64,000 bases of DNA from Leucocoprinus leucothites (lineage: Eukaryota; Basidiomycota; Agaricomycetes; Agaricales; Agaricaceae). Position 1 is the first letter of the stretch, and each line of letters begins with the position of its first letter. Both the position numbers and the translations under genes were made by a program. The stretch lies in contig JAACJO010000005.1 of assembly GCA_013368445.1 (NCBI GenBank), positions 992,001 through 1,056,000 of the forward strand, in the 5' to 3' direction. This document shows, piece by piece, positions 1 through 64,000 of the stretch. A model generated the notes under the pieces. The model searched no databases and was not told the DNA's origin. It saw nothing but the letters and a program-made list of their open reading frames with translations.

Positions 1-985
1 CACTTACTGCGAGAATGGGTGGAGTGAGGATTTAGGTATTCGCTTCATTGTAATTCCCGGTTCCTCCACGTGTATTGTTTAGTAGCAATGATAATCTGTT
101 TTTTCTCCAGGGGTATCCCCACACGTTCAGATTGCGACCACCACCCCAGGACATTTGACGATGTTTGCATGGTGTTACACGTGGAAGCACCGACAATAAA
201 GAGCCAGGACCAGAGAAACCAATTGGATCCATATTATTACAGTAATTTTCCACAGTGCCCTTGCGAGTTAAAGCCGATACACCGCATCCCCGCCCGGACC
301 TGAATCTTGGTCGCTCAATTTTGATATTCTCGTTATTGTTTTGTCTTGGGACAAGATTCTAGTGCTTCCCATATATATAGGCGCTCGTTGCTTCTCGCTC
401 CAAAACCATAAAAAAACTTCGGTTTCCATCACAGCCCTCTGTTTTTTTTTTGTTGACACCATACGAACCAGTGACTAGCGAGACAATAGCAGTTCCTTCT
501 TGCTCGATGGCCAAATTCATCCGCCAAATGCTTGACTGTCAGTGCTCAGCAGACCATTCATAGTGTACTTCTTCAGCAACAGTAGAAGACACAGGGCGTA
601 AATTAACGACATACAGCTATCGCTGGCGACAAAATTCCTGCCGGTTACAAGCATATTAATACAACGCGTGCGTTCAAAATTACAAACAAACAACACGGTG
701 CAATCTAGAAAGTCCGGCCCCTCCAGAGGACGCTGAAGCTATAAAACAAGAACTAAACGTGCTTCTGCCTCCGGAGTAAGCAACGAAAGGCGAATAAACA
801 AGGGCCCGAACAGAAGTTCCAGTTAGAAATGAGTGTGAATTCCAAATGAACGAAACGATAACAATATATCGTGACAGGGCGACATATGTTGGCCAAACCC
901 TGAGGTAGAAAGACGAAACTAAAGAGGCTGATGTCGTCGAGGCATTCAAGTCCAATGATTCATCAGGTACTGGGATACCGATATC
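1..985. other. Non-coding left edge
   Basis: I see no convincing gene in this stretch. Open frames are short, lack recognisable domains and lack plausible splice partners. A TATA-like run lies near 371-381 and is followed by a pyrimidine-rich tract ending around 450, which looks like a fungal core promoter. The only ATG frame soon after it (507) encodes just 17 codons. The right end, about 680-985, is probably the 3' untranslated region of the minus-strand gene that stops at 986. Confidence 0.4.
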
Positions 986-1943
986 CTAGTGCTGACCGGT
1001 AGATAGAGGCCGTGCTTCCCGTGGACGGCCGCGGGATTCCTCCTTGTCACCAGCCACCTCAATAAACTCGTCTGTGTCCACAGCTGTAGACGTTGAGTCC
1101 TCCTCGTCACAACAATCGCTGAAATCTGTGTCGGAATCGCAATCAGAGTCCTCGCTCTCCATGGTATCCAGCTCCAGCCATGTATGGTACCATTTCGATA
1201 AGAAGACCTTGATGTCCGCACTGAGCCCAAGGTATTCCACATTACGAGCGATTCCTTCCCATTGAATGGAACCGTCGTGCAAAGCTTCGCTGATGATATT
1301 GATTTGATTGAAGTACATCCAGTGGATAAGGAGATGGAAGGATGTGGGATCGGGGACGGGGAGGTATAGGACAGGGTGTTCATGAACAGATGATAGGAGC
1401 TTGGGCAGACGGTCAGGTGGGACGGAGTACTGGGGGACGGATTCTGACGACAGCGAAGATCTTGAGTTAATCAGGTCCATGGCGCAAGCGCCACTGAAGA
1501 GTGCGCGCAGATAGCTGGAATGCGCTGATAGGTAGTCCATATGCAGCTACAATGTGATCAGTTCCGGAGATCGAATGCGAAGAATGAAATGGCTTACTTT
1601 GAACGTTAACCGCGGAGTGCTGTTCAGAGAGGATTCTGTGACTCTACCCCCAGTTGCTGAAGGATGGAAGTCAATTGAATGGCGAAATTTGATGGGAGTT
1701 GAGGATTCAGTTGTGGGAGTCGGTCGACGTCCTACATACGGGATGGGGACGACTAGAAGTAAACCAGGATTAGTCCAAACTCGACGAATATCATTGAGAA
1801 ATCGACGGACTTATCGTGCAGTCGGCCGTTTCAGGTTTTTCCCAATAATAAGGCGCCAGATTACGGAGTTGTTCAATAATGTATTCGATCGGAACGTCAG
1901 TGAGCGTGGAGGGAGGAAAGGGCCGAGGACTGATTGAATCCAT
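986..1943 (-). CDS. CLP1: Clampless-1 (Clp1)-like protein
   Basis: Three exons (1943-1811, 1752-1598, 1546-986) give about 282 residues. The spliced protein contains TDVPIEYIIEQL near the N-terminus, then ETADCTIIVPIPY across intron 1 and LHMDYLSAHSSYLRALFSGA across intron 2. These match what I know of the basidiomycete Clp1-like family, in which Clp1 acts downstream of the mating-type homeodomain factors in clamp-cell formation. A BTB-like core (HLLIHWMYF, then RNVEYLGLSADIKVFL) follows. The last ~60 residues are a Ser/Asp/Glu-rich acidic tail. The longer frame begins at a GTG (2018) with an upstream stop, so the first in-frame ATG at 1943 was chosen; a further upstream exon cannot be excluded. 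Family assignment is from memory of motifs. The role in this species is inferred. Confidence 0.78.
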
Positions 1944-3276
1944 AGGTAGGAGAGGGAAAGGCTGTGCGGGGGAGGAAAGGTCAGTCGGAAGGACTAGAGG
2001 TTTAAACCATACACGCACAATTCAACTTTTGTAGCAGGAGACTCAGCCTCGATCTCGAAACAAAAGCAAACTGGATTATTGTCCTAAAACGTGTTGAAAA
2101 CGCAATGGTAGGTAGCCCCGCAGACCCAGTTAGGAACAAGCGACCCAGGAATTAGGAGAAGGTGAAAATAACCGCAGGGAAGGCGTCAGAAGGTTATAGT
2201 TTTGTTGTCTTAGGGAAATGAGGGAATGATTGAGGCTGTCGGTTGGGCATCCCCTAGCTTGCAATTGTCCCGGTCTTATAGAGTGATTAAGCGGAACTGC
2301 TGAGTGTCATCTGATCTAGATCTATGCTTGCTTTCACTGGGTGCTAGTTCCTGACGCGTTGCTGTCCGAGGTGAGGCCAATTGTTCTCCTGTTTCCAAAT
2401 GTGATGTGCCGCTCGTTCTTATTGTCTTTTGGTCGTAAACCCTGGAGTGATGCTTGATTTGGATCGTCCCGCCAGATACAATCAAATTCGCAGTGCCATG
2501 TTGATTCAATATTGATTCACAAGCAGTCATCGACCAGGAATCCGTGTCAAGATCTCCTGGGTTATTGCATGACGCAGAAACGAAACATCCAGAGGCTGAA
2601 GTCATTCTAGCGCCGGAGGTCGGAGATATCCAGAAGCGGATGTTTGGCTAGAGTTTCCACGTTGGTAACAAATAAATAAGTGAACATATTCAGCCTTCCA
2701 TTCTGTTACATAGCTCTACAATACCATGTACACTTACGACGCACAAGAAAAACTATGAGCCTACCCAAGGGGTGTGTGAACATCGCATCCGGGTCGCAGT
2801 GATAGCAACAGGGCGGATTGACAGGTCGCAGATGATTTGTGAAAAAAATCACAATTGCTAGGCAACTTTATGCCAATTGTCGAGCGCTCGACATCAATGA
2901 TGTAAACGTGCGACAGTAGGCGAAGTTAACATCCGTTGTAATGGAAGTGACCATGATGGGGTAGAGCTCACCACCATGTGGCGGGTACTAAACACTGTCT
3001 CCTCCGGTATGAAACCTGATACGAGGGCAGCCCGGCGGTTCCCCAGATAAAGTTTTCCACGAGGCTCAACTCACGACCAACAGCAGCTAGTTCAGGCCCC
3101 GAAAAAATTGAAAAGGAGCGGTCGTCAATGCATTTGGGGAGAACAATAAGAGCGATGTCTGAAGTGGGAACGCCTTTCCGGTTTCCCGTCTTGATGACAT
3201 GTCGACGGATTCGGAGACTGCCATCTTTGATTGTGATGCCGTGCTCCGAAAGGGTAGATGGTTCTCTCCTCGTACC
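1944..3276. other. Divergent intergenic region with nested palindromes
   Basis: This 1.3-kb stretch separates the Clp1-like gene (-) from DAD3 (+) and probably holds both promoters. A 109-codon minus-strand frame (2276-2605) starts with ATG but shows no domain, and I do not support it as a gene. Positions 2837-2893 carry several inverted repeats: TTGTGA/TCACAA around an A6 spacer, ACAATTG/CAATTGT, and a perfect 16-bp palindrome at 2878-2893. Confidence 0.5.
2878..2893. repeat. 16-bp perfect palindrome, candidate regulatory site
   Basis: TGTCGAGC is followed directly by its reverse complement GCTCGACA. It sits among other inverted repeats between the Clp1-like gene and DAD3. One such palindrome is expected about once by chance in a window of this size, so a regulatory role is only a suggestion. 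Confidence 0.35.
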
Positions 3277-3731
3277 ATGACTAGCTCAGCGGCTGTACAC
3301 GATATCTTTTCGGAGAATCCGTATGAATCTCACCCAAGCTTGACACCGCTGGAAGCAGAGGTTCTCTGGGAGTATGCTAAACTGGCCCAAAATGTCAAGC
3401 TAGTAGGCTTCATTCCTGAAGTTCCGTAGAATGTAGTTCTCATTAATCGGCGGGTTAACACGCGTAGATGACGCAGAAAACGCGTATGCTTCAGGAAGAG
3501 CCGGACAAAAAGATGTTGGCACGTTTGCGCGTGCTGGAGAAGAAAATGGGCTTGGTGCTCACTCTGGTAAGCCATGAAGTCATGTCACGGATCAATGTTT
3601 CTCAACTATTACTGACCGGTATTCTTCCTTAGTTTAAAGCCTCCGTCTGGGGTGTCATCAACGAGCAGGCTGTTCCGGACGCGTCAAACTCGTATGAATA
3701 CGACAACAGCGACAACACGATTAGGAGATGA
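3277..3731 (+). CDS. DAD3: DASH complex subunit Dad3
   Basis: Three exons (3277-3402, 3468-3566, 3633-3731) encode 107 residues, a normal size for Dad3. Dad3 is part of the ten-subunit DASH/Dam1 ring that couples kinetochores to spindle microtubules. The spliced product contains NPYESHPSLTPLEAEVLWEY, then KLAQNVKLMTQKTRML, then LARLRVLEKKMGLVLTLFKA, the conserved Dad3 core. It ends in a variable acidic tail. Both introns are 65-66 nt and keep the frame exactly. An upstream in-frame ATG (3199) would add 26 residues with no family similarity, so the inner ATG was chosen. Both ends of the first intron and the second exon lie close to ACGCGT motifs, which are also scattered elsewhere in the window. 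Confidence 0.92.
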
Positions 3732-4262
3732 TCATTCGTTCCTCTCCCTTCTCCGCCGATGGAAGACATTGATTCCCTCGCACCTGATCACGGACTCTGA
3801 CTTCATTGGTAACTTTGTTGAAATTCTTTGTCTAAGCTAGTAGATCCACTTTACCCACTTTGGATGCTCCTAAGCGCGTCTCTATACTACATTCGCCGTG
3901 GATCCCAGCCTTTGCATTGCTGCCTCGTTATCGTTGTTTGGGTGATGCCGTAATATCTCGGTGCCCAGCCGTCGGTTATACCTATTTTGACTATGATTAT
4001 GTTGTGCGTAATGTACTTCGGTATTCTCCCTCCAAACTCAATTTACGTCTTAAAAAATCCGTCGTACTGTTCAGCCGGGAGTATTGGTCGCTTCTTCAAA
4101 CTGCAAGAAAGGTAACAGCTGCCCTTTAAACCCCGATAATGCCATATCAGTACTTGCACAGCAAAAATAGTATTCCAATCCAAATACAGCATTCGGTTTT
4201 GAATAGTGAGCCACCACCAGAATAGTAAACTGTCCACTCCCACTCCCACTCTGAAGGGCGCA
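3732..4262. other. Intergenic region before IPK1
   Basis: This 0.5-kb gap holds the 3' end of DAD3 and the presumed IPK1 promoter. The largest frames here begin at TTG or GTG rather than ATG and show no domain. I see no other element. Confidence 0.5.
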
Positions 4263-5687
4263 ATGGATGACATCACCCAGACTCTTGCTAGTCATTGGAA
4301 ATATGTTTCTGAGGGCGGCGCTACAATTGTTTTCTCTTACGTTGGTCCGCCCGATCCTTCCTACGATGGCATGGTGCTGCGGCTCCGGAAGGCTGTGAAC
4401 GAGAGTCGGCCAGAACCCGATGTTGACGGTGAAAATGAACCGGACGACCCCATCATCGAGTATCAGACGAGATGCATGGAAAGACTTTTACCTCGAAAGA
4501 ACCTCCCTGGTTTGCGATCTGTGCGCCTAGAGAGGGACTGGCTGGAGAGATTGGCAGAGAAACATGAGAAGGAAAGGCCTGAAGTGAGGACAAAGAAGGA
4601 TCATATTGACTTTTCACGCAAGAAAGGAGTGTTGGCAACGGACCTAGTAGGGGGTGATTGGATTGCTGTCGAGGTCAAGGTAAGATCTTGTGACTCTCCA
4701 GCAACCACGGTATATAAGCCCTAATACTCTGCTAGCCGAAATGGGCCTTTTTGCCCTCTCCGACCCATCTATTGGGGGAGACAAAGATGATCAAGATGCA
4801 GACCTGTCGTTTTTGTATGCATAGTTTCATGCGGAATCAGAAGAACCAGGGATATGTGAATAATTACTGTCCACTCGATCTATTTTCTGGAAGTGCCGAT
4901 CGCGTTCGGAAAGCAATTGATTCTCTCTGGGACGCTTGGGAGCAGAGCAATGGTGGTGTAAATAACCTCAAGGTGTTCGCAAGTGGTAAAGTTGTCGAGC
5001 CAGACAAGGTGAGCACTCACTCGTTGATAGTCTTTTGGCGTGCTCTGAACGAACCATCAGGTTAAACATCTTCTGGATGGAAAGTTTGACGGAATATCTA
5101 GCCATGAACAAATCGAGCAAGAATTCAAAGAAGCCTTGTTCACCACACTTTTGGAATCACCAGTCCTAGCGATCATTTCAAAGTTACAACGAACTTTAGA
5201 CGCTCTGGACATCGAAGGCTTATCGAAGCTCTGGCGGGAGACCGAGCTTCAATCTCCATTATACCAATCGGCCCATAAGTCTTACTTCGAACAGCCTATC
5301 TCGAATGAGCGCATCCCGACGACTCCACTTGGGGTTCCCTCTGCATATCTTCCAACGTCCGAGCCCAGTATCTCGGACTGGGTGGAATTTCTCGACATTT
5401 TTCAATCTACTCAGGCAGCAGAAATGGATCACTCTCAACCAAAGACAGAAAACTTGCGATACTACCTTATGGCTCATTTGCTCTCGGCTACCTTTAAGGA
5501 CTGTTCGATTATCGTAAAACTTGATTTTTTGAAGCCGGGGAATCAGTCTGGACGAAGAGTGTATCCCGTTTCTGTGATCGACTTAGATCCCAAGAGTTTG
5601 GATAGACTTCAGCGATGGGAGCAGTTGGATCGGGAAATTGTGCGTAGTTATACGCCTTTGGAGAGGAAAATCTGCATCGACGGATGA
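4263..5687 (+). CDS. IPK1: Inositol-pentakisphosphate 2-kinase
   Basis: Three exons (4263-4679, 4736-5008, 5061-5687) encode about 438 residues. The enzyme phosphorylates the 2-position of Ins(1,3,4,5,6)P5 to make phytic acid (IP6), which in fungi is linked to nuclear mRNA export. Visible family signatures are WKYVSEGGATIVFSY with VLRLRK (ATP-binding N-lobe), GGDWIAVEVKPKW across intron 1, the zinc-binding-type CRFCMHSF, and a run with YCPLDLFSG and RVRKAIDSLW. Near the C-terminus are YLMAHLLSATFKDCSIIVKL and the VIDLDPK metal/substrate motif (about residue 400). A GTG-initiated extension upstream was rejected in favour of the ATG at 4263. Both junctions are phase 0 and preserve conserved sequence. 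Confidence 0.92.
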
Positions 5688-6076
5688 GCAGCACTCAGCA
5701 TACCGGGTATCTAGTCGGTTGTGGGTAGATGTAGTTGGTACTGATAAACTAGTTATGACGTCGTCGGGGTATTCGATCAACTTATTTAAAGATAGTGTTT
5801 CCGTTCCAAAGGTCGCCCAGTACCGCCGGAGATGCGTCGCACGAAATGAAAGTTGCCAGTCAGGGGTACACCCTGCACTGATGTCGCTGGATGTCATGGG
5901 CATCAATTATCTCACTGATGACTATCACGTGGAGAGTTCCGGCAATGGTCCGAAATGTTAAAGCTCTTACCAGAGTTGACAATGGGCGAACTTACCCTTC
6001 GCAGCTCAACTTTCTTCTTATCAAAACAACCGTTGTAGAACTATTCTCCTGCAATCTTCCAAGTATACCCTAATCA
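5688..6076. other. Intergenic region IPK1-IVD
   Basis: This gap of about 390 bp between two plus-strand genes holds the IPK1 3' end and the promoter of the isovaleryl-CoA dehydrogenase gene. Open frames on both strands have no recognisable content. Confidence 0.5.
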
Positions 6077-7833
6077 ATGGTTTCCGCCCGTTGCATCCCA
6101 AGCGCGTTCCGACCCCTGAGTCGTTTGACCTTGAGAAAACCCACATCCTTGCCCCGAGCTATAATCCAGAAACGCTCTATCTCGCTGTACAACTCGGATG
6201 TTTCTGGCCTGACGGATGAGGATCTTGAGGTCTGTGTCCCCGAATACATGAACATGTCTTATATGCTGATCTGCCAGCTTCCGCCATGCTCAGTTCCGCA
6301 ATGCAGTCGTTGATTTTGCGCAGAAAGAGGTAGCACCCAGGGCGGCTGAGATTGACAAAACGAATACATTCCCTACCGTGAGTTCAAGCGTGCTTTTCTT
6401 TAGTGACGCAAAACTGACGCTGGGTTACAGGATTTATGGGAAAAGCTGGGTTCAATGGGCCTCCTCGGTATTACCGTTGACCAAAAATACGGTGGTCTGA
6501 ATCTTGGGTATCTGCAACACACGCTTGCAATGGAAGCCTTGTCCGAAGCTTCAGGATCTGTGGCGCTCTCATACGGAGCTCATTCTAATCTCTGCGTGAA
6601 CCAGATCCACCGACACGGTACGGAGGCGCAGAAGGAGAAGTATCTCAAAGATCTGGTCAACGGGACTAAAGTCGGAAGCTTGGCAATGAGTGAAACTGGA
6701 AGTGGAAGTGACGTGGTCAGCATGCGCTTAAAAGCGGAAAAGGTTCAAGGCGGATGGAAGCTGAATGGGAACAAGTTTTGGTTAGTGGTTGACTCAGTTT
6801 CTTTCTTCGGAATGTCTTCAACAACCAAATGCGTTTCTGGTTTAGGATTACCAATGGTCCAGTTGCATCCACCCTGGTTGTATATGCCAAAACAGCACCT
6901 GAGCTGGGGTCGAAGGGAATAACTGCTTTCCTCATTCAACGTGACTTCGAGGGTTTCTCTACTAGCCAGAAGCTTGACAAGTTTGGTATGAGAGGAAGTG
7001 ACACTTGCGAGCTTGTTTTCGAAAATTGCATAGTCCCCGAAGGTGTGTTTCTTCTTGCTTAAGGGGCTAAATCCTTAATCTAACTTGGAATAGAGAATGT
7101 CCTCGGTCAGGTCAACAAGGGTGCTGCTGTTTTGATGTCAGGCTTGGATCTTGAGCGAATAGTCCTCAGCGGCGGTCCTCTAGGGTGTGTTGATTGCATT
7201 TCTCCGTAGTAATCACTGCGGCTAATCATTGAGTTTAGACTAATGCAGGCAGCATTTGACTATGCTGTGGAATACGTTCATGACAGGAAGCAATTCGGTC
7301 AACCGGTTGGCACATTCCAATTGATGCAAGGTGAGACCCTCGATCGTGCCTACTGCCTGATTCTGAGCGTCTCCGCAGCCAAAATCGCGGATATGTACAC
7401 GAAGCTAAATGCAAGCCGGTCGTATGTGTACTCTGTAGCCCGGGCATGTGATCGAGGCAGAGTCAGTCGCCGAGTGAGTAATGAAGAAAATTTATTTTCT
7501 GTTTTTGGACCGCTGACTAGAATGGGCATGGCGGTGCTGACGACCCCCTTCCTTGGGATTTTCTAGGACTGTGCTGGAGCGATACTTTATTCTACCGAAA
7601 AAGCCGTCGAAGTTGCTCTCGAAGGTATGCAGTGCCTTGGGGGTAATGGCTATATCAACGGTGAGCGTGGTGTAATCTTACCTCAATCTTGACTAACATG
7701 ATATTCTACCTTGTCAGATTACCCAATGGGTCGTTTCCTCCGGGATTCTCGCCTATATACCGTCGGAGCCGGGACTCAAGAAATTCGGCGAATGTTGATT
7801 GGGAGGGAATTCAACGAGCAGTTTAAAGCATGA
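6077..7833 (+). CDS. IVD: Isovaleryl-CoA dehydrogenase, mitochondrial
   Basis: Nine exons (6077-6229, 6294-6377, 6431-6780, 6846-7042, 7094-7184, 7239-7330, 7379-7473, 7567-7660, 7718-7833) give 423 residues, matching the family's usual ~425. This flavoenzyme oxidises isovaleryl-CoA to 3-methylcrotonyl-CoA in leucine breakdown. The first ~35 residues are Arg/Ser-rich and look like a mitochondrial targeting peptide. Acyl-CoA dehydrogenase signatures include [24 protein letters not shown] (flavin contact) and [13 protein letters not shown]. The IVD-specific catalytic glutamate is seen in [16 protein letters not shown] (about Glu282), and the C-terminus has LGGNGYIN and [13 protein letters not shown]. 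Intron 6 (48 nt) is a multiple of three and open, so retention would insert 16 residues. The splice is preferred because it restores [15 protein letters not shown]. Confidence 0.96.
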
Positions 7834-8314
7834 AGTGGACATTAGCTCGTGAATGGATGGCACGCTGTCAAGATGACCTGTCAGAAGAGATTGTCAGCGA
7901 GTGAGGACTCGGCTTTCATATACTGTGTGACTGGTCATATACACACTAATTTCGTTACAGCTGATGTATTTTAGAGGAGAAATGAGAATATAGTAAGGGG
8001 ACTACTGTGGCAAAATGCCGCGGAGAGGGAAAATCCGAAAAAGGCAGGGAGAAGGCTGCTCCGTCGTTGAGTCGATCGATCTACTGCATTTTTGAGGGTT
8101 ATAATTTTCTTCGGAGGGGGGCCGTATAACCTATGGCCACACCCTCAAATATGGCTGACTAGAGTGCCCAGCCTCCTGTGCGTATTTGGAAACCTAGAAA
8201 ATGTTATGTGCGCTGGACCAGTCCCGTCTTGAACATTATTCCCTCTCATCTCTTTCCCGTTCTCCTTCCTCCATTACCCCTCCCCGCCTGCACGACAATT
8301 TCGACCTCCTTACA
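7834..8314. other. Promoter/leader of the zinc-cluster gene
   Basis: This gap of about 480 bp has no gene. A TATA-like GTATAA lies near 8124. Positions 8221-8300 are strongly pyrimidine-rich on the plus strand, as often seen just upstream of fungal start sites. Confidence 0.45.
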
Positions 8315-9652
8315 ATGCAATCCTTGCCATCCTCGCCATCTGAGAATAGCTACTCTATCAAAGATTCTGGTTACTTCTCCAACACCACCATATCTACCTC
8401 CGGGCGCCAGAGGACCGCTCAGGCTTGCGATAAATGCCGTGAGCGGAAAACAAAGGTTAGGGCCATCCACTCATATCGCATCCGCCGAGTCTGAACTTGA
8501 GTTTGCTCTCAGTGCTCCGGTGAAAAGCCCGTATGCCAGCGGTGCACCAGCAGAGGCCTCATATGCGAATACTCCTACCGGGAACCTCGCGTGCGCGGGC
8601 CCGCACGTGCTCGAATAGTGCCTTCCACGACCTCCTCGCGTGCGAAGGACCCGCCTTCAAAGCCATACCCCACACCTCTCCGCCCCCGTCAAGACACTAG
8701 TTATTCACGACCTCATGTATCCCACAGGAACCATCAACCTCCGGAATACTCTATGGATAGCACTTACTCCACCAATTCCGTCGCCTTGACCCATAACTTT
8801 TTCTCATCGTATCTCGGTGCCGAGTCGAGGTCGTACTCCGAGCCTCGTGCGGTGCACCTCCCTCACTGGGCGAATGTCCGCCAGAACTCGAATAACTACG
8901 CTAGCTCGAATATGGGATTGATGAGCTATGGCTCGCCACAAATCCAAATTTCAGCGACCGCCCGCGAGGCTAATTCCTGTGCGATGGGCTACGACCCGTA
9001 CTCGACTATGCGACAGCCGATAAAAGGGCAGGAGAGCCTACTTAACTGCGCTCCAAACTCGTCGAGCTTCCTGCTTGAGGCTCAGCAGAGCCCTCGATAC
9101 AATGCTAATGATCTTCAGTTAGTATATGCGCCAATTTCGCCGTCTTTATTCACTGGATGTTGACGTTTTTATAATTGAATGTATAGCTACGACTACCGCG
9201 CGGGTAACGCGATATTAGAATCCCCGCTTTCGTCATCCCCCGATGGCGGCTATCAGTCAAGCTCAACTGTGAGCTCATCGACCCCTACCCCTCCTTTCTA
9301 TCCTTTGGATCATCTTGAGCATCCCTCCATGGGGAGCCATAGCAGGCCTATGGCCAACGAGTATAATGGGGAGGCATTTGGGAAACGCGAGTTATATGCA
9401 GAAGACGGTGGTACTGGCTTTGTCCCGGATTACTCGTATACCAAGAAATTCGGGATTAGAGAGGACTGGCCCTGCGTGGAGTCGGATTCGAGCAAGTTGT
9501 TCTCGATGGGAGATGCCGCCGTTCATGTGGGCGGCAGAAACGACCAGAATGCCAAGTTAAACAGTGCCTTATGGTCTAATGATGTTCCTCAAATGTCTCA
9601 GTTGGAGTTAGAATTTAGATGCCAGTCGGCACATAGAGAAAGCTTTCATTAA
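8315..9652 (+). CDS. Zn2Cys6 zinc-cluster transcription factor
   Basis: Three exons (8315-8455, 8513-9117, 9187-9652) encode about 403 residues. An N-terminal Gal4-type binuclear zinc cluster spans intron 1: CDKCRERKTKCSGEKPVCQR followed by CTSRGLICEY, with all six cysteines present at canonical spacing (about residues 36-65). Basic residues follow directly. The rest is low-complexity, rich in Ser, Tyr, Pro and Asn. I see no fungal-specific middle homology domain (Fungal_trans), so this is the short Zn2Cys6 class. The target genes are unknown. An in-frame ATG at 8201 would extend the protein by 38 residues, but lies before the pyrimidine-rich leader. The ATG at 8315 has a better context. The second donor (GTTAGT) was chosen because it alone keeps the third exon in frame. 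Confidence 0.88.
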
Positions 9653-10130
9653 GCGTTGGCTATTGTTATATCTTGCCTATATCTTATTGATTTATAGTTG
9701 TATATTAGATTTGTTTTTGTTCTAATAATATGAGAACATTTTGGCCGCTGGGCGGGAAAATCGGAAACGGTGCACTCCTGGTGGAATAATTATCATTATT
9801 TCCGAAAATTTCCTTATATACATTAGGGGTATTAGGAGGTCAAAGGGGGGAAGAAAGGAAAGGTGCATTCAGGATTCTGATCAAAGCGCGACAGTCATAA
9901 AGGAGTGTGCATGTGCAAAGTAATGGGCGGTAACCACTAGCTACGAATTGCAGGACAAGAAAGCGCTGAAGCAGCAAGGCAAGGCAATCCAATGAGTAGG
10001 AGAACAAGAACACGGTAGAGATCATTACATACCGGAAAAAACCAAAGATAAATCAGGAGGGAAATGCAAACACCGAAAACCAATGCAAAACCTGTCCGCA
10101 ACGATAATGGACAAGGGAAGTTCTCGTCCG
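9653..10130. other. Convergent intergenic region
   Basis: These 480 bp lie between the 3' ends of the zinc-cluster gene (+) and LIS1 (-) and should hold both terminators. AT-rich sequence with AATAAT-like runs occurs near 9660-9740. I see no gene or RNA. Confidence 0.5.
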
Positions 10131-11896
10131 TTACGGGAGCCAAATCTTGATTGTCTGATCTACACTTCCGGAAGCGACGACGTTTACCAATTTCTCTGGT
10201 TCTTTGGACGCATCGCCGGCCGCTCCATTGGCTTTGGAATCACTGCTGGTGCTTGAAGCAGCTTGCCGACCCCATACAAGACAGGAAACAAAGTGGGCAT
10301 GTGCGTCGACTGTTTTCACGCAACGACCCGTCATGAGCTCCCAAACGCGGATGGTCTTGTCATCGGCGGACGAGAGGAGGTATTTCCCAGATGGATGGAA
10401 TGCCAAAGCCCTTACCCAGTTGTCATGCCCGGCCTACAATTGAATAACCAGAGAGATGTTCACCGTCAGAACGTCTAAGTTGTCCCTTCACGCCGCTGGA
10501 TGTGCGTACCAAATTCCTTAGCAACTGTCCTGTTTGAGTGTCCCAGAGTTTGATAGTCTTGTCCCGAGAGCCTGAGGCAACATATAACCCGTGGCGCTTG
10601 CTGCGCTCGGTGTTCTAGTCAAAGGAAGAAGAAAGGTAAGTTGAAAGGTGAGCACTCTAAGACAGGTAGGATTCAAACTATCTCGCCGTACCGGAATTCC
10701 TGTGAGTTCGCGAATGGCGGCGTATGCGGCGATTGGAGCAAATATGACAACTTCGACGTCGTTCTCATGTCCTCTCAGTTCCGCTTTCTGTTCTCCTGTG
10801 AGGGGGTCCCATATTCTGACAGTCTACGATTAGAGCGCGGGGGGAGGGGCGAGCGGTCATAAAGAAGGTCGCGGGAACAAACCGAAAAGGAATACTCACT
10901 TGGTCTTTGGAACAGCTGGCAATGATTTTGCCGTCCGAAGAGGGCGTAACCCATCGAACCCATTCTGAATGACCAGTGATCGTCCGTACTTGGTGGCTAC
11001 GATGACGTTAATTAAAAGAAGGGGAACAGAGATCTCGTACCCACGTGGATGCGACGTCAAATACTCGTAGCGTCTTATCTCTACTGGCGCTGATGATGTA
11101 CTGATCGCCAGGCATGAAGCGGACAGAGGAGACAGAGTGTTCATGTCCAGGGAAGGTCTTTATATTCTTGTATTCGTTCTGAGTGTCCCATATCTTGATG
11201 AAAAGGTCCGAGGAGCATGTAACTGATGGGAAGAGGATGAGGGAGAGATCAAGCAACTGGTCGGGAACTAAAGTTTAAGATAGGACTCTTACCAAGGAGA
11301 TGTCCTTTATGATCAAAATCAACGTCATTTACAGACTTGGTGTGCCCCTTCAACGTTCTTTCGAAATCACCGGTTTCCCAGTCCCAAATCTTGACGGTGG
11401 CATCTTCGCTGGCAGAGGCTAACACTGAGTATTGTGGATGAAAGGCAATTCGAGTGATAGGAGCCCGGTGGCTCGTGAGGGTGTGAGCGGCTGGGTTCCG
11501 AGGGAGCCAATCGGTTTGGCTGGCGCGCTTTGCTGGTGCTGTCGACAGCTCATCTTGGAGTCCTGCGTTGCGAGTTTCCAAGTCCAGGATCTGCAGCCGG
11601 GAAACGCTGGCGTGTGAGGAGGTAAGGTGGGTTGTTAGGTGTAAGGCGAACCTTCTTTTGCAATCGGATTACACTTGTCCATTTCTTCTCAAGGAGACCT
11701 GTGTATTTAGCTTTTGGATCAGGCGTGTATTCTATGCCTGCGTCAGCCTTGAGGGAGTTGAAAGCGGACATGTAGTTATTGGCGTAGAGGTAGTCAAGCA
11801 TTGACTTGTGTCTGTGGTCTCGGGTTACCAGTCGCAAATCTTGTGGTTGAAAGCGACATACAAGTCCTCTCGCTGCCTATCTGAGAGCAACGACAT
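10131..11896 (-). CDS. PAC1: Nuclear distribution protein LIS1/PAC1/NudF
   Basis: Eight exons (11896-11862, 11811-11652, 11590-11293, 11222-11045, 10996-10900, 10823-10692, 10614-10510, 10433-10131) give 435 residues. LIS1 binds cytoplasmic dynein and regulates its force and localisation; in hyphae it is needed for nuclear migration. The protein starts [20 protein letters not shown], the LisH dimerisation motif, followed by a short coiled coil ([20 protein letters not shown]). Seven WD40 repeats follow, with clear GH...WD units such as [40 protein letters not shown] and IKIWLP at the C-terminus. The first exon is only 35 nt. Its donor (GTATGT) was chosen because it rebuilds the LisH motif. 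All eight junctions keep frame. Confidence 0.95.
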
Positions 11897-12049
11897 GATT
11901 TCATACAAGCGTGGGGGAGTTGTAGTCGTAAAAGTATCAGGTTTGGTCTATGCAAGTCGGAATTGTTGGTGAGCGTTTGAGGATGATAGCATTTAGCTGA
12001 CATTTGATCGTGTCACCATATCTGGTCACTGATACAAACATCACTAGCA

Positions 12050-13631
12050 CTACCCGACATCACTACCTAAAATCCTTACTCTACCCGACGCTGCAATGTC
12101 ACGTAGCTGGCTACGCATGTATATACGCGAATGGAAGTCAAGTGTGCCCAAACTACGCGGTATCTCGAGCTCCTCGAGGTATGCATAACCATCGGACTCC
12201 GGGATCTCCCTAGCCTCTCCTGTGTACATCCTCTTCCTCACAAAATCGAGGATCGTGCGCACATCCCATCTGTCGAAAGAATCAACCAATAACCGACGTA
12301 TACGAGGACAGAACCAGGTTGTTGGGCGCGCATCGTACTGAGGCGTCAGGGTCTGAAGGATCAAAGAGCCTTGTTTGCATTTTAACATTTCCAGCTCAGA
12401 AAGACTTGGTGCTTCTACCAGCACAGATAAGAGATCGGACCAATTGCCCAGTGCGCAACGTGACAAGGTCAATCTCTGCAAATTGAAAGCGGATATAAAG
12501 AGCTGTTTCAGGGGACTAGTCATCAATCGCGAGTTCACCGGTTCCTCGCCGTCTTGAGCAAGAACGAGATGTTCGAGTTTGGGCGTACGGAAAGCCCCAA
12601 TGACAACAGCTGGGTCGAACTGATGACGCCAATGAACTTCAAGCTTTCGGACTTCGGGTAGTAATATCGGATCAGAGAGAGCCGAGAAGGGCTCGGAGGG
12701 AAATGTGATCGTGCATTCAACAACTTGGATGCACGATGCGAGCGTGCTGCTGAATATTGTGGGATTGACCCATCGTCGGTTGTACGCTATTACCAGAATG
12801 GTGAGGTGCTCTAGTGTTTCTTGCAAAATGCGTGCCATGGACGTCAGGTCGCGGAGGGTGACTTCGCGGAGAAGAGGTGCATCCAGCACACATTGGACGA
12901 TGCTGGCGTCATCCTTTTCGCCAGTTTGAAGAATGAGGCTCTGAAGGTGTAGCATGGGAGGTAATTTACCATCCAAAAGTAGCAATGGGATGATTGGGAT
13001 CCCAGATCCAATTGCCAGGGATTTGGCACGCTGGATATGCCGGCTAAGCCACCGGACGGCGTTCATGAAGCGTTGCAAAAGCGCGTCAGGGATGCCCGTA
13101 GCCTGCGGGATCATGGAGGGCCGTAAGGTGACGTGTAGTGGGAGCTGCTGCGACCGCGTTGCCCAGAGTTTTGCGCGTGCAGTATGATTTATTTGGTCAT
13201 CCAAGCGGATGCACAGTCTAGTCCACAATATTGGATTATTGACAACCATGTCGCGCCAGCGGCGACAGACATTGGCCAACACAGCTGGAGCACATATGAA
13301 CCAAATGGTGTGTTCTTCGTGTTGCCGATCGTCATCTCCGAGAACACAATACGAAAATATCTCTCCACATATTTCAGGGAGAAGTATGCGCATAGGCGCC
13401 CGATGAACCTGTTTGGCTATGATGTTTGCCGCAAGTTTTTGCTTGCTTTGCGAGAAGGATATACGCTGTTCCTGTAGGTAATCTGAGAGATAGTTTATAC
13501 GTCAAGAGGAGGGTCCGCACCTGGACAGCGGCTTGCTCGGTTTCAAGCTCGCGGAGTCGAACGTCGATGGAAGCCAGTAAAAATATGTCTTCCTCAACGG
13601 AGGATTCGCTGGAGGCAGCGCAGGGAAACAT
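12050..13631 (-). CDS. F-box domain protein
   Basis: Two exons (13631-13521, 13471-12050) encode 510 residues. The N-terminus is a short coiled-coil-like stretch (ASIDVRLRELETEQAAVQEQ). An F-box-like segment follows (LLPEICGEIFSYCVL, then APAVLANVCRRWRDMVVNNP and LWTRLCI), in the arrangement common to large Agaricomycete F-box families. The remainder has leucine-rich, LRR-like spacing (LEHLVLAQDGEE, NLQRLTLSRCALG, LSELEMLKCKQGS) but no sharp repeat consensus. F-box proteins normally link substrates to Skp1-Cullin ubiquitin ligases. The substrate here cannot be told from sequence. The gene lies just upstream of LIS1 on the same strand and back-to-back with the ATP synthase beta gene. Confidence 0.8.
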
Positions 13632-13843
13632 GGGGGAAAGTGCAAGACATGGGAGAGCACTGGAGGTAGATTGAGACTGGAATTGAGATCGAGACGAGGG
13701 GAGTGCAGTTATGACATAAAGGGCCCTGGGTGCGGCAGAGCGCGGAGGAAGCCGGGAGTGTGTGAACTTTTTATTCTACGTGTCGGGATTTGAAGGCGCA
13801 GAACACATTCTCTCTTCCTCACCCATCCATTCTCTACTTCACC

Positions 13844-15755
<1,912 letters not shown>

Positions 15756-16005
15756 ATTCTTGGGTCTACTGGAGGTGGTTCCATGCTAGTGTCATCCTCG
15801 TCGGTGTAGATCGTGGCCGTCGAATAAAATGCTCTTTATTCTTTAGTCTTAATAATGCATCGCATAGATTTCCTCTAATATTGTGTGGCATGGTCTGAGC
15901 GGACAGTCTGTTGTGAGCAGAATTTGGCAAACGAGGGTTTAGATGATTTTTGATCCCATGTTGTGTTGGAGCGGCCAGATTGTCGCACAGTTAGTTTATT
16001 TCAAA
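15756..16005. other. ATP2 3' region
   Basis: This region of about 250 bp includes an AATAAA-like signal near 15823 (GAATAAAATGC), consistent with the ATP2 polyadenylation site. Nothing else is seen before the tRNA gene. Confidence 0.5.
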
Positions 16006-16087
16006 GGCGCTATAGCCAAGTGGTTACGGCGACAGATTAGAAATCTGTTCCTCTTTGAGGGCGCAGGTTCGAATCCTGCTGGCGTCG
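16006..16087 (+). tRNA. tRNA-Ser (anticodon AGA)
   Basis: The sequence folds as a class II tRNA. The 7-bp acceptor stem is GGCGCTA with TGGCGTC (two wobble pairs), the D stem is GCC/GGC, and the anticodon stem is ACAGA/TCTGT around the loop TTAGAAA, giving anticodon AGA at 16039-16041. A long variable arm (TCCTC...GAGGG) and a T arm GCAGG-TTCGAAT-CCTGC follow. The A-box-like and B-box (GGTTCGAATCC) promoter elements are intact, and no intron is present. The extended variable arm and the anticodon both point to serine (UCU, and UCC/UCA after inosine modification). Confidence 0.94.
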
Positions 16088-16198
16088 CTTTGAATATTTA
16101 CTTTTTTTGACTTGCTTTCCGAAATGGGATATTGATCATCACGGTGATTCTGACTCTTCAGTGAAACCTAAGCTGTCATTGGATCACTACCGACCACG

Positions 16199-18192
16199 AT
16201 GGACACTCTGGACAAGATTGAAGAGTACCTTGCCTCTGTGGAGGAGTATTTCTTTTCTTCTCTCTCTGCAGTGGCACATGGACTCCCGGACGTCCACGAG
16301 GTTGCCGACCGCCTCTGGATTGACATTTCGCGCTATGGTCCTGGCCTTCCCGCATTTCCAGAGGTCCGCATACCCAGCTTAGGAGATTTTCAGGTTCCTC
16401 CACCCCCGCCTCCCCCACCTACATCTCCCGCTTTCCTTTGGCTGGAAAAATCCTCTGACTGGGTCGCCAAGCACCCGTGGAAGACAGCAGGATTTACCGT
16501 GTCTGCTGTGGGGACCAGTCTTCTGGTAGGCTACAGTATTACCCGAACGAGGAGAAGAGGTCCGCAGCGCCTGCGCAGTCAACAGGCAAAGCCGTCTACT
16601 CGCAGGCAGGTAGTAGGTGAGGCTCCACCCATTCGTTTCCCCCATATCGACGCTTATCTATTCGGTTCAGTGATTCTGGGTGCAGACTCGCCCTTTGGAC
16701 TGCCTTTGGTTTTGGACCTGGAGAAGAAGGGGTATATTGTGATCGCTAGCGTTGCTACGCCTGAAGCTGTTGAGCTGCTTGAGCAAGAAACGCAAGGATA
16801 TGTCAAGGCTTTGGTTTTGGACCCCTACGAGGTATGACACAGACGATTTATTATTCTTTGTCTGACAAGAACACTATCTACAACCAGCCGCTCATGATTC
16901 CTGCATTCCTGAGGTCTTTGAATGCAACCCTTTCACGCAAATTCCCAATCAACGCCGCAGGCGATCCTTTCGCACCCCTCACCTCCCATCCATACATCCA
17001 TTCCATCATATCCCTCCTCACCCTTCCCACCGGCCATAGTGCAACACAAACTCTCGCTCCACTCGAGCACATCTCTCTTCCTGAAACTTACCTACCATAC
17101 CTCACAGCAACGCATATCACACCACTACAGGTCATTCAGGCTCTGCTGCCGCTCTTACGTACCGGCCCGGCTTTTGCTCATGATCACAAATCAGAGAAGA
17201 CTGTGATTGTGTGCTTGCCGGCTACGGATGTTCGCATGGGATTGCCCTTTGCGGGCGTCAAGTCGATGAGTGCTGCTGCCATGGAAAGGGGTGTTGAGGT
17301 GTTGAGGAGGGAGATTAGAGCTGCTGGTGTAAATGGGAAAGGAGCAGAGGCAATGAGAAATGTTAAAGTTGTTGTGGTGGATGTCGGGATATTCGATCTC
17401 GGTAGGGATATGGCCGGGGATGAGGTTCAGACGGAGACGATTTGGAAGGTGATGGAGGGTTGGACGGCTTCGGAGAAGGTGACCTATGGACCGGCGTTTG
17501 CGAGTACGTTGAGAGGACTGCCTATCGCACGACCTGCAAATGCTAGAAGGTCACCCTGGGAAGCGTTCAAATCGGTGTTCAAGGGTACGGGTAGGTACGG
17601 TGTGCCTAGGAAGCCGACAGATGTATCGGTGTTTGTGGGCAACATCGTGGATGTCGTTGGTGGCGGGACAGGAGTGTATCGGGTCTTTGGGATCGGTTTG
17701 GGACTGGGCAAAATCAGGAATTGGGCGAGAGGAGAGAGGTTCTCTGTTGGTGCCGGTGGTAGGTTTCCCCAGTCATTGGTCCTCAATGATACTTGTATTG
17801 ACGGAATATCGTTAGCCCACAGCTACAAGTTTGCGTCCTACCTGCCCTCAGTTTTGTTGGACGTTATCATCAATATCCCTCACTTCCTGATTGGGCTCAG
17901 GAACCGACTTCTCATGACCCAGCCTTTCAGACAACTACCGCCAGCTGGCCTGCCTCCCCCAGTATCGGCATCCAACACCGCTCGACCCAAGGCACCCTCG
18001 ACTGCTACCAGTCAGAGCTCTATTCACTCGAAAACAGGTGCTGAGTATAGAGGAGATACGTCTATATCTGAGCATGATGATGCATCCTCTGAAGCTGATG
18101 CGGAAAGCGTTTCTGGCGAAGGCGGTGTCAGTGGTAGTTGGGTCAACTTGGATGGAAGTCAGCCTGATGTTCGTGGAGAGGCTTCTGCCTAG
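16199..18192 (+). CDS. DUF1776-like membrane protein
   Basis: Two exons (16199-16831, 16888-18192) encode 645 residues. The protein has an acidic N-terminus, a polyproline stretch (about 67-74), and one likely transmembrane helix at about 96-112 (TAGFTVSAVGTSLLVGYSI) followed by an Arg-rich stop-transfer. A Rossmann-like segment follows (FGSVILGADSPFGLPLVLDL, then GYIVIASVATPEAVE), like that of short-chain dehydrogenases but without an obvious YxxxK pair. The C-terminal ~120 residues are Ser/Ala-rich and acidic. This layout matches my recollection of the fungal DUF1776 family, whose function is poorly known. The 56-nt intron, with acceptor at 16887, restores the conserved LDPYEPLMIPAFLRSLN. 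Reading through the intron instead hits a stop at once. Confidence 0.75.
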
Positions 18193-18480
18193 GTTAGCCT
18201 AGGTATTTAGCTGATGTGTTGTGTTGGCCAAATACTTGGACATAATCTTCCTTTCTACTTTCTTCTTTCTGTGCATCTCATCACCCCATAACAGATCATA
18301 TTATATGTTTATTGAGCCCAACCCCCTTGCAAAGATTCCTGTCCTTCCCCACTCGAGATTCCGTTGTTTTCTGTATCATTAGAACCCAGTCCTGATTTGT
18401 AAAGTACTTCTCTGATGAAAAGTTGTCGAACATTCTGTCGCCCTCACTCTCGATTCTTGCCTTGAAACCACGACGAAATC

Positions 18481-19141
18481 ATGGAAGCTTCCCTCAGTAA
18501 GGTGATCTACAGGATGGAACAACTATATACTAACAGATATCCCAGCAAAGTTCAATTTCTGGATCATGCCCTCTCAGAAAACAGCCGATGAGCTTAAGAA
18601 AATCATGACCATTCGCAAAGATAAACCCCATTCTTCGATGTCATATCCCAGCTTTGAACCCCACATCACGCTGGCCTCTATTCAGCTGGAGGCACCACTC
18701 CCTCTGTCAACCATCCGAAAAGCTATACCTGAAGCACAACGTGCATTCACAGTGAAATTCAAGTCCGTAGATGTCGGGGACCACTACTTTCGCTCGGCGT
18801 ATATCAGTATCGCTCTGGGTGAAACCTTGAAAAATCTCCACGAGGTTGTCCATGAAACGCTCGGTACGAGCCCGAAAACACCCAAATATCCGCATATGTC
18901 GCTTGTCTATATCAGTGATGAAGATGCTGCAGATGGAGAGAGGGAGAGATATTATGATGAGCTGAAAGAAAGGCAGTTGATCTCGGATACTACTACAGAG
19001 GAGGAGGGCGTCAGGTTACGTGCGAGTCCAGAATCGGAGTGGATGGAAGGATCGTTGGCAACGGAGATATGGATTACGAGATGTATAGGGCCAGTCGAGA
19101 CCTGGGAGGTTCTGGACAAGATTTCATTAATACGGGAATGA
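18481..19141 (+). CDS. CPD1: 2',3'-cyclic phosphodiesterase (Cpd1-type 2H family)
   Basis: Two exons (18481-18496 and 18537-19141) give about 206 residues. Two HxT/S motifs mark the 2H phosphoesterase fold: PHITLAS (about 48-50) and PHMSLVY (about 125-127). The family homologue, yeast Cpd1/plant CPDase, opens ADP-ribose 1'',2''-cyclic phosphate, a by-product of tRNA splicing, to ADP-ribose 1''-phosphate. The N-terminus reads NIPAKFNFWIMPSQKTADEL, and the FNFWIMP segment lies in the first beta strand of the fold. The first exon is only 16 nt and the intron 40 nt, so the extreme N-terminus is less certain. The alternative start is the ATG at 18566. The gene lies about 180 bp before a Nudix hydrolase on the same strand. 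Confidence 0.85.
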
Positions 19142-19321
19142 GCTGGGTATCATCACTGTCACCAGACGTTCATACAAGTGAACCATTTCATCGAATCCTA
19201 TTATTGTCCCAAATAGGTTGTCCTTGGAGTCATCGCCCTCCGCCCTCCACCATTGCTTAGAGGGAACTATCACCACTACTACCACCACCCGGTATACCTT
19301 GCTATTAGAATATACAAGACT

Positions 19322-20047
19322 ATGGCGGGACGAGCACAACACTATCTCCAATTCTCCAGCGACAACTTTACTCTCGCCGCAGGTGGCGTCTTGTTCAGGC
19401 TTGCACCCAAAGATGAGCCCGACCCCAATACTACGGGTTCATCCGCGGGCTCACCGCCAACGACGAATGGCAACGTCATAAATGAGGCGCCGACCCAGAC
19501 AAATACCACACCCACGACACCTGTCTCCCCAAGGCGACAGACACACCCCTCGGATATGGAAGACCTACAAGTCTGTATCCTACACCACGGACGTACGGGT
19601 GACTTTGTCCTTCCCAAAGGCCGGAAAGACACCAACGAATCTCTCGAACAAGCCGCCATACGAGAGACGTATGAAGAATCAGGCTACGCCTGCGAACCAC
19701 TCCCTTGTCCCATGTTCACTCGCGCTCCCAACCCCGGGTTATACACCGGCCTTAAACCACATGTCGAGCCTACTTCGACTGAACCATTCACCATCACGTT
19801 GAAAATGCAAAAAGACGGCAGTGCGAAACTGATATTTTGGTACCTCATGCGCGTGGTGAGTAATTCCGCGCAGAGAGTAGCTGGGACCCAAATGCCCAAT
19901 GAAGATTTCGAGCCCGAGTTTGTAGCTGCGAGGGAAGCTATTGAGAAGATGACGAAACCCGATTATAAGAGCGTCATAAAGCTGGCAGTAGATCTTGTCG
20001 AGAATGGCATGACAATGACCGACCATCGACCTGCGTTCAACCTATGA
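19322..20047 (+). CDS. Nudix hydrolase
   Basis: A single exon of 241 residues starts at the ATG at 19322; the longer frame begins with TTG. The Nudix box is complete at about residues 100-122 (GRKDTNESLEQAAIRETYEE, then SGY), fitting Gx5Ex7REUxEExGU with all metal-binding glutamates. A low-complexity Thr/Pro/Asn insert (about 33-78) interrupts the first beta strands. Such enzymes cleave nucleoside diphosphates linked to another moiety (ADP-ribose, diadenosine or diphosphoinositol polyphosphates). The substrate cannot be told from the box alone. The position right behind a cyclic phosphodiesterase of ADP-ribose metabolism makes ADP-ribose one possibility. A diphosphoinositol substrate is another. 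Confidence 0.9.
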   Translation: MAGRAQHYLQFSSDNFTLAAGGVLFRLAPKDEPDPNTTGSSAGSPPTTNGNVINEAPTQTNTTPTTPVSPRRQTHPSDMEDLQVCILHHGRTGDFVLPKGRKDTNESLEQAAIRETYEESGYACEPLPCPMFTRAPNPGLYTGLKPHVEPTSTEPFTITLKMQKDGSAKLIFWYLMRVVSNSAQRVAGTQMPNEDFEPEFVAAREAIEKMTKPDYKSVIKLAVDLVENGMTMTDHRPAFNL

Positions 20048-20143
20048 ACTCGTTAAGACTGCAGACTCGGACGGAGAGGAACCCGAGGAACTCAAGTGAG
20101 ATGATTACTAGTTGGATATTGATACAGATTATTTTTAATGCAT

Positions 20144-22825
20144 TCATATACTACTGTATATACTCTCCACCTTGTACATCGTCGTTTCCACTCTGGGAAT
20201 GTTATCATTGCCATAAATCGACGCCATCTTGTACATACTGGTGGGTACATTCTCCCCATACTTGGCGGAAGCAGACGCACCAGGTGCCGGGGCGGCCGCA
20301 TTTGACGGGTTGGGTGCAGCTTTGCTAGCAACGCCAGCGGCACGACCGTCAGGGATCTTGAAAAACTCTCTGACGCCATCCTTCTCGTTATCGTAGACAT
20401 AATAACCCTTCCTTTCGAACTGGATGATATCTCCTTTTTGGAGATTAAGAACGTTGGTATCACTGAAAGCAAACTCCTTGAATTCGGTCACGGGAGTGAC
20501 AAAGTCGGCGACATTGTCCTCTTCTTCAAGCTTCTTCTTTGTGATAAGGTAGTCGAAGTCGGTTAAAGTGATTGAGGGTAGAGGTTGGTCGGCTGTGGGC
20601 TCAGCAAGCCACGTAATCTTCTTTTTAGTCTTACGGAAATCTCCCTCGAGATGGAGATCCATGACAATCGAGAGGACCTTGCCAGACGAATCGACTTGCC
20701 TCTGACGGACAATAGCATTGCCCCAGTCCATGAGAGTGATCTGTGCCCTGTTATCAACAGATGGCTAACATGATTTCACTGGTATCTCACCTCCTCCTGA
20801 TCCTCGAAGGACGTGGCGTCCTCTTGCTCGATGATGATCTTGTTGGAGTATACAGTCATCTTCTCGCCAACTTCTGGGTTCTTTTTGTGCTTTGGAAGCA
20901 CTCGAACTTCGGGAGCGGTAGGTCCGTTTGTAAGTGTAACAAGTACACTTTTGAGAAGTCAGCCAAGAATCTGCTTCAAATCGTAGAAATGCAGTAAACT
21001 CACCTATTCTCTTTCAGAACAGCCCAGAATCGTGGAGCGACGGGATCTATGATCTTTTTATTCAACGTCCAGATAGAGTCCCACTCCAGGGAGACGACGG
21101 CCTGAGAAGGTCCCTGAGAGAGCATAAACTGTGTCAAAGCCTCGACAGTCATTCCCCGCCGACGGATTCCTGTGTTAAATTTCAGCAATTAATTAGAAGA
21201 CACCAGTAAGAACTCACCCCGAACAGTAGGGAAACGAGGATCATCCCATCCACTGACAAGACCCTCGTTGACAAACCAGTGAAGCTTGCGCTTCGACAGG
21301 AGTGTATAGATGAAATTAAGGCGGCTGAAATCCCAAATATTGACCTTGCGAATACCCAGAGCCTCGATCATCCAGTAATACTGTGGGTTGCGGTCACGAT
21401 ACTCGTTGGTTCTGAGCGCGTGTGTAACACCTTCTATGGAATCGACTACCGGGCAAGCAAAGTCGTAGGTCGGATACACCTTCCACTTATCACTGTCTCT
21501 ACCATCAGATACAGGAGTGAGTAGATTAAAGATATCATACCCTGTGCGATGGTGAGGGAGAGAATTGCATCTGTATACCACAGGGTCCCGAAGGGCTTTG
21601 TTGTTATCGTCCACGCTAATCTTGGCTCGGAGACACCATCGTGAACCTTCTTCGGAACCAGTTGTCATTTCCGCGAAGTGCTTCAAGTTTTCCTTGACAC
21701 TATCATCCCTGTGTTTGGATGGGATACCCTTTCCACGTTCCTCGCGCATCTGGCACTACATTAGAGCACGCGAGTCGGTAAGTAATGATGAAAAGAACCT
21801 GCTGTTGTTCAGTATCGTCAGCATACGCCTTGCCATCCTTGATGAGTTGGATAGCATAGTTATAAATTGTTTCGAAATAATCCGAGGTGTGAGTGACAAT
21901 GTCACCCTGAATGTCAAGTAGTTTCAAGTCCTCCAAAATGGTTTCTTCGAACTCAGACTACAACATATTGAGAGCCGGATTTTGGATTGACAATGAAATC
22001 CGACGTACCCTTTCTTTTGTTGGGTTGGTATCGTCAAATCGGATGATCAGTTTACCCTTGTACATTTTAGCGAAGTATTGGTTGAGAATTGCAGCCTTTG
22101 TGTGGCCGATATGGAGATAGCCACTTGGCTCAGGAGGGAAGCGGGTTACAACCTCGCCTTCCTTGGCATCTTGAAGACCTAGAGCAAATCCAGCAGCAGT
22201 CTTGTTTGACCGTGCCTTCTGGGCACGGGCATTGACAAGATCAGAAAGTATGGTCTGTGTTGAGTTCAATGACTCTAGATGGGTGATCCAGCGTCCAAGA
22301 TGCTGGTATATGTTGTTCTTAAGAATACCAATGATCTTGACATTGCCTATTATGGAAATTGATAAGATTCGCAGATATAAAAACCGATGATGTCAATTTC
22401 CTGACCTCGGATAGCACCCCATATAGCCCAATCAGAAGAGGAAATTTCATGGTTGACGAGGAAAGTGTGATATGCAAGGTAATTATCGAGAAGACCGAGG
22501 GCGGTGCCGATTTCGGGAAGAAGTGTCGCAGTTTTTACTGTTTTCGCGAGGGTGAAATATGCTGGTGTCTGGATAGACGTGTCATTATAAGTAAGCCGTG
22601 TCTATTAAGCCTGAAACATACCCGAGAACTATTTTCTAAGAGATTAGCCGCCCTCCCGAGGACCAGAACGATATCGTGTTCATCGTGATACGTTTTGCCG
22701 TCAAGTTCTAACGTGATGCCGGGAGCTGTCTCATCAAAAACGACAGCGGCCTTGCCTGTGTAGGCGGCGATGGCGATGACAGAGAAAGGGAATGGGGAGA
22801 TTTTTGAAGAGAGAGTAAGGGACAT
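20144..22825 (-). CDS. GUS1: Glutamyl-tRNA synthetase, cytosolic
   Basis: Nine exons (22825-22622, 22568-22406, 22346-22009, 21957-21799, 21749-21541, 21492-21218, 21169-21004, 20947-20791, 20740-20144) encode about 755 residues. This class I enzyme charges tRNA-Glu. The N-terminal ~150 residues form the GST-like domain typical of eukaryotic GluRS. The Rossmann core carries [20 protein letters not shown] (HIGH motif, about 201-204), [10 protein letters not shown] and the KMSKS equivalent LLSKRKL. The all-beta anticodon-binding half follows ([10 protein letters not shown] and [20 protein letters not shown]). The C-terminus has an Ala/Pro-rich spacer ending in the repeated short motif MYKMASIYG / MYKVESIYS. 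All introns are 48-59 nt and keep frame. The gene is divergent from LEU4 across a 186-bp promoter. Confidence 0.96.
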
Positions 22826-22883
22826 TGGAGGGTGGAGGAGGAGAAGGAGGAGTGCAATCCATTGATCAGTTGATCAGATGATC

Positions 22884-22900
22884 TGACTCAAACCGAGTCA
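22884..22900. promoter_or_regulatory. Inverted pair of TGACTC (Gcn4/Cpc1-like) sites
   Basis: TGACTC (22884-22889), five spacer bases and GAGTCA (22895-22900) form a perfect inverted repeat. With the following A the first site reads TGACTCA, the consensus of the fungal bZIP activator of amino-acid biosynthesis (yeast Gcn4, Neurospora CPC-1). Just upstream is a triplicated TGATC(A/T) at 8-bp spacing (22863-22884). The site lies in the 186-bp promoter shared by glutamyl-tRNA synthetase and 2-isopropylmalate synthase, both expected general-control targets. The role is inferred. Confidence 0.6.
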
Positions 22901-23011
22901 TGCGCAGGCCTGCTAGTTTCCATTTATAAAATATCAATTGGTGTACTAATATAAGGTAGGCCCGAAGTTTTCATACTTCTATTACTCTTTCTCTGTCCTT
23001 GACTCCCCACC

Positions 23012-25603
23012 ATGCCTATGTTGTACGTGCTTCGTTTGTGTGTAATGGGTGCTGCTGATGCTCTATCACATTTAGGGCCAATCCCTCGCAAAAGTACCGT
23101 CCATATACACCCCTGAACCTTCCTAACCGACAATGGCCCTCGAAAACATTCACTAAGGCTCCCATTTGGCTATCGACTGACCTACGCGATGGAAACCAGG
23201 CTCTCGCAAACCCGATGACTATCGAACAAAAGACCACATTCTTCCGTCAGTTGGTCAAATGTGGTGTGAAGCAGATCGAAGTGGCATACCCAGCCGCTAG
23301 CGACACCGATTTTAATTTCGTCAGGGGTCTCATTTCCAACAACGAGATCCCTGACGACGTCTGGGTCCAGGTCTGATTCTCCACTATTATAGCCCAAACT
23401 TTTTCATGCTCACGGGGGGTTAGGTTTTAACGCCAGCAAGAGAAGATCTGATCAAACGAACGATCGACTCCGTAGCGGGTGCTAAACATGCAATCATCCA
23501 TATGTACAATGCGACTTCACCTACATTCCGTCAGGTCGTCTTCCGAAACTCAAAAGAGCAGACCATCGAGCTAGCTGTAAAGCACACCAAGATCGTCAAG
23601 CAGTTGACCGAGGAGTGCACCGCCAAATATGGAACGAAGTTCAAGTATGAGTACAGTCCCGAGACTTTCTCGCAGACGGAACCGGAATTTGCTGTGGAAA
23701 TTTGTGAAGCTGTCAAGGCTACGTGGGGCAAGGCCGGCACCGGTGAAGACCGTATAATCTTCAATTTGCCCACCACAGTGGAAATCTCACCCCCTAACCA
23801 TTATGCCGATCAGGTACTCAATCTATATTAATCAACGGATACGCCGTCTTACTACCCATCTCTCCAGATTGAGTACTTCTGCAGTCACATTTCTGAACGT
23901 GAAAAGGTCATCGTTAGTTTACATCCTCACAACGACCGAGGTGTGTTCTCTTTCACGTTACTAATTGTATTCGCTTTTAACCGGACATCGCAGGTACCGG
24001 AATTGCTTCGGCCGAACTTGGTGTCCTTGCGGGCGGTGATCGCATTGAGGGTTGTCTCTTCGGGAACGGAGAACGGACAGGCAATGTCGATCTCGTAAAC
24101 CTCGCTTTGAATCTGTACACCCAAGGCATCACCCCTGGCCTTGAGTTTGGTGACCTGCAGAGCGTCATTGACACCGTTACCCAATGTAACGATCTCCCCG
24201 TCCATCCTCGTCATCCATACGCTGGTGAACTAGTCTTCACTGCGTTCTCTGGATCCCACCAGGATGCCATAAAAAAGGGCTTCGAAGCCCAGAAAATTCG
24301 CCATGTCGAAGCAGCCGCCAAGGGCGAACCGCTTTACTGGGACATGCCCTACCTCCCCATTGATCCTGCAGACCTCGGACAGACATATGAAGCTGTCATC
24401 CGGGTCAACTCTCAATCTGGCAAGGGTGGTATTGCCTACCTCATCAAGCAAAACCTTGGCCTGGACCTTCCTCGCAAAATGCAAGTTGCTTTCTATCAGG
24501 TCATTCAGGCGATTTCGGATCGCGAGGCGCGCGAGATGACGGTAGACGACATTACTACTGCGTTCCGTTCGACATACCACTTTGGTGGGCCGAAATACCA
24601 AGGTCGTTTGGCCCTCCGAAACTTCAAAATTTCGGCCGAGCCGAGTCCAGAGCCTCAAGACGAGGGAACTGATGAGCAGCCGGACGAACGACGTCACTTT
24701 GATGGCACGTTACTCGTTGATGGTGTCTACAGGGTCATTCGCGGAGACGGAAATGGTCCTCTTTCTGCTCTCTTGGATGCTCTTCGCCAGCATCTGCAGA
24801 TCGATCTCACTATTCGTGAGTATTCAGAACATGCCGTAGGCGAGGGCAAGGACGTAAAGGCTGCGTCATATGTCGAGGTCGTCCCCGCTGATGACCGCAA
24901 GTCTGCGACATCATGGTGGGGTGTTGGTATCGACTCTGACATCGCTGGCTCTGGTCTGCGCGCTCTCTTGAGTGCCGTCAACTTTGCCATCGGTGACCGT
25001 GCCCTACCTGAACTTAAGTTGAACGTTGGCTTCGGTGCCACAACCGCTCAAGCAGATATCTCCAGTGCCATTGTCAATGCTCTCGGTCTCGAACTTCCTC
25101 GCAGGTTCCAATCTGCCTTCTTTGAAGTCGTCCAACGTTACGCACGCGATAGGGAATCCCAAATTTCATATGACGACCTCATTCAATTGTTCCAGAACAC
25201 TTATTATTTTGGTATCCCCTCGAAATACGATCTGGTCTCCTTCAAAATGGAGCATCTCGACGGTACTCGCCGCCAATTGAATGGAGAGTTCCTATTCTCT
25301 GGCGAGAAGCGTAAAGTTAGTGGGGAGGGTAACGGTCCTTTATCCGCTACTCTTGCAGCCCTGAACCAGCAGATAAGCGGCACGTTGTCGATTAGAGAGT
25401 ACTCGGAGCATTCGATTGGTGAGGGAACGGAAGTGGTAGCCGCATCGTATGTGGAACTGGTGTACGAGGCCCCTGGACAGAAGAAGACGTCCGCATGGGG
25501 TGTTGGTGCAGATGCAGATATTACAGCATCTGGTCTCAAGGCCGTCCTGAATTCGGCGAGTACTTTGGATGTGGTGGCGCTCAAGGTGGTGAATGGGCAC
25601 TGA
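23012..25603 (+). CDS. LEU4: 2-isopropylmalate synthase with duplicated C-terminal regulatory region
   Basis: Five exons (23012-23022, 23076-23370, 23424-23813, 23868-23940, 23994-25603) give 792 residues, well above the ~600-640 typical of fungal enzymes. It condenses acetyl-CoA with 2-ketoisovalerate, the first step of leucine synthesis. The TIM barrel is intact: [51 protein letters not shown], and the metal site [17 protein letters not shown]. After [18 protein letters not shown] the LeuA-type regulatory region occurs twice: about residues 411-588 and again at about 620-778. Each copy has LGL(D/E)[11 protein letters not shown] or [14 protein letters not shown] and a WGVG box. The first coding exon is 11 nt. 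No mitochondrial presequence is evident, so the product could be cytosolic. Leucine feedback through either copy is inferred. Confidence 0.96.
24455..25558 (+). repeat. Tandem duplication inside LEU4 coding sequence
   Basis: The protein segments encoded by 24455-24988 and 25082-25558 align along their whole length: [106 protein letters not shown] and [34 protein letters not shown]. Spacing between copies is about 209 codons. Divergence is considerable, so the duplication is old. Confidence 0.9.
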
Positions 25604-25879
25604 GCTCTGAGCCGCGGCTTGATGATGGGAGGAGTCAAAATGAGGAAAATGAAGTACCCATAAAAAGCTGTATTATCTACTTGGGATTTTGACAAACATG
25701 AATTATCTTGTATCATTCTGACAACGAGGCACTGGGCGTTTGGGCGCTCAGGGTCGGAGACGAAAAGAGAGACCCAAGTCACATTGACAGAAAAGTAAAG
25801 CTGTCACTCTGATCCATCCACATCCAAATAAGGGTTGGGCACTTCTCTGTTCGCTCATTCTGGCAAACTACAGCATCCC

Positions 25880-28800
25880 ATGCCTACTTCCCCAGGCCGC
25901 ACCTCGCGGTATTCCCGCGACTCACCCAACAACATGTCCAGCTCACGCACCCTCGGAGCATCCCTCTCAAGTTCCAGACCTTTTCTCAACATGATTAACC
26001 CCATGACGTCGCGCACTTACCAAGGATACATCCGAGCAGACCAGTCTCCAGTCGAAGAGGAGAATGAACTCGAGGAGCGGGATCTCGAATCTGGCAGGCG
26101 TAGTAGAGGAAGTTCATCTGGCACGAGCCGAGCTGCCAATGCCAGGAGTCCCAGTGCTGGTGCGGGTGGGCAGACGAGGAATAGTGGGACTCGGGATGCT
26201 CAGCCAGCTGCGGGTGGTAGTGGCTCGGATATGAATTCACTGCGACCGAATATCAAGAGAGAGGATGATGATAAGAGGGGGGATTCATCTGACGATGAGG
26301 TTCCACAGAGTTTCATAATAGAAACTCCTGCCTCGAGGGCCAACGCCGCATATAACAAGGCCTCTTCACCCAGAACCAAAGGCAAGGCCAAAGCCTCTAA
26401 TTCCTCAGCAGCAACTCCTCAGAGGGGACAGCCTTTACATTCTGTTGCTGGTCGGAAAGTGCCTCCTTCCGGTCCAATTCTTCCTGTCACCAATGTGAGC
26501 ATTCCACCAAGACCTTCAGATTTGGATCAGGAGGAACACCAGGCAAGACCTTATAGTACATCGGCTGCTTCGAATTCTGGGGAGAGTAATGGTACTGGAG
26601 GTGCGAGAAGACCGAGGATGGGAGGGTTGGATGCATATGAACGGGCGTTGTGGAATTGGGTCAACGTGTATAATTTGGATGCGTTTTTGCAAGAGGTTTA
26701 TTACTATTATGAGGGAAAGGGGATATACAGCATTGCTCTTGCGAGAGGGCTGAATTTACTGTGAGTGTTGCTTTGTTCTCTTTGGATTTCTCGTGTTAAT
26801 AGCTTTATGACAGGACAATGGGCTTTGTTATTGGGTTCTCGACCTTTTTGCTTGGCTGTGTCGACTACTCGAAACTGTGGCATGGAAGTGCAACGCGTCT
26901 TTCCGAAATAGTTGTCAATAAATGTGTATCCAAGTAAGCACTCCCCCCAATTTATAATGAGGATAGTATATTGATGGACTTTTCCTTACAGGTTCCACGG
27001 ACTGGCACTTCTCTTCTTCATTCTCTTCCTCGCATTCTACATCTGGCAAATCATCTCATTCGTACTCGACATTCACCGCCTAATTGACATGTACAACTTT
27101 TACACCCACCTGCTCAAAGTACCCGACGTGCGTCTCCTCTTCACTGTCATCTCCTCTCCCCTAAGCTGACCCATCCAGGCCGACATCCAAACAATCTCCT
27201 GGCCCGAAATCGTCCGTCGTATCGGCGCAATACGTGAAGAAAACCCCATTACTGCTCTCTCCTCTAAAAACTCTGCCCACGGAATTACCAACGACACGAC
27301 CACAGCCAAACTAGATGCTCACGACATCGCTAATCGTATTATGAGACAAGAAAACTATCTTATAGCCTTGTTCAATAAAGAACTTCTTGACTTGCGTGTA
27401 CCTTTGCCTAAACCGTTGGGGAGGTTCGTTCCGGAGGAGAAGGGAAAGGGGAAAGTGTTGACGCAGGCACTGGAGTGGAATTTGAGGTTTTGTTTGATGG
27501 ATTATTTGTTTGATCATCATGGGAGGGTTAGGAAGGTGTTTTTGAAGAGTAAGAATAGGAGAGTGTTGATTGAGGGGTGGGTTTTCTCTGGAGTTTTCTT
27601 AGTTGGGTGCTCACGCAATAGAGCAGATTACGGCGCAGATTTATTTTCATGGGTATTCTGAACGCTATTTTTGCGCCGTTCATTGTGTTGTATTTAATCA
27701 TGTATTCTTTCTTCCGGTACTTTGAGGTATGCCTCCTGACATTTTGCTTTGTTGACTTTATTGACGAACTTGTGCGAAGGAATACCACAAAGACCCGTCT
27801 TCTATCGGTGGTCGACGATACACGTCCTACTCTAAATGGAAATTCCGGGAATTTAACGAACTGCATCATTTCTTTGTACGACGCCTAGACGAAAGCTATC
27901 CTGTTGCAAATATCTACATTGGACAATTTCCAAATGAGAAGCTGTCACTCATCATGAGGTGTGTATCCATCCTTCTACTTTCCCCCTCCACTGTCTTATT
28001 AGGTGCTTAGATTCGTATCATTCGTTGCTGGGGCATTTACAGCTGTCCTTGTCCTCGTATCTGTGATCGACCCAGACCTCGTGCTGAATTTTGAAATCTC
28101 ACCTCATCGAAATGTGGCGTTTTATGTTGCAGTATTCGGTGGTATACTTACTGTTGCAAGGGGAATGATTCCGGAAGAGAATAGGGTGTTTGATCCAGAG
28201 TTGTTAATGACGGAGGTGATCACTTATACACATTATATGCCAGAGGAGTGGAAGTCTCAACTCCACAGCAAACTGGTAAATGGCTTTTTTCGGGAAGGAA
28301 ATCATCGTCGTATATTGATTTTTGTTTCTGATTAGGTGCACCAAGAGTTTGGGGAACTATTTGCGATGAAAGTCTTGATATTCGCACAAGAGCTCGTATC
28401 GGTTGTGCTCACACCTTTTGTGCTCTGGTTCTCTCTACCGGACTGTGCACCAGCCATCATCGATTTCTTCCGCGAATTTTCTGTGCATGTGGATGGTAGA
28501 GGGTATGTCTGTAGTTTTGCAGAATTCAATTTCGAGAGACACGGTAATGTCAAGGTATGGCCTTAATTACTCTATCATAAACCCTTTCACTCACTCATAT
28601 GTAGTTTGGCGCACCAACGCGAGCAAACGATACAAAGATGATTTCCAATGAAGGCAAGATGGAGAAATCGTTCCTCAATTTCAAAGCCGCAAACCCCGAC
28701 TGGAACCCTACCGACCCCTCGGGATCACTATACCTCAGCCGTATAGCTGATCTCACTACTCCATTTGGCACAGGAGTGGGTGTCGGTGGTGGACCGGGAA

Positions 28801-29522
28801 ACAGCGCATTACCACTCCATGCTCGAGATGCACATAATAGCATTGCGCATCTTTACAGGAGAAGGCATTTCAGGGATCAACCACCTCATCAGCCTGTACC
28901 TGGTGTATTCCAGGATCATGTACATTTTGTTACTTCGCCCGGAGGTGCTTCGTCGAGCTCGGTGCAGCTTCCTCAGGTTATTGGCGAGGAAGGGAGTGTG
29001 AATGTGGGTGGTGGGAAGACGTTGGCGGAAAAGGCGCAGGAGTATGATTGGGCGTTAAAGCAGAGCCAGAATTTGGCTGGTGCGAGAAGAGCAGGGGGGT
29101 TGGCTGCGAGTAGAGGTGGGATGGGCGCTTCGATATTGTTGGCTGGTTCCACTACGGCTGGTGGTATTCCTGCTGCATCGGTGTATAGTGCCCAGCGAGC
29201 TCAGGATTTGGCAAAGACGGTTGTGTTGGAGGATTCGCATGTCAACACACCGCCGTCATTACAGAAAGCGTTACCGGCGCAGAAGGATTCGACCGGGGAG
29301 GAGAGTGAGATGATTGGAGGGAGTGAGGTGGAACTGGGAGAGTCGGAGTATGTGGATGGTGCGAAGAGAGAGAGGATAGGATATGGTGATGGACAGGATG
29401 GAGGGTTTGATGCGGATGGAGAAGAGTTTTTGGAGGAATTGGAGGAGGACGGAGGTGTGCTTGGGTTGTTGGCGCAGATTTATGGAAGGAGGGATGGTCC
29501 TGCAGCTGTGAGGGGAATCTGA
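25880..29522 (+). CDS. ATG9: Autophagy-related protein 9 (lipid scramblase)
   Basis: Nine exons (25880-26760, 26814-26933, 26992-27127, 27179-27576, 27627-27726, 27780-27958, 28011-28275, 28336-28554, 28605-29522) give about 1071 residues. ATG9 is the multispanning vesicle protein that seeds the phagophore and scrambles phospholipids. The first ~260 residues are a Ser/acidic disordered tail. The conserved core then begins with ERALWNWVNVYNLDAFLQEV and RGLNLLTMGFVIGF. It includes LHRLIDMYNF-like (DIHRLIDMYNFYTHLL), WPEIVRRI, NYLIALFNKELLDL, EWNLRFCLMDYLFD, FNELHHFFVRRLDESY, VARGMIPEE and FSLPDCAPAIIDFFREFSVH-like segments. At least six hydrophobic spans are visible. The ~300-residue C-tail is low-complexity. 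The longest frame starts at TTG, so the ATG at 25880 was taken. Confidence 0.95.
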
Positions 29523-29630
29523 TTTTTTTTTTTTGTATAGACATCTTGTTGAATATACCTAACATTTGATAGTAGCATTTTATCATCACTTTCTTGCTAG
29601 ACGCAATTTAAATTGTTTACTCTATGTAAT

Positions 29631-30255
29631 CTAATGTTGATCTGTCGCGAGAATATCTTCTACGCGTTTGACTTTGCCGTCGTTTCCGGTACCAGGAGTT
29701 ATCTCGCGATCGACGCGGGTGCCAATACGAATGTCGGTGGCGATTCGAGGGGCGCCTTTAGCATGGACGGCGGCGTGGCAGTCGTGTATGGCCTGAGAGA
29801 CCTGGGACCATGGGCCCTCTATTAACGAATGACGTATGATGTCAGTGTCAGCGAAGAAGCACGTTCGGAGGGTCTAACCAAGATTGGTGCCGTAACCACT
29901 GTTTTTGGGAGGTGAATTTGGGAGGGTAGAGAACGGGGAGGGTGATAAAGCTTACTGCATCTGAGATCGGTGTTAGTATACAGTTGAGGGAATGACTAGA
30001 GGGAATTGGAAGAACCTTGTATGTGAGGCCCGATTTTTCGAGGACGCGTTGACATTCTGCAATGTACTCTGCGACCTAATTTGTCAATGTTAGGGCTGCC
30101 AGCGGAGGGCGGGTTGTGTGTGAGAGTGAGCGCACTGAAGGCTCGTTGGTGCCTATGGGGATGAGGCAAAAGTCTATATTCAGATAGTCAGAACATGGTG
30201 GATTTTAAGAGAATACAATGTAATGCGCACCAGCGACGGCGTAGAGGTCGGACAT
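29631..30255 (-). CDS. ECM15: Ecm15/MTH1187 (YkoF-like) family protein
   Basis: Six small exons (30255-30231, 30173-30136, 30075-30016, 29960-29956, 29898-29879, 29818-29631) yield 111 residues, close to yeast Ecm15 (YBL001C). The product reads VADFCLIPIGTNEPSVAEYI, then SGLTYKMHGYGTNLEGPWSQ and VSQAIHDCHAAVHAKGAPRI, with the family's conserved GTNLEGPW and ATDIRIGTR. The fold is a ferredoxin-like dimer/tetramer. Bacterial relatives bind thiamine, but the fungal role is uncertain. The fourth exon is only 5 nt (ATGCA), and the fifth is 20 nt. Without both the conserved GYGTNLEGPW cannot be joined in frame. The gene is head-to-head with the EH-domain gene, with 97 bp between start codons. Confidence 0.85.
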
Positions 30256-30352
30256 GGAGAGAATCGGAGTTTGAAATGAATGGGGGCTGGTGTGTTGTCG
30301 GGGTTGGAGGCGGGTTTGAAGATCATTAAGCGGGGGACATCATCGGGCAGGG

Positions 30353-31838
30353 ATGCCAAGTGTGGTGCAGTCACGGATCGCTGGATATGAAGCACAAGCA
30401 CGCAACTCTGACCACTCTCTCATCGATCTCCACGACTGGGTCATCGACGGCATGCCTCCCAGTCCCATATCCTCTCCTCAACCACTCCCTCCCTCTCCTC
30501 CGATACAGAAACTAAAACCAAAACCAAAACCAAAACCACCTGCACTCCAGGTAAAGAACTCTGCCAGTGTGAAGAAGAGTCCACCGCTTCCGCCACGTAG
30601 GAGTACGAGTACAGACGCCGATAGCAACACGGATGGAAAGCGGGGAAACCACGTCGCTGCGTCTTCAGTCTCGTCTTTTCACTCTGTCTCGCTCTCCTCT
30701 GCCACTCCCAGCCGTTCTAGTTTGACAGAATCCTTTGAGGAGATTTCCATTGCCCCTCCTCCACCACCACTTCCTCAACGCCCAACAACAGTTCCACCAC
30801 CTTCAGTATCATCCCCTGCTCAACAGTCACATACGTCACCACCGACTCCCACTCCTCTCCCTTATGTTCCTCGTCGTGCCCCTCCTCCTCCTCCATCAAC
30901 CTCCCGTGCTTCAGATCGTTCTTCCATTCAAAGTCTCCCTTCAGCCAGCTCCTCTCTGTCCAGAAGAAGCAGCGGCAGTGTCGTACAAACACCTACTCTA
31001 ACGACGACACTCCCACTCCCACCTCCCTCTTCTATCCTCTCTCCATCTTCCCCCACGAATGGTGGTAGCCCGACAGCATTGCTAAAGACTAAACGGCCTA
31101 CACCTGTACCCACCGCCGCACGAAATCGTTACATCTCCGTCTTCAATGCCAACATCATCCAACGACGTCGTGCAGAAGCTCAAAAACCAGAAGAAGAAAA
31201 ACCAAAGAAACTCTCACACGCACAAGCTAAACGCACTCGGAAAGCTGCAGGCTGGCGTGGTCTCTCAGTTGATCTGATTACCGCCACACCAGAAGAATTA
31301 CGAGCTCATGACGAGAGAGTGAAAGGAAAGCAGAGGGAGTCGGAACTATTCGAGTTGGTTGTAGATGAGAATGTTGGTCCTGGTGAGAGATTGGAGGGGG
31401 GAATTGTAGGAGCTATTTGGTCGCGCTCGAGGATTGAAAACTCAAAGTTGGTAGAGATTTGGTAAGCGCCCACTGTCCCTCTACATGTACAGAAAGCTCA
31501 AGTGTCATAGGAACGAATGTGATCCGGAAGGAAAAGGTTCACTCGACGTCGATTCTTTCGTTCGCGGGATGTGGCGTATTGACGAACACCTCCGGCGAAC
31601 TCAGGCTCAAACCTCTGCCCTTCGCAACGCGAGTTCAACTAGTCTCACTTCCCTCCGTAGTGGTCTCGGCTCACTCAAAATTAAATCGGGCAGGCCTGTA
31701 ATACATCGGAGTACGAGTAGGTCGTCACTTGGGACTTCACTCAGTAGATCCTCCAGTGTGAATAGCAGTCATCGCGGTGCGAATTTGTATGCAGAGTATC
31801 CACCCCCGCCCCCGGTGCCTAAAATTGTCCTACGTTGA
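30353..31838 (+). CDS. EH-domain protein (Irs4/Tax4-like)
   Basis: Two exons (30353-31461, 31511-31838) encode 478 residues. The first ~250 residues are low-complexity and proline-rich, with many SH3-ligand-like PxxP runs (PPSPPIQKLKPKPKPKPPAL). An RNRYISVFNANIIQRRR segment and KRTRKAAGWRGLSVDLIT then lead into an EH domain: IVGAIWSRSRIENSKLVEIW joined over the intron to NECDPEGKGSLDVDSFVRGM and WRIDEHLRR. The Asp/Gly-rich loop resembles an EF-hand calcium loop. In yeast, Irs4 and Tax4 are EH proteins that regulate a phosphoinositide phosphatase and autophagy. That similarity is from memory of architecture. A Ser-rich tail ends in a polyproline block. Confidence 0.8.
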
Positions 31839-31962
31839 TTAGTTTATTGGTCTCACTATGTACATACTTGGTCGTCCAACTGTCACTCTTTAGCTGTGCT
31901 CTTTGCCTAACTTATTGCAACCCTCCGGAAATTTAGATACATATATTTTCAAATAATGTCTT

Positions 31963-32641
31963 TTAAGCCTCTGGGCTCATTTGCCTCTCGCTCTGCTCTC
32001 TTTCGACTTCCTCTCTCCATGCCTGTGTCAGCGCCACGCCTAGCTCTTTCCCTAGTGCGAGTGCGAGGGGGACAGGCACTGCGTTGCCAATTTGTCGGAT
32101 TTGCTGCGTATGCATGATATGTATGTCGGGTCCAGAGGAAGAATGAAAGAGTGGCACTCACGTCCTCGTAGATCTTAGACCCTGTACTTGGAGACTCAAA
32201 GATATAGTTATCCGGGAATCCTTGAGCGCGTGCACATTCCCGTATTGTGACCATTCTCCGTTGCTGGTGATCGTGAACTGTGAGTAAGGAGTCTCAGCGC
32301 AGTGTTGAGTACATACATCAGGATGTAATGGTCTAGCATTCTTGGTCGCGGGTGTGAGCTGCGTCAATGTGCATGTAAAGTGACCGTCTGGTGCGAGGCG
32401 GCCGTAGAAGGCTGGACAGAGGGTTGTTAGTGTATGCACGTAATAGTGGGAGGTGGGGTTACCTTTTTTCTGTTTTGAGTTTTCTCTAAAATTAGGTCGA
32501 AGTACTGGCGGGAGATCTGAATAGACAGGGGAGGATGAGGGCCCGAATGCTAGAGGAGAGATCGAACACACCATTATGATCAGCACCCGGTTCAAGTGGA
32601 ACAGTCGTCGTCCTGTCTCGTCTCAGAAAAAGAGCTACAAG

Positions 32642-32682
<41 letters not shown>

Positions 32683-35600
32683 ACGCCTCGATAATTTTTT
32701 CTGAAAACCTCCTGGTATAATGTCCCTCCACTTTCTCTCCCTCCTCCATTTCCCGCCTCAACCACACCTGATACCGATTTTGCGGTTTCGTACCATACAC
32801 CGCACCTTTTGGATATCCGGGAAATTGATTGAATTCATTGGAGGCTTGACCGTTGTATGCGGCCTTGAATAATGGGATACCGAGATCATATTGGCGGTGG
32901 TAGGCAAGTTTTTTGTCTTCAGCTGTTGCAGGGATGATTTGGTGTGGGTTGATCCTAGAAAATGGCTTAGGTTTGACTTTGTGAATTACGGGCTCTCTAG
33001 GTAGCGTACCAGTCAAATTTAGGCTTGAATAAAGTCAGTGACGATGAAAGAAAAGTCGATTGGTCAAGACTACTTACCAAATCAGAAATAGCAGCATCAA
33101 CCGTAACAGGCTTCAACGGCGCACACTGATGCGGATTCGTACCCACAACACTCCTCGTCGGAGGCGGCATCTGGGTCTTTGTCGGCAGTGATGGTTTCAC
33201 CGAGCCCTTCTTCCATGCATACATCGGTACAGGATGTTTGGGTAACGGCAACCCTCTCTTCGCAGCCCAAAATATCACTCTTGGACGATTTTGTGGTGCG
33301 CCGTATTGACCTGCTTGTAGGAGTTTCCAATGGACTTGATACCCTAATGCTATGAGGGTTCGCATAATGAATTTGACGACGCCAGATTTGATTCCGCCTG
33401 AAAGGACCCGCCCAATTTGTTCACTGAGGAGTGGGTGGTTCAATAGTCCTTTGACGTTTTCGAGAAGGAGGTAGCGGGCGTTGTAGTGTTCAAGATAGGA
33501 GAGCATGTTGCACGGCATGGTGGATCGGATGTCGTCTGCTTGCTGAAGAATTGTTATGAGCTGGAAGACTTTGGTCAGCTGATGTCAATTTATCGTTACC
33601 TTGTGGTGGTTTGCACCACTGAACGACTGACAAGGTGGGCCTAGTGAGACTGTGTCAGCGTTTATGCTGAGAGCTCTCAGGGACAGCTTCACCTCCAAAG
33701 ATAAAGTCAACCTCATCCTTCTCAGGCATAGGTGGACACTTCGTCTTGCCGTCATTTGAGAGTAGCCGTCGGGGATTCTTTCCTTGGTGTGTCTCGATGG
33801 CGTGCTTCAGCAGAAGACTACTGTCCTGGCAATATACTTTGGTCTGAGGATGATTCCGTCTGGAAATTACATCAGTTAAACGGCTTAACTGCCAATAAAC
33901 GGTATTCACTTATATGTCTGAGCAGCTGCCAACGAATACTCAATTGCCCATTTGGTCTCGACAAATCCTGACAAATCCATGCCAGTTCCCAGCCCACCAG
34001 CCCCTGTACAGGAAAATAGATAAGCCCAACTTGGGTGGAGAATGTGAACCAGTGAGATGCGCACCACTAAACAACTCTAACCCTCTCAGTGGCCCGTTTT
34101 GTTCAAATAGCTCTTGGGCACGCGAAATGTCATCGTTTCGTGCTTCTAGACAAAGACCACAATAATCGAGGTCCTCTTCATCGATAGAAAAGAGGCCATG
34201 CTTCAGGTCTCCCTTCTGGTTGAGGTAAAAGTGGTCATTGTGTCGGATCCACTCCTCGATTTCGCGATGTTTTCGTAGATAGCGTACGTAACAGCGCCCG
34301 TCGAGACGTTCCGGATCTATCTCACCAGCACGGGGAGTCAAGTAGAGGCGCCGCTGAGAGATTGTGATTAGGAGAGAGGGATGCCCAATACCAAAAGGCA
34401 AGTACCTCATCAGATATCAGATCCTTTGTCTTTTGAGGACTGGAGGTGTTGCCCTTCCGAGAAAGACTGTAGTCATCATAACGCCCTAGAAAGCGAACCT
34501 GAACTCGAATTTGATCATTTTCAACGTCGATAATATCCACAACCTGACCGATTTCCAGGAGACGATCACGGTCGGGATCTATCGGCCGGATGTAGACAAA
34601 CTCATGGCGATGATAAATGACATCATGCAGCGAAAATCCATCATCAAGTCGACGTAACTCATGCGTTACAGTCTCTAGTTCCTCGACGCTGCAGGAATAG
34701 CAGGGACAGTGTGGGGGTTGCGATTCGAATGCAAGTTTGTATTGGTCCCATGTTGGTCTATCAACGAAGGTGGCGTGTTCCTCGTCATAAAGAAAACTTT
34801 GTTGAGGATATGAGTTACCTGGAAGGCACAAAGAACTCATACAACGGAACTCACCCGCAGTGGTAATCTTCAGACCTTGGGTTACGATCATCAAGCGGCT
34901 CCTTCTCATGAATCTCAAGCCACCTTATTTGACACTTTTTGAAGATACTCGCTACTGGGTTCGTCTCACAGGAATTTATGAGAAAGAGTGATTTAGAGTG
35001 TGCCGCTTCCTGAAGGATGGTTTTGGAGCCGTGGACCAACCATTGCCCATGGAAAAGCTTCTTCTTCTTCTCCTCAAAGAAGTAGAGTATCTGACAAAAC
35101 CTGTTCGTAAGTCAGCATTGGTACCTAACGGACAGCTAAAGATCTCCATACCATAGCTGGTTTCCATATTGGTTTGGCGATTGAGCAGCTGCAGTCCTGT
35201 CATTCTGCGCACGAGTTTTATTTGGATCTTCGCCTGGAATCACCATTACAACTTCGCCGACCTAAGTTTATACGTGTCAGAGACTGCCGGTGCCCATACA
35301 GAAATTACTGACCCAGTACTCGACCTCATCAATCTTGACACTCTCAAAATAGTTTTGATGAAATTTCGAGGCATTGCCCCAGACAATGGAAGTTGGGTCC
35401 TCGTTGTGCTCTTTGACATCTGCGATCGCAACTGCGACTTCTTCTGCCTCTTCAGGTTTGCCGATGACACGGAAGGGATTGTTGAATAACTGTTCCGCAA
35501 TTTGACCGACAATAGGAGTGATCACGGTAGCCTTGGCTTGTTCAGGGGCTCGTTTCTTGACCGAAGTAGATGCAGGAGCTGGCATCTCAACTGCTGTTGA

Positions 35601-36825
35601 CATATTGATGAGGTGTTTGAGCAAAGGCGAGCGTTTGAGACTCAAGCCGCAATCCTCGCAAAGTGAAGTGATAGACGCTGCCAGGAAAGCTCTCTGCTTG
35701 CTGAGTTAGAATAGAGGTAGTGAATAATAGTAAGACCTTACCACGCTATCTTCTCCAACATCGTCTGGCGTGACCCTACGGCCCAGAAGAACCTTTGGCG
35801 AGACGACGGGGTTCTTACGGGGAAACGAAAGTTTGTCCAGCTTATCAAGAAACTCTTCGTACGTCAGTCGTGGGTCTCGCATAGCCGCTGCTATAGTGAG
35901 GTGGAGTGTGTATACTTGGATCCAAAGTGGTGTGAAATACTCCTCGTAGCGTCTTGAGGGTCTACCCAGTATATACCAGGCTTTTTGAGTTTGAATATAA
36001 ATATTCCTGAGTTGGGGTAAGCAGATAGTAAAGTAAAACCCGTACTCAGGAAGCACCCACCGGTCCATCCTCTTTGTGTCTGGGTAGTCATAAAATGTAA
36101 CATTGGTAATTACCCAAGTCCTGGTCGGTGTTGATGGCGATTCATTACTGTCATCACTGCTAATTGACACTGCATCCTCTTCATCTTGTTCATCGTCACT
36201 ATCTACTCTGAAGTCCTCATAATCCTCATCGTCTTCTTCGTCGTCGCTATCGACCTTATCCACCAACCAAGGTTTGGAGTAACCAGTAGCATAGAACTGT
36301 CCCGCTCGCATGCCATATTCGGGCCGTAGCTCTAGCAGCCGAGTTAGAGGAACCATTTCGCCTGAGTTTCTGTCGAAGATAGAGACATCATGTAGTAGGA
36401 GAATGGGCACATCTCCGTCCGCCGATCCTTCCGCTTCCTCTTCAAATAAATCATCCTCATGGACATAGTCATCTGTAAAATATTCAGAAACTCGGCATTC
36501 AAGAGACGAGGCACACTGAGACGTGCCTACGAGGAGGTCCCTCTGCTCCTCCACGGCTAACGACACGTTGTCACACGTTGAGAGAGTTGGAGAGAGCGGA
36601 GGCGAGGGATTTGTCTAACAGAATTTGCAACGCCATGTCAGACATATGTACTGAAATATGAAGATACGTGGGGGTATGTGGGTAACGAGACTAGGAGACC
36701 TTGTAAGTATCATTTGTCTTGGGCTTCTTTGTCCGATATGCCTGGCATGGTGACGGAGACCTTGCAAAACGTTTGGCGCGAGAAGAATGTTCCGGGACTT
36801 CAACGTAAACTTGGGCGCCTTTCAT
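31963..36825 (-). CDS. DNMT1: DNA (cytosine-5) methyltransferase, DNMT1 type
   Basis: A long multi-exon gene covering 4.9 kb. After a short basic N-terminus (MKGAQVYVEVPEH, exon 36825-36700) comes an RFTS-like domain (WVLPEYGFYFTI, GRPSRRYEEYFTPLW, DPRLTYEEFLDKL) beside an acidic run. Two BAH-type domains follow (VGEVVMVIPGEDPNKTRAQN, AAAQSPNQYGNQLW, LFHGQWLVHGSKTILQEAAH). The catalytic domain has motif I GLELFSGAGGLGTGMDLSGF, motif IV PPCQSFSGANHHKQADD (near 33630, catalytic Cys), motif VI LLLENVKG, motif VIII QNRPRVIFW and motifs IX/X RECARAQGFPDNY and RQIGNAVPVPLALALG. All key residues are intact. RFTS plus BAH points to a maintenance-type enzyme copying CpG methylation after replication. 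It is head-to-head with MCM7. The acceptor at 36615 and the AAG acceptor of the third exon are the weakest junctions. Confidence 0.93.
32644..32679. repeat. A36 homopolymer inside a DNMT1 intron
   Basis: Thirty-six consecutive A on the plus strand are T36 in the sense of the DNMT1 transcript. They lie within the intron that starts GTGAGT (donor near 32684) and ends TTGTAG near 32634, so they act as an extreme polypyrimidine tract. Such tracts are slippage-prone, and the exact length may vary between strains or reflect assembly. Confidence 0.85.
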
Positions 36826-36915
36826 GTTATTGGGAAGATCAGAGTGTGGGTACAAGGTCAAATTCAAACACCGACTTGTGTTCTTCCATCAATCTCCTTT
36901 CTCCTCTTCCCACCC

Positions 36916-39678
<2,763 letters not shown>

Positions 39679-39991
39679 GAAATCTATGTTCATCTTCTGT
39701 TGCTAACTTTTTCTGTAGTGTATTCCTGTATCATTAGTTGATGTTTCTTACGCTTTCCCCACTGGTGACTTTTGCCCTGTTGAATTACAGTTACCACTGC
39801 TTGCTGTGATGACTAGCCCCTTGGATAATGCACGCCTTTCCACCGTTCAGTGTTTTTGTCAGCATATGGGTCAGGCGAATTTACATCTACGATAAATACA
39901 GCGAAACGAAAGAAAGCAATGCTATTCATCTTAATAAACTGATCCTAAGCGAAGGTGCAAAGTATGACAGTCCAGAAATTAGGTTATCCGT
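39679..39991. other. Convergent intergenic region MCM7-KEX2
   Basis: These 313 bp separate the two 3' ends. The region contains AT-rich stretches but no gene, and probably holds both polyadenylation sites. Confidence 0.5.
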
Positions 39992-42910
39992 CTAATCATG
40001 TACTTGCGTGTTCCCAGCCTCCCTCCCATTCGTACTCGTAGCTGAGCTATGCCCACCAGTTGGACTGATCAACCTCGCCTCCTCCCTTGCCCTAGGAGTA
40101 CCATGGCTGTCCTCATCCGAATCGTCATCCTCCTCCTCCTCCTCCTCCTCCTCCTCCTCTTCTTCTTCTCCACTCGAACTCTCATCACGATATTGCTCCT
40201 GTCTGGGTGTCACGCCACCAGTAGTCGCAGGATCTTCATCATCCAAAAATCCTGAATGGAACCCAATTCCCTCCGTTGACCTCCCAGGCAGATGAGGCCT
40301 CGTCAACCCCGTATTCTCATCCGCATACTCTTCATCATCATCCGACACTTCACCAAACGCATCATATAGCTCCCTCGTACGACCTGAACCACCGGTAGCC
40401 CCTCCACGACCGGACAGCCCGCTCATCGACATCTCTTCGTTACCAACTCGTCCATAACCTGCACGACGCTGTTTACGTCTCCGTACGTAGAAGAAGACAC
40501 CTGCGCCGATGCCGAATAAGATGACGAGCGCTATTGCACCGAAGAACCATTTTTGGCTGGATTCAAGTTTGGATAGATCGGGGAACCAGCCTTCGTCTGG
40601 TGTAGAGTCAATAGCAGTCGGTGAAGCTGTTGGAGTGGCAAATGCAGGTTTGGAGTTTTCGCCTTCTGCGGTACCGTGATCGCCCGGAAGATGACTTGTT
40701 GGTTTGGGGTGTTGCTTAGTCGCTCCTGAAGGAAGGATCGGGATCATAGGAGCTTCTGTTGGCGGAAGGACGTCGTCAACGTTGGGAACTTCGTAATCGC
40801 GTGTTTTGTCTGGATCTATAGCTGAACCCCAGAACATCATGTTCCATCCGAGGAAGGAACCGTTGTTCTTCTGGGGCTCGTTCTGGTCGGAGACGCGGAT
40901 TGTCCAGTCACCAATGGGAACTTCGCCCCTGTATGAAGTCAATGGGTTATACCTCAAGATAATTCAAGAAGAAAGACTCACCAATGCTTTACGGACATGA
41001 ATGTCCATCCAGGGAAACCAGTGGTATCAACATCAAATTGGCGCTTACTGGCTAGGACACTCTTGATGCCGTTGGGACTGGTAAGGGTAACTTCTACATC
41101 TCCTCGCCGAGTATGCTGGATCCAGACTTTAACGTTGATATGCTCGAGTTTCTCCAAGTTGTTGTCGCCCAGCATTTGTTGTGTGATAGTGATTTTGCTC
41201 TCAACTCCCTCAGCTCCAATGAGCTGGCCGCCAGTGTAGTTTCCTTCATTATCCATCTTGCCATCATTTAGCCGGATCGTCTCGGTGGAGAGCCAGGTCT
41301 GTGGCTTGACGGGCTGCCATGATTGCGCAGCTGTGACAAAGGCATACGCATCAAGCGCTCCGTAGCCGTACTTGTAGCTGTACATTCTCCCCGCGGCAGT
41401 TTTTTCCCAGTCTAAATCATCTGGATTGACTATCCGCGCAGTTTCGACGCAGAGGTGCTGGATGTCACGCCATCCCAGATCAGGTCTAGAGAATATGGTA
41501 AGTTTAGGGTTTCTCAAAATAACAATCCAACATGCCTAGCTTCCAGTGCCAGCGCAAAAACACCGACAGCATTGGGGGCAGCTGCGGAAGTACCTCCATG
41601 TGTTGTAGCACAATTGTCCTTACCCTTGTCAGTCGTGACCTAAAATAGGTAACATGAGAAAAACACGTCAGTGCAGTAAAATTATACATACGATGTGTTG
41701 TCCGCCACCAGAACTATATGCCACAATCATGTTAGCCGCACAAGGTTCTGAATAGTATGGGTGCATCCCCTTGTAGTCAATAGCAGCAACTGTGACGGAG
41801 TAGATGCTGTTGGTATAGCCATCGAAATTGCACTGGTCCCCTTGGGCAGCTCCATTGCCACTAGCGAAAACGAAGATCGAGCCCTTTCCATTTCGCCCGT
41901 TGTTGATTCCATTCACGACGGCTTTTTTGATGAGGTATCCCGGGCCTTCCATGGATTGGCCATTGTCAGGCGGGCCCCAGCTGCAGCTGTAGATGGACAC
42001 ATTATGGAATCCATAGTTAAGAGCTGCGGCCTCATCGACGTCGGAAATGGGACCGGACAAGATGCGGACTCCAGCAACTTTGGACTCGTAAGCAATGCCG
42101 ACTCCACAGACATTATTCTTCAAGGCAGCCACTTGACCTGCACATCTGGTCCCATGGTGATCATCGAAGTTTTTAGGTGTTGGAAGAGGCTCATGGTCAT
42201 TGAAGTCGTATGAATCCTCCGCATCCTTTCCAGGAGTAAGGAATTTGTGCATTAATGAAAATGATAAAGCGTACAAAGTTTGCTGCGAGATCTTCGCTTG
42301 TATAATCCAGACCATCATCTACCAACGAGGAAATTACACCTTTTCCTGTAAACCCCATCTCCCACACCGGTGTTGCGTTCATCGAGTGTTCCTGGAACTC
42401 GTTATTGACAAGATGCCATTGTTGATCGAAAAGCGGGTCTTGGATGCCGAGACGTGATGCAATTTCGCGGGATAAGGTGTCATCACCAGGCCGCTTTGAA
42501 GGGGGTGCACGTTTGACCCGTTGTCGTAGCTCCTGTCTGGATAGGTGCTTGACGGAAGAAACAATTCTGCGCGCATGTTCTGCGTCGTCGGAGCGTATCG
42601 AAAGAGGTGAGCGGGCTCGAGCCTGGAGCTGTCGATATGTTTCGAGGACTGGGTCCCGAGACTCCTCTCGTTTTGAAAAGTTATGCGTCAACTTGAGCGT
42701 TCTCACTAGCCAAAAGTTTTCCAGTTCTCCTGCTTTTTCCACAAGTTCTACACCGAGAGTTCGAAGTACATCGTCCAGCGATGCAGGGGATGAATGAGGG
42801 TTATGTTCGATGGCATAATAATTATGTGTGTCGTAGTGGCGCTTTGCAGGTGTCGCAGCGAGTGTGATCTGCAGTAGCAGAAATAAAGGGACTGGCCAGA
42901 GGAGACGCAT
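39992..42910 (-). CDS. KEX2: Kexin, furin-like proprotein convertase
   Basis: Five exons (42910-42275, 42225-41692, 41639-41536, 41485-40982, 40928-39992) give 904 residues. Kexin cleaves secretory precursors after Lys-Arg or Arg-Arg in the late Golgi. A signal peptide (PVPLFLLLQITLAAT) is followed by a propeptide ending in RQRVKR (about 134), its likely self-cleavage site. The subtilisin triad is intact: Asp199 in SLVDDGLDY, His236 in DDHHGTRCAG and Ser408 in HGGTSAAAPNA. The oxyanion Asn is in SCSWGPPDNGQ. The P domain (GDVEVTLTSPNGIKSVL) follows. One membrane helix (about 720-741) and an acidic cytosolic tail are typical for Golgi retention. The third intron (41535-41486) starts with GC, not GT. 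Confidence 0.96.
40129..40171. repeat. Trinucleotide repeat encoding an acidic run in the KEX2 tail
   Basis: About fourteen TCC/TCT-type triplets on the plus strand read as GAG/GAA in KEX2 and encode an uninterrupted run of about 14 Glu that continues into Asp/Ser. The repeat is in frame, so length changes would alter the cytosolic tail without a frameshift. Confidence 0.85.
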
Positions 42911-43446
42911 GGATGCGTCAAGGGTAATAGAGGATAAGGAAGACCAGCTGAATTGGCGCCGTAGTAAAGGACAGCCAGCTCAAGTCACACAGCCACCAAC
43001 TTGAATGCTTCCAAATGCGGAGTTTCTGACTTGAGAGTTTCCTTGACGTTTCATTGGCTGTGCTTTACTCCATTGAAGTTCCCTGTTATTCCTGTTGTAG
43101 GCTAGCAATGACTCCTGAAGCTATGGCCTGGTGTATTCTTGATGACACTCTATCTCCCTCTATCTCTGCTACGGGTATCTGTTTGCCTGCATCTAAAAAG
43201 CGGGTCGGAGCACCACGCGGGTCGTGGTGGATGAAACCCAAATAGGGTAATAGTCCATATCTACCTCCGGCTCTTATGCAATATCTTTCGCCCTTCCCGT
43301 CTAAAACCGCCCTCCCTATTATATTTAGAAAAAGTTCCCCTCATGGTTCACAAGTTTTTCATCTTTAAAACTCCCAAGCTTATCATCCTGTTAAATATGG
43401 ATCGGTAAATGGCATCAACTCTTCCTGCTTCTTCACCCAAGCACTC
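42911..43446. other. Divergent promoter region KEX2 / UNC-93-like gene
   Basis: These 536 bp lie between the two start codons. A 63-codon frame (43054-43245) has no recognisable content. The sequence near 43260-43400 is pyrimidine- and AT-rich, with a TATA-like TTATATTTAG at 43319-43328 suited to the plus-strand gene. No further element is supported. Confidence 0.45.
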
Positions 43447-45355
43447 ATGTCCCCCAAGGCCAACGAGCCTCCCGCCGAAATGGCGCCCTACGATGTCCAC
43501 TGGTTCCGTAGCACCATTTTCCAGGTCATTGTGGTGGGAGGCGTCTTTTTCTGCGTATGTTTTTTTCCTGCCTTCAACTAGTCGCCGGATCTATAATGAC
43601 ACTTTTTTTTTCAGGCCCCTGGCATGTATAATGCCCTCAGCTCCTTGGGCGCTGGTGGACTAGCTACACCCTGGTACGCAAATGCGACTGCCGCCGCCGG
43701 GTATGGTGAGAGTCTCTAACTTATCGTTCGGCAAAGATCGCGCATCTGAGTTCGCCTAGTTTTCATGGCCGTCATGTGTATAATTGGTGGCGTTGTAGTC
43801 AGCAAGATCGGTGTCCGGCTCGCACTTCTTGTGAGTATTTCTATCTCTGATCACACTCGACCTCCAAAGCTCAAGCTACTCAGATCTCAAGTACCGGCGA
43901 TATCATGTGAGCACCATGCGCCTTCCCCAATACTCGGCCTGACGGGCGTCAATCAGCTATGCAGGCAGTCTTTATCTTAACTCTAAGAATGGAACCCAGT
44001 GGTTCCTTCTCTTTGGGTCAATTGTTTCCGGAGCAACGGACGGCCTGATGTACTCCGTCGAAGGACCAATCATCACCGGTGAGAACTGTGTTACCTCTAC
44101 TAACCATTTACTGAGGAGTATATCCTTCAGCATATCCTGAACCTAGTCGTCGAGGGCGCATGCTGGGTCTATGGGTGTTTATGCGTAACGCAGCGCCTGT
44201 TATTGGTGGCGCAATCATCTTCGGCCTGAACGCTAAACTCGACTCCAGTGGTGCCGTCTCCCTGCAAACATACATCGCCATCATCGGTATCATGTGCGCT
44301 GGACCATTTATTGCACTTCTTCTCTCTCAACCAGAGAAGGTGCAGAGGAAGGACGGCGTCAAGATCGCATTCCGCAGGATGGACTGGTCTCGGACTTTGC
44401 ATGAGTTTTACAAGGTTATCAGCTCGCGCAACGTACGGAGTTTCATTTCATTTTATTCTGATTAGCGCCATGCTGAGATTGTTGTCAAAAGATCCTCCTA
44501 CTTTGCCCACTGTTTTTCACATCATGGTTCTACAATTCCTACATTGGTAGGCATCAGTTCAGTTCCTCACTTGTCAGCATACCTTATCATCGGCGCTAGG
44601 GACCCTGCAAACACAATTCTACAATATCCGTACCCGTGCCCTCTGCGCCCTCGTGGTCCCGTGGGGAGATATTGCCGGTGGTTTTGCAATCGGTTACTTC
44701 CTTGATCACGCTACGCTATCCGTAAAACAACGCGCCCGATGGAGTTGGGTCTTCCTTATGGCTCTAAATCTTGGCCTGTGGGTTTGGGCTGCAGTTATCA
44801 CCCGAGAACTAGACAGCCATGGACCTGGAATTGACTGGACAACTGGCTCTATTTTCGGCAAGACCTTCTCCCTGTTTATTATGTTCGAGTTTGCGACAAT
44901 GGCCACACAAACCTTGCTTTACTGGATCATCAGCCACAGTGAGTTCATTTTATCTAGCCGTTCGGTGAGCTGTTGACACATTTCTTGATCAGTGTCCAGC
45001 GACTTCATTGTTCTTTCTTACATGACTGGAATATTACGAGGTGTTGAATGTGCTGGCCAAGCTGTTGCGTACGGAATCAAGTCTAGCAACACAACGGACT
45101 GGTTGTCCATCGGATTGAACATCGGTCTCAGTGAGTATCACTTAATTAATTTTTTATGAACTTTCACCCTGATTGCCACTCGTAGTCGTCCTTTCATTGC
45201 CATTCGCCTGGGCTGTGGTCCGCAAGATCGGCGTAGAAGAATTCAAGGAGATTGACTTTGGCTCTGACAGTGTTGACGAGAAAACCGACGCCGGTGTGAA
45301 GGTCAAGGAAAAAGATCCCGAAGATGTCAGTGTGTCCGATACCAAGAGCACGTAA
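43447..45355 (+). CDS. UNC-93-like major facilitator transporter
   Basis: Ten exons (43447-43554, 43615-43705, 43760-43830, 43884-43906, 43957-44078, 44131-44432, 44492-44546, 44600-44938, 44993-45130, 45186-45355) encode about 472 residues. The protein starts after the short MSPKANEPP head with WFRSTIFQVIVVGGVFFCAP and GMYNALSSLGAGG, the first span and loop typical of the UNC-93/DUF895 branch of MFS. About eleven or twelve hydrophobic spans follow, with EGPIITAYPEPSRRGRMLGL in the central loop and SWFYNSYIGTLQTQFYNIRT later. The C-terminal tail is charged. The substrate is not known; animal UNC-93 regulates ion channels and fungal members are uncharacterised. Exon 4 is only 23 nt and exon 7 uses an AAAG acceptor, so these junctions are less certain. 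Confidence 0.85.
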
Positions 45356-46174
45356 CGAATCCTTAATTCTCTGGGTCTTTTCGGATTTCATGGTGTATCT
45401 GTCTGGCTTCATACATGAATGGTTACGAATATCACGTTTCTTTTGGCCGAAATATACCAGGTACTTAATTACTCTTTCAACTGTAGTCTCGTGTAGGTAA
45501 ATCAACTGTAACAAGGGTATGCTTCGTGTCAACTTCCGGCCCGTTCTCTTGACGGGGTATTGGGAGCATTGCAGGAATCAACAGAACTATGGCGGTCTAT
45601 CATACCCCGTATGTGCGCTTGATAACTATTTTCTGGGAGGACCGTGATACAGAGGCAGGTCACACGATTCGCAGATCGCCAGTTATTTCAGCTTATTGTC
45701 ACCTGAGGCTCCGATCCCATGCTTCTTCACTAAACTTAACATAAACTCATTCATCACACAGTGGTAATCCTATGATACTCCGCCACAAGCAGGAATCGTG
45801 GACAATCCATGACAGGTCAGCTGAACATATTGTGGTACCAATAACATCTTGTCGGTCCGGAATCCCTGGATTCCGAGATAGGGAATCCGTTGGACTTTTC
45901 TAGTTATCTGTGGGTCCCGAGAGTATCTTATAATGTCAAGGCAGTCTGTGTGTCTGTGCAGCGGCGTACCAGAGAAACTGAATACTTACGGCATTGCCGT
46001 TCATATATTTTTCCAGAACAAAAGTGGCGTTTGACAGGATGAAGTGCATCGACTGGAGCACACCCATGACGGATCCGTGGTTAAAAGGCCAGAAGACGAG
46101 ACTAATTCCTCGTTTCTCTCCCGTATAAGCCTTCTTTCAGTGTATCTATTTGCGTTTGACGCCCATACCTCTCC
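45356..46174. other. Intergenic region upstream of first Hsp20 gene
   Basis: Over 800 bp without a gene. Three copies of GGAATCC/GGATTCC occur at 45859-45865, 45868-45874 and 45882-45888, the first two as an inverted pair. A TTCCAGAA core at 46011-46018 (TTCnnGAA) resembles a minimal heat-shock element about 160 bp before the start codon. I see no other structure. Confidence 0.45.
46011..46018. promoter_or_regulatory. Possible minimal heat-shock element
   Basis: TTCCAGAA contains two inverted nTTCn/nGAAn units, the smallest Hsf1-type half arrangement, at about 160 bp upstream of the divergent Hsp20 gene. A third unit in phase is not evident, so this is a weak call. Confidence 0.3.
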
Positions 46175-46754
46175 ATGGATCAAGAACATCCCAACTTCTG
46201 GGCCAGTCTCGTTTCCGTATGCGAACGTCAGTCTTTCAGGGATCTGGTCCATCTTGTCAGTTACGCCATGGGTACGCGGGACTTTGACGGGAATTTATTA
46301 GACCCTCACCCACCTGCGGTTGTAATCCTGCCCCCGTACGTGTGTTCTCTGTGAACTAGTACTACTGGTTCACGTAAAAACGAGTCGGACGTACTAACCT
46401 AAGACCATTTGGTAGGGTGGACCGTCATGAGGATGTGGAAAATAACCAAGTTACTCTCCGCGTAGAGCTTCCAGGCATAAGACGGGATGGCGTGAATCTA
46501 GCGCTATTAGGTGATGAGCTCACTGTTTCGGGGACAAAGGTGACAGTATTTGGTCACGGAGTATTTGTTCAGCGGGAGAGGAGGTATGGCCGGTTCACGC
46601 GAACGTTGAAAATCACGCCAGGGATTAGCTCGGTGGGTTTATTGATTCTGCAATTCCATGAATGCAATACTGAGTCGATGCGTAGCTGAGCGACATCACG
46701 GTGTCGATGGAAGACGGCGTTTTGGCTCTCACATTCCCGAAAACCATTGCTTAA
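46175..46754 (+). CDS. Divergent small heat-shock protein (Hsp20 family)
   Basis: Three exons (46175-46335, 46416-46632, 46686-46754) encode 148 residues. The alpha-crystallin domain is recognisable: VDRHEDVENNQVTLRVELPG, then GDELTVSG, RERRYGRFTRTLKITPGISS, and MEDGVLALTFPK near the end. The N-terminal arm (MDQEHPNFWASLVSVCERQS) is unlike the neighbour's. The domain lacks the usual C-terminal IxI tail. Small Hsps hold unfolding proteins as ATP-independent chaperones. The intron positions are the same as in the Hsp20 gene 0.5 kb downstream, so the two arose by tandem duplication. Several conserved positions have drifted (MDLHED became VDRHED), but no stop or frameshift was found, so it may still be functional. 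Confidence 0.78.
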
Positions 46755-47218
46755 CTTCTGTACTTTTAGTGGTATATTGGTATATAAATCCGGGTGACTC
46801 TAAGCTTGATTCTGTAGTAAATTCTGTAGCAGAATCCAGTGACGGTTTCTGGTCGCGGAATCCGTATTCATGATCATAGTCAAACCAGACATGGATGCAT
46901 CGGACTGCGTTCTATGTCTTTCACTTTTCAGATAACAAGATGGACCGGACTAGACTGCTGTCTGACAATCGATCCATCGACTCGGGTCAAGTCACCAATC
47001 CTCTGCCAATGAGGAGTAGATAAGCTCCAAAGGTCAATGCGTATGGAGTGATCAAGTTTCTTACCGATACAACTAGCCTTTCTTAATGGTTTGTCGTAGA
47101 TGCAAGTGCCCTGTGGCTGGAGCAGATAAAACCAGTTGGCGCAGACTGAAACATCCTAACAATATTTGAGTATTGGAGGGAAGAGCGATGGGGGCCTCAA
47201 AAACATCCCGAGTCAGCC
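46755..47218. other. Intergenic region between the two Hsp20 genes
   Basis: These 464 bp hold the 3' end of the first Hsp20 gene and the promoter of the second. I find no clear heat-shock element with three phased units and no other gene. Confidence 0.45.
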
Positions 47219-47814
47219 ATGTCTTCCAGTATTTTTTATTACGAGCCATTCTACGATTTTGAACGCCTCCTCGGCGATACTTTGCCCAACCGTTTTGTGC
47301 CTGGTGACTACGGCGGTCGTGAGCTGCAGAGACGCGGCGAGAAGGGTGATGAGGGAGTACTTAGTAAGGCTATTCGTCCTCGGTAAGTACTTGGCGGCTG
47401 GTGATCTTCAGTTTCCAATCAAATTTTAAAGCATGGATCTACACGAGGACACCAACAAGAATCTCGTTACTGCTTCCTTCGAGCTTCCCGGCTTGAAGAA
47501 AGAGGATGTCCACATTGACGTTCACAACAATCGTCTCACCGTCTCTGGTGAAAGTCAAATGTCGAAGGAATATGACGAGCGCGGCTGGGCTGTATGTGAG
47601 AGGCGTTTCGGCAAATTCTCTCGAACCTTGCAATTGCCTCAAGGCGTCAAGGTAGGCGGCATCATCGACGGCGCTTCTTTGATTTATTTTATGACGTCAT
47701 TGACTTGATTCGTAGGATGATCAAATCAAGGCCAACATGGAAAGCGGCATCCTCACCGTTAGCTTCCCCAAGGCCTCAGAGGCTGACGCTCCCAAGAAAA
47801 TTGCTATCGACTAG
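47219..47814 (+). CDS. Small heat-shock protein Hsp20
   Basis: Three exons (47219-47382, 47432-47651, 47716-47814) encode 160 residues. The N-terminal arm MSSSIFYYEPFYDFERLLGD is aromatic and typical of fungal Hsp20. The alpha-crystallin domain reads RMDLHEDTNKNLVTASFELP, DVHIDVHNNRLTVSGES, ERRFGKFSRTLQLPQGVKDD and MESGILTVSFPK, followed by a short tail with APKKIAID, which resembles an IxI-type assembly motif. It acts as an ATP-independent holdase. The second exon's acceptor is TTAAAG rather than the more usual pyrimidine-AG. It is needed to restore the conserved RMDLHED junction. Confidence 0.94.
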
Positions 47815-48134
47815 TTCTGTCTTTCATTTTTTTCAAGTCTGTGCATGAGCACATGTAACTTATCCGTATTTATTACCCCTGCCCGAATGGGGTAAATGAA
47901 CATTGATGTGATGTGATGTATTTAACTTATTTTGAATGAATCTCAAGTGTTTGCAAGTCGATTTCTGGATTGTGTCTCAGGCTGGCTGACAGAAATATGC
48001 GACTGCATGTTCGCGTTTAACAGCACCCTAATTCGGAAGTTGCATCCGTCTATAACCCCCCGTTGGACCGACATTTCCTCCGCCCTCTTCCCGATCTACC
48101 CACAGCCGCCATCGTCCGGCCCCGCCTCGGCCTA
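47815..48134. other. Intergenic region Hsp20-DUF6699-like gene
   Basis: A 320-bp gap. Repeated GATGTGATGTGATGT-like sequence occurs near 47902-47918, and a C-rich tract precedes the next start codon. No gene is seen. Confidence 0.4.
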
Positions 48135-49148
48135 ATGTTCCATTATTCAGGGATAATCAGACCGGGTATGTGAGTTTGTTGTCAGTGATATGTACATTCA
48201 TTCAATGCCGTATGTTAAGAACCATATGCTACCTGCAACGGGTTCGTGCGGGCTGACTACACGGGAGTTCTTCCCGTGGCGTGGTCCTCGCACCCGTGGC
48301 CAGCCCACTCTTCCCTTCCCGTTTACCCTGGATATCACTACCAGAACCCTTCTCTTTTCTTCAGCGGTTACCACGCCAACAATACTTCTGCACCAAACGG
48401 GTGGAATCATACGCCTCTCAAGCCGCCGAAACCTTCACTAAATCACTCTCATAGATTATCTCGTTCTTCTGGCCCTGGTAGCTCTCAACCCTCTCCTGGT
48501 ACTCCCGGGAACGTATTGGGTTCTGGAAATTCTCATCGTTCATCGCCACCAAGCACTCCTTTCGACTGGCGTAAATTGGTTCAATACCCGTCGGACATTG
48601 CGCTGCACTGTGAATTACAATGGCATCGTGCTTGGACACCTCACTCATTGGGTTTGCACTGGGATGTTTCTCGTCCCCCGTCTGTGGCCAAGGCACTCTC
48701 TTCCCGTTACAATATCGTTGTTCCCGAATTTAACTCTCCCGCTTTGCACAAGCCCGTTGAACACTTTGAGCTCTGGCCTGACCATCCAGTACTTGCTCGG
48801 TATATGCATGAATTGAATTGGGGTCCCGTCCCGATATCCAAGCCTAATCCAACCGTGCTGGAGCTCCTACAAGCCATATACGACTACCTCTGTACGCCTC
48901 TGACCAACACCGACCTGAGATATATACACTCCACGCCACAGAATGGCGAGTCGTTGGAGCGAGCGCGCAAGCAGCGAGTCGAAGGAGGATATTATGCCGT
49001 CAATGACGTTGAACACAAGGGACCGTTTAGAAGATCAGATGTTCTTGGAAGTCATCGGTGCTTTCATGGCATTCGTGCGGTCAAGATGGGAGACGGGAAG
49101 GACATTCTCTACTTCAACCTCGGACCTGGTCGTGTTCCTCGCTACTGA
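48135..49148 (+). CDS. DUF6699-like basidiomycete protein
   Basis: Two exons (48135-48165, 48220-49148) give about 319 residues. The long frame has no upstream ATG before a stop, so a short first exon (MFHYSGIIRP) joined by a 54-nt intron is proposed. The N-terminal ~110 residues are rich in Pro, Ser, His and Asn. The conserved half begins at GLHWDVSRPPS and continues with FELWPDHPVLARYMHELNWG, TVLELLQAIYDYLCTPLTNT and RRSDVLGSHRCFHGIRAVKM, ending LYFNLGP. This order (WDVS...P, a hinge, DVL-type GxxxFxGL) matches my recollection of DUF6699, abundant in Agaricomycetes and of unknown function. The start exon is the least certain part. Confidence 0.7.
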
Positions 49149-49589
49149 AGAATACAGCAATGCCTTGACTGAGTTGTTGAGCCCTTCGTAATCACGATGA
49201 CTTTTCACCGTACCCCTAGATTCCCTCATACCCACAACAGTGTAAACCCAATACTCAATGGATCACTCACTATATATGCATGTATTCCACTATCTATAAG
49301 GTTTCCCCATGTATTACCCCTGTACAATACCCAGAGTGGAAAAACCCTCCTTGTATCGAACCATGTATCATATATTTCGTATACAATAATGTGCATTTTC
49401 GTCCGGTGAGAGAAGCACTGGACTGAATCTTTCCTTGCTGAGTGATCATAAATTCGCAATGTCAAGAGAGATTATCTGTTATCATTGATGCCGACTAGAA
49501 GCACGTGTATGTGACGCAACTGTGCTGCTAATTCCTTCAGTGGCACGTCCACCACCACCTCCATTTCCCTTCGACGTGTAATTTAACAT
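49149..49589. other. Intergenic region upstream of NMT1
   Basis: A gap of 441 bp. It is AT-rich with several TATA-like and ATAATA runs. I find no gene or RNA. Confidence 0.45.
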
Positions 49590-51723
49590 ATGACAAGAGA
49601 CAAAGCAGCCGAACTAGTTCCTGAAGTTCCTCCAGCTGAACAACACGAGGATGAAGAACAAACTGATTCGGAAGATGATGTACAGGATCTGAACCAGGCT
49701 GCGGGATCTTCGACCAGTGCCGGCACTTCCACCAGCAAGAAAAAGAAAAAGAAGAGGTCAAAGGTGTCGAAGGCCCTCGGTGCGCTAACAGGCAAGTCGG
49801 GAATCCCGGATGAGCTCGTGAATGAGGTTCTGGACAAAGTCAAGGCGGAAGGAAGTGTCCCGGAGGAGGATTTGACGGTGGAGAATATCAGGGAGGCGCT
49901 GAAGCAGCTGAAGATCATGGATGTTGTGCAGGGTAAAGCTGGGATTGGAGGAATAAACAGGAAAGATATGGGCGAGCATAAGGTGACTGTTACCTGCCAG
50001 TGTCCTGGGGTTACTTACGTACTAATATGCATTTTCTGTGCCTAGTTCTGGGGAACACAGCCTGTGCCTCAACCAGGTCTGTATGTCTTGCTTTTCTATG
50101 ATATACAAGCATCCCATAACTCCGTATTTTTGTACTGTTAGGCGAAGGCCCCCCGATTGATGATGGGTATATTGAGCCTTCGAGGCCAGTAGAAGAGGTT
50201 CGTCAGGAGCCTTATCCTCTGCACAAGGATTTCGAATGGAGCATTTTGGATATTAGTGACCCTAGCCAAGTTCGTACTTCCTTAAACGCTGCAAGAGGCT
50301 TTCACTAAATTGATTTCGTTTTCAGTGTAAAGAGGTCTACGATCTATTATCGGCGAATTATGTGGAAGATGACAACGCGAGCTTCAGATTTCAATATAGC
50401 GCAGAGTTTTTGCAGTGGTACGGGGGCTATATGCTACTATACGCCCACTTGGTTGCTCACTTTTAATCCGCCCTAGGGCTCTTATGCCTCCGGGATATCA
50501 TAAAGAGTGGCATATTGGCGTTCGTGTGGTCGCGACGAAGAAGCTAGTAGCATTCATCTCAGGTGTTCCCTTGACCTTGAAAGTTCGCAAAAAGTACGTG
50601 ATAGCCACCAAACGGCTTGAGAACCTCGTTTGAAAAAACAATTCCACAGCGTAATCAATGTGACGGAGATCAACTACCTCTGCGTTCACAAACGATTGCG
50701 ATCAAAGCGTCTGGCACCTGTATTGATAAAAGAAGTAACCCGCCAAACACATCTGAAGGGTGTCTTCCAAGCGATATACACTGCTGGGGTGGTCGTCCCG
50801 ACGCCAGTATCCACATGCAGGTGTGTTGACTCGTTGATGTCGTAGACATCTCTTCTGGCTTCGATTTTCTGACAGCGGTCTCAACTCGACAGATACTTTC
50901 ACCGCTCTTTGAACGTCCCGAAGCTCGTTGACATCGGCTTCTGTTACGTACCTCGGAATATGACGCAAGCTCGCATGATCCGATTGAATGCAGTCCCGGA
51001 TTCATTATCCTTGCCAGGGATAAGGGAGATGAAGGAGAAGGATGTGCTTCAGGTCGCTCATCTTTTCACGAAGTACGCCAAACGATTTGGCATGTACCCG
51101 ATTTTCGACGTGGATGAAGTCAAGCACCATTTCCTGAGTGGGCAGGGGCAGGGTAATATTGGTGACGGTGGACCGGGAAGGCGGAAGAACCAAGTGACAT
51201 GGGCATACGTTGTTGAGGTGATCAATGTGCTGTGAGGATCAGCCGAACATTTACTGATGTATATCTTGTAGGACCCCACACCCATCTGATTACCGACTTT
51301 TTCTCATTCTATTCTTTACCTTCGACGGTCATCGGCAACAAGAAGCACCCAGTGCTTGAAGCTGCATATCTCTATTACTATGCTTGCGACATCGCATTTG
51401 AGCCCAACGCAGAGGAGGGCGGGCTCTTCAAACGCCGTTTACAGGCATTGATTACCGATGCGTTTGTTGCCGCTAATCAGGCCAAGTTCGACGTTTTCAA
51501 TGCCCTAACATTGATGGACAACGTGCTTATTCTCCAAGACCTCAAGGTTCGTGTATCCTTGCATTTCCATTGCCAGACAATACTAATGATTAACCTACAG
51601 TTCGGACCTGGGGATGGGCTCCTGAATTTCTATCTCTACAACTGGAGGACAGCTCCGCTGGCTGGCGCAAGCGCTGAAGGGGATGTTCCTGCTGGCAGGG
51701 GAGTTGGCGTTGTCATGCTATGA
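49590..51723 (+). CDS. NMT1: Glycylpeptide N-tetradecanoyltransferase (N-myristoyltransferase)
   Basis: Nine exons (49590-49982, 50046-50076, 50142-50269, 50326-50417, 50477-50593, 50650-50820, 50893-51217, 51272-51546, 51601-51723) encode about 551 residues. NMT attaches myristate to N-terminal glycine of proteins such as Arf and G-alpha subunits. After an acidic and poly-Lys N-terminus come [43 protein letters not shown], the core [20 protein letters not shown] with KEVTR (acyl-CoA site), YHRSLN-like [31 protein letters not shown] and the C-terminal [16 protein letters not shown]. The last residue is Leu, matching the C-terminal carboxylate catalyst of the family. The junction between exons 7 and 8 does not keep frame under any GT-AG pair I tried: one base appears to be missing next to 51272. 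Confidence 0.93.
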
Positions 51724-51862
51724 GGACTAGTTCATCGTCTTCATTCACTTTAATCATGTTTTATGGGATTTTAAATACTTCAAATTATGAGTTTATGGAG
51801 CGAGTGATGATAGTACATGTATTTGGTAAAAGTGACAAAATCCAAGAATCGTATAGCTTGCT

Positions 51863-53574
51863 TCACTCATCGTCACTAATCATAATCACATCGTCATCAT
51901 CATCGACACCGAAATCAGGTGTAGGGCTTCTCTCCCTTGACAGCTCTCTTTTGCTCCGGTTTGGCAGTCTTGGAACGTTTGCGCCTCCAGCACCGAGCAC
52001 AGCATTCTTTGACCCAAGTGCCTGGCCACCTGTACCCCAATGATGTGAGCTCTGCTTCCCCTCCTGTTTTTCCTTCTCTGACGACGATGCGGTTTGTGAC
52101 ATGCCAAGACTCCGACCGCTTAACGTTTGGCCTGTACCACCAAATGATTGGGGAGGAGACTGGGGTGGATTGGGTCAAAAGACATATAATGAGCATGCGA
52201 TTCAACCTACTCTTGTTCCTGACTCTGGGGAACCTGGGGGTGGCGAAGGGGGAACGTATTCTGTAATATTGAACCCAAAGAAGAGCTGGCCAAATGGAAG
52301 ATTGAGTGCGGCGGGGACTTTGGCTTCTGATTCCAGCATGTCGTTATTCACAATGCGGTGTTTGCTAAAGCAGTACGCATATAAATCGCCGAGCGGAAGC
52401 ATAAAGTCCGGAAGGGATACGCACTCGGTTCGGATAATCTTGCTCCCCTCAGATACATCCTCGGCCTTCCTATGGCTGATGCCCTTTCCTTTTGTCTTCC
52501 TACCACTCAATGTCTCTCCCTTGCCCTTGAAACTCTCCCAATGATCTCCATCCTTACTGACTGTCGTTTGATTCAAGCTCGTTCCTGCAAATGCACCAGC
52601 CATTGAAGAACCCGGCCGTGAAGAACCAGGAGAATGCGAGTTAGGATCGATCTTGAGCTTATCAGCCATAGTGGGCGGAGGAGCAGCTTTCGGTCGTTCG
52701 GGCTCGACATAGCCTACAGGTGGGGCGAAGTCGACTTCCAGATCTGTGTCTAGGATACTAATGCCTTCCCCTCCAGGTTTTGTTTCCATTACAAGAAGTC
52801 CGAAGACGATGGAATTATAGACGATCTCAATGATGTCACCCTGAGTCAGCGCCGAGAAGTTGCGCAAGGCTTGTTCAAGGCTGTCAAAGTATGGGTCACT
52901 GTGAGTGCCGACATAGGGAGGAGGGGGAGTATTATTTCACTCACACTGCTTTGGGATCTGAAATCTCCAAGAAATGTACTGTCTGGGCCTGCAACTTGAC
53001 GAACTTGCCTTTCGTTAGCTCAGTTCCGGTGATGCGAATAGGGTCCCCTTCATTGAGCCGGAGAGTTTTCATCATCCAATAAGGGAGGTGCACACAACCC
53101 TCCTCTGCAATGAACTCGAGGACACCAGCATGTGTGGAAGCAGCTGGATTAGCTGGATTTCGTAGCTGGAATGTCCATGGGCCTTCAATCTCTAGATTGG
53201 TAAGGCTTGCCAATGATGATGGAGGCATAATAACTGTTCCAGGAGTCAGAGAGACCCGAAACCTCGAAAAGAATGTGATGTACCCTTTCCACCGTAAGAA
53301 ACGTTGTCTCTTTGTCGACCCGGCATCATCGCGACGCTGTATGCTTTGAGATATTCATCGTATGATTTTGGATCCCTGCTGGTCCTCCCAGGACCGAAAG
53401 CACCTGGGAAACCACTGTTCGAGCATTAATGGCTAGTTAGGAGAGTGAGGTAGAGGCTCATACCCGGCGAGTTGGGCTAGTAGACCGTTCGGACCGTTAG
53501 GCCCACCAATCTATACAAGTTTCAGTATCATTGCTCGACGAATCTTCGAAACAACGAACAAAATCCATGTTCAT
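51863..53574 (-). CDS. UFD1: Ubiquitin fusion degradation protein 1
   Basis: A multi-exon minus-strand gene whose start ATG lies at 53574. Ufd1 pairs with Npl4 as the ubiquitin adaptor of Cdc48/p97 in ER-associated and other degradation. The spliced N-terminus reads IGGPNGPNGLLAQLAGGFPG, then SYDEYLKAYSVAMMPG, GGKVIMPPSSLASLTNLEIE, WTFQLRNP, EEGCVHLPYWMMKTLRLNEG and GTELTKGKFVKLQAQTVHFL, all characteristic of the Ufd1 double-psi barrel. The Pro/Ser-rich middle and C-terminus include SFGGTGQTLSGRS and WGTGGQALGSK, which may be Cdc48/Npl4-contact segments. The final ~20 residues are strongly acidic and Ser-rich. The acceptor CCCCAG about 80 nt after the donor near 52205 was chosen because it alone keeps the C-terminus in frame. 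Confidence 0.95.
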
Positions 53575-53760
53575 GGTACAGGATGATAGAGGAAGATGGA
53601 AGGGACAATAAGAATCAATGCTGTAATTAAGAACGCGCAATCCAGCCCGTCACAGATGTGACGTATCATTACCAATTTTGGTAACCGACGCGTCCATCAC
53701 ACTCAGGCTATTTACTTCACCGATCTTTATATCTTTTCTGTCTCCTTTTCTTCTTTGCAA

Positions 53761-55795
53761 ATGACCTCAAAAGCGCCCACACAAGCTCAACAGGGCATAA
53801 CAAAGAACCTTTCAGGATCCAATGCTGCTTTCAAGGATAAAGTACGATCTCTGCGAATATCAACTAAGATTATCAGTTCTTGACGCGTATGTAGGGAAAG
53901 CCTATGGAGCTACGGCTGTCGAACATGGTCGCCGCTAAAGGTGAGCTATTCCTTTGTCCTGGGAGGCGATAAACTTAATATTTGTTGCGTGAAGCTATCA
54001 GCGATGCTGTGCGGACGTCTCTGGGTCCTCGAGGAATGGATAAGATGGTGGGTTTCGGTCCTACCGATCGTCTATTCGTGCAAGTTGATCAAGCAAGTGG
54101 TCCTAGATCCAAACATCGAAAGGAGAGACTGTCATCACCAACGATGGTGCTACAATCCTTAAAAGTATCCAAGCTCTTCATCCTGCAGCTAAGATGGCAC
54201 GCCATTTGCTTTTCACTTAGAATGAAGTTTCTTATCTTGCCGCTAGCTCGTAGACCTTTCCGCTGCTCAAGATGTCGAGGCTGGCGATGGTACCACTTCT
54301 GTTGTTGTTCTTGCTGGAAGCTTCCTTGGGGCTGCAGAAAAGATGCTGCAAAAAGGCATCCATCCCACCATCATTGCCGAAGCTTTCCTGAAAGCCTCTG
54401 CGAAGGCTGTTGAGTATTTGACAGAAATGTCAACACCGGTGGACTTGAACGATAAGGGGGCTTTATTGCGGGCGGCTAGTACTTCCTTGAATTCTAAGGC
54501 ATGCAGTCAGAACTTCCGTACCTGCATAGACTTACCTCACCTCAGATCGTATCCCAATATTCCTCAACGCTTGCCCCCATCGCAGTGTCAGCTGTTACCC
54601 GTCTTGTCACTCCAACCTCTTCCAATGTCGACCTCCGAGATATCCGAATCGTGAGGAAGGTTGGTGGGACCATCGAAGACACGGAACTGATCGATGGCGT
54701 CGTCCTAAATCAAAACGTTGTTGTCTCTGCTGGAGGTCCCACGAGAATAGAGAAAGCCAAAATCGCCATTATCCAATTCCAACTCAGCGCACCTAAACCA
54801 GATGTGAGTATCGTCCCACCTTGTTCCACCCCGAAGATCTAATTTCACTTCAGATGGACAATACCGTTGTAATCAACGACTATCGCCAAATGGACAAAGT
54901 AATCAAGGAAGGCCGACAATATATTCTCAATCTCTGCAAACGCATCAAAAAGGCCAACTGTAACGTCCTTCTCATCCAAAAATCGATTCTCCGCGACGCA
55001 GTTGATGATATCTCTCTCAATTTCCTGAAACGTCTCAACATTCTTGTGGTGAAGGACGTTGAACGAGACGAGATCGATTTTCTGTCGAAGAGTCTTGGCT
55101 GCAAGCCCATTGCTGACATCGAGGCATTCACGGAAGATAAACTTGGTTATGCCGATCTGGTGGAGGAGACAAGCGAATCCGGTGTGAAGGTTGTGAAGAT
55201 TACAGGGATCAAGAACAGGGGAAGGACTGTTAGTGTTCTCGCCATGGGTGCCAATAACCTCGTCGTAGAAGAGTGCGAACGCAGTTTGCATGACGCCCTC
55301 TGTGTTGTTCGTTGCCTTGTGAAGAAGCGGTAAGTCCATCGATACTGGATCGGTCACCTATCTACATCCCCTTTCTAGTGCTCTCATTGGAGGCGGTGGT
55401 GCTCCTGAAATCCATGTGTCTCGATTGCTTTCGCAGTACGCGCAGACCCTCAAAGGAATGGAGGCCTATTGTATTCAAGCATACGCAGAAGCTCTTGAAG
55501 TCATTCCGACTACCTTGGCCGAAAATGCTGGTCTTAACCCCATTGCCATCGTGACAGAGCTACGAAACCGACATGCTCTTGGGGAACGTAATGCCGGAAT
55601 TAATGTCCGCAAGGTTGGTTTTATGTAGGATTCTCTCCACCGCGAGTACTCATATAAATCGCATAGGGATTAATTTCAAATATCCTAGAAGAAGATGTTG
55701 TGCAACCACTGCTTGTTTCTACGAGTGCTGTGGAGCTTGCAACAGAAACAGTTTGTCTCTTACTGAAGATAGACGATTACGTACAATCGAGATAA
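53761..55795 (+). CDS. CCT4: T-complex protein 1 subunit delta (CCT4)
   Basis: A multi-exon gene starting at the ATG at 53761. CCT4 is one of eight subunits of the cytosolic TRiC/CCT chaperonin that folds actin and tubulin. Group II chaperonin signatures are complete: [58 protein letters not shown], the ATPase motif [20 protein letters not shown], the apical-domain run [20 protein letters not shown], and the second nucleotide-binding segment [17 protein letters not shown] joined to [20 protein letters not shown]. The end is [20 protein letters not shown]. The exon after GMDKM is reached by an acceptor at the CCTAG near 54105, giving IQTSKGETV. It is divergent from UFD1 with 186 bp between start codons; both act in protein quality control. 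Confidence 0.95.
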
Positions 55796-56043
55796 GGGAT
55801 AGATCATATATTACAAGGACCGCATATGTGAAAGCACTGCTAGTTAGCATGTCTTTAAACGTGTGGGTTGAGTGTTGAGGCATTTTTGCGTACCGAAGCA
55901 TACCAGACGTCGTAGCATCAAAGGATAACGAGATGACACTACATAGAATAGCAAATCTCAAGCACCTAGAGAAAAGGAATCTGACAATACGGCATGTGCT
56001 AGGGGCCTCACGCGTTATCTGTGGCCCCACCAAACACCAGCCA

Positions 56044-57658
56044 TTATGGATGAGATTGTTGCGCCCATAAACACTCCAGTTCATCCAGTCGCTCCTGCAC
56101 GAAACTAGCGTCGTCTCCGGAGCTAACCGATCGCAACCGAGGGAATAGTTCACGGAGGTGAGTAAGGAGTGCGTAGATCTCCAGGCCATGCTCTGGGAGG
56201 CACACTGCTTCATCAAGGTTCAGCTGCTGTAGGGGAGAAAAGCTACTTGAAGCCTTTAAGCCACTCCAATCAACATGCGTCGGAGAAGCGATCATGGACT
56301 TGAGGTTCAGGTAAATTTCAAGATGGACGAGATGCTGGAGGTCGGAGAACGCAATGAGAATGTCTGCGCTGTATGAAGCCGACCATGATAGTAAGGAAAA
56401 GTGGGTAAGTCCTGGCCAAGCTCTCACAAGAGAGCAGATATCATCCTCAGTGAGTCTGTGAGGCACTACATCTGAGACCTGGAATAAAGAAAAACGTTGT
56501 ATTGGCATCTTCTTTATGAAGATAAGATGTTGATAGGTAAGTCGTGTGGCAGCCTGTAGACCGCGAAATTCCAAGCGTAGTTCCCGTGCGTCGGGGAAGG
56601 CAGAATGAAGATTCTTGAAACACCCTGCGTATGGCACAGAGTGGGGTTCATGATCGTGAAAGGCGAGGGTTACCTTCACAACGGTCGTTGATCCCACCTG
56701 ATGAAGAAAATCCCGCAAATCCTGAGCTGTACCATCCAGACGCAGGTCCTCTAGGACCAGAAAGTTGATGGGGGGTATGGATGGCTGTACTTTAGGAAGC
56801 ACAAATGCTGCAAGATCGAGTGCTAGAGATCGAAGAGATGTGAGAGGAGAAACGAAATCTATGGCACTCATGACAGTGATATTGCGGTTGGCGCACTCGT
56901 TTTGGCACGTCGCCAAGCTTCGCAAGGCTGTAAAAGAACTGAGAGCAGAGAAAACCTCCGGATGCTCAGGTCCAGTATAGCGGATTTGCTCGATCTCACA
57001 GTCGAGGACATTGAGGAGATCGAGGAGCGTCAGGATCGCACGAGGCTGGGATTTGGGAACGTGAAGATCGATGCTTCGCAAGGAATAGGACAGGAGAGGT
57101 AGTAGTAACTGTATTTGAGTAGTGGTCACCTCCGAAGAAGCAGAAAAAGAGAAATGGAGGGCCGTGAGGTTAGGAAATATTGGGTCATCCGACTTGACAC
57201 AGCTTTCAAGGAGAGGTAACATGGAGGAAAGCCAAGGACATCCGGGTTTGACTTTGAGCTTTCGAACACGGCAGAGATAGCTCCTCACTCGGCATTGAAC
57301 TAGATGATCGAGTGGCTCTAGAAGCGCCTGTCATATGGTCGGTTTGTCGTCAGCAAATCGTTCCATGAAGAGAATAGCATCGAAAACTGACCAGACTTGG
57401 TTCAGAGAACCACTCTCCCCATTCATCCTTGACACCCCCGTCCTCGACAAGAACTAAACGTGCTGGCGAGCGTGACAGATAATAAGAGTTTATCACCGCA
57501 TAGAAAGGACGTAGGGATAGCTGCTCGCGCCAGAGTATGTCTAGGGCGAGCTCAGAGATCAGGCGCGAAACAACCGCCAGTGACAGTAGAACTTTGCTAT
57601 TACACTGCAAGCCGTCAACGATAATTCTGTACCAAACATCAATCGGAAGTTCCACCAT
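56044..57658 (-). CDS. F-box / leucine-rich-repeat-like protein
   Basis: Two exons (57658-57392, 57327-56044) encode about 516 residues. The N-terminus MVELPIDVWYRIIVDGLQCN, followed by LLSLAVVSRLISELALDILW, fits a degenerate F-box. The rest has LRR-like leucine spacing (FPNLTALHFSFS, LRSIDLHVP, LRSLALDLAAF, LEDLRLDGTAQ, FPDARELRLEFRG, LQHLVHLEIYLNLK). Such proteins are numerous in Agaricomycetes and are presumed substrate receptors of SCF ubiquitin ligases. No specific substrate can be named. It is the second F-box-type gene in the window and is not closely similar to the one at 12050-13631. Confidence 0.7.
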
Positions 57659-58202
57659 GTCTGCACTAGGGTCAATGCTCTATAAGCATATTCTGAGGGC
57701 TGGCACGAAGCAGGAGAGTAGGAGTCTGGAGTTCTGGCCATCCCAAGAACCACTGCTTGGTTTGCCTTGTACATCGGTCGCGTCAGTCGGAGTTTGAAGC
57801 AAAGCAATGATCCCCGGACTTCGTAGTTGCACAACTGAAAGATGTTACAGTTGTACGGGAGGCTAGCAAGAATTCCGAGGGCAGAGATATGCCCTGGAAT
57901 ATAGTGTACATGCTCAATCCACACCTAAGTATACCGGACGGGTACTGTAATAGTACAGATTGAGCTGATTAAATTCTACGTTAAACCTGCGGTGAGATAG
58001 ACATTGTATGAAAACATAATTACTTGATGGGTAACTAGAGACAGTGGAAGACACCAAAATGGGGGTTTGACCTTTGGAGAAGTAGATTAGGGTGGGTGGA
58101 GTAGGGTGAACAGTGGATGGTGGCCAGAGGGTTGTAAGTCGGTTGAATTGAAGATATATTGGACGTTGCATTGCGTTTCAATCAAATGTAGTCGTTCGTC
58201 AG
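57659..58202. other. Intergenic region between F-box/LRR gene and mitochondrial carrier
   Basis: These 544 bp lie between the start of the F-box gene and the stop of the carrier gene, both on the minus strand. Several 60-120-codon frames are open, but none has a domain or codon pattern that supports a gene. A simple (GGTGG)-rich stretch occurs near 58085-58125. Confidence 0.45.
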
Positions 58203-59766
58203 CTAACCGTCCTCGTGAGAGTGGTATGGTGATGGTGGAAGGTTGTCGATATAGTGTGCCGTCATGTCGAAAAGTGTCCAAAGAAGACCGTGGGTTGTTA
58301 TGCTCCGGAGCGCACTGACGCCTAGGCCACGGTACAATCTTCCAATTCCTGAAACCAAAGACCTGGGGTTAGTCGGGTCAGGGCCTACAAAGCGAGGTGC
58401 GTCAGACAGGTCAAAGCGCGAAGCAGCTTATTGACTGACCGCGCACTAGTCTATGCAGTGTTTCCAGTGGTCCTCGGTATTTCTCGCCAGCTAGTGCTCT
58501 CTGTTGAATTTTTGTTTTCACGCTGAAACAGGCGTTTCAGCAGGAGATCCAGAGACACTGTCAACACTCACACGTCCAGAGGATAAATAAGAGCCCAAGA
58601 AGTAACCTATCCGAGCTCATGTTTGTAAACGTTATCGGAACTGAAGTAACAGTAAAGCCTTACACCCGAAACAGAACCGCAAACAAAAGGAACAAGAGAG
58701 GGATGAACGGGCAGCCATGAGGGCGCAGGTCCTTGTTCACCAGACCTGCTTCGCCCCAGCAGATGCCGCATTCCATCATACTCCATGAAGTACAAAGCCG
58801 TGCCTGCCGTATCGCGAACTACGTAGCCCAGAATCAGTAATCCATCATCGAACACAGGACCGGAACCAAACTTCAGAATCATAACGTACTGAAATGGAGC
58901 TTGAAGCCAGTATACAGCCCACCTAACCCATTCGCCCTGAAAATTTCTCTGACAGCTTCTGTCGTCCCAGGTGGTCGGACCAGCGAGATACCCTTCGCGG
59001 CAGCGATGCTATATTCTAGCTGTCGTCGGACCTATAGAAGGGAGAAAACCAAATGAGCTCTTCGTTGAAGGGTATTCTGGTTGTATCACTGAGGGATATA
59101 AATAACCTTCACGAGCTCAAACGCTAGTCAACAGATAAAGCGAAGCAAGGTCAGGGGCAGAACACAGATGGTGGAGCAAAACGAGGTGAGACTTACGTGC
59201 GCTCCCAAATGAGATTAGTGAACCAGACATAGCACCACTGATACCACCAGTGAGGGCAGCATCGAGGATATGTGGACGACAGAGATAGTTGTTTTCTGCA
59301 CAGTATTCCTTTGTCCGCGAGTAGATTGTAAAACTAGCAGCGCCTGGAAAATGACTTGAATAAGCGCTCCCGCAAACACCACTGTACCAAGCAACACTCA
59401 CGGACAAATGAAATCGTCATCAAGGGTATCCAAATCCCTCGATAGAAGCCCATGATACCCTCCTCTCTGTACACAAGCGCTGCGAGCCGCGGAATCGTTA
59501 TCGAGCCTTTCGTCGTCTGCAACCTGGACTTGATAGAATCGAGCTACACAGAGATCCCATAGAGAGGAAAACATCCACGCGCAGGGGACCGGTCGATGTA
59601 GCATCATGTTAGCATTGCATTTCCCATTGAGTAAGACCCGTATGGCAGGTGCAAACCAGACACATACCGGGTACCCAGCAAACGTTGATACATAGCTGGC
59701 TGAGAGAGCACATACGACAGCCTTGTTGCCTGAAAAAACGTCATATTTAAGCATACCGTGTTCCAT
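58203..59766 (-). CDS. Mitochondrial carrier family (SLC25) protein
   Basis: A multi-exon gene encoding about 330-340 residues. The three repeats of the carrier family are visible in the spliced frame: GYPLDSIKSRLQTTKGSITI, then APFELVKVRRQLEYSIAAAK, then IYPLDVVKTKIQQRALAGEK. These are the PxD/ExxK/R motifs that close each pair of transmembrane helices. Second-half signatures such as REEGIMGFYRGIWIPLM, GLGGLYTGFKLHFVRDTAGT and GRLYRGLGVSALRSITTHG follow each repeat. The protein is predicted to exchange a metabolite across the inner mitochondrial membrane. The contact-site residues do not let me name the substrate. Repeat 2 reads PFE rather than PxD. Start ATG at 59766. Confidence 0.88.
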
Positions 59767-59829
59767 TGTAACTCCTAAGGCAAAAACTCGTAACGCGTAC
59801 GGCGTAGGGCATCATTGAGCACCGCTGGG

Positions 59830-60260
59830 TCATATAAAGGGTGGTTGGGCGTCCTGTAAACAGAAAGCATGAATAAACAAGTTAGCAAGATAAAAACGAG
59901 TCTCTCTAAATAGATTCAAGCCGTAAAGAGCACCAGAGCACTCGAGCTACGACTGCCAAAGAGCAAAAAAAAATGGTAGAAAAACGAGCACGGACCTGTT
60001 TCCATCCATAGAGCGTCCTTACGGGCTGGCCCAAAGAGTCCAGCTTCGTGCACCCGGACAAGGTGTTCGAAGATAACTGCACAGAATTCAACAGCTCGAG
60101 AGAGCGACGAAAAAGAGGGAAGAACGACAAATTGAGTTACAGAAACTAAGGAGCAGGGATTAGCGCCCCAGAGTTGCCGGATTTCCGAAGGACCCTTGCA
60201 AGCCTTTGCCTTTTCCGGTATCCCCGCTGATGCTATCACACCTATTTTCTCCTCGCTCAT
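59830..60260 (-). CDS. Small protein of unknown function
   Basis: Proposed exons 60260-60147, 60076-59996 and a final exon from about 59853 yield roughly 72 residues. The first exon reads MSEEKIGVIASAGIPEKAKA, then CKGPSEIRQLWGANPCSL. The second reads LSSNTLSGCTKLDSLGQPVR and TLYGWKQ. The three cysteines and the GQPVRTLYGWK phrase look conserved rather than random, but I do not recognise the family. The last exon is uncertain. With phase-0 joining, the protein stops after DAQPPFI. A different frame there reads TPNHPLYDPAVLNDALRRTR and ends just before the carrier's ATG, so the real 3' end may differ. Confidence 0.42.
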
Positions 60261-60403
60261 GGTTTCGTCCAAGGCGGATTGACATAGATTGACACTAAGA
60301 TATATATACATGTAGCTGCACTACAATAAAGATACACGCAGTTCCTCTATTGTTCCCCATACATCCAAGAAATAGATAAATGTGAAATAGGACTAGAGAA
60401 CTC

Positions 60404-63400
60404 TCAAAATCCGCCTAATCGTTTCTTCGTCGGCTTCTTCTTTGGCCTAGAGGGCCGTCCACCATGAGGCCCCGGAAGGACCTGCGTGCTCGCCATATAT
60501 TGTTCAGTTTGCTGCGAAAAGTTGTCTTGCGAGGTCTGCGACTTTGCCATTGGTGGCCCAAGTTGCCGTGGCTGACTCCCGAACATGCCCGTCGGCCGAA
60601 GGGAGGGCATTTGTGTTATCGCAAGTGGTTGTTTAGTGATAGGCTGACTCGTCGAGCCCAAGCCAGAAGCTAGAGCTTGAGATGGCATGATTGTTGGTGG
60701 CCGTTGTGAACTCATGACTTGCGACATGCTTGGCATCATATTTACTTGTCTGTCCCTCTGTGACATGGAATGCACAGCGCGTTGCAGACCAGAGCCACCG
60801 GTAGTGTCATACGGGTCCTGAAAGATGTAGTCTTTGGCCTTCGATCCCACCTCCCAGTCCTTGAGCAGCAGCCGCACTCCCATTGGTAATGTCACTTTTC
60901 CGGTTGAGTCCTCCTCCACTTCCTCCTCATGATCTCGGTCATAGTAGTCTTTCTTATACCTCACTTTCTCTTTAATGACAGGTGTCAGGTAGCCAAACTC
61001 AACCTCCGGAGGCTCTTCGATACTGTTTCCACCTAACGAGAGTGCCTCGGTCATTGTCTCCAGGTCATTTCCGACTTCACGTGGGCCAACGAATGGTGAT
61101 GGAGAGTAAACGTCTTTTGAAAGGGTCAAGTCCACAGCCAGCTGTTCCCGTGCGTTATTTTCTCTGCGCAGAGACAAGGCAGTTCGATCATCGTCCCAAA
61201 TGAGATCATAGGAGCGAAGAGATTCCGCCAAGCCTCGAGCACCAGTGCTAAGGTCCAAAGAGGGGTCGATACGGTGCTGGATGTCGGCAATGTTGTAATG
61301 CCATGGAACGCTCTCCTGTAGTTTATCAGTCGGAAACCTGTCTTGTGCAACAGCTCGAAAACCGCGAGCTGAGTTGATCAGACTTCCCGTGGTAAAGTCA
61401 GACCTCGAAGACTTGCTGGGATCCTCGTGAGACCGAAAGGCGATATCATAGCTGATTAGAGTATAAGTCTGCAAGTAGGCACGAGGAGAAGGGAATCCTA
61501 CCTTGTCAACATGTGTTCAGACGGGGTATCGCACGTTTGCCAAAAGGTAGGGAGTCGGTCCATGACATCATAGAATTCTTCTGCTTGTTCTTCCTCTACC
61601 TTCTCCTGTTCTTCCGCATACACTCGAAACACACCTTGCAGCCGCTGTTAGAAGGGTGGATGTCTCCAAATTACTTGAGCTTACGATCATAGGCAGGGAA
61701 TAGATCGGCCACGACTTTTTCTTGATCACCGAATATATCCAAGTCAGTCTTCATGTTTTGAGCTTTTCTCCTGAGGTCCTTGATCGCATCTGACTCCTCG
61801 ATAGTCACTGGAGTAGTCAGTTCCTGATCATCATCAAGAGCAATATGCAATTCAACACAGTCCACACCAGCCTGTTCATCGGCTCTGAAAAAGCTGATGG
61901 CGCGATTCTCATGCTGCAGAACGGCCTGTCCGGTGAATCGACGATAGCTAGCAGAGGGAAAGAGGCCGTAAGGAGAGTCGTTGACGCGTATGAGCTTATC
62001 ATCATGTCGTGAAACATTGTAAAATGTCAGCATTCCATTGCGCTTTGAGCTGAACAAGGTGGTAGCTACACGCGTGCAGTCAGAATCAGGTATAAAACGC
62101 CAGATTTCGAAATGAGACCCACGAGCACCATCAATGAAAAACGTTGACGTTTGAAGCGTCCTGTCGAACTGGCGATGGTGCTTGTAGCTCAGAAGGGGTT
62201 TTCCAGCGTATCGTGGATCAAGCCAGATAACTTGTGAGGTAGAGCAGAGCCGGATGAGACCATCTTGAGCATAGTCTTCGTTTGAAGTCAAAAAGTCTGT
62301 CGAAGGTTCGATATAGAGAGTGGATACCGCATTCGACTTTACTCAAGTTAGGAACAGGCTACTTGCTAGTAAACGAGGTCACACTTACTCGAAAGTCGAG
62401 ACAGTCCAAAGCCTTCCCTGACAGTACCATGCATTCTGTGTGCCTTGCTCCTCTTCCGATTCTCCAGAATGGGCTCACTGGTTCTGGGTCTGGTCCAGAG
62501 TACAGTTTTACCCTGAGAGGCTTTAGCTTAGGGACACTGGGAGCTTGAAGAAAAACGAAGGAACCTACATCGTCTTTTGACCGCCTGTTAAGCTGCACCC
62601 ATACACACCGCCCTTCTTGGTAGCTAAAAGCGCCTCGAAAGGTGTAGCGTCACACGAGACTTTGACGTCCACAATAGAAGCTCCGCCAACGTCGTAGCTC
62701 GTGAAGTATGTGAGATCCCTGACACCTCCAAGACTGGTTGCTGTTGGGTCAAGTTTGAGGAGGGAAGTGGCACCAAACGTTCGGACCCCAATCAACACAT
62801 CTTATAAATGTTCAGAAGAGAAATTTGATTAAATCATAGTGAACACCGACCTTTTCGAGTAGGTTCATTGGTAATTGGATATGGCGACGACACGATCTGC
62901 TGGATAGGTGTACTGAAAGTCCGTACAGGGATAGTTGTCGGTTTGATAGTTGCCCTCCCATTCGCATCCTCCGTAATTGGCGTTAAATCTGGAAAGTAAT
63001 TAGACGCGTTGAGCATGAAAGTGATACCAGGTAGACTCACTAAGTTCTGCACTCAGTTCCCCAGTCGAAAATACCAATTGCTTCGCCTTGTTGTACCCGA
63101 CGACAATATCCAAGACGTTTCCCTCAAAAGGGTCGAATTTCGCAAGCTCTGTAGCCTGAAGCGTATCCTCCGTGATCTGGTCTCTAATAACATCAGAAGA
63201 AATGTCAACTTCTGGGTATTTTGTGCGCAGAAAATGAGCCTGATAAATGGTTAATGCACATCCAAGACTCATATGAGCATTGACGCACTCCTTGGTCTGC
63301 TCCTTGGTTAATTGTAGTAGTTGGCTCAGGTAATGGTGGAGATTTGGTGATTGGAAAAATGCTCAGAGTTCTAGAGACACGAAATCTACTGGCTTTTGTA

Positions 63401-63624
63401 GGTCAACATCATTTCTTCTCAGAGCTGGGGGAGAGGTGCTCACCAGCCGGCCGTGCAGAGACCAGCGGCTCCCATTCGAATCTTCCGCTTCTCTGCACTA
63501 ATGTCGCAGCCTCCACAGCTCCATGGTCAAGTACGGGGTAGTTTCTCCCGACAAACTTGTTGTTTTTCTTGCCCGCTTTTGCTAATAAGTTTGGTGGTCG
63601 GTGATGGGATGGCCAGGTTTGCAT
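60404..63624 (-). CDS. RRN6: RNA polymerase I core-factor subunit Rrn6-like
   Basis: About eight exons spanning 3.2 kb encode a protein near 900 residues. The N-terminus is MQTWPSHHRPPNLLAKAGKK with GRNYPVLDHGAV. A beta-propeller-like middle includes WLDPRYAGKPLLSYKHHRQF with DRTLQTSTFFID, FEIWRFIPDSD and VEFGYLTPVIKEK. The C-terminal ~130 residues are Ser/Gln/Pro-rich and end in a Lys/Arg block with GGF (RPKKKPTKKRLGGF). WxDxR...PLLS-KHHR-FDRTL and the basic GGF end fit my recollection of Rrn6, which with Rrn7 and Rrn11 recruits Pol I to rDNA promoters (animal relative TAF1C). The assignment rests on these motifs and should be regarded as probable. The start ATG at 63624 is head-to-head with the uL3m gene, 88 bp away. 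Confidence 0.75.
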
Positions 63625-63712
63625 TAAAGAGGGCACTTTCCTTTTTTGGAGTGAGCGGACATTTTGATTCTTTCCGGCGCGTCTCCGTCACAGTCCACCC
63701 AACCGCCAAACC

Positions 63713-64000
63713 ATGCTCAGGCTCTGGGCTCACCGTCCACACCATCTTCAAATTTGTGCAAGGCACATACACTCTACTGTCTCTGCTGCAGCTGCTTCTT
63801 CTTCGGGAACGGGTACAGGAGCCTCAGAACCCGAAGCTTCAGCTCCAGGGAAATGGTCACCAGAGTCAATACGGACAGGCCTTATTGCACGAAAACGTGG
63901 CATGGCATCGCTTTGGAATGACCAAGGTGTCAAAATCCCAGTGACGGTGCTCCAGGTATGTCCTTTGTCTTTGTTTCCTCGTGTCTTTGAATTCTCATCA
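63713..64000 (+). CDS. MRPL9: Mitochondrial large-subunit ribosomal protein uL3m (5' part)
   Basis: The first exon (63713-63955) encodes 81 residues before a GTATGT donor, and the gene runs off the right edge. The N-terminus MLRLWAHRPHHLQICARHIH is rich in Arg and His and lacks acidic residues, as expected for mitochondrial import. After an Ala/Ser spacer the uL3 family begins: WSPESIRTGLIARKRGMASL, then WNDQGVKIPVTVLQ, matching the conserved start of bacterial/mitochondrial L3. The protein sits near the peptidyl-transferase centre of the mitoribosome. Confidence 0.85.
   Translation, partial: MLRLWAHRPHHLQICARHIHSTVSAAAASSSGTGTGASEPEASAPGKWSPESIRTGLIARKRGMASLWNDQGVKIPVTVLQVCPLSLFPRVFEFSS

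Follow-up and report, generated by a model that had tools for sequence, protein, structure and literature searches.

A doubled regulatory module in the 2-isopropylmalate synthase of a mushroom

The 2-isopropylmalate synthase (IPMS) of the mushroom Leucocoprinus leucothites carries two tandem copies of its C-terminal regulatory module on a single chain. The gene occupies positions 23012-25603 (+) of the window, the whole 64,000-nucleotide stretch of DNA analyzed here, and its five exons encode a product of 792 amino acids. IPMS, with a single leucine site on each chain, is a classic textbook example of inhibition by an end product. We conclude that the doubled module is a real, old and widely shared architectural variant of this classic feedback enzyme; comparison of the two copies suggests that the second may provide a further leucine site. 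The variant is a natural experiment in the evolution of allosteric control by domain duplication, and leucine-feedback models and maps of feedback-resistant mutants from yeast and bacteria are not simply transferable to mushrooms.

All four introns of the gene follow the GT...AG pattern, and exon 5 (23994-25603, 1610 bp, free of internal stops) supplies the protein from residue 257 (in part) through 792. The protein scored 911.8 bits against the curated equivalog TIGR00970 (cut-off 697.4), which assigns it to the LEU4 type, and fell below the cut-offs for citramalate and homocitrate synthases (TIGR00977, 70.6 of 450; TIGR02146, 79.1 of 413.55; TIGR02660, 82.1 of 462.9). Pfam recognized HMGL-like (PF00682), IPMS_D2 (PF22615) and LeuA_dimer (PF08502) domains, the last with 155.4 bits in two stretches. 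Catalytic residues whose roles are listed for Mycobacterium tuberculosis LeuA (excerpts of PMC2704214) were all found when mapped onto the window protein: D42, H251, H253, 280-GNGERTG-286 and N287. The protein shares its barrel, its subdomains and an R domain with leucine-contact residues with the LEU4-type enzymes (TIGR00970) of Fusarium, Aspergillus and Saccharomyces. However, those enzymes have one module of subdomain II plus R domain and the window protein has two (Saccharomyces being compared from the literature, unaligned), a departure from the usual one R domain per chain that lies outside the curated LEU4/TIGR00970 definition. M. tuberculosis LeuA (1sr9; 3fig with leucine) likewise has one R domain per chain, versus two here.

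Table 1 Features of the two-module gene (window positions) and the second IPMS gene of the same genome (genome position).
Feature	Position	Residues	Strand	Basis or remark
Whole coding gene	exons 23012-23022, 23076-23370, 23424-23813, 23868-23940, 23994-25603		+	splice model, exon sum in frame
HMGL-like TIM barrel, catalytic	23161..24178	33-318	+	PF00682 2.9e-72; spans introns 2-4
IPMS_D2 post-catalytic domain, roughly subdomain I	24227..24448	335-408	+	PF22615 3.5e-32
Copy 1 subdomain II, three helices	24422..24592	400-456	+
Copy 1 R domain (R1)	24593..24988	457-588	+	Pfam, BLAST, AlphaFold2
R1 GNGPLS, pocket helix start	24749..24766	509-514	+	equivalents of M. tuberculosis G531-A536
R1 pocket strand and loop	24812..24862	530-546 (I530, Y533, V544, A546)	+
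Linker joining both modules	24989..25033	589-603	+
Copy 2 subdomain II, three helices	25034..25216	604-664	+	BLAST, AlphaFold2
Copy 2 R domain (R2)	25217..25564	665-780	+	Pfam, six-frame scan, BLAST, AlphaFold2
R2 GNGPLS, pocket helix start	25328..25345	702-707	+
R2 pocket strand and loop	25391..25441	723-739 (I723, Y726, S730, V737, A739)	+
Second IPMS gene (P0121, L004)	G000:C1:3555847 (start) to about 3553540		-	genome scan

An earlier, sequence-only reading of this stretch had proposed two tandem copies of the LeuA C-terminal region within the last exon, at 24455-25558 (residues 411-778), and both the doubling and its placement held. R1 (411-590) and R2 (620-792) were 44% identical over 177 columns in BLASTP (E 4e-46); their local alignment score of 336 compares with a mean of 29 and a maximum of 55 among 1000 shuffles (z = 61). 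Both LeuA_dimer copies were recovered in one open frame by a six-frame scan of the 47-Mb genome, at 81.7 and 80.8 bits. Structure prediction with AlphaFold2, which that reading had called for, placed helices and strands in an order that occurs twice along the chain. The VIA structure listing contained no separate R2 row against LeuA; a Foldseek match to 3fig_B at 25% identity may represent the predicted R2. Self-BLAST of the whole chain returned nothing beyond the full-length self match, and the halves were therefore compared directly. A search for direct DNA repeats revealed the copies just as one 41-nt block at 71%, a faint signal that is expected because the copies are old. The R domain is doubled, as had been described, but what is repeated extends beyond the regulatory region and includes a copy of subdomain II (residues about 604-664); weak similarity between the copies starts near residue 390/596.

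The idea that the second copy arose as an assembly duplication, or is removed by splicing, has nothing in its favor beyond the repeat itself. Across 159 aligned codons the DNA of the copies is just 52% identical, with matching third bases in 30 of the 71 identical residues, indicating an old duplication without recent conversion. The window's own protein is also present in public data (P0001, from a 2319-nt contig), identical over residues 74-792 and uninterrupted across the places of introns 2-4, as fits a spliced transcript with both copies; no intron appears to remove either one. This contig is 1 nt shorter than an intron-retaining sequence for residues 73-792 would need (2160 + 160 = 2320), and with so bare a margin, and a GTG start read as Met, the cDNA reading supports splicing without proving it. 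The 'lgn' contigs are, at a guess, read assemblies. Finally, many named species share the two-copy form, which 221 of the fetched proteins show in addition to P0001, and so it is not an assembly duplication. Taken together, the DNA divergence, P0001 and the 221 further proteins rule out the artefact, whose probability we regard as negligible.

The distribution of the two forms was surveyed in 299 proteins (P0001-P0299) obtained from three protein searches, as the best 120 of 1689, 7996 and 186 matches; they include P0001 and the window genome's own paralog, P0121. Counted by a BLAST rule, 222 of these best-listed matches had two modules, 76 had one and one had none. Being drawn from the best matches, these counts are not population frequencies, and the rows are not all distinct species. 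In the first search two modules were present in 120/120; the second added 107 new rows (39 two, 67 one, 1 none) and the third 72 (63 two, 9 one). Two-module proteins occurred in Agaricus, Coprinopsis, Schizophyllum, Armillaria, Boletus, Trametes, Gloeophyllum, Stereum, Fomitiporia, Ramaria, Auricularia, Sistotremastrum, Serendipita, Tulasnella and Ceratobasidium, which we take to cover most orders of Agaricomycetes, and in Calocera viscosa (Dacrymycetes). Two LeuA_dimer stretches were seen by Pfam in the Calocera (P0282), Serendipita (P0288) and Ceratobasidium (P0224) proteins. The architecture stands as observed, and the notion that it might be unique to this species does not survive. The alternative, an Agaricomycetes lineage trait, was right as to a lineage and too narrow in its limits, because Calocera has both copies.

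Outside these groups a single region was the rule among the matches listed, as the earlier reading had stated for known fungal and bacterial enzymes. One module was found in Wallemia ichthyophaga, Pseudohyphozyma (Pucciniomycotina) and six ascomycete proteins, that is, in 8/8 named rows of the third search outside Agaricomycetes and Dacrymycetes (Pfam being run on three), and exactly one in 81/81 bacterial catalytic ORFs (best 80 of 595 confirmed loci). Tremellomycetes, Ustilaginomycotina and rusts were absent from the named matches listed (best 120 of 1689, 7996 and 186). Some entries had unusual arrangements. Two bacterial contigs (L050, L057) each contain two adjoining LeuA-like ORFs, with one R-domain match per ORF. 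In Rhizoctonia solani entries P0280, P0281 and P0283-P0286 the enzyme is joined to histone-fold domains (PF00808, PF00125), and in Wallemia entry P0290 to a signal-peptidase subunit (PF06703); these joined entries are probably gene-model fusions.

The simplest history is one gain of the module, after the split from Wallemia and before that of Dacrymycetes and Agaricomycetes. Module trees are consistent with this history, though short of proof: 19 of 20, or 18 of 19, R2 sequences grouped together, the R2 of Calocera straying. A single R2 clade was not rejected in two tree sets (p-AU 0.336 and 0.357), nor was a separate clade of Calocera R1 and R2 (p-AU 0.219 and 0.0972); a separate duplication in Dacrymycetes is conceivable on these sequences. 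An independent duplication in Serendipita, with its R1 and R2 as one clade, was rejected (p 0.033). Single-R rows took weakly supported positions, either separating R1 from R2 or next to them, and a grouping of R1 and R2 (with or without paralogs) against the singles was not rejected (p-AU 0.346 and 0.44). The taxon spread favors gain of a module over a duplication that predates the split from single-R fungi.

The genome contains a second gene with a LeuA_dimer domain, which encodes a 664-residue protein with one R domain (P0121) in seven exons. Its catalytic motifs GNGERTGN and HPHNDRG are intact, and its pocket motif reads GRGIVL where the window protein has GNGPLS. The R domain itself scored 21.5 bits in Pfam, below the cut-off of 24.9, and 24.3 bits in the genome scan (25.1 with neighbors), where it was scored as over the cut-off. 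Among the matches listed, similar paralogs occurred in many Agaricales and in Amylostereum, Vararia, Rickenella, Ramaria and Exidia. The pocket motifs were kept in 0/68 single-R paralogs (67 best-listed matches of the second search, plus P0296) and both were kept in 7/8 canonical single-R proteins. The loss in paralogs suggests that the fold by itself does not require the pocket residues. The R domain of the paralogs groups with R1 (support 97/70), the catalytic-domain tree leaves their placement without resolution, and the 6-kb region around the window genome's own paralog contains no R2. Judging by its motifs, the paralog is perhaps a leucine-resistant isozyme, although this is a guess. Two polypore proteins, P0292 (Daedaleopsis nitida) and P0296 (Trametes maxima), have two-module length and degenerate-looking pocket motifs (GEGPGALS and ERGEDALR in P0292); for P0296 Pfam gave two weak R stretches and the BLAST rule one. 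By sequence they appear to represent a second, divergent paralog.

Leucine is bound in M. tuberculosis LeuA by six residues, L535, A536, V551, Y554, A565 and A567 (excerpts of PMC2704214). At the aligned positions the window protein has L, S, I, Y, V and A in R1 and the identical set in R2. Conservation was expressed as sequence-weighted majority frequency over 223 rows (the 222 two-module proteins plus the window protein; effective n 97), and its weighted mean over all columns was 0.732 in R1 and 0.633 in R2. Compared with random six-column sets, a test that treats columns as exchangeable in related, Agaricales-rich sequences with the window protein counted twice, the contact columns of R2 were unusually conserved (weighted 0.867, P 0.006; unweighted 0.930, P 0.003) and those of R1 were not (0.788, P 0.28; 0.845, P 0.27). 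Individually, R2 exceeded R1 at L535 (0.99 versus 0.89), V551 (0.68 versus 0.55) and A565 (0.87 versus 0.46), R1 exceeded R2 at A536 (0.99 versus 0.90) and Y554 (0.92 versus 0.82), and the copies were level at A567 (0.92 in R1, 0.93 in R2). A strict two-motif pocket pattern was matched by R1 in 133/223 and by R2 in 197/223 rows, 26 R2 copies lying outside it. R2 evolves faster than R1 overall, yet its six contact columns are specially kept as a set. Apparently R2 is an added sensor under selection at its pocket, and the second effector site proposed at the outset gains support from the identical contact residues and the unusual conservation of the R2 set.

The ancestral body is preserved in R1, and R2 is a diverged copy that nonetheless keeps its leucine pocket, as indicated by the higher overall conservation of R1 and its closeness to the single-R fungal proteins: R1 was the nearer copy in 8/8, averaging 42-52% identity to their R domain. 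Conservation differed in subdomain II (R1 0.806, R2 0.667) and the first half of R (0.778, 0.534), and showed no significant difference in the second half (0.738, 0.700; p 0.31). Because this second half, which holds most of the loop, is similarly conserved in both copies, constraint on the pocket is hard to separate from constraint on the fold in general. R2 might be viewed as chiefly a structural or oligomerization domain that has lost leucine sensing, its conserved residues forming a fold core. Its lower overall conservation fits such a role, as do values below 0.6 at 14 positions where R1 has at least 0.9, and the two contact columns, out of six, in which R1 is the better conserved copy. 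However, those six columns stand well above the R2 mean, and the single-R paralogs lose the contact residues. Moreover, of just six paired positions with R2 clearly above R1 (at least 0.85, gap above 0.15), three (A537/S730, G539/G732, V544/V737) lie on or beside the leucine-closing loop, as placed by our own reading of the A555 neighbors in excerpts of PMC11057210 against the window alignment. We therefore consider a purely structural R2 improbable.

The explanation we prefer is that both R domains bind leucine, R1 coupling to the barrel and R2 supplying a retained pocket that tunes inhibition. We assign this explanation as a whole, including the identification of the window gene as the main, leucine-feedback-regulated IPMS of a mushroom, a probability of about 0.6. 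An old in-frame tandem duplication of the module of subdomain II and R would have produced two leucine-type R domains per chain, and a homodimer of such chains would have four pockets, not two. In M. tuberculosis LeuA the interface of the R-domain dimer contains both pockets, a loop closes over leucine (excerpts of PMC11057210), and the signal travels via a linker to the barrel (excerpts of PMC2704214). By analogy with this linker, R1, whose position after subdomain I matches that in single-R enzymes, would relay the signal to the catalytic barrel and hold the structural core. R2 would be attached to R1, with much of the constraint lost from the first half of R and some from subdomain II, and would act as an additional leucine site, making the response steeper or displacing it through the affinity or cooperativity of inhibition.

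The location of the LeuA pockets at a dimer interface (excerpts of PMC11057210) also invites a different pairing, proposed in the earlier reading as a pseudo-symmetric dimer, in which R1 meets R2 of its own chain as a leucine-binding pair and the R:R' contact is replaced or doubled. Both copies keep the pocket residues, and the R1-R2 stretch alone was predicted with a pLDDT of 92.9 and a pTM of 0.69 (0.62 for the full chain). However, a pTM of 0.69 is a middling value when the two units are nearly equal, each R domain is held apart by its own subdomain II and the linker, and R1-specific conservation would be expected equally from R1:R1' and R2:R2' pairing. Intrachain pairing is possible, though it strikes us as somewhat unlikely.

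A further variant assigns leucine sensing mainly to R2 and leaves R1 as a coupling or dimer module whose drifting pocket binds leucine weakly or takes another effector. In R1 the equivalent of A558 varies (S 79, A 61, T 59, I 17 and V 4 of 223). Variable R1 pocket positions hold mostly small residues (A/S/T/V, some I), and R1 may therefore bind leucine as well as R2. A shift of sensing to R2 is, on these sequences, unlikely. If true, it would, with the widespread single-R isozyme that has lost its pocket, constitute two-isozyme, multi-site control of leucine synthesis, which we found described for no other group. The same variation at A558 could be taken to mean that R1 or R2 senses something else, such as CoA, an analogue of leucine or a different branched-chain amino acid, and that two signals are integrated. 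Structures with isoleucine exist for a related R domain, that of Leptospira citramalate synthase, according to the titles of 3f6g and 3f6h; that system is another enzyme with an isoleucine effector, and the structures cover just its R domain. L-Cyclopropylalanine from Amanita virgineoides is reported to inhibit the enzyme, mimicking feedback (excerpts of PMC6149818). The two pockets of the window protein are, however, identical at all six contact positions, and a different effector appears doubtful. Leucine-like inhibitors made by mushrooms, such as cyclopropylalanine, may at a guess have been the selective reason for a second module.

In yeast, control is divided between the sensitive Leu4 and the relatively resistant Leu9, which act as homo- and heterodimers (excerpts of PMC7418496). 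Saccharomyces resembles the mushroom in having two genes for the enzyme, the mushroom paralog being without pocket motifs. The pair of a two-R enzyme and a pocket-less one could be a mushroom analogue of Leu4/Leu9; yeast obtains its variety from two genes and heterodimers, and the mushroom adds two R domains per chain. Yeast residue G516 has been placed at the leucine site (excerpts of PMC6558412), and LEU4 has been treated as gained in Dikarya (excerpts of PMC9202105). The 'tandem repeats' of M. tuberculosis LeuA are, in contrast to the doubling described here, 19-residue units in a disordered R loop, not a doubled R domain (excerpts of PMC2704214). The origins of fungal IPMS were treated by Larson and Idnurm in 2010 (PMC2904702), whose text, in the portion consulted, makes no mention of a doubled R domain; the terms 'repeat', 'LeuA domain' and 'dimerization' are absent from the part of its main text that was covered. 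In PMC6862759, as far as excerpts go, 'LeuA dimer' appears just as a superfamily name. We found no description of a duplicated R domain in IPMS in the open literature, a body that leaves aside preprints and most subscription papers.

A stop-free frame of 199 codons runs antisense to R2 (window 25204-25803, - strand) and is probably a by-product of coding-strand composition. The IPMS gene is flanked by genes that, by their translated frames, look like those for a glutamyl/glutaminyl-tRNA synthetase (21189-22392, - strand) and an Atg9-like autophagy protein (25832-26764, + strand).
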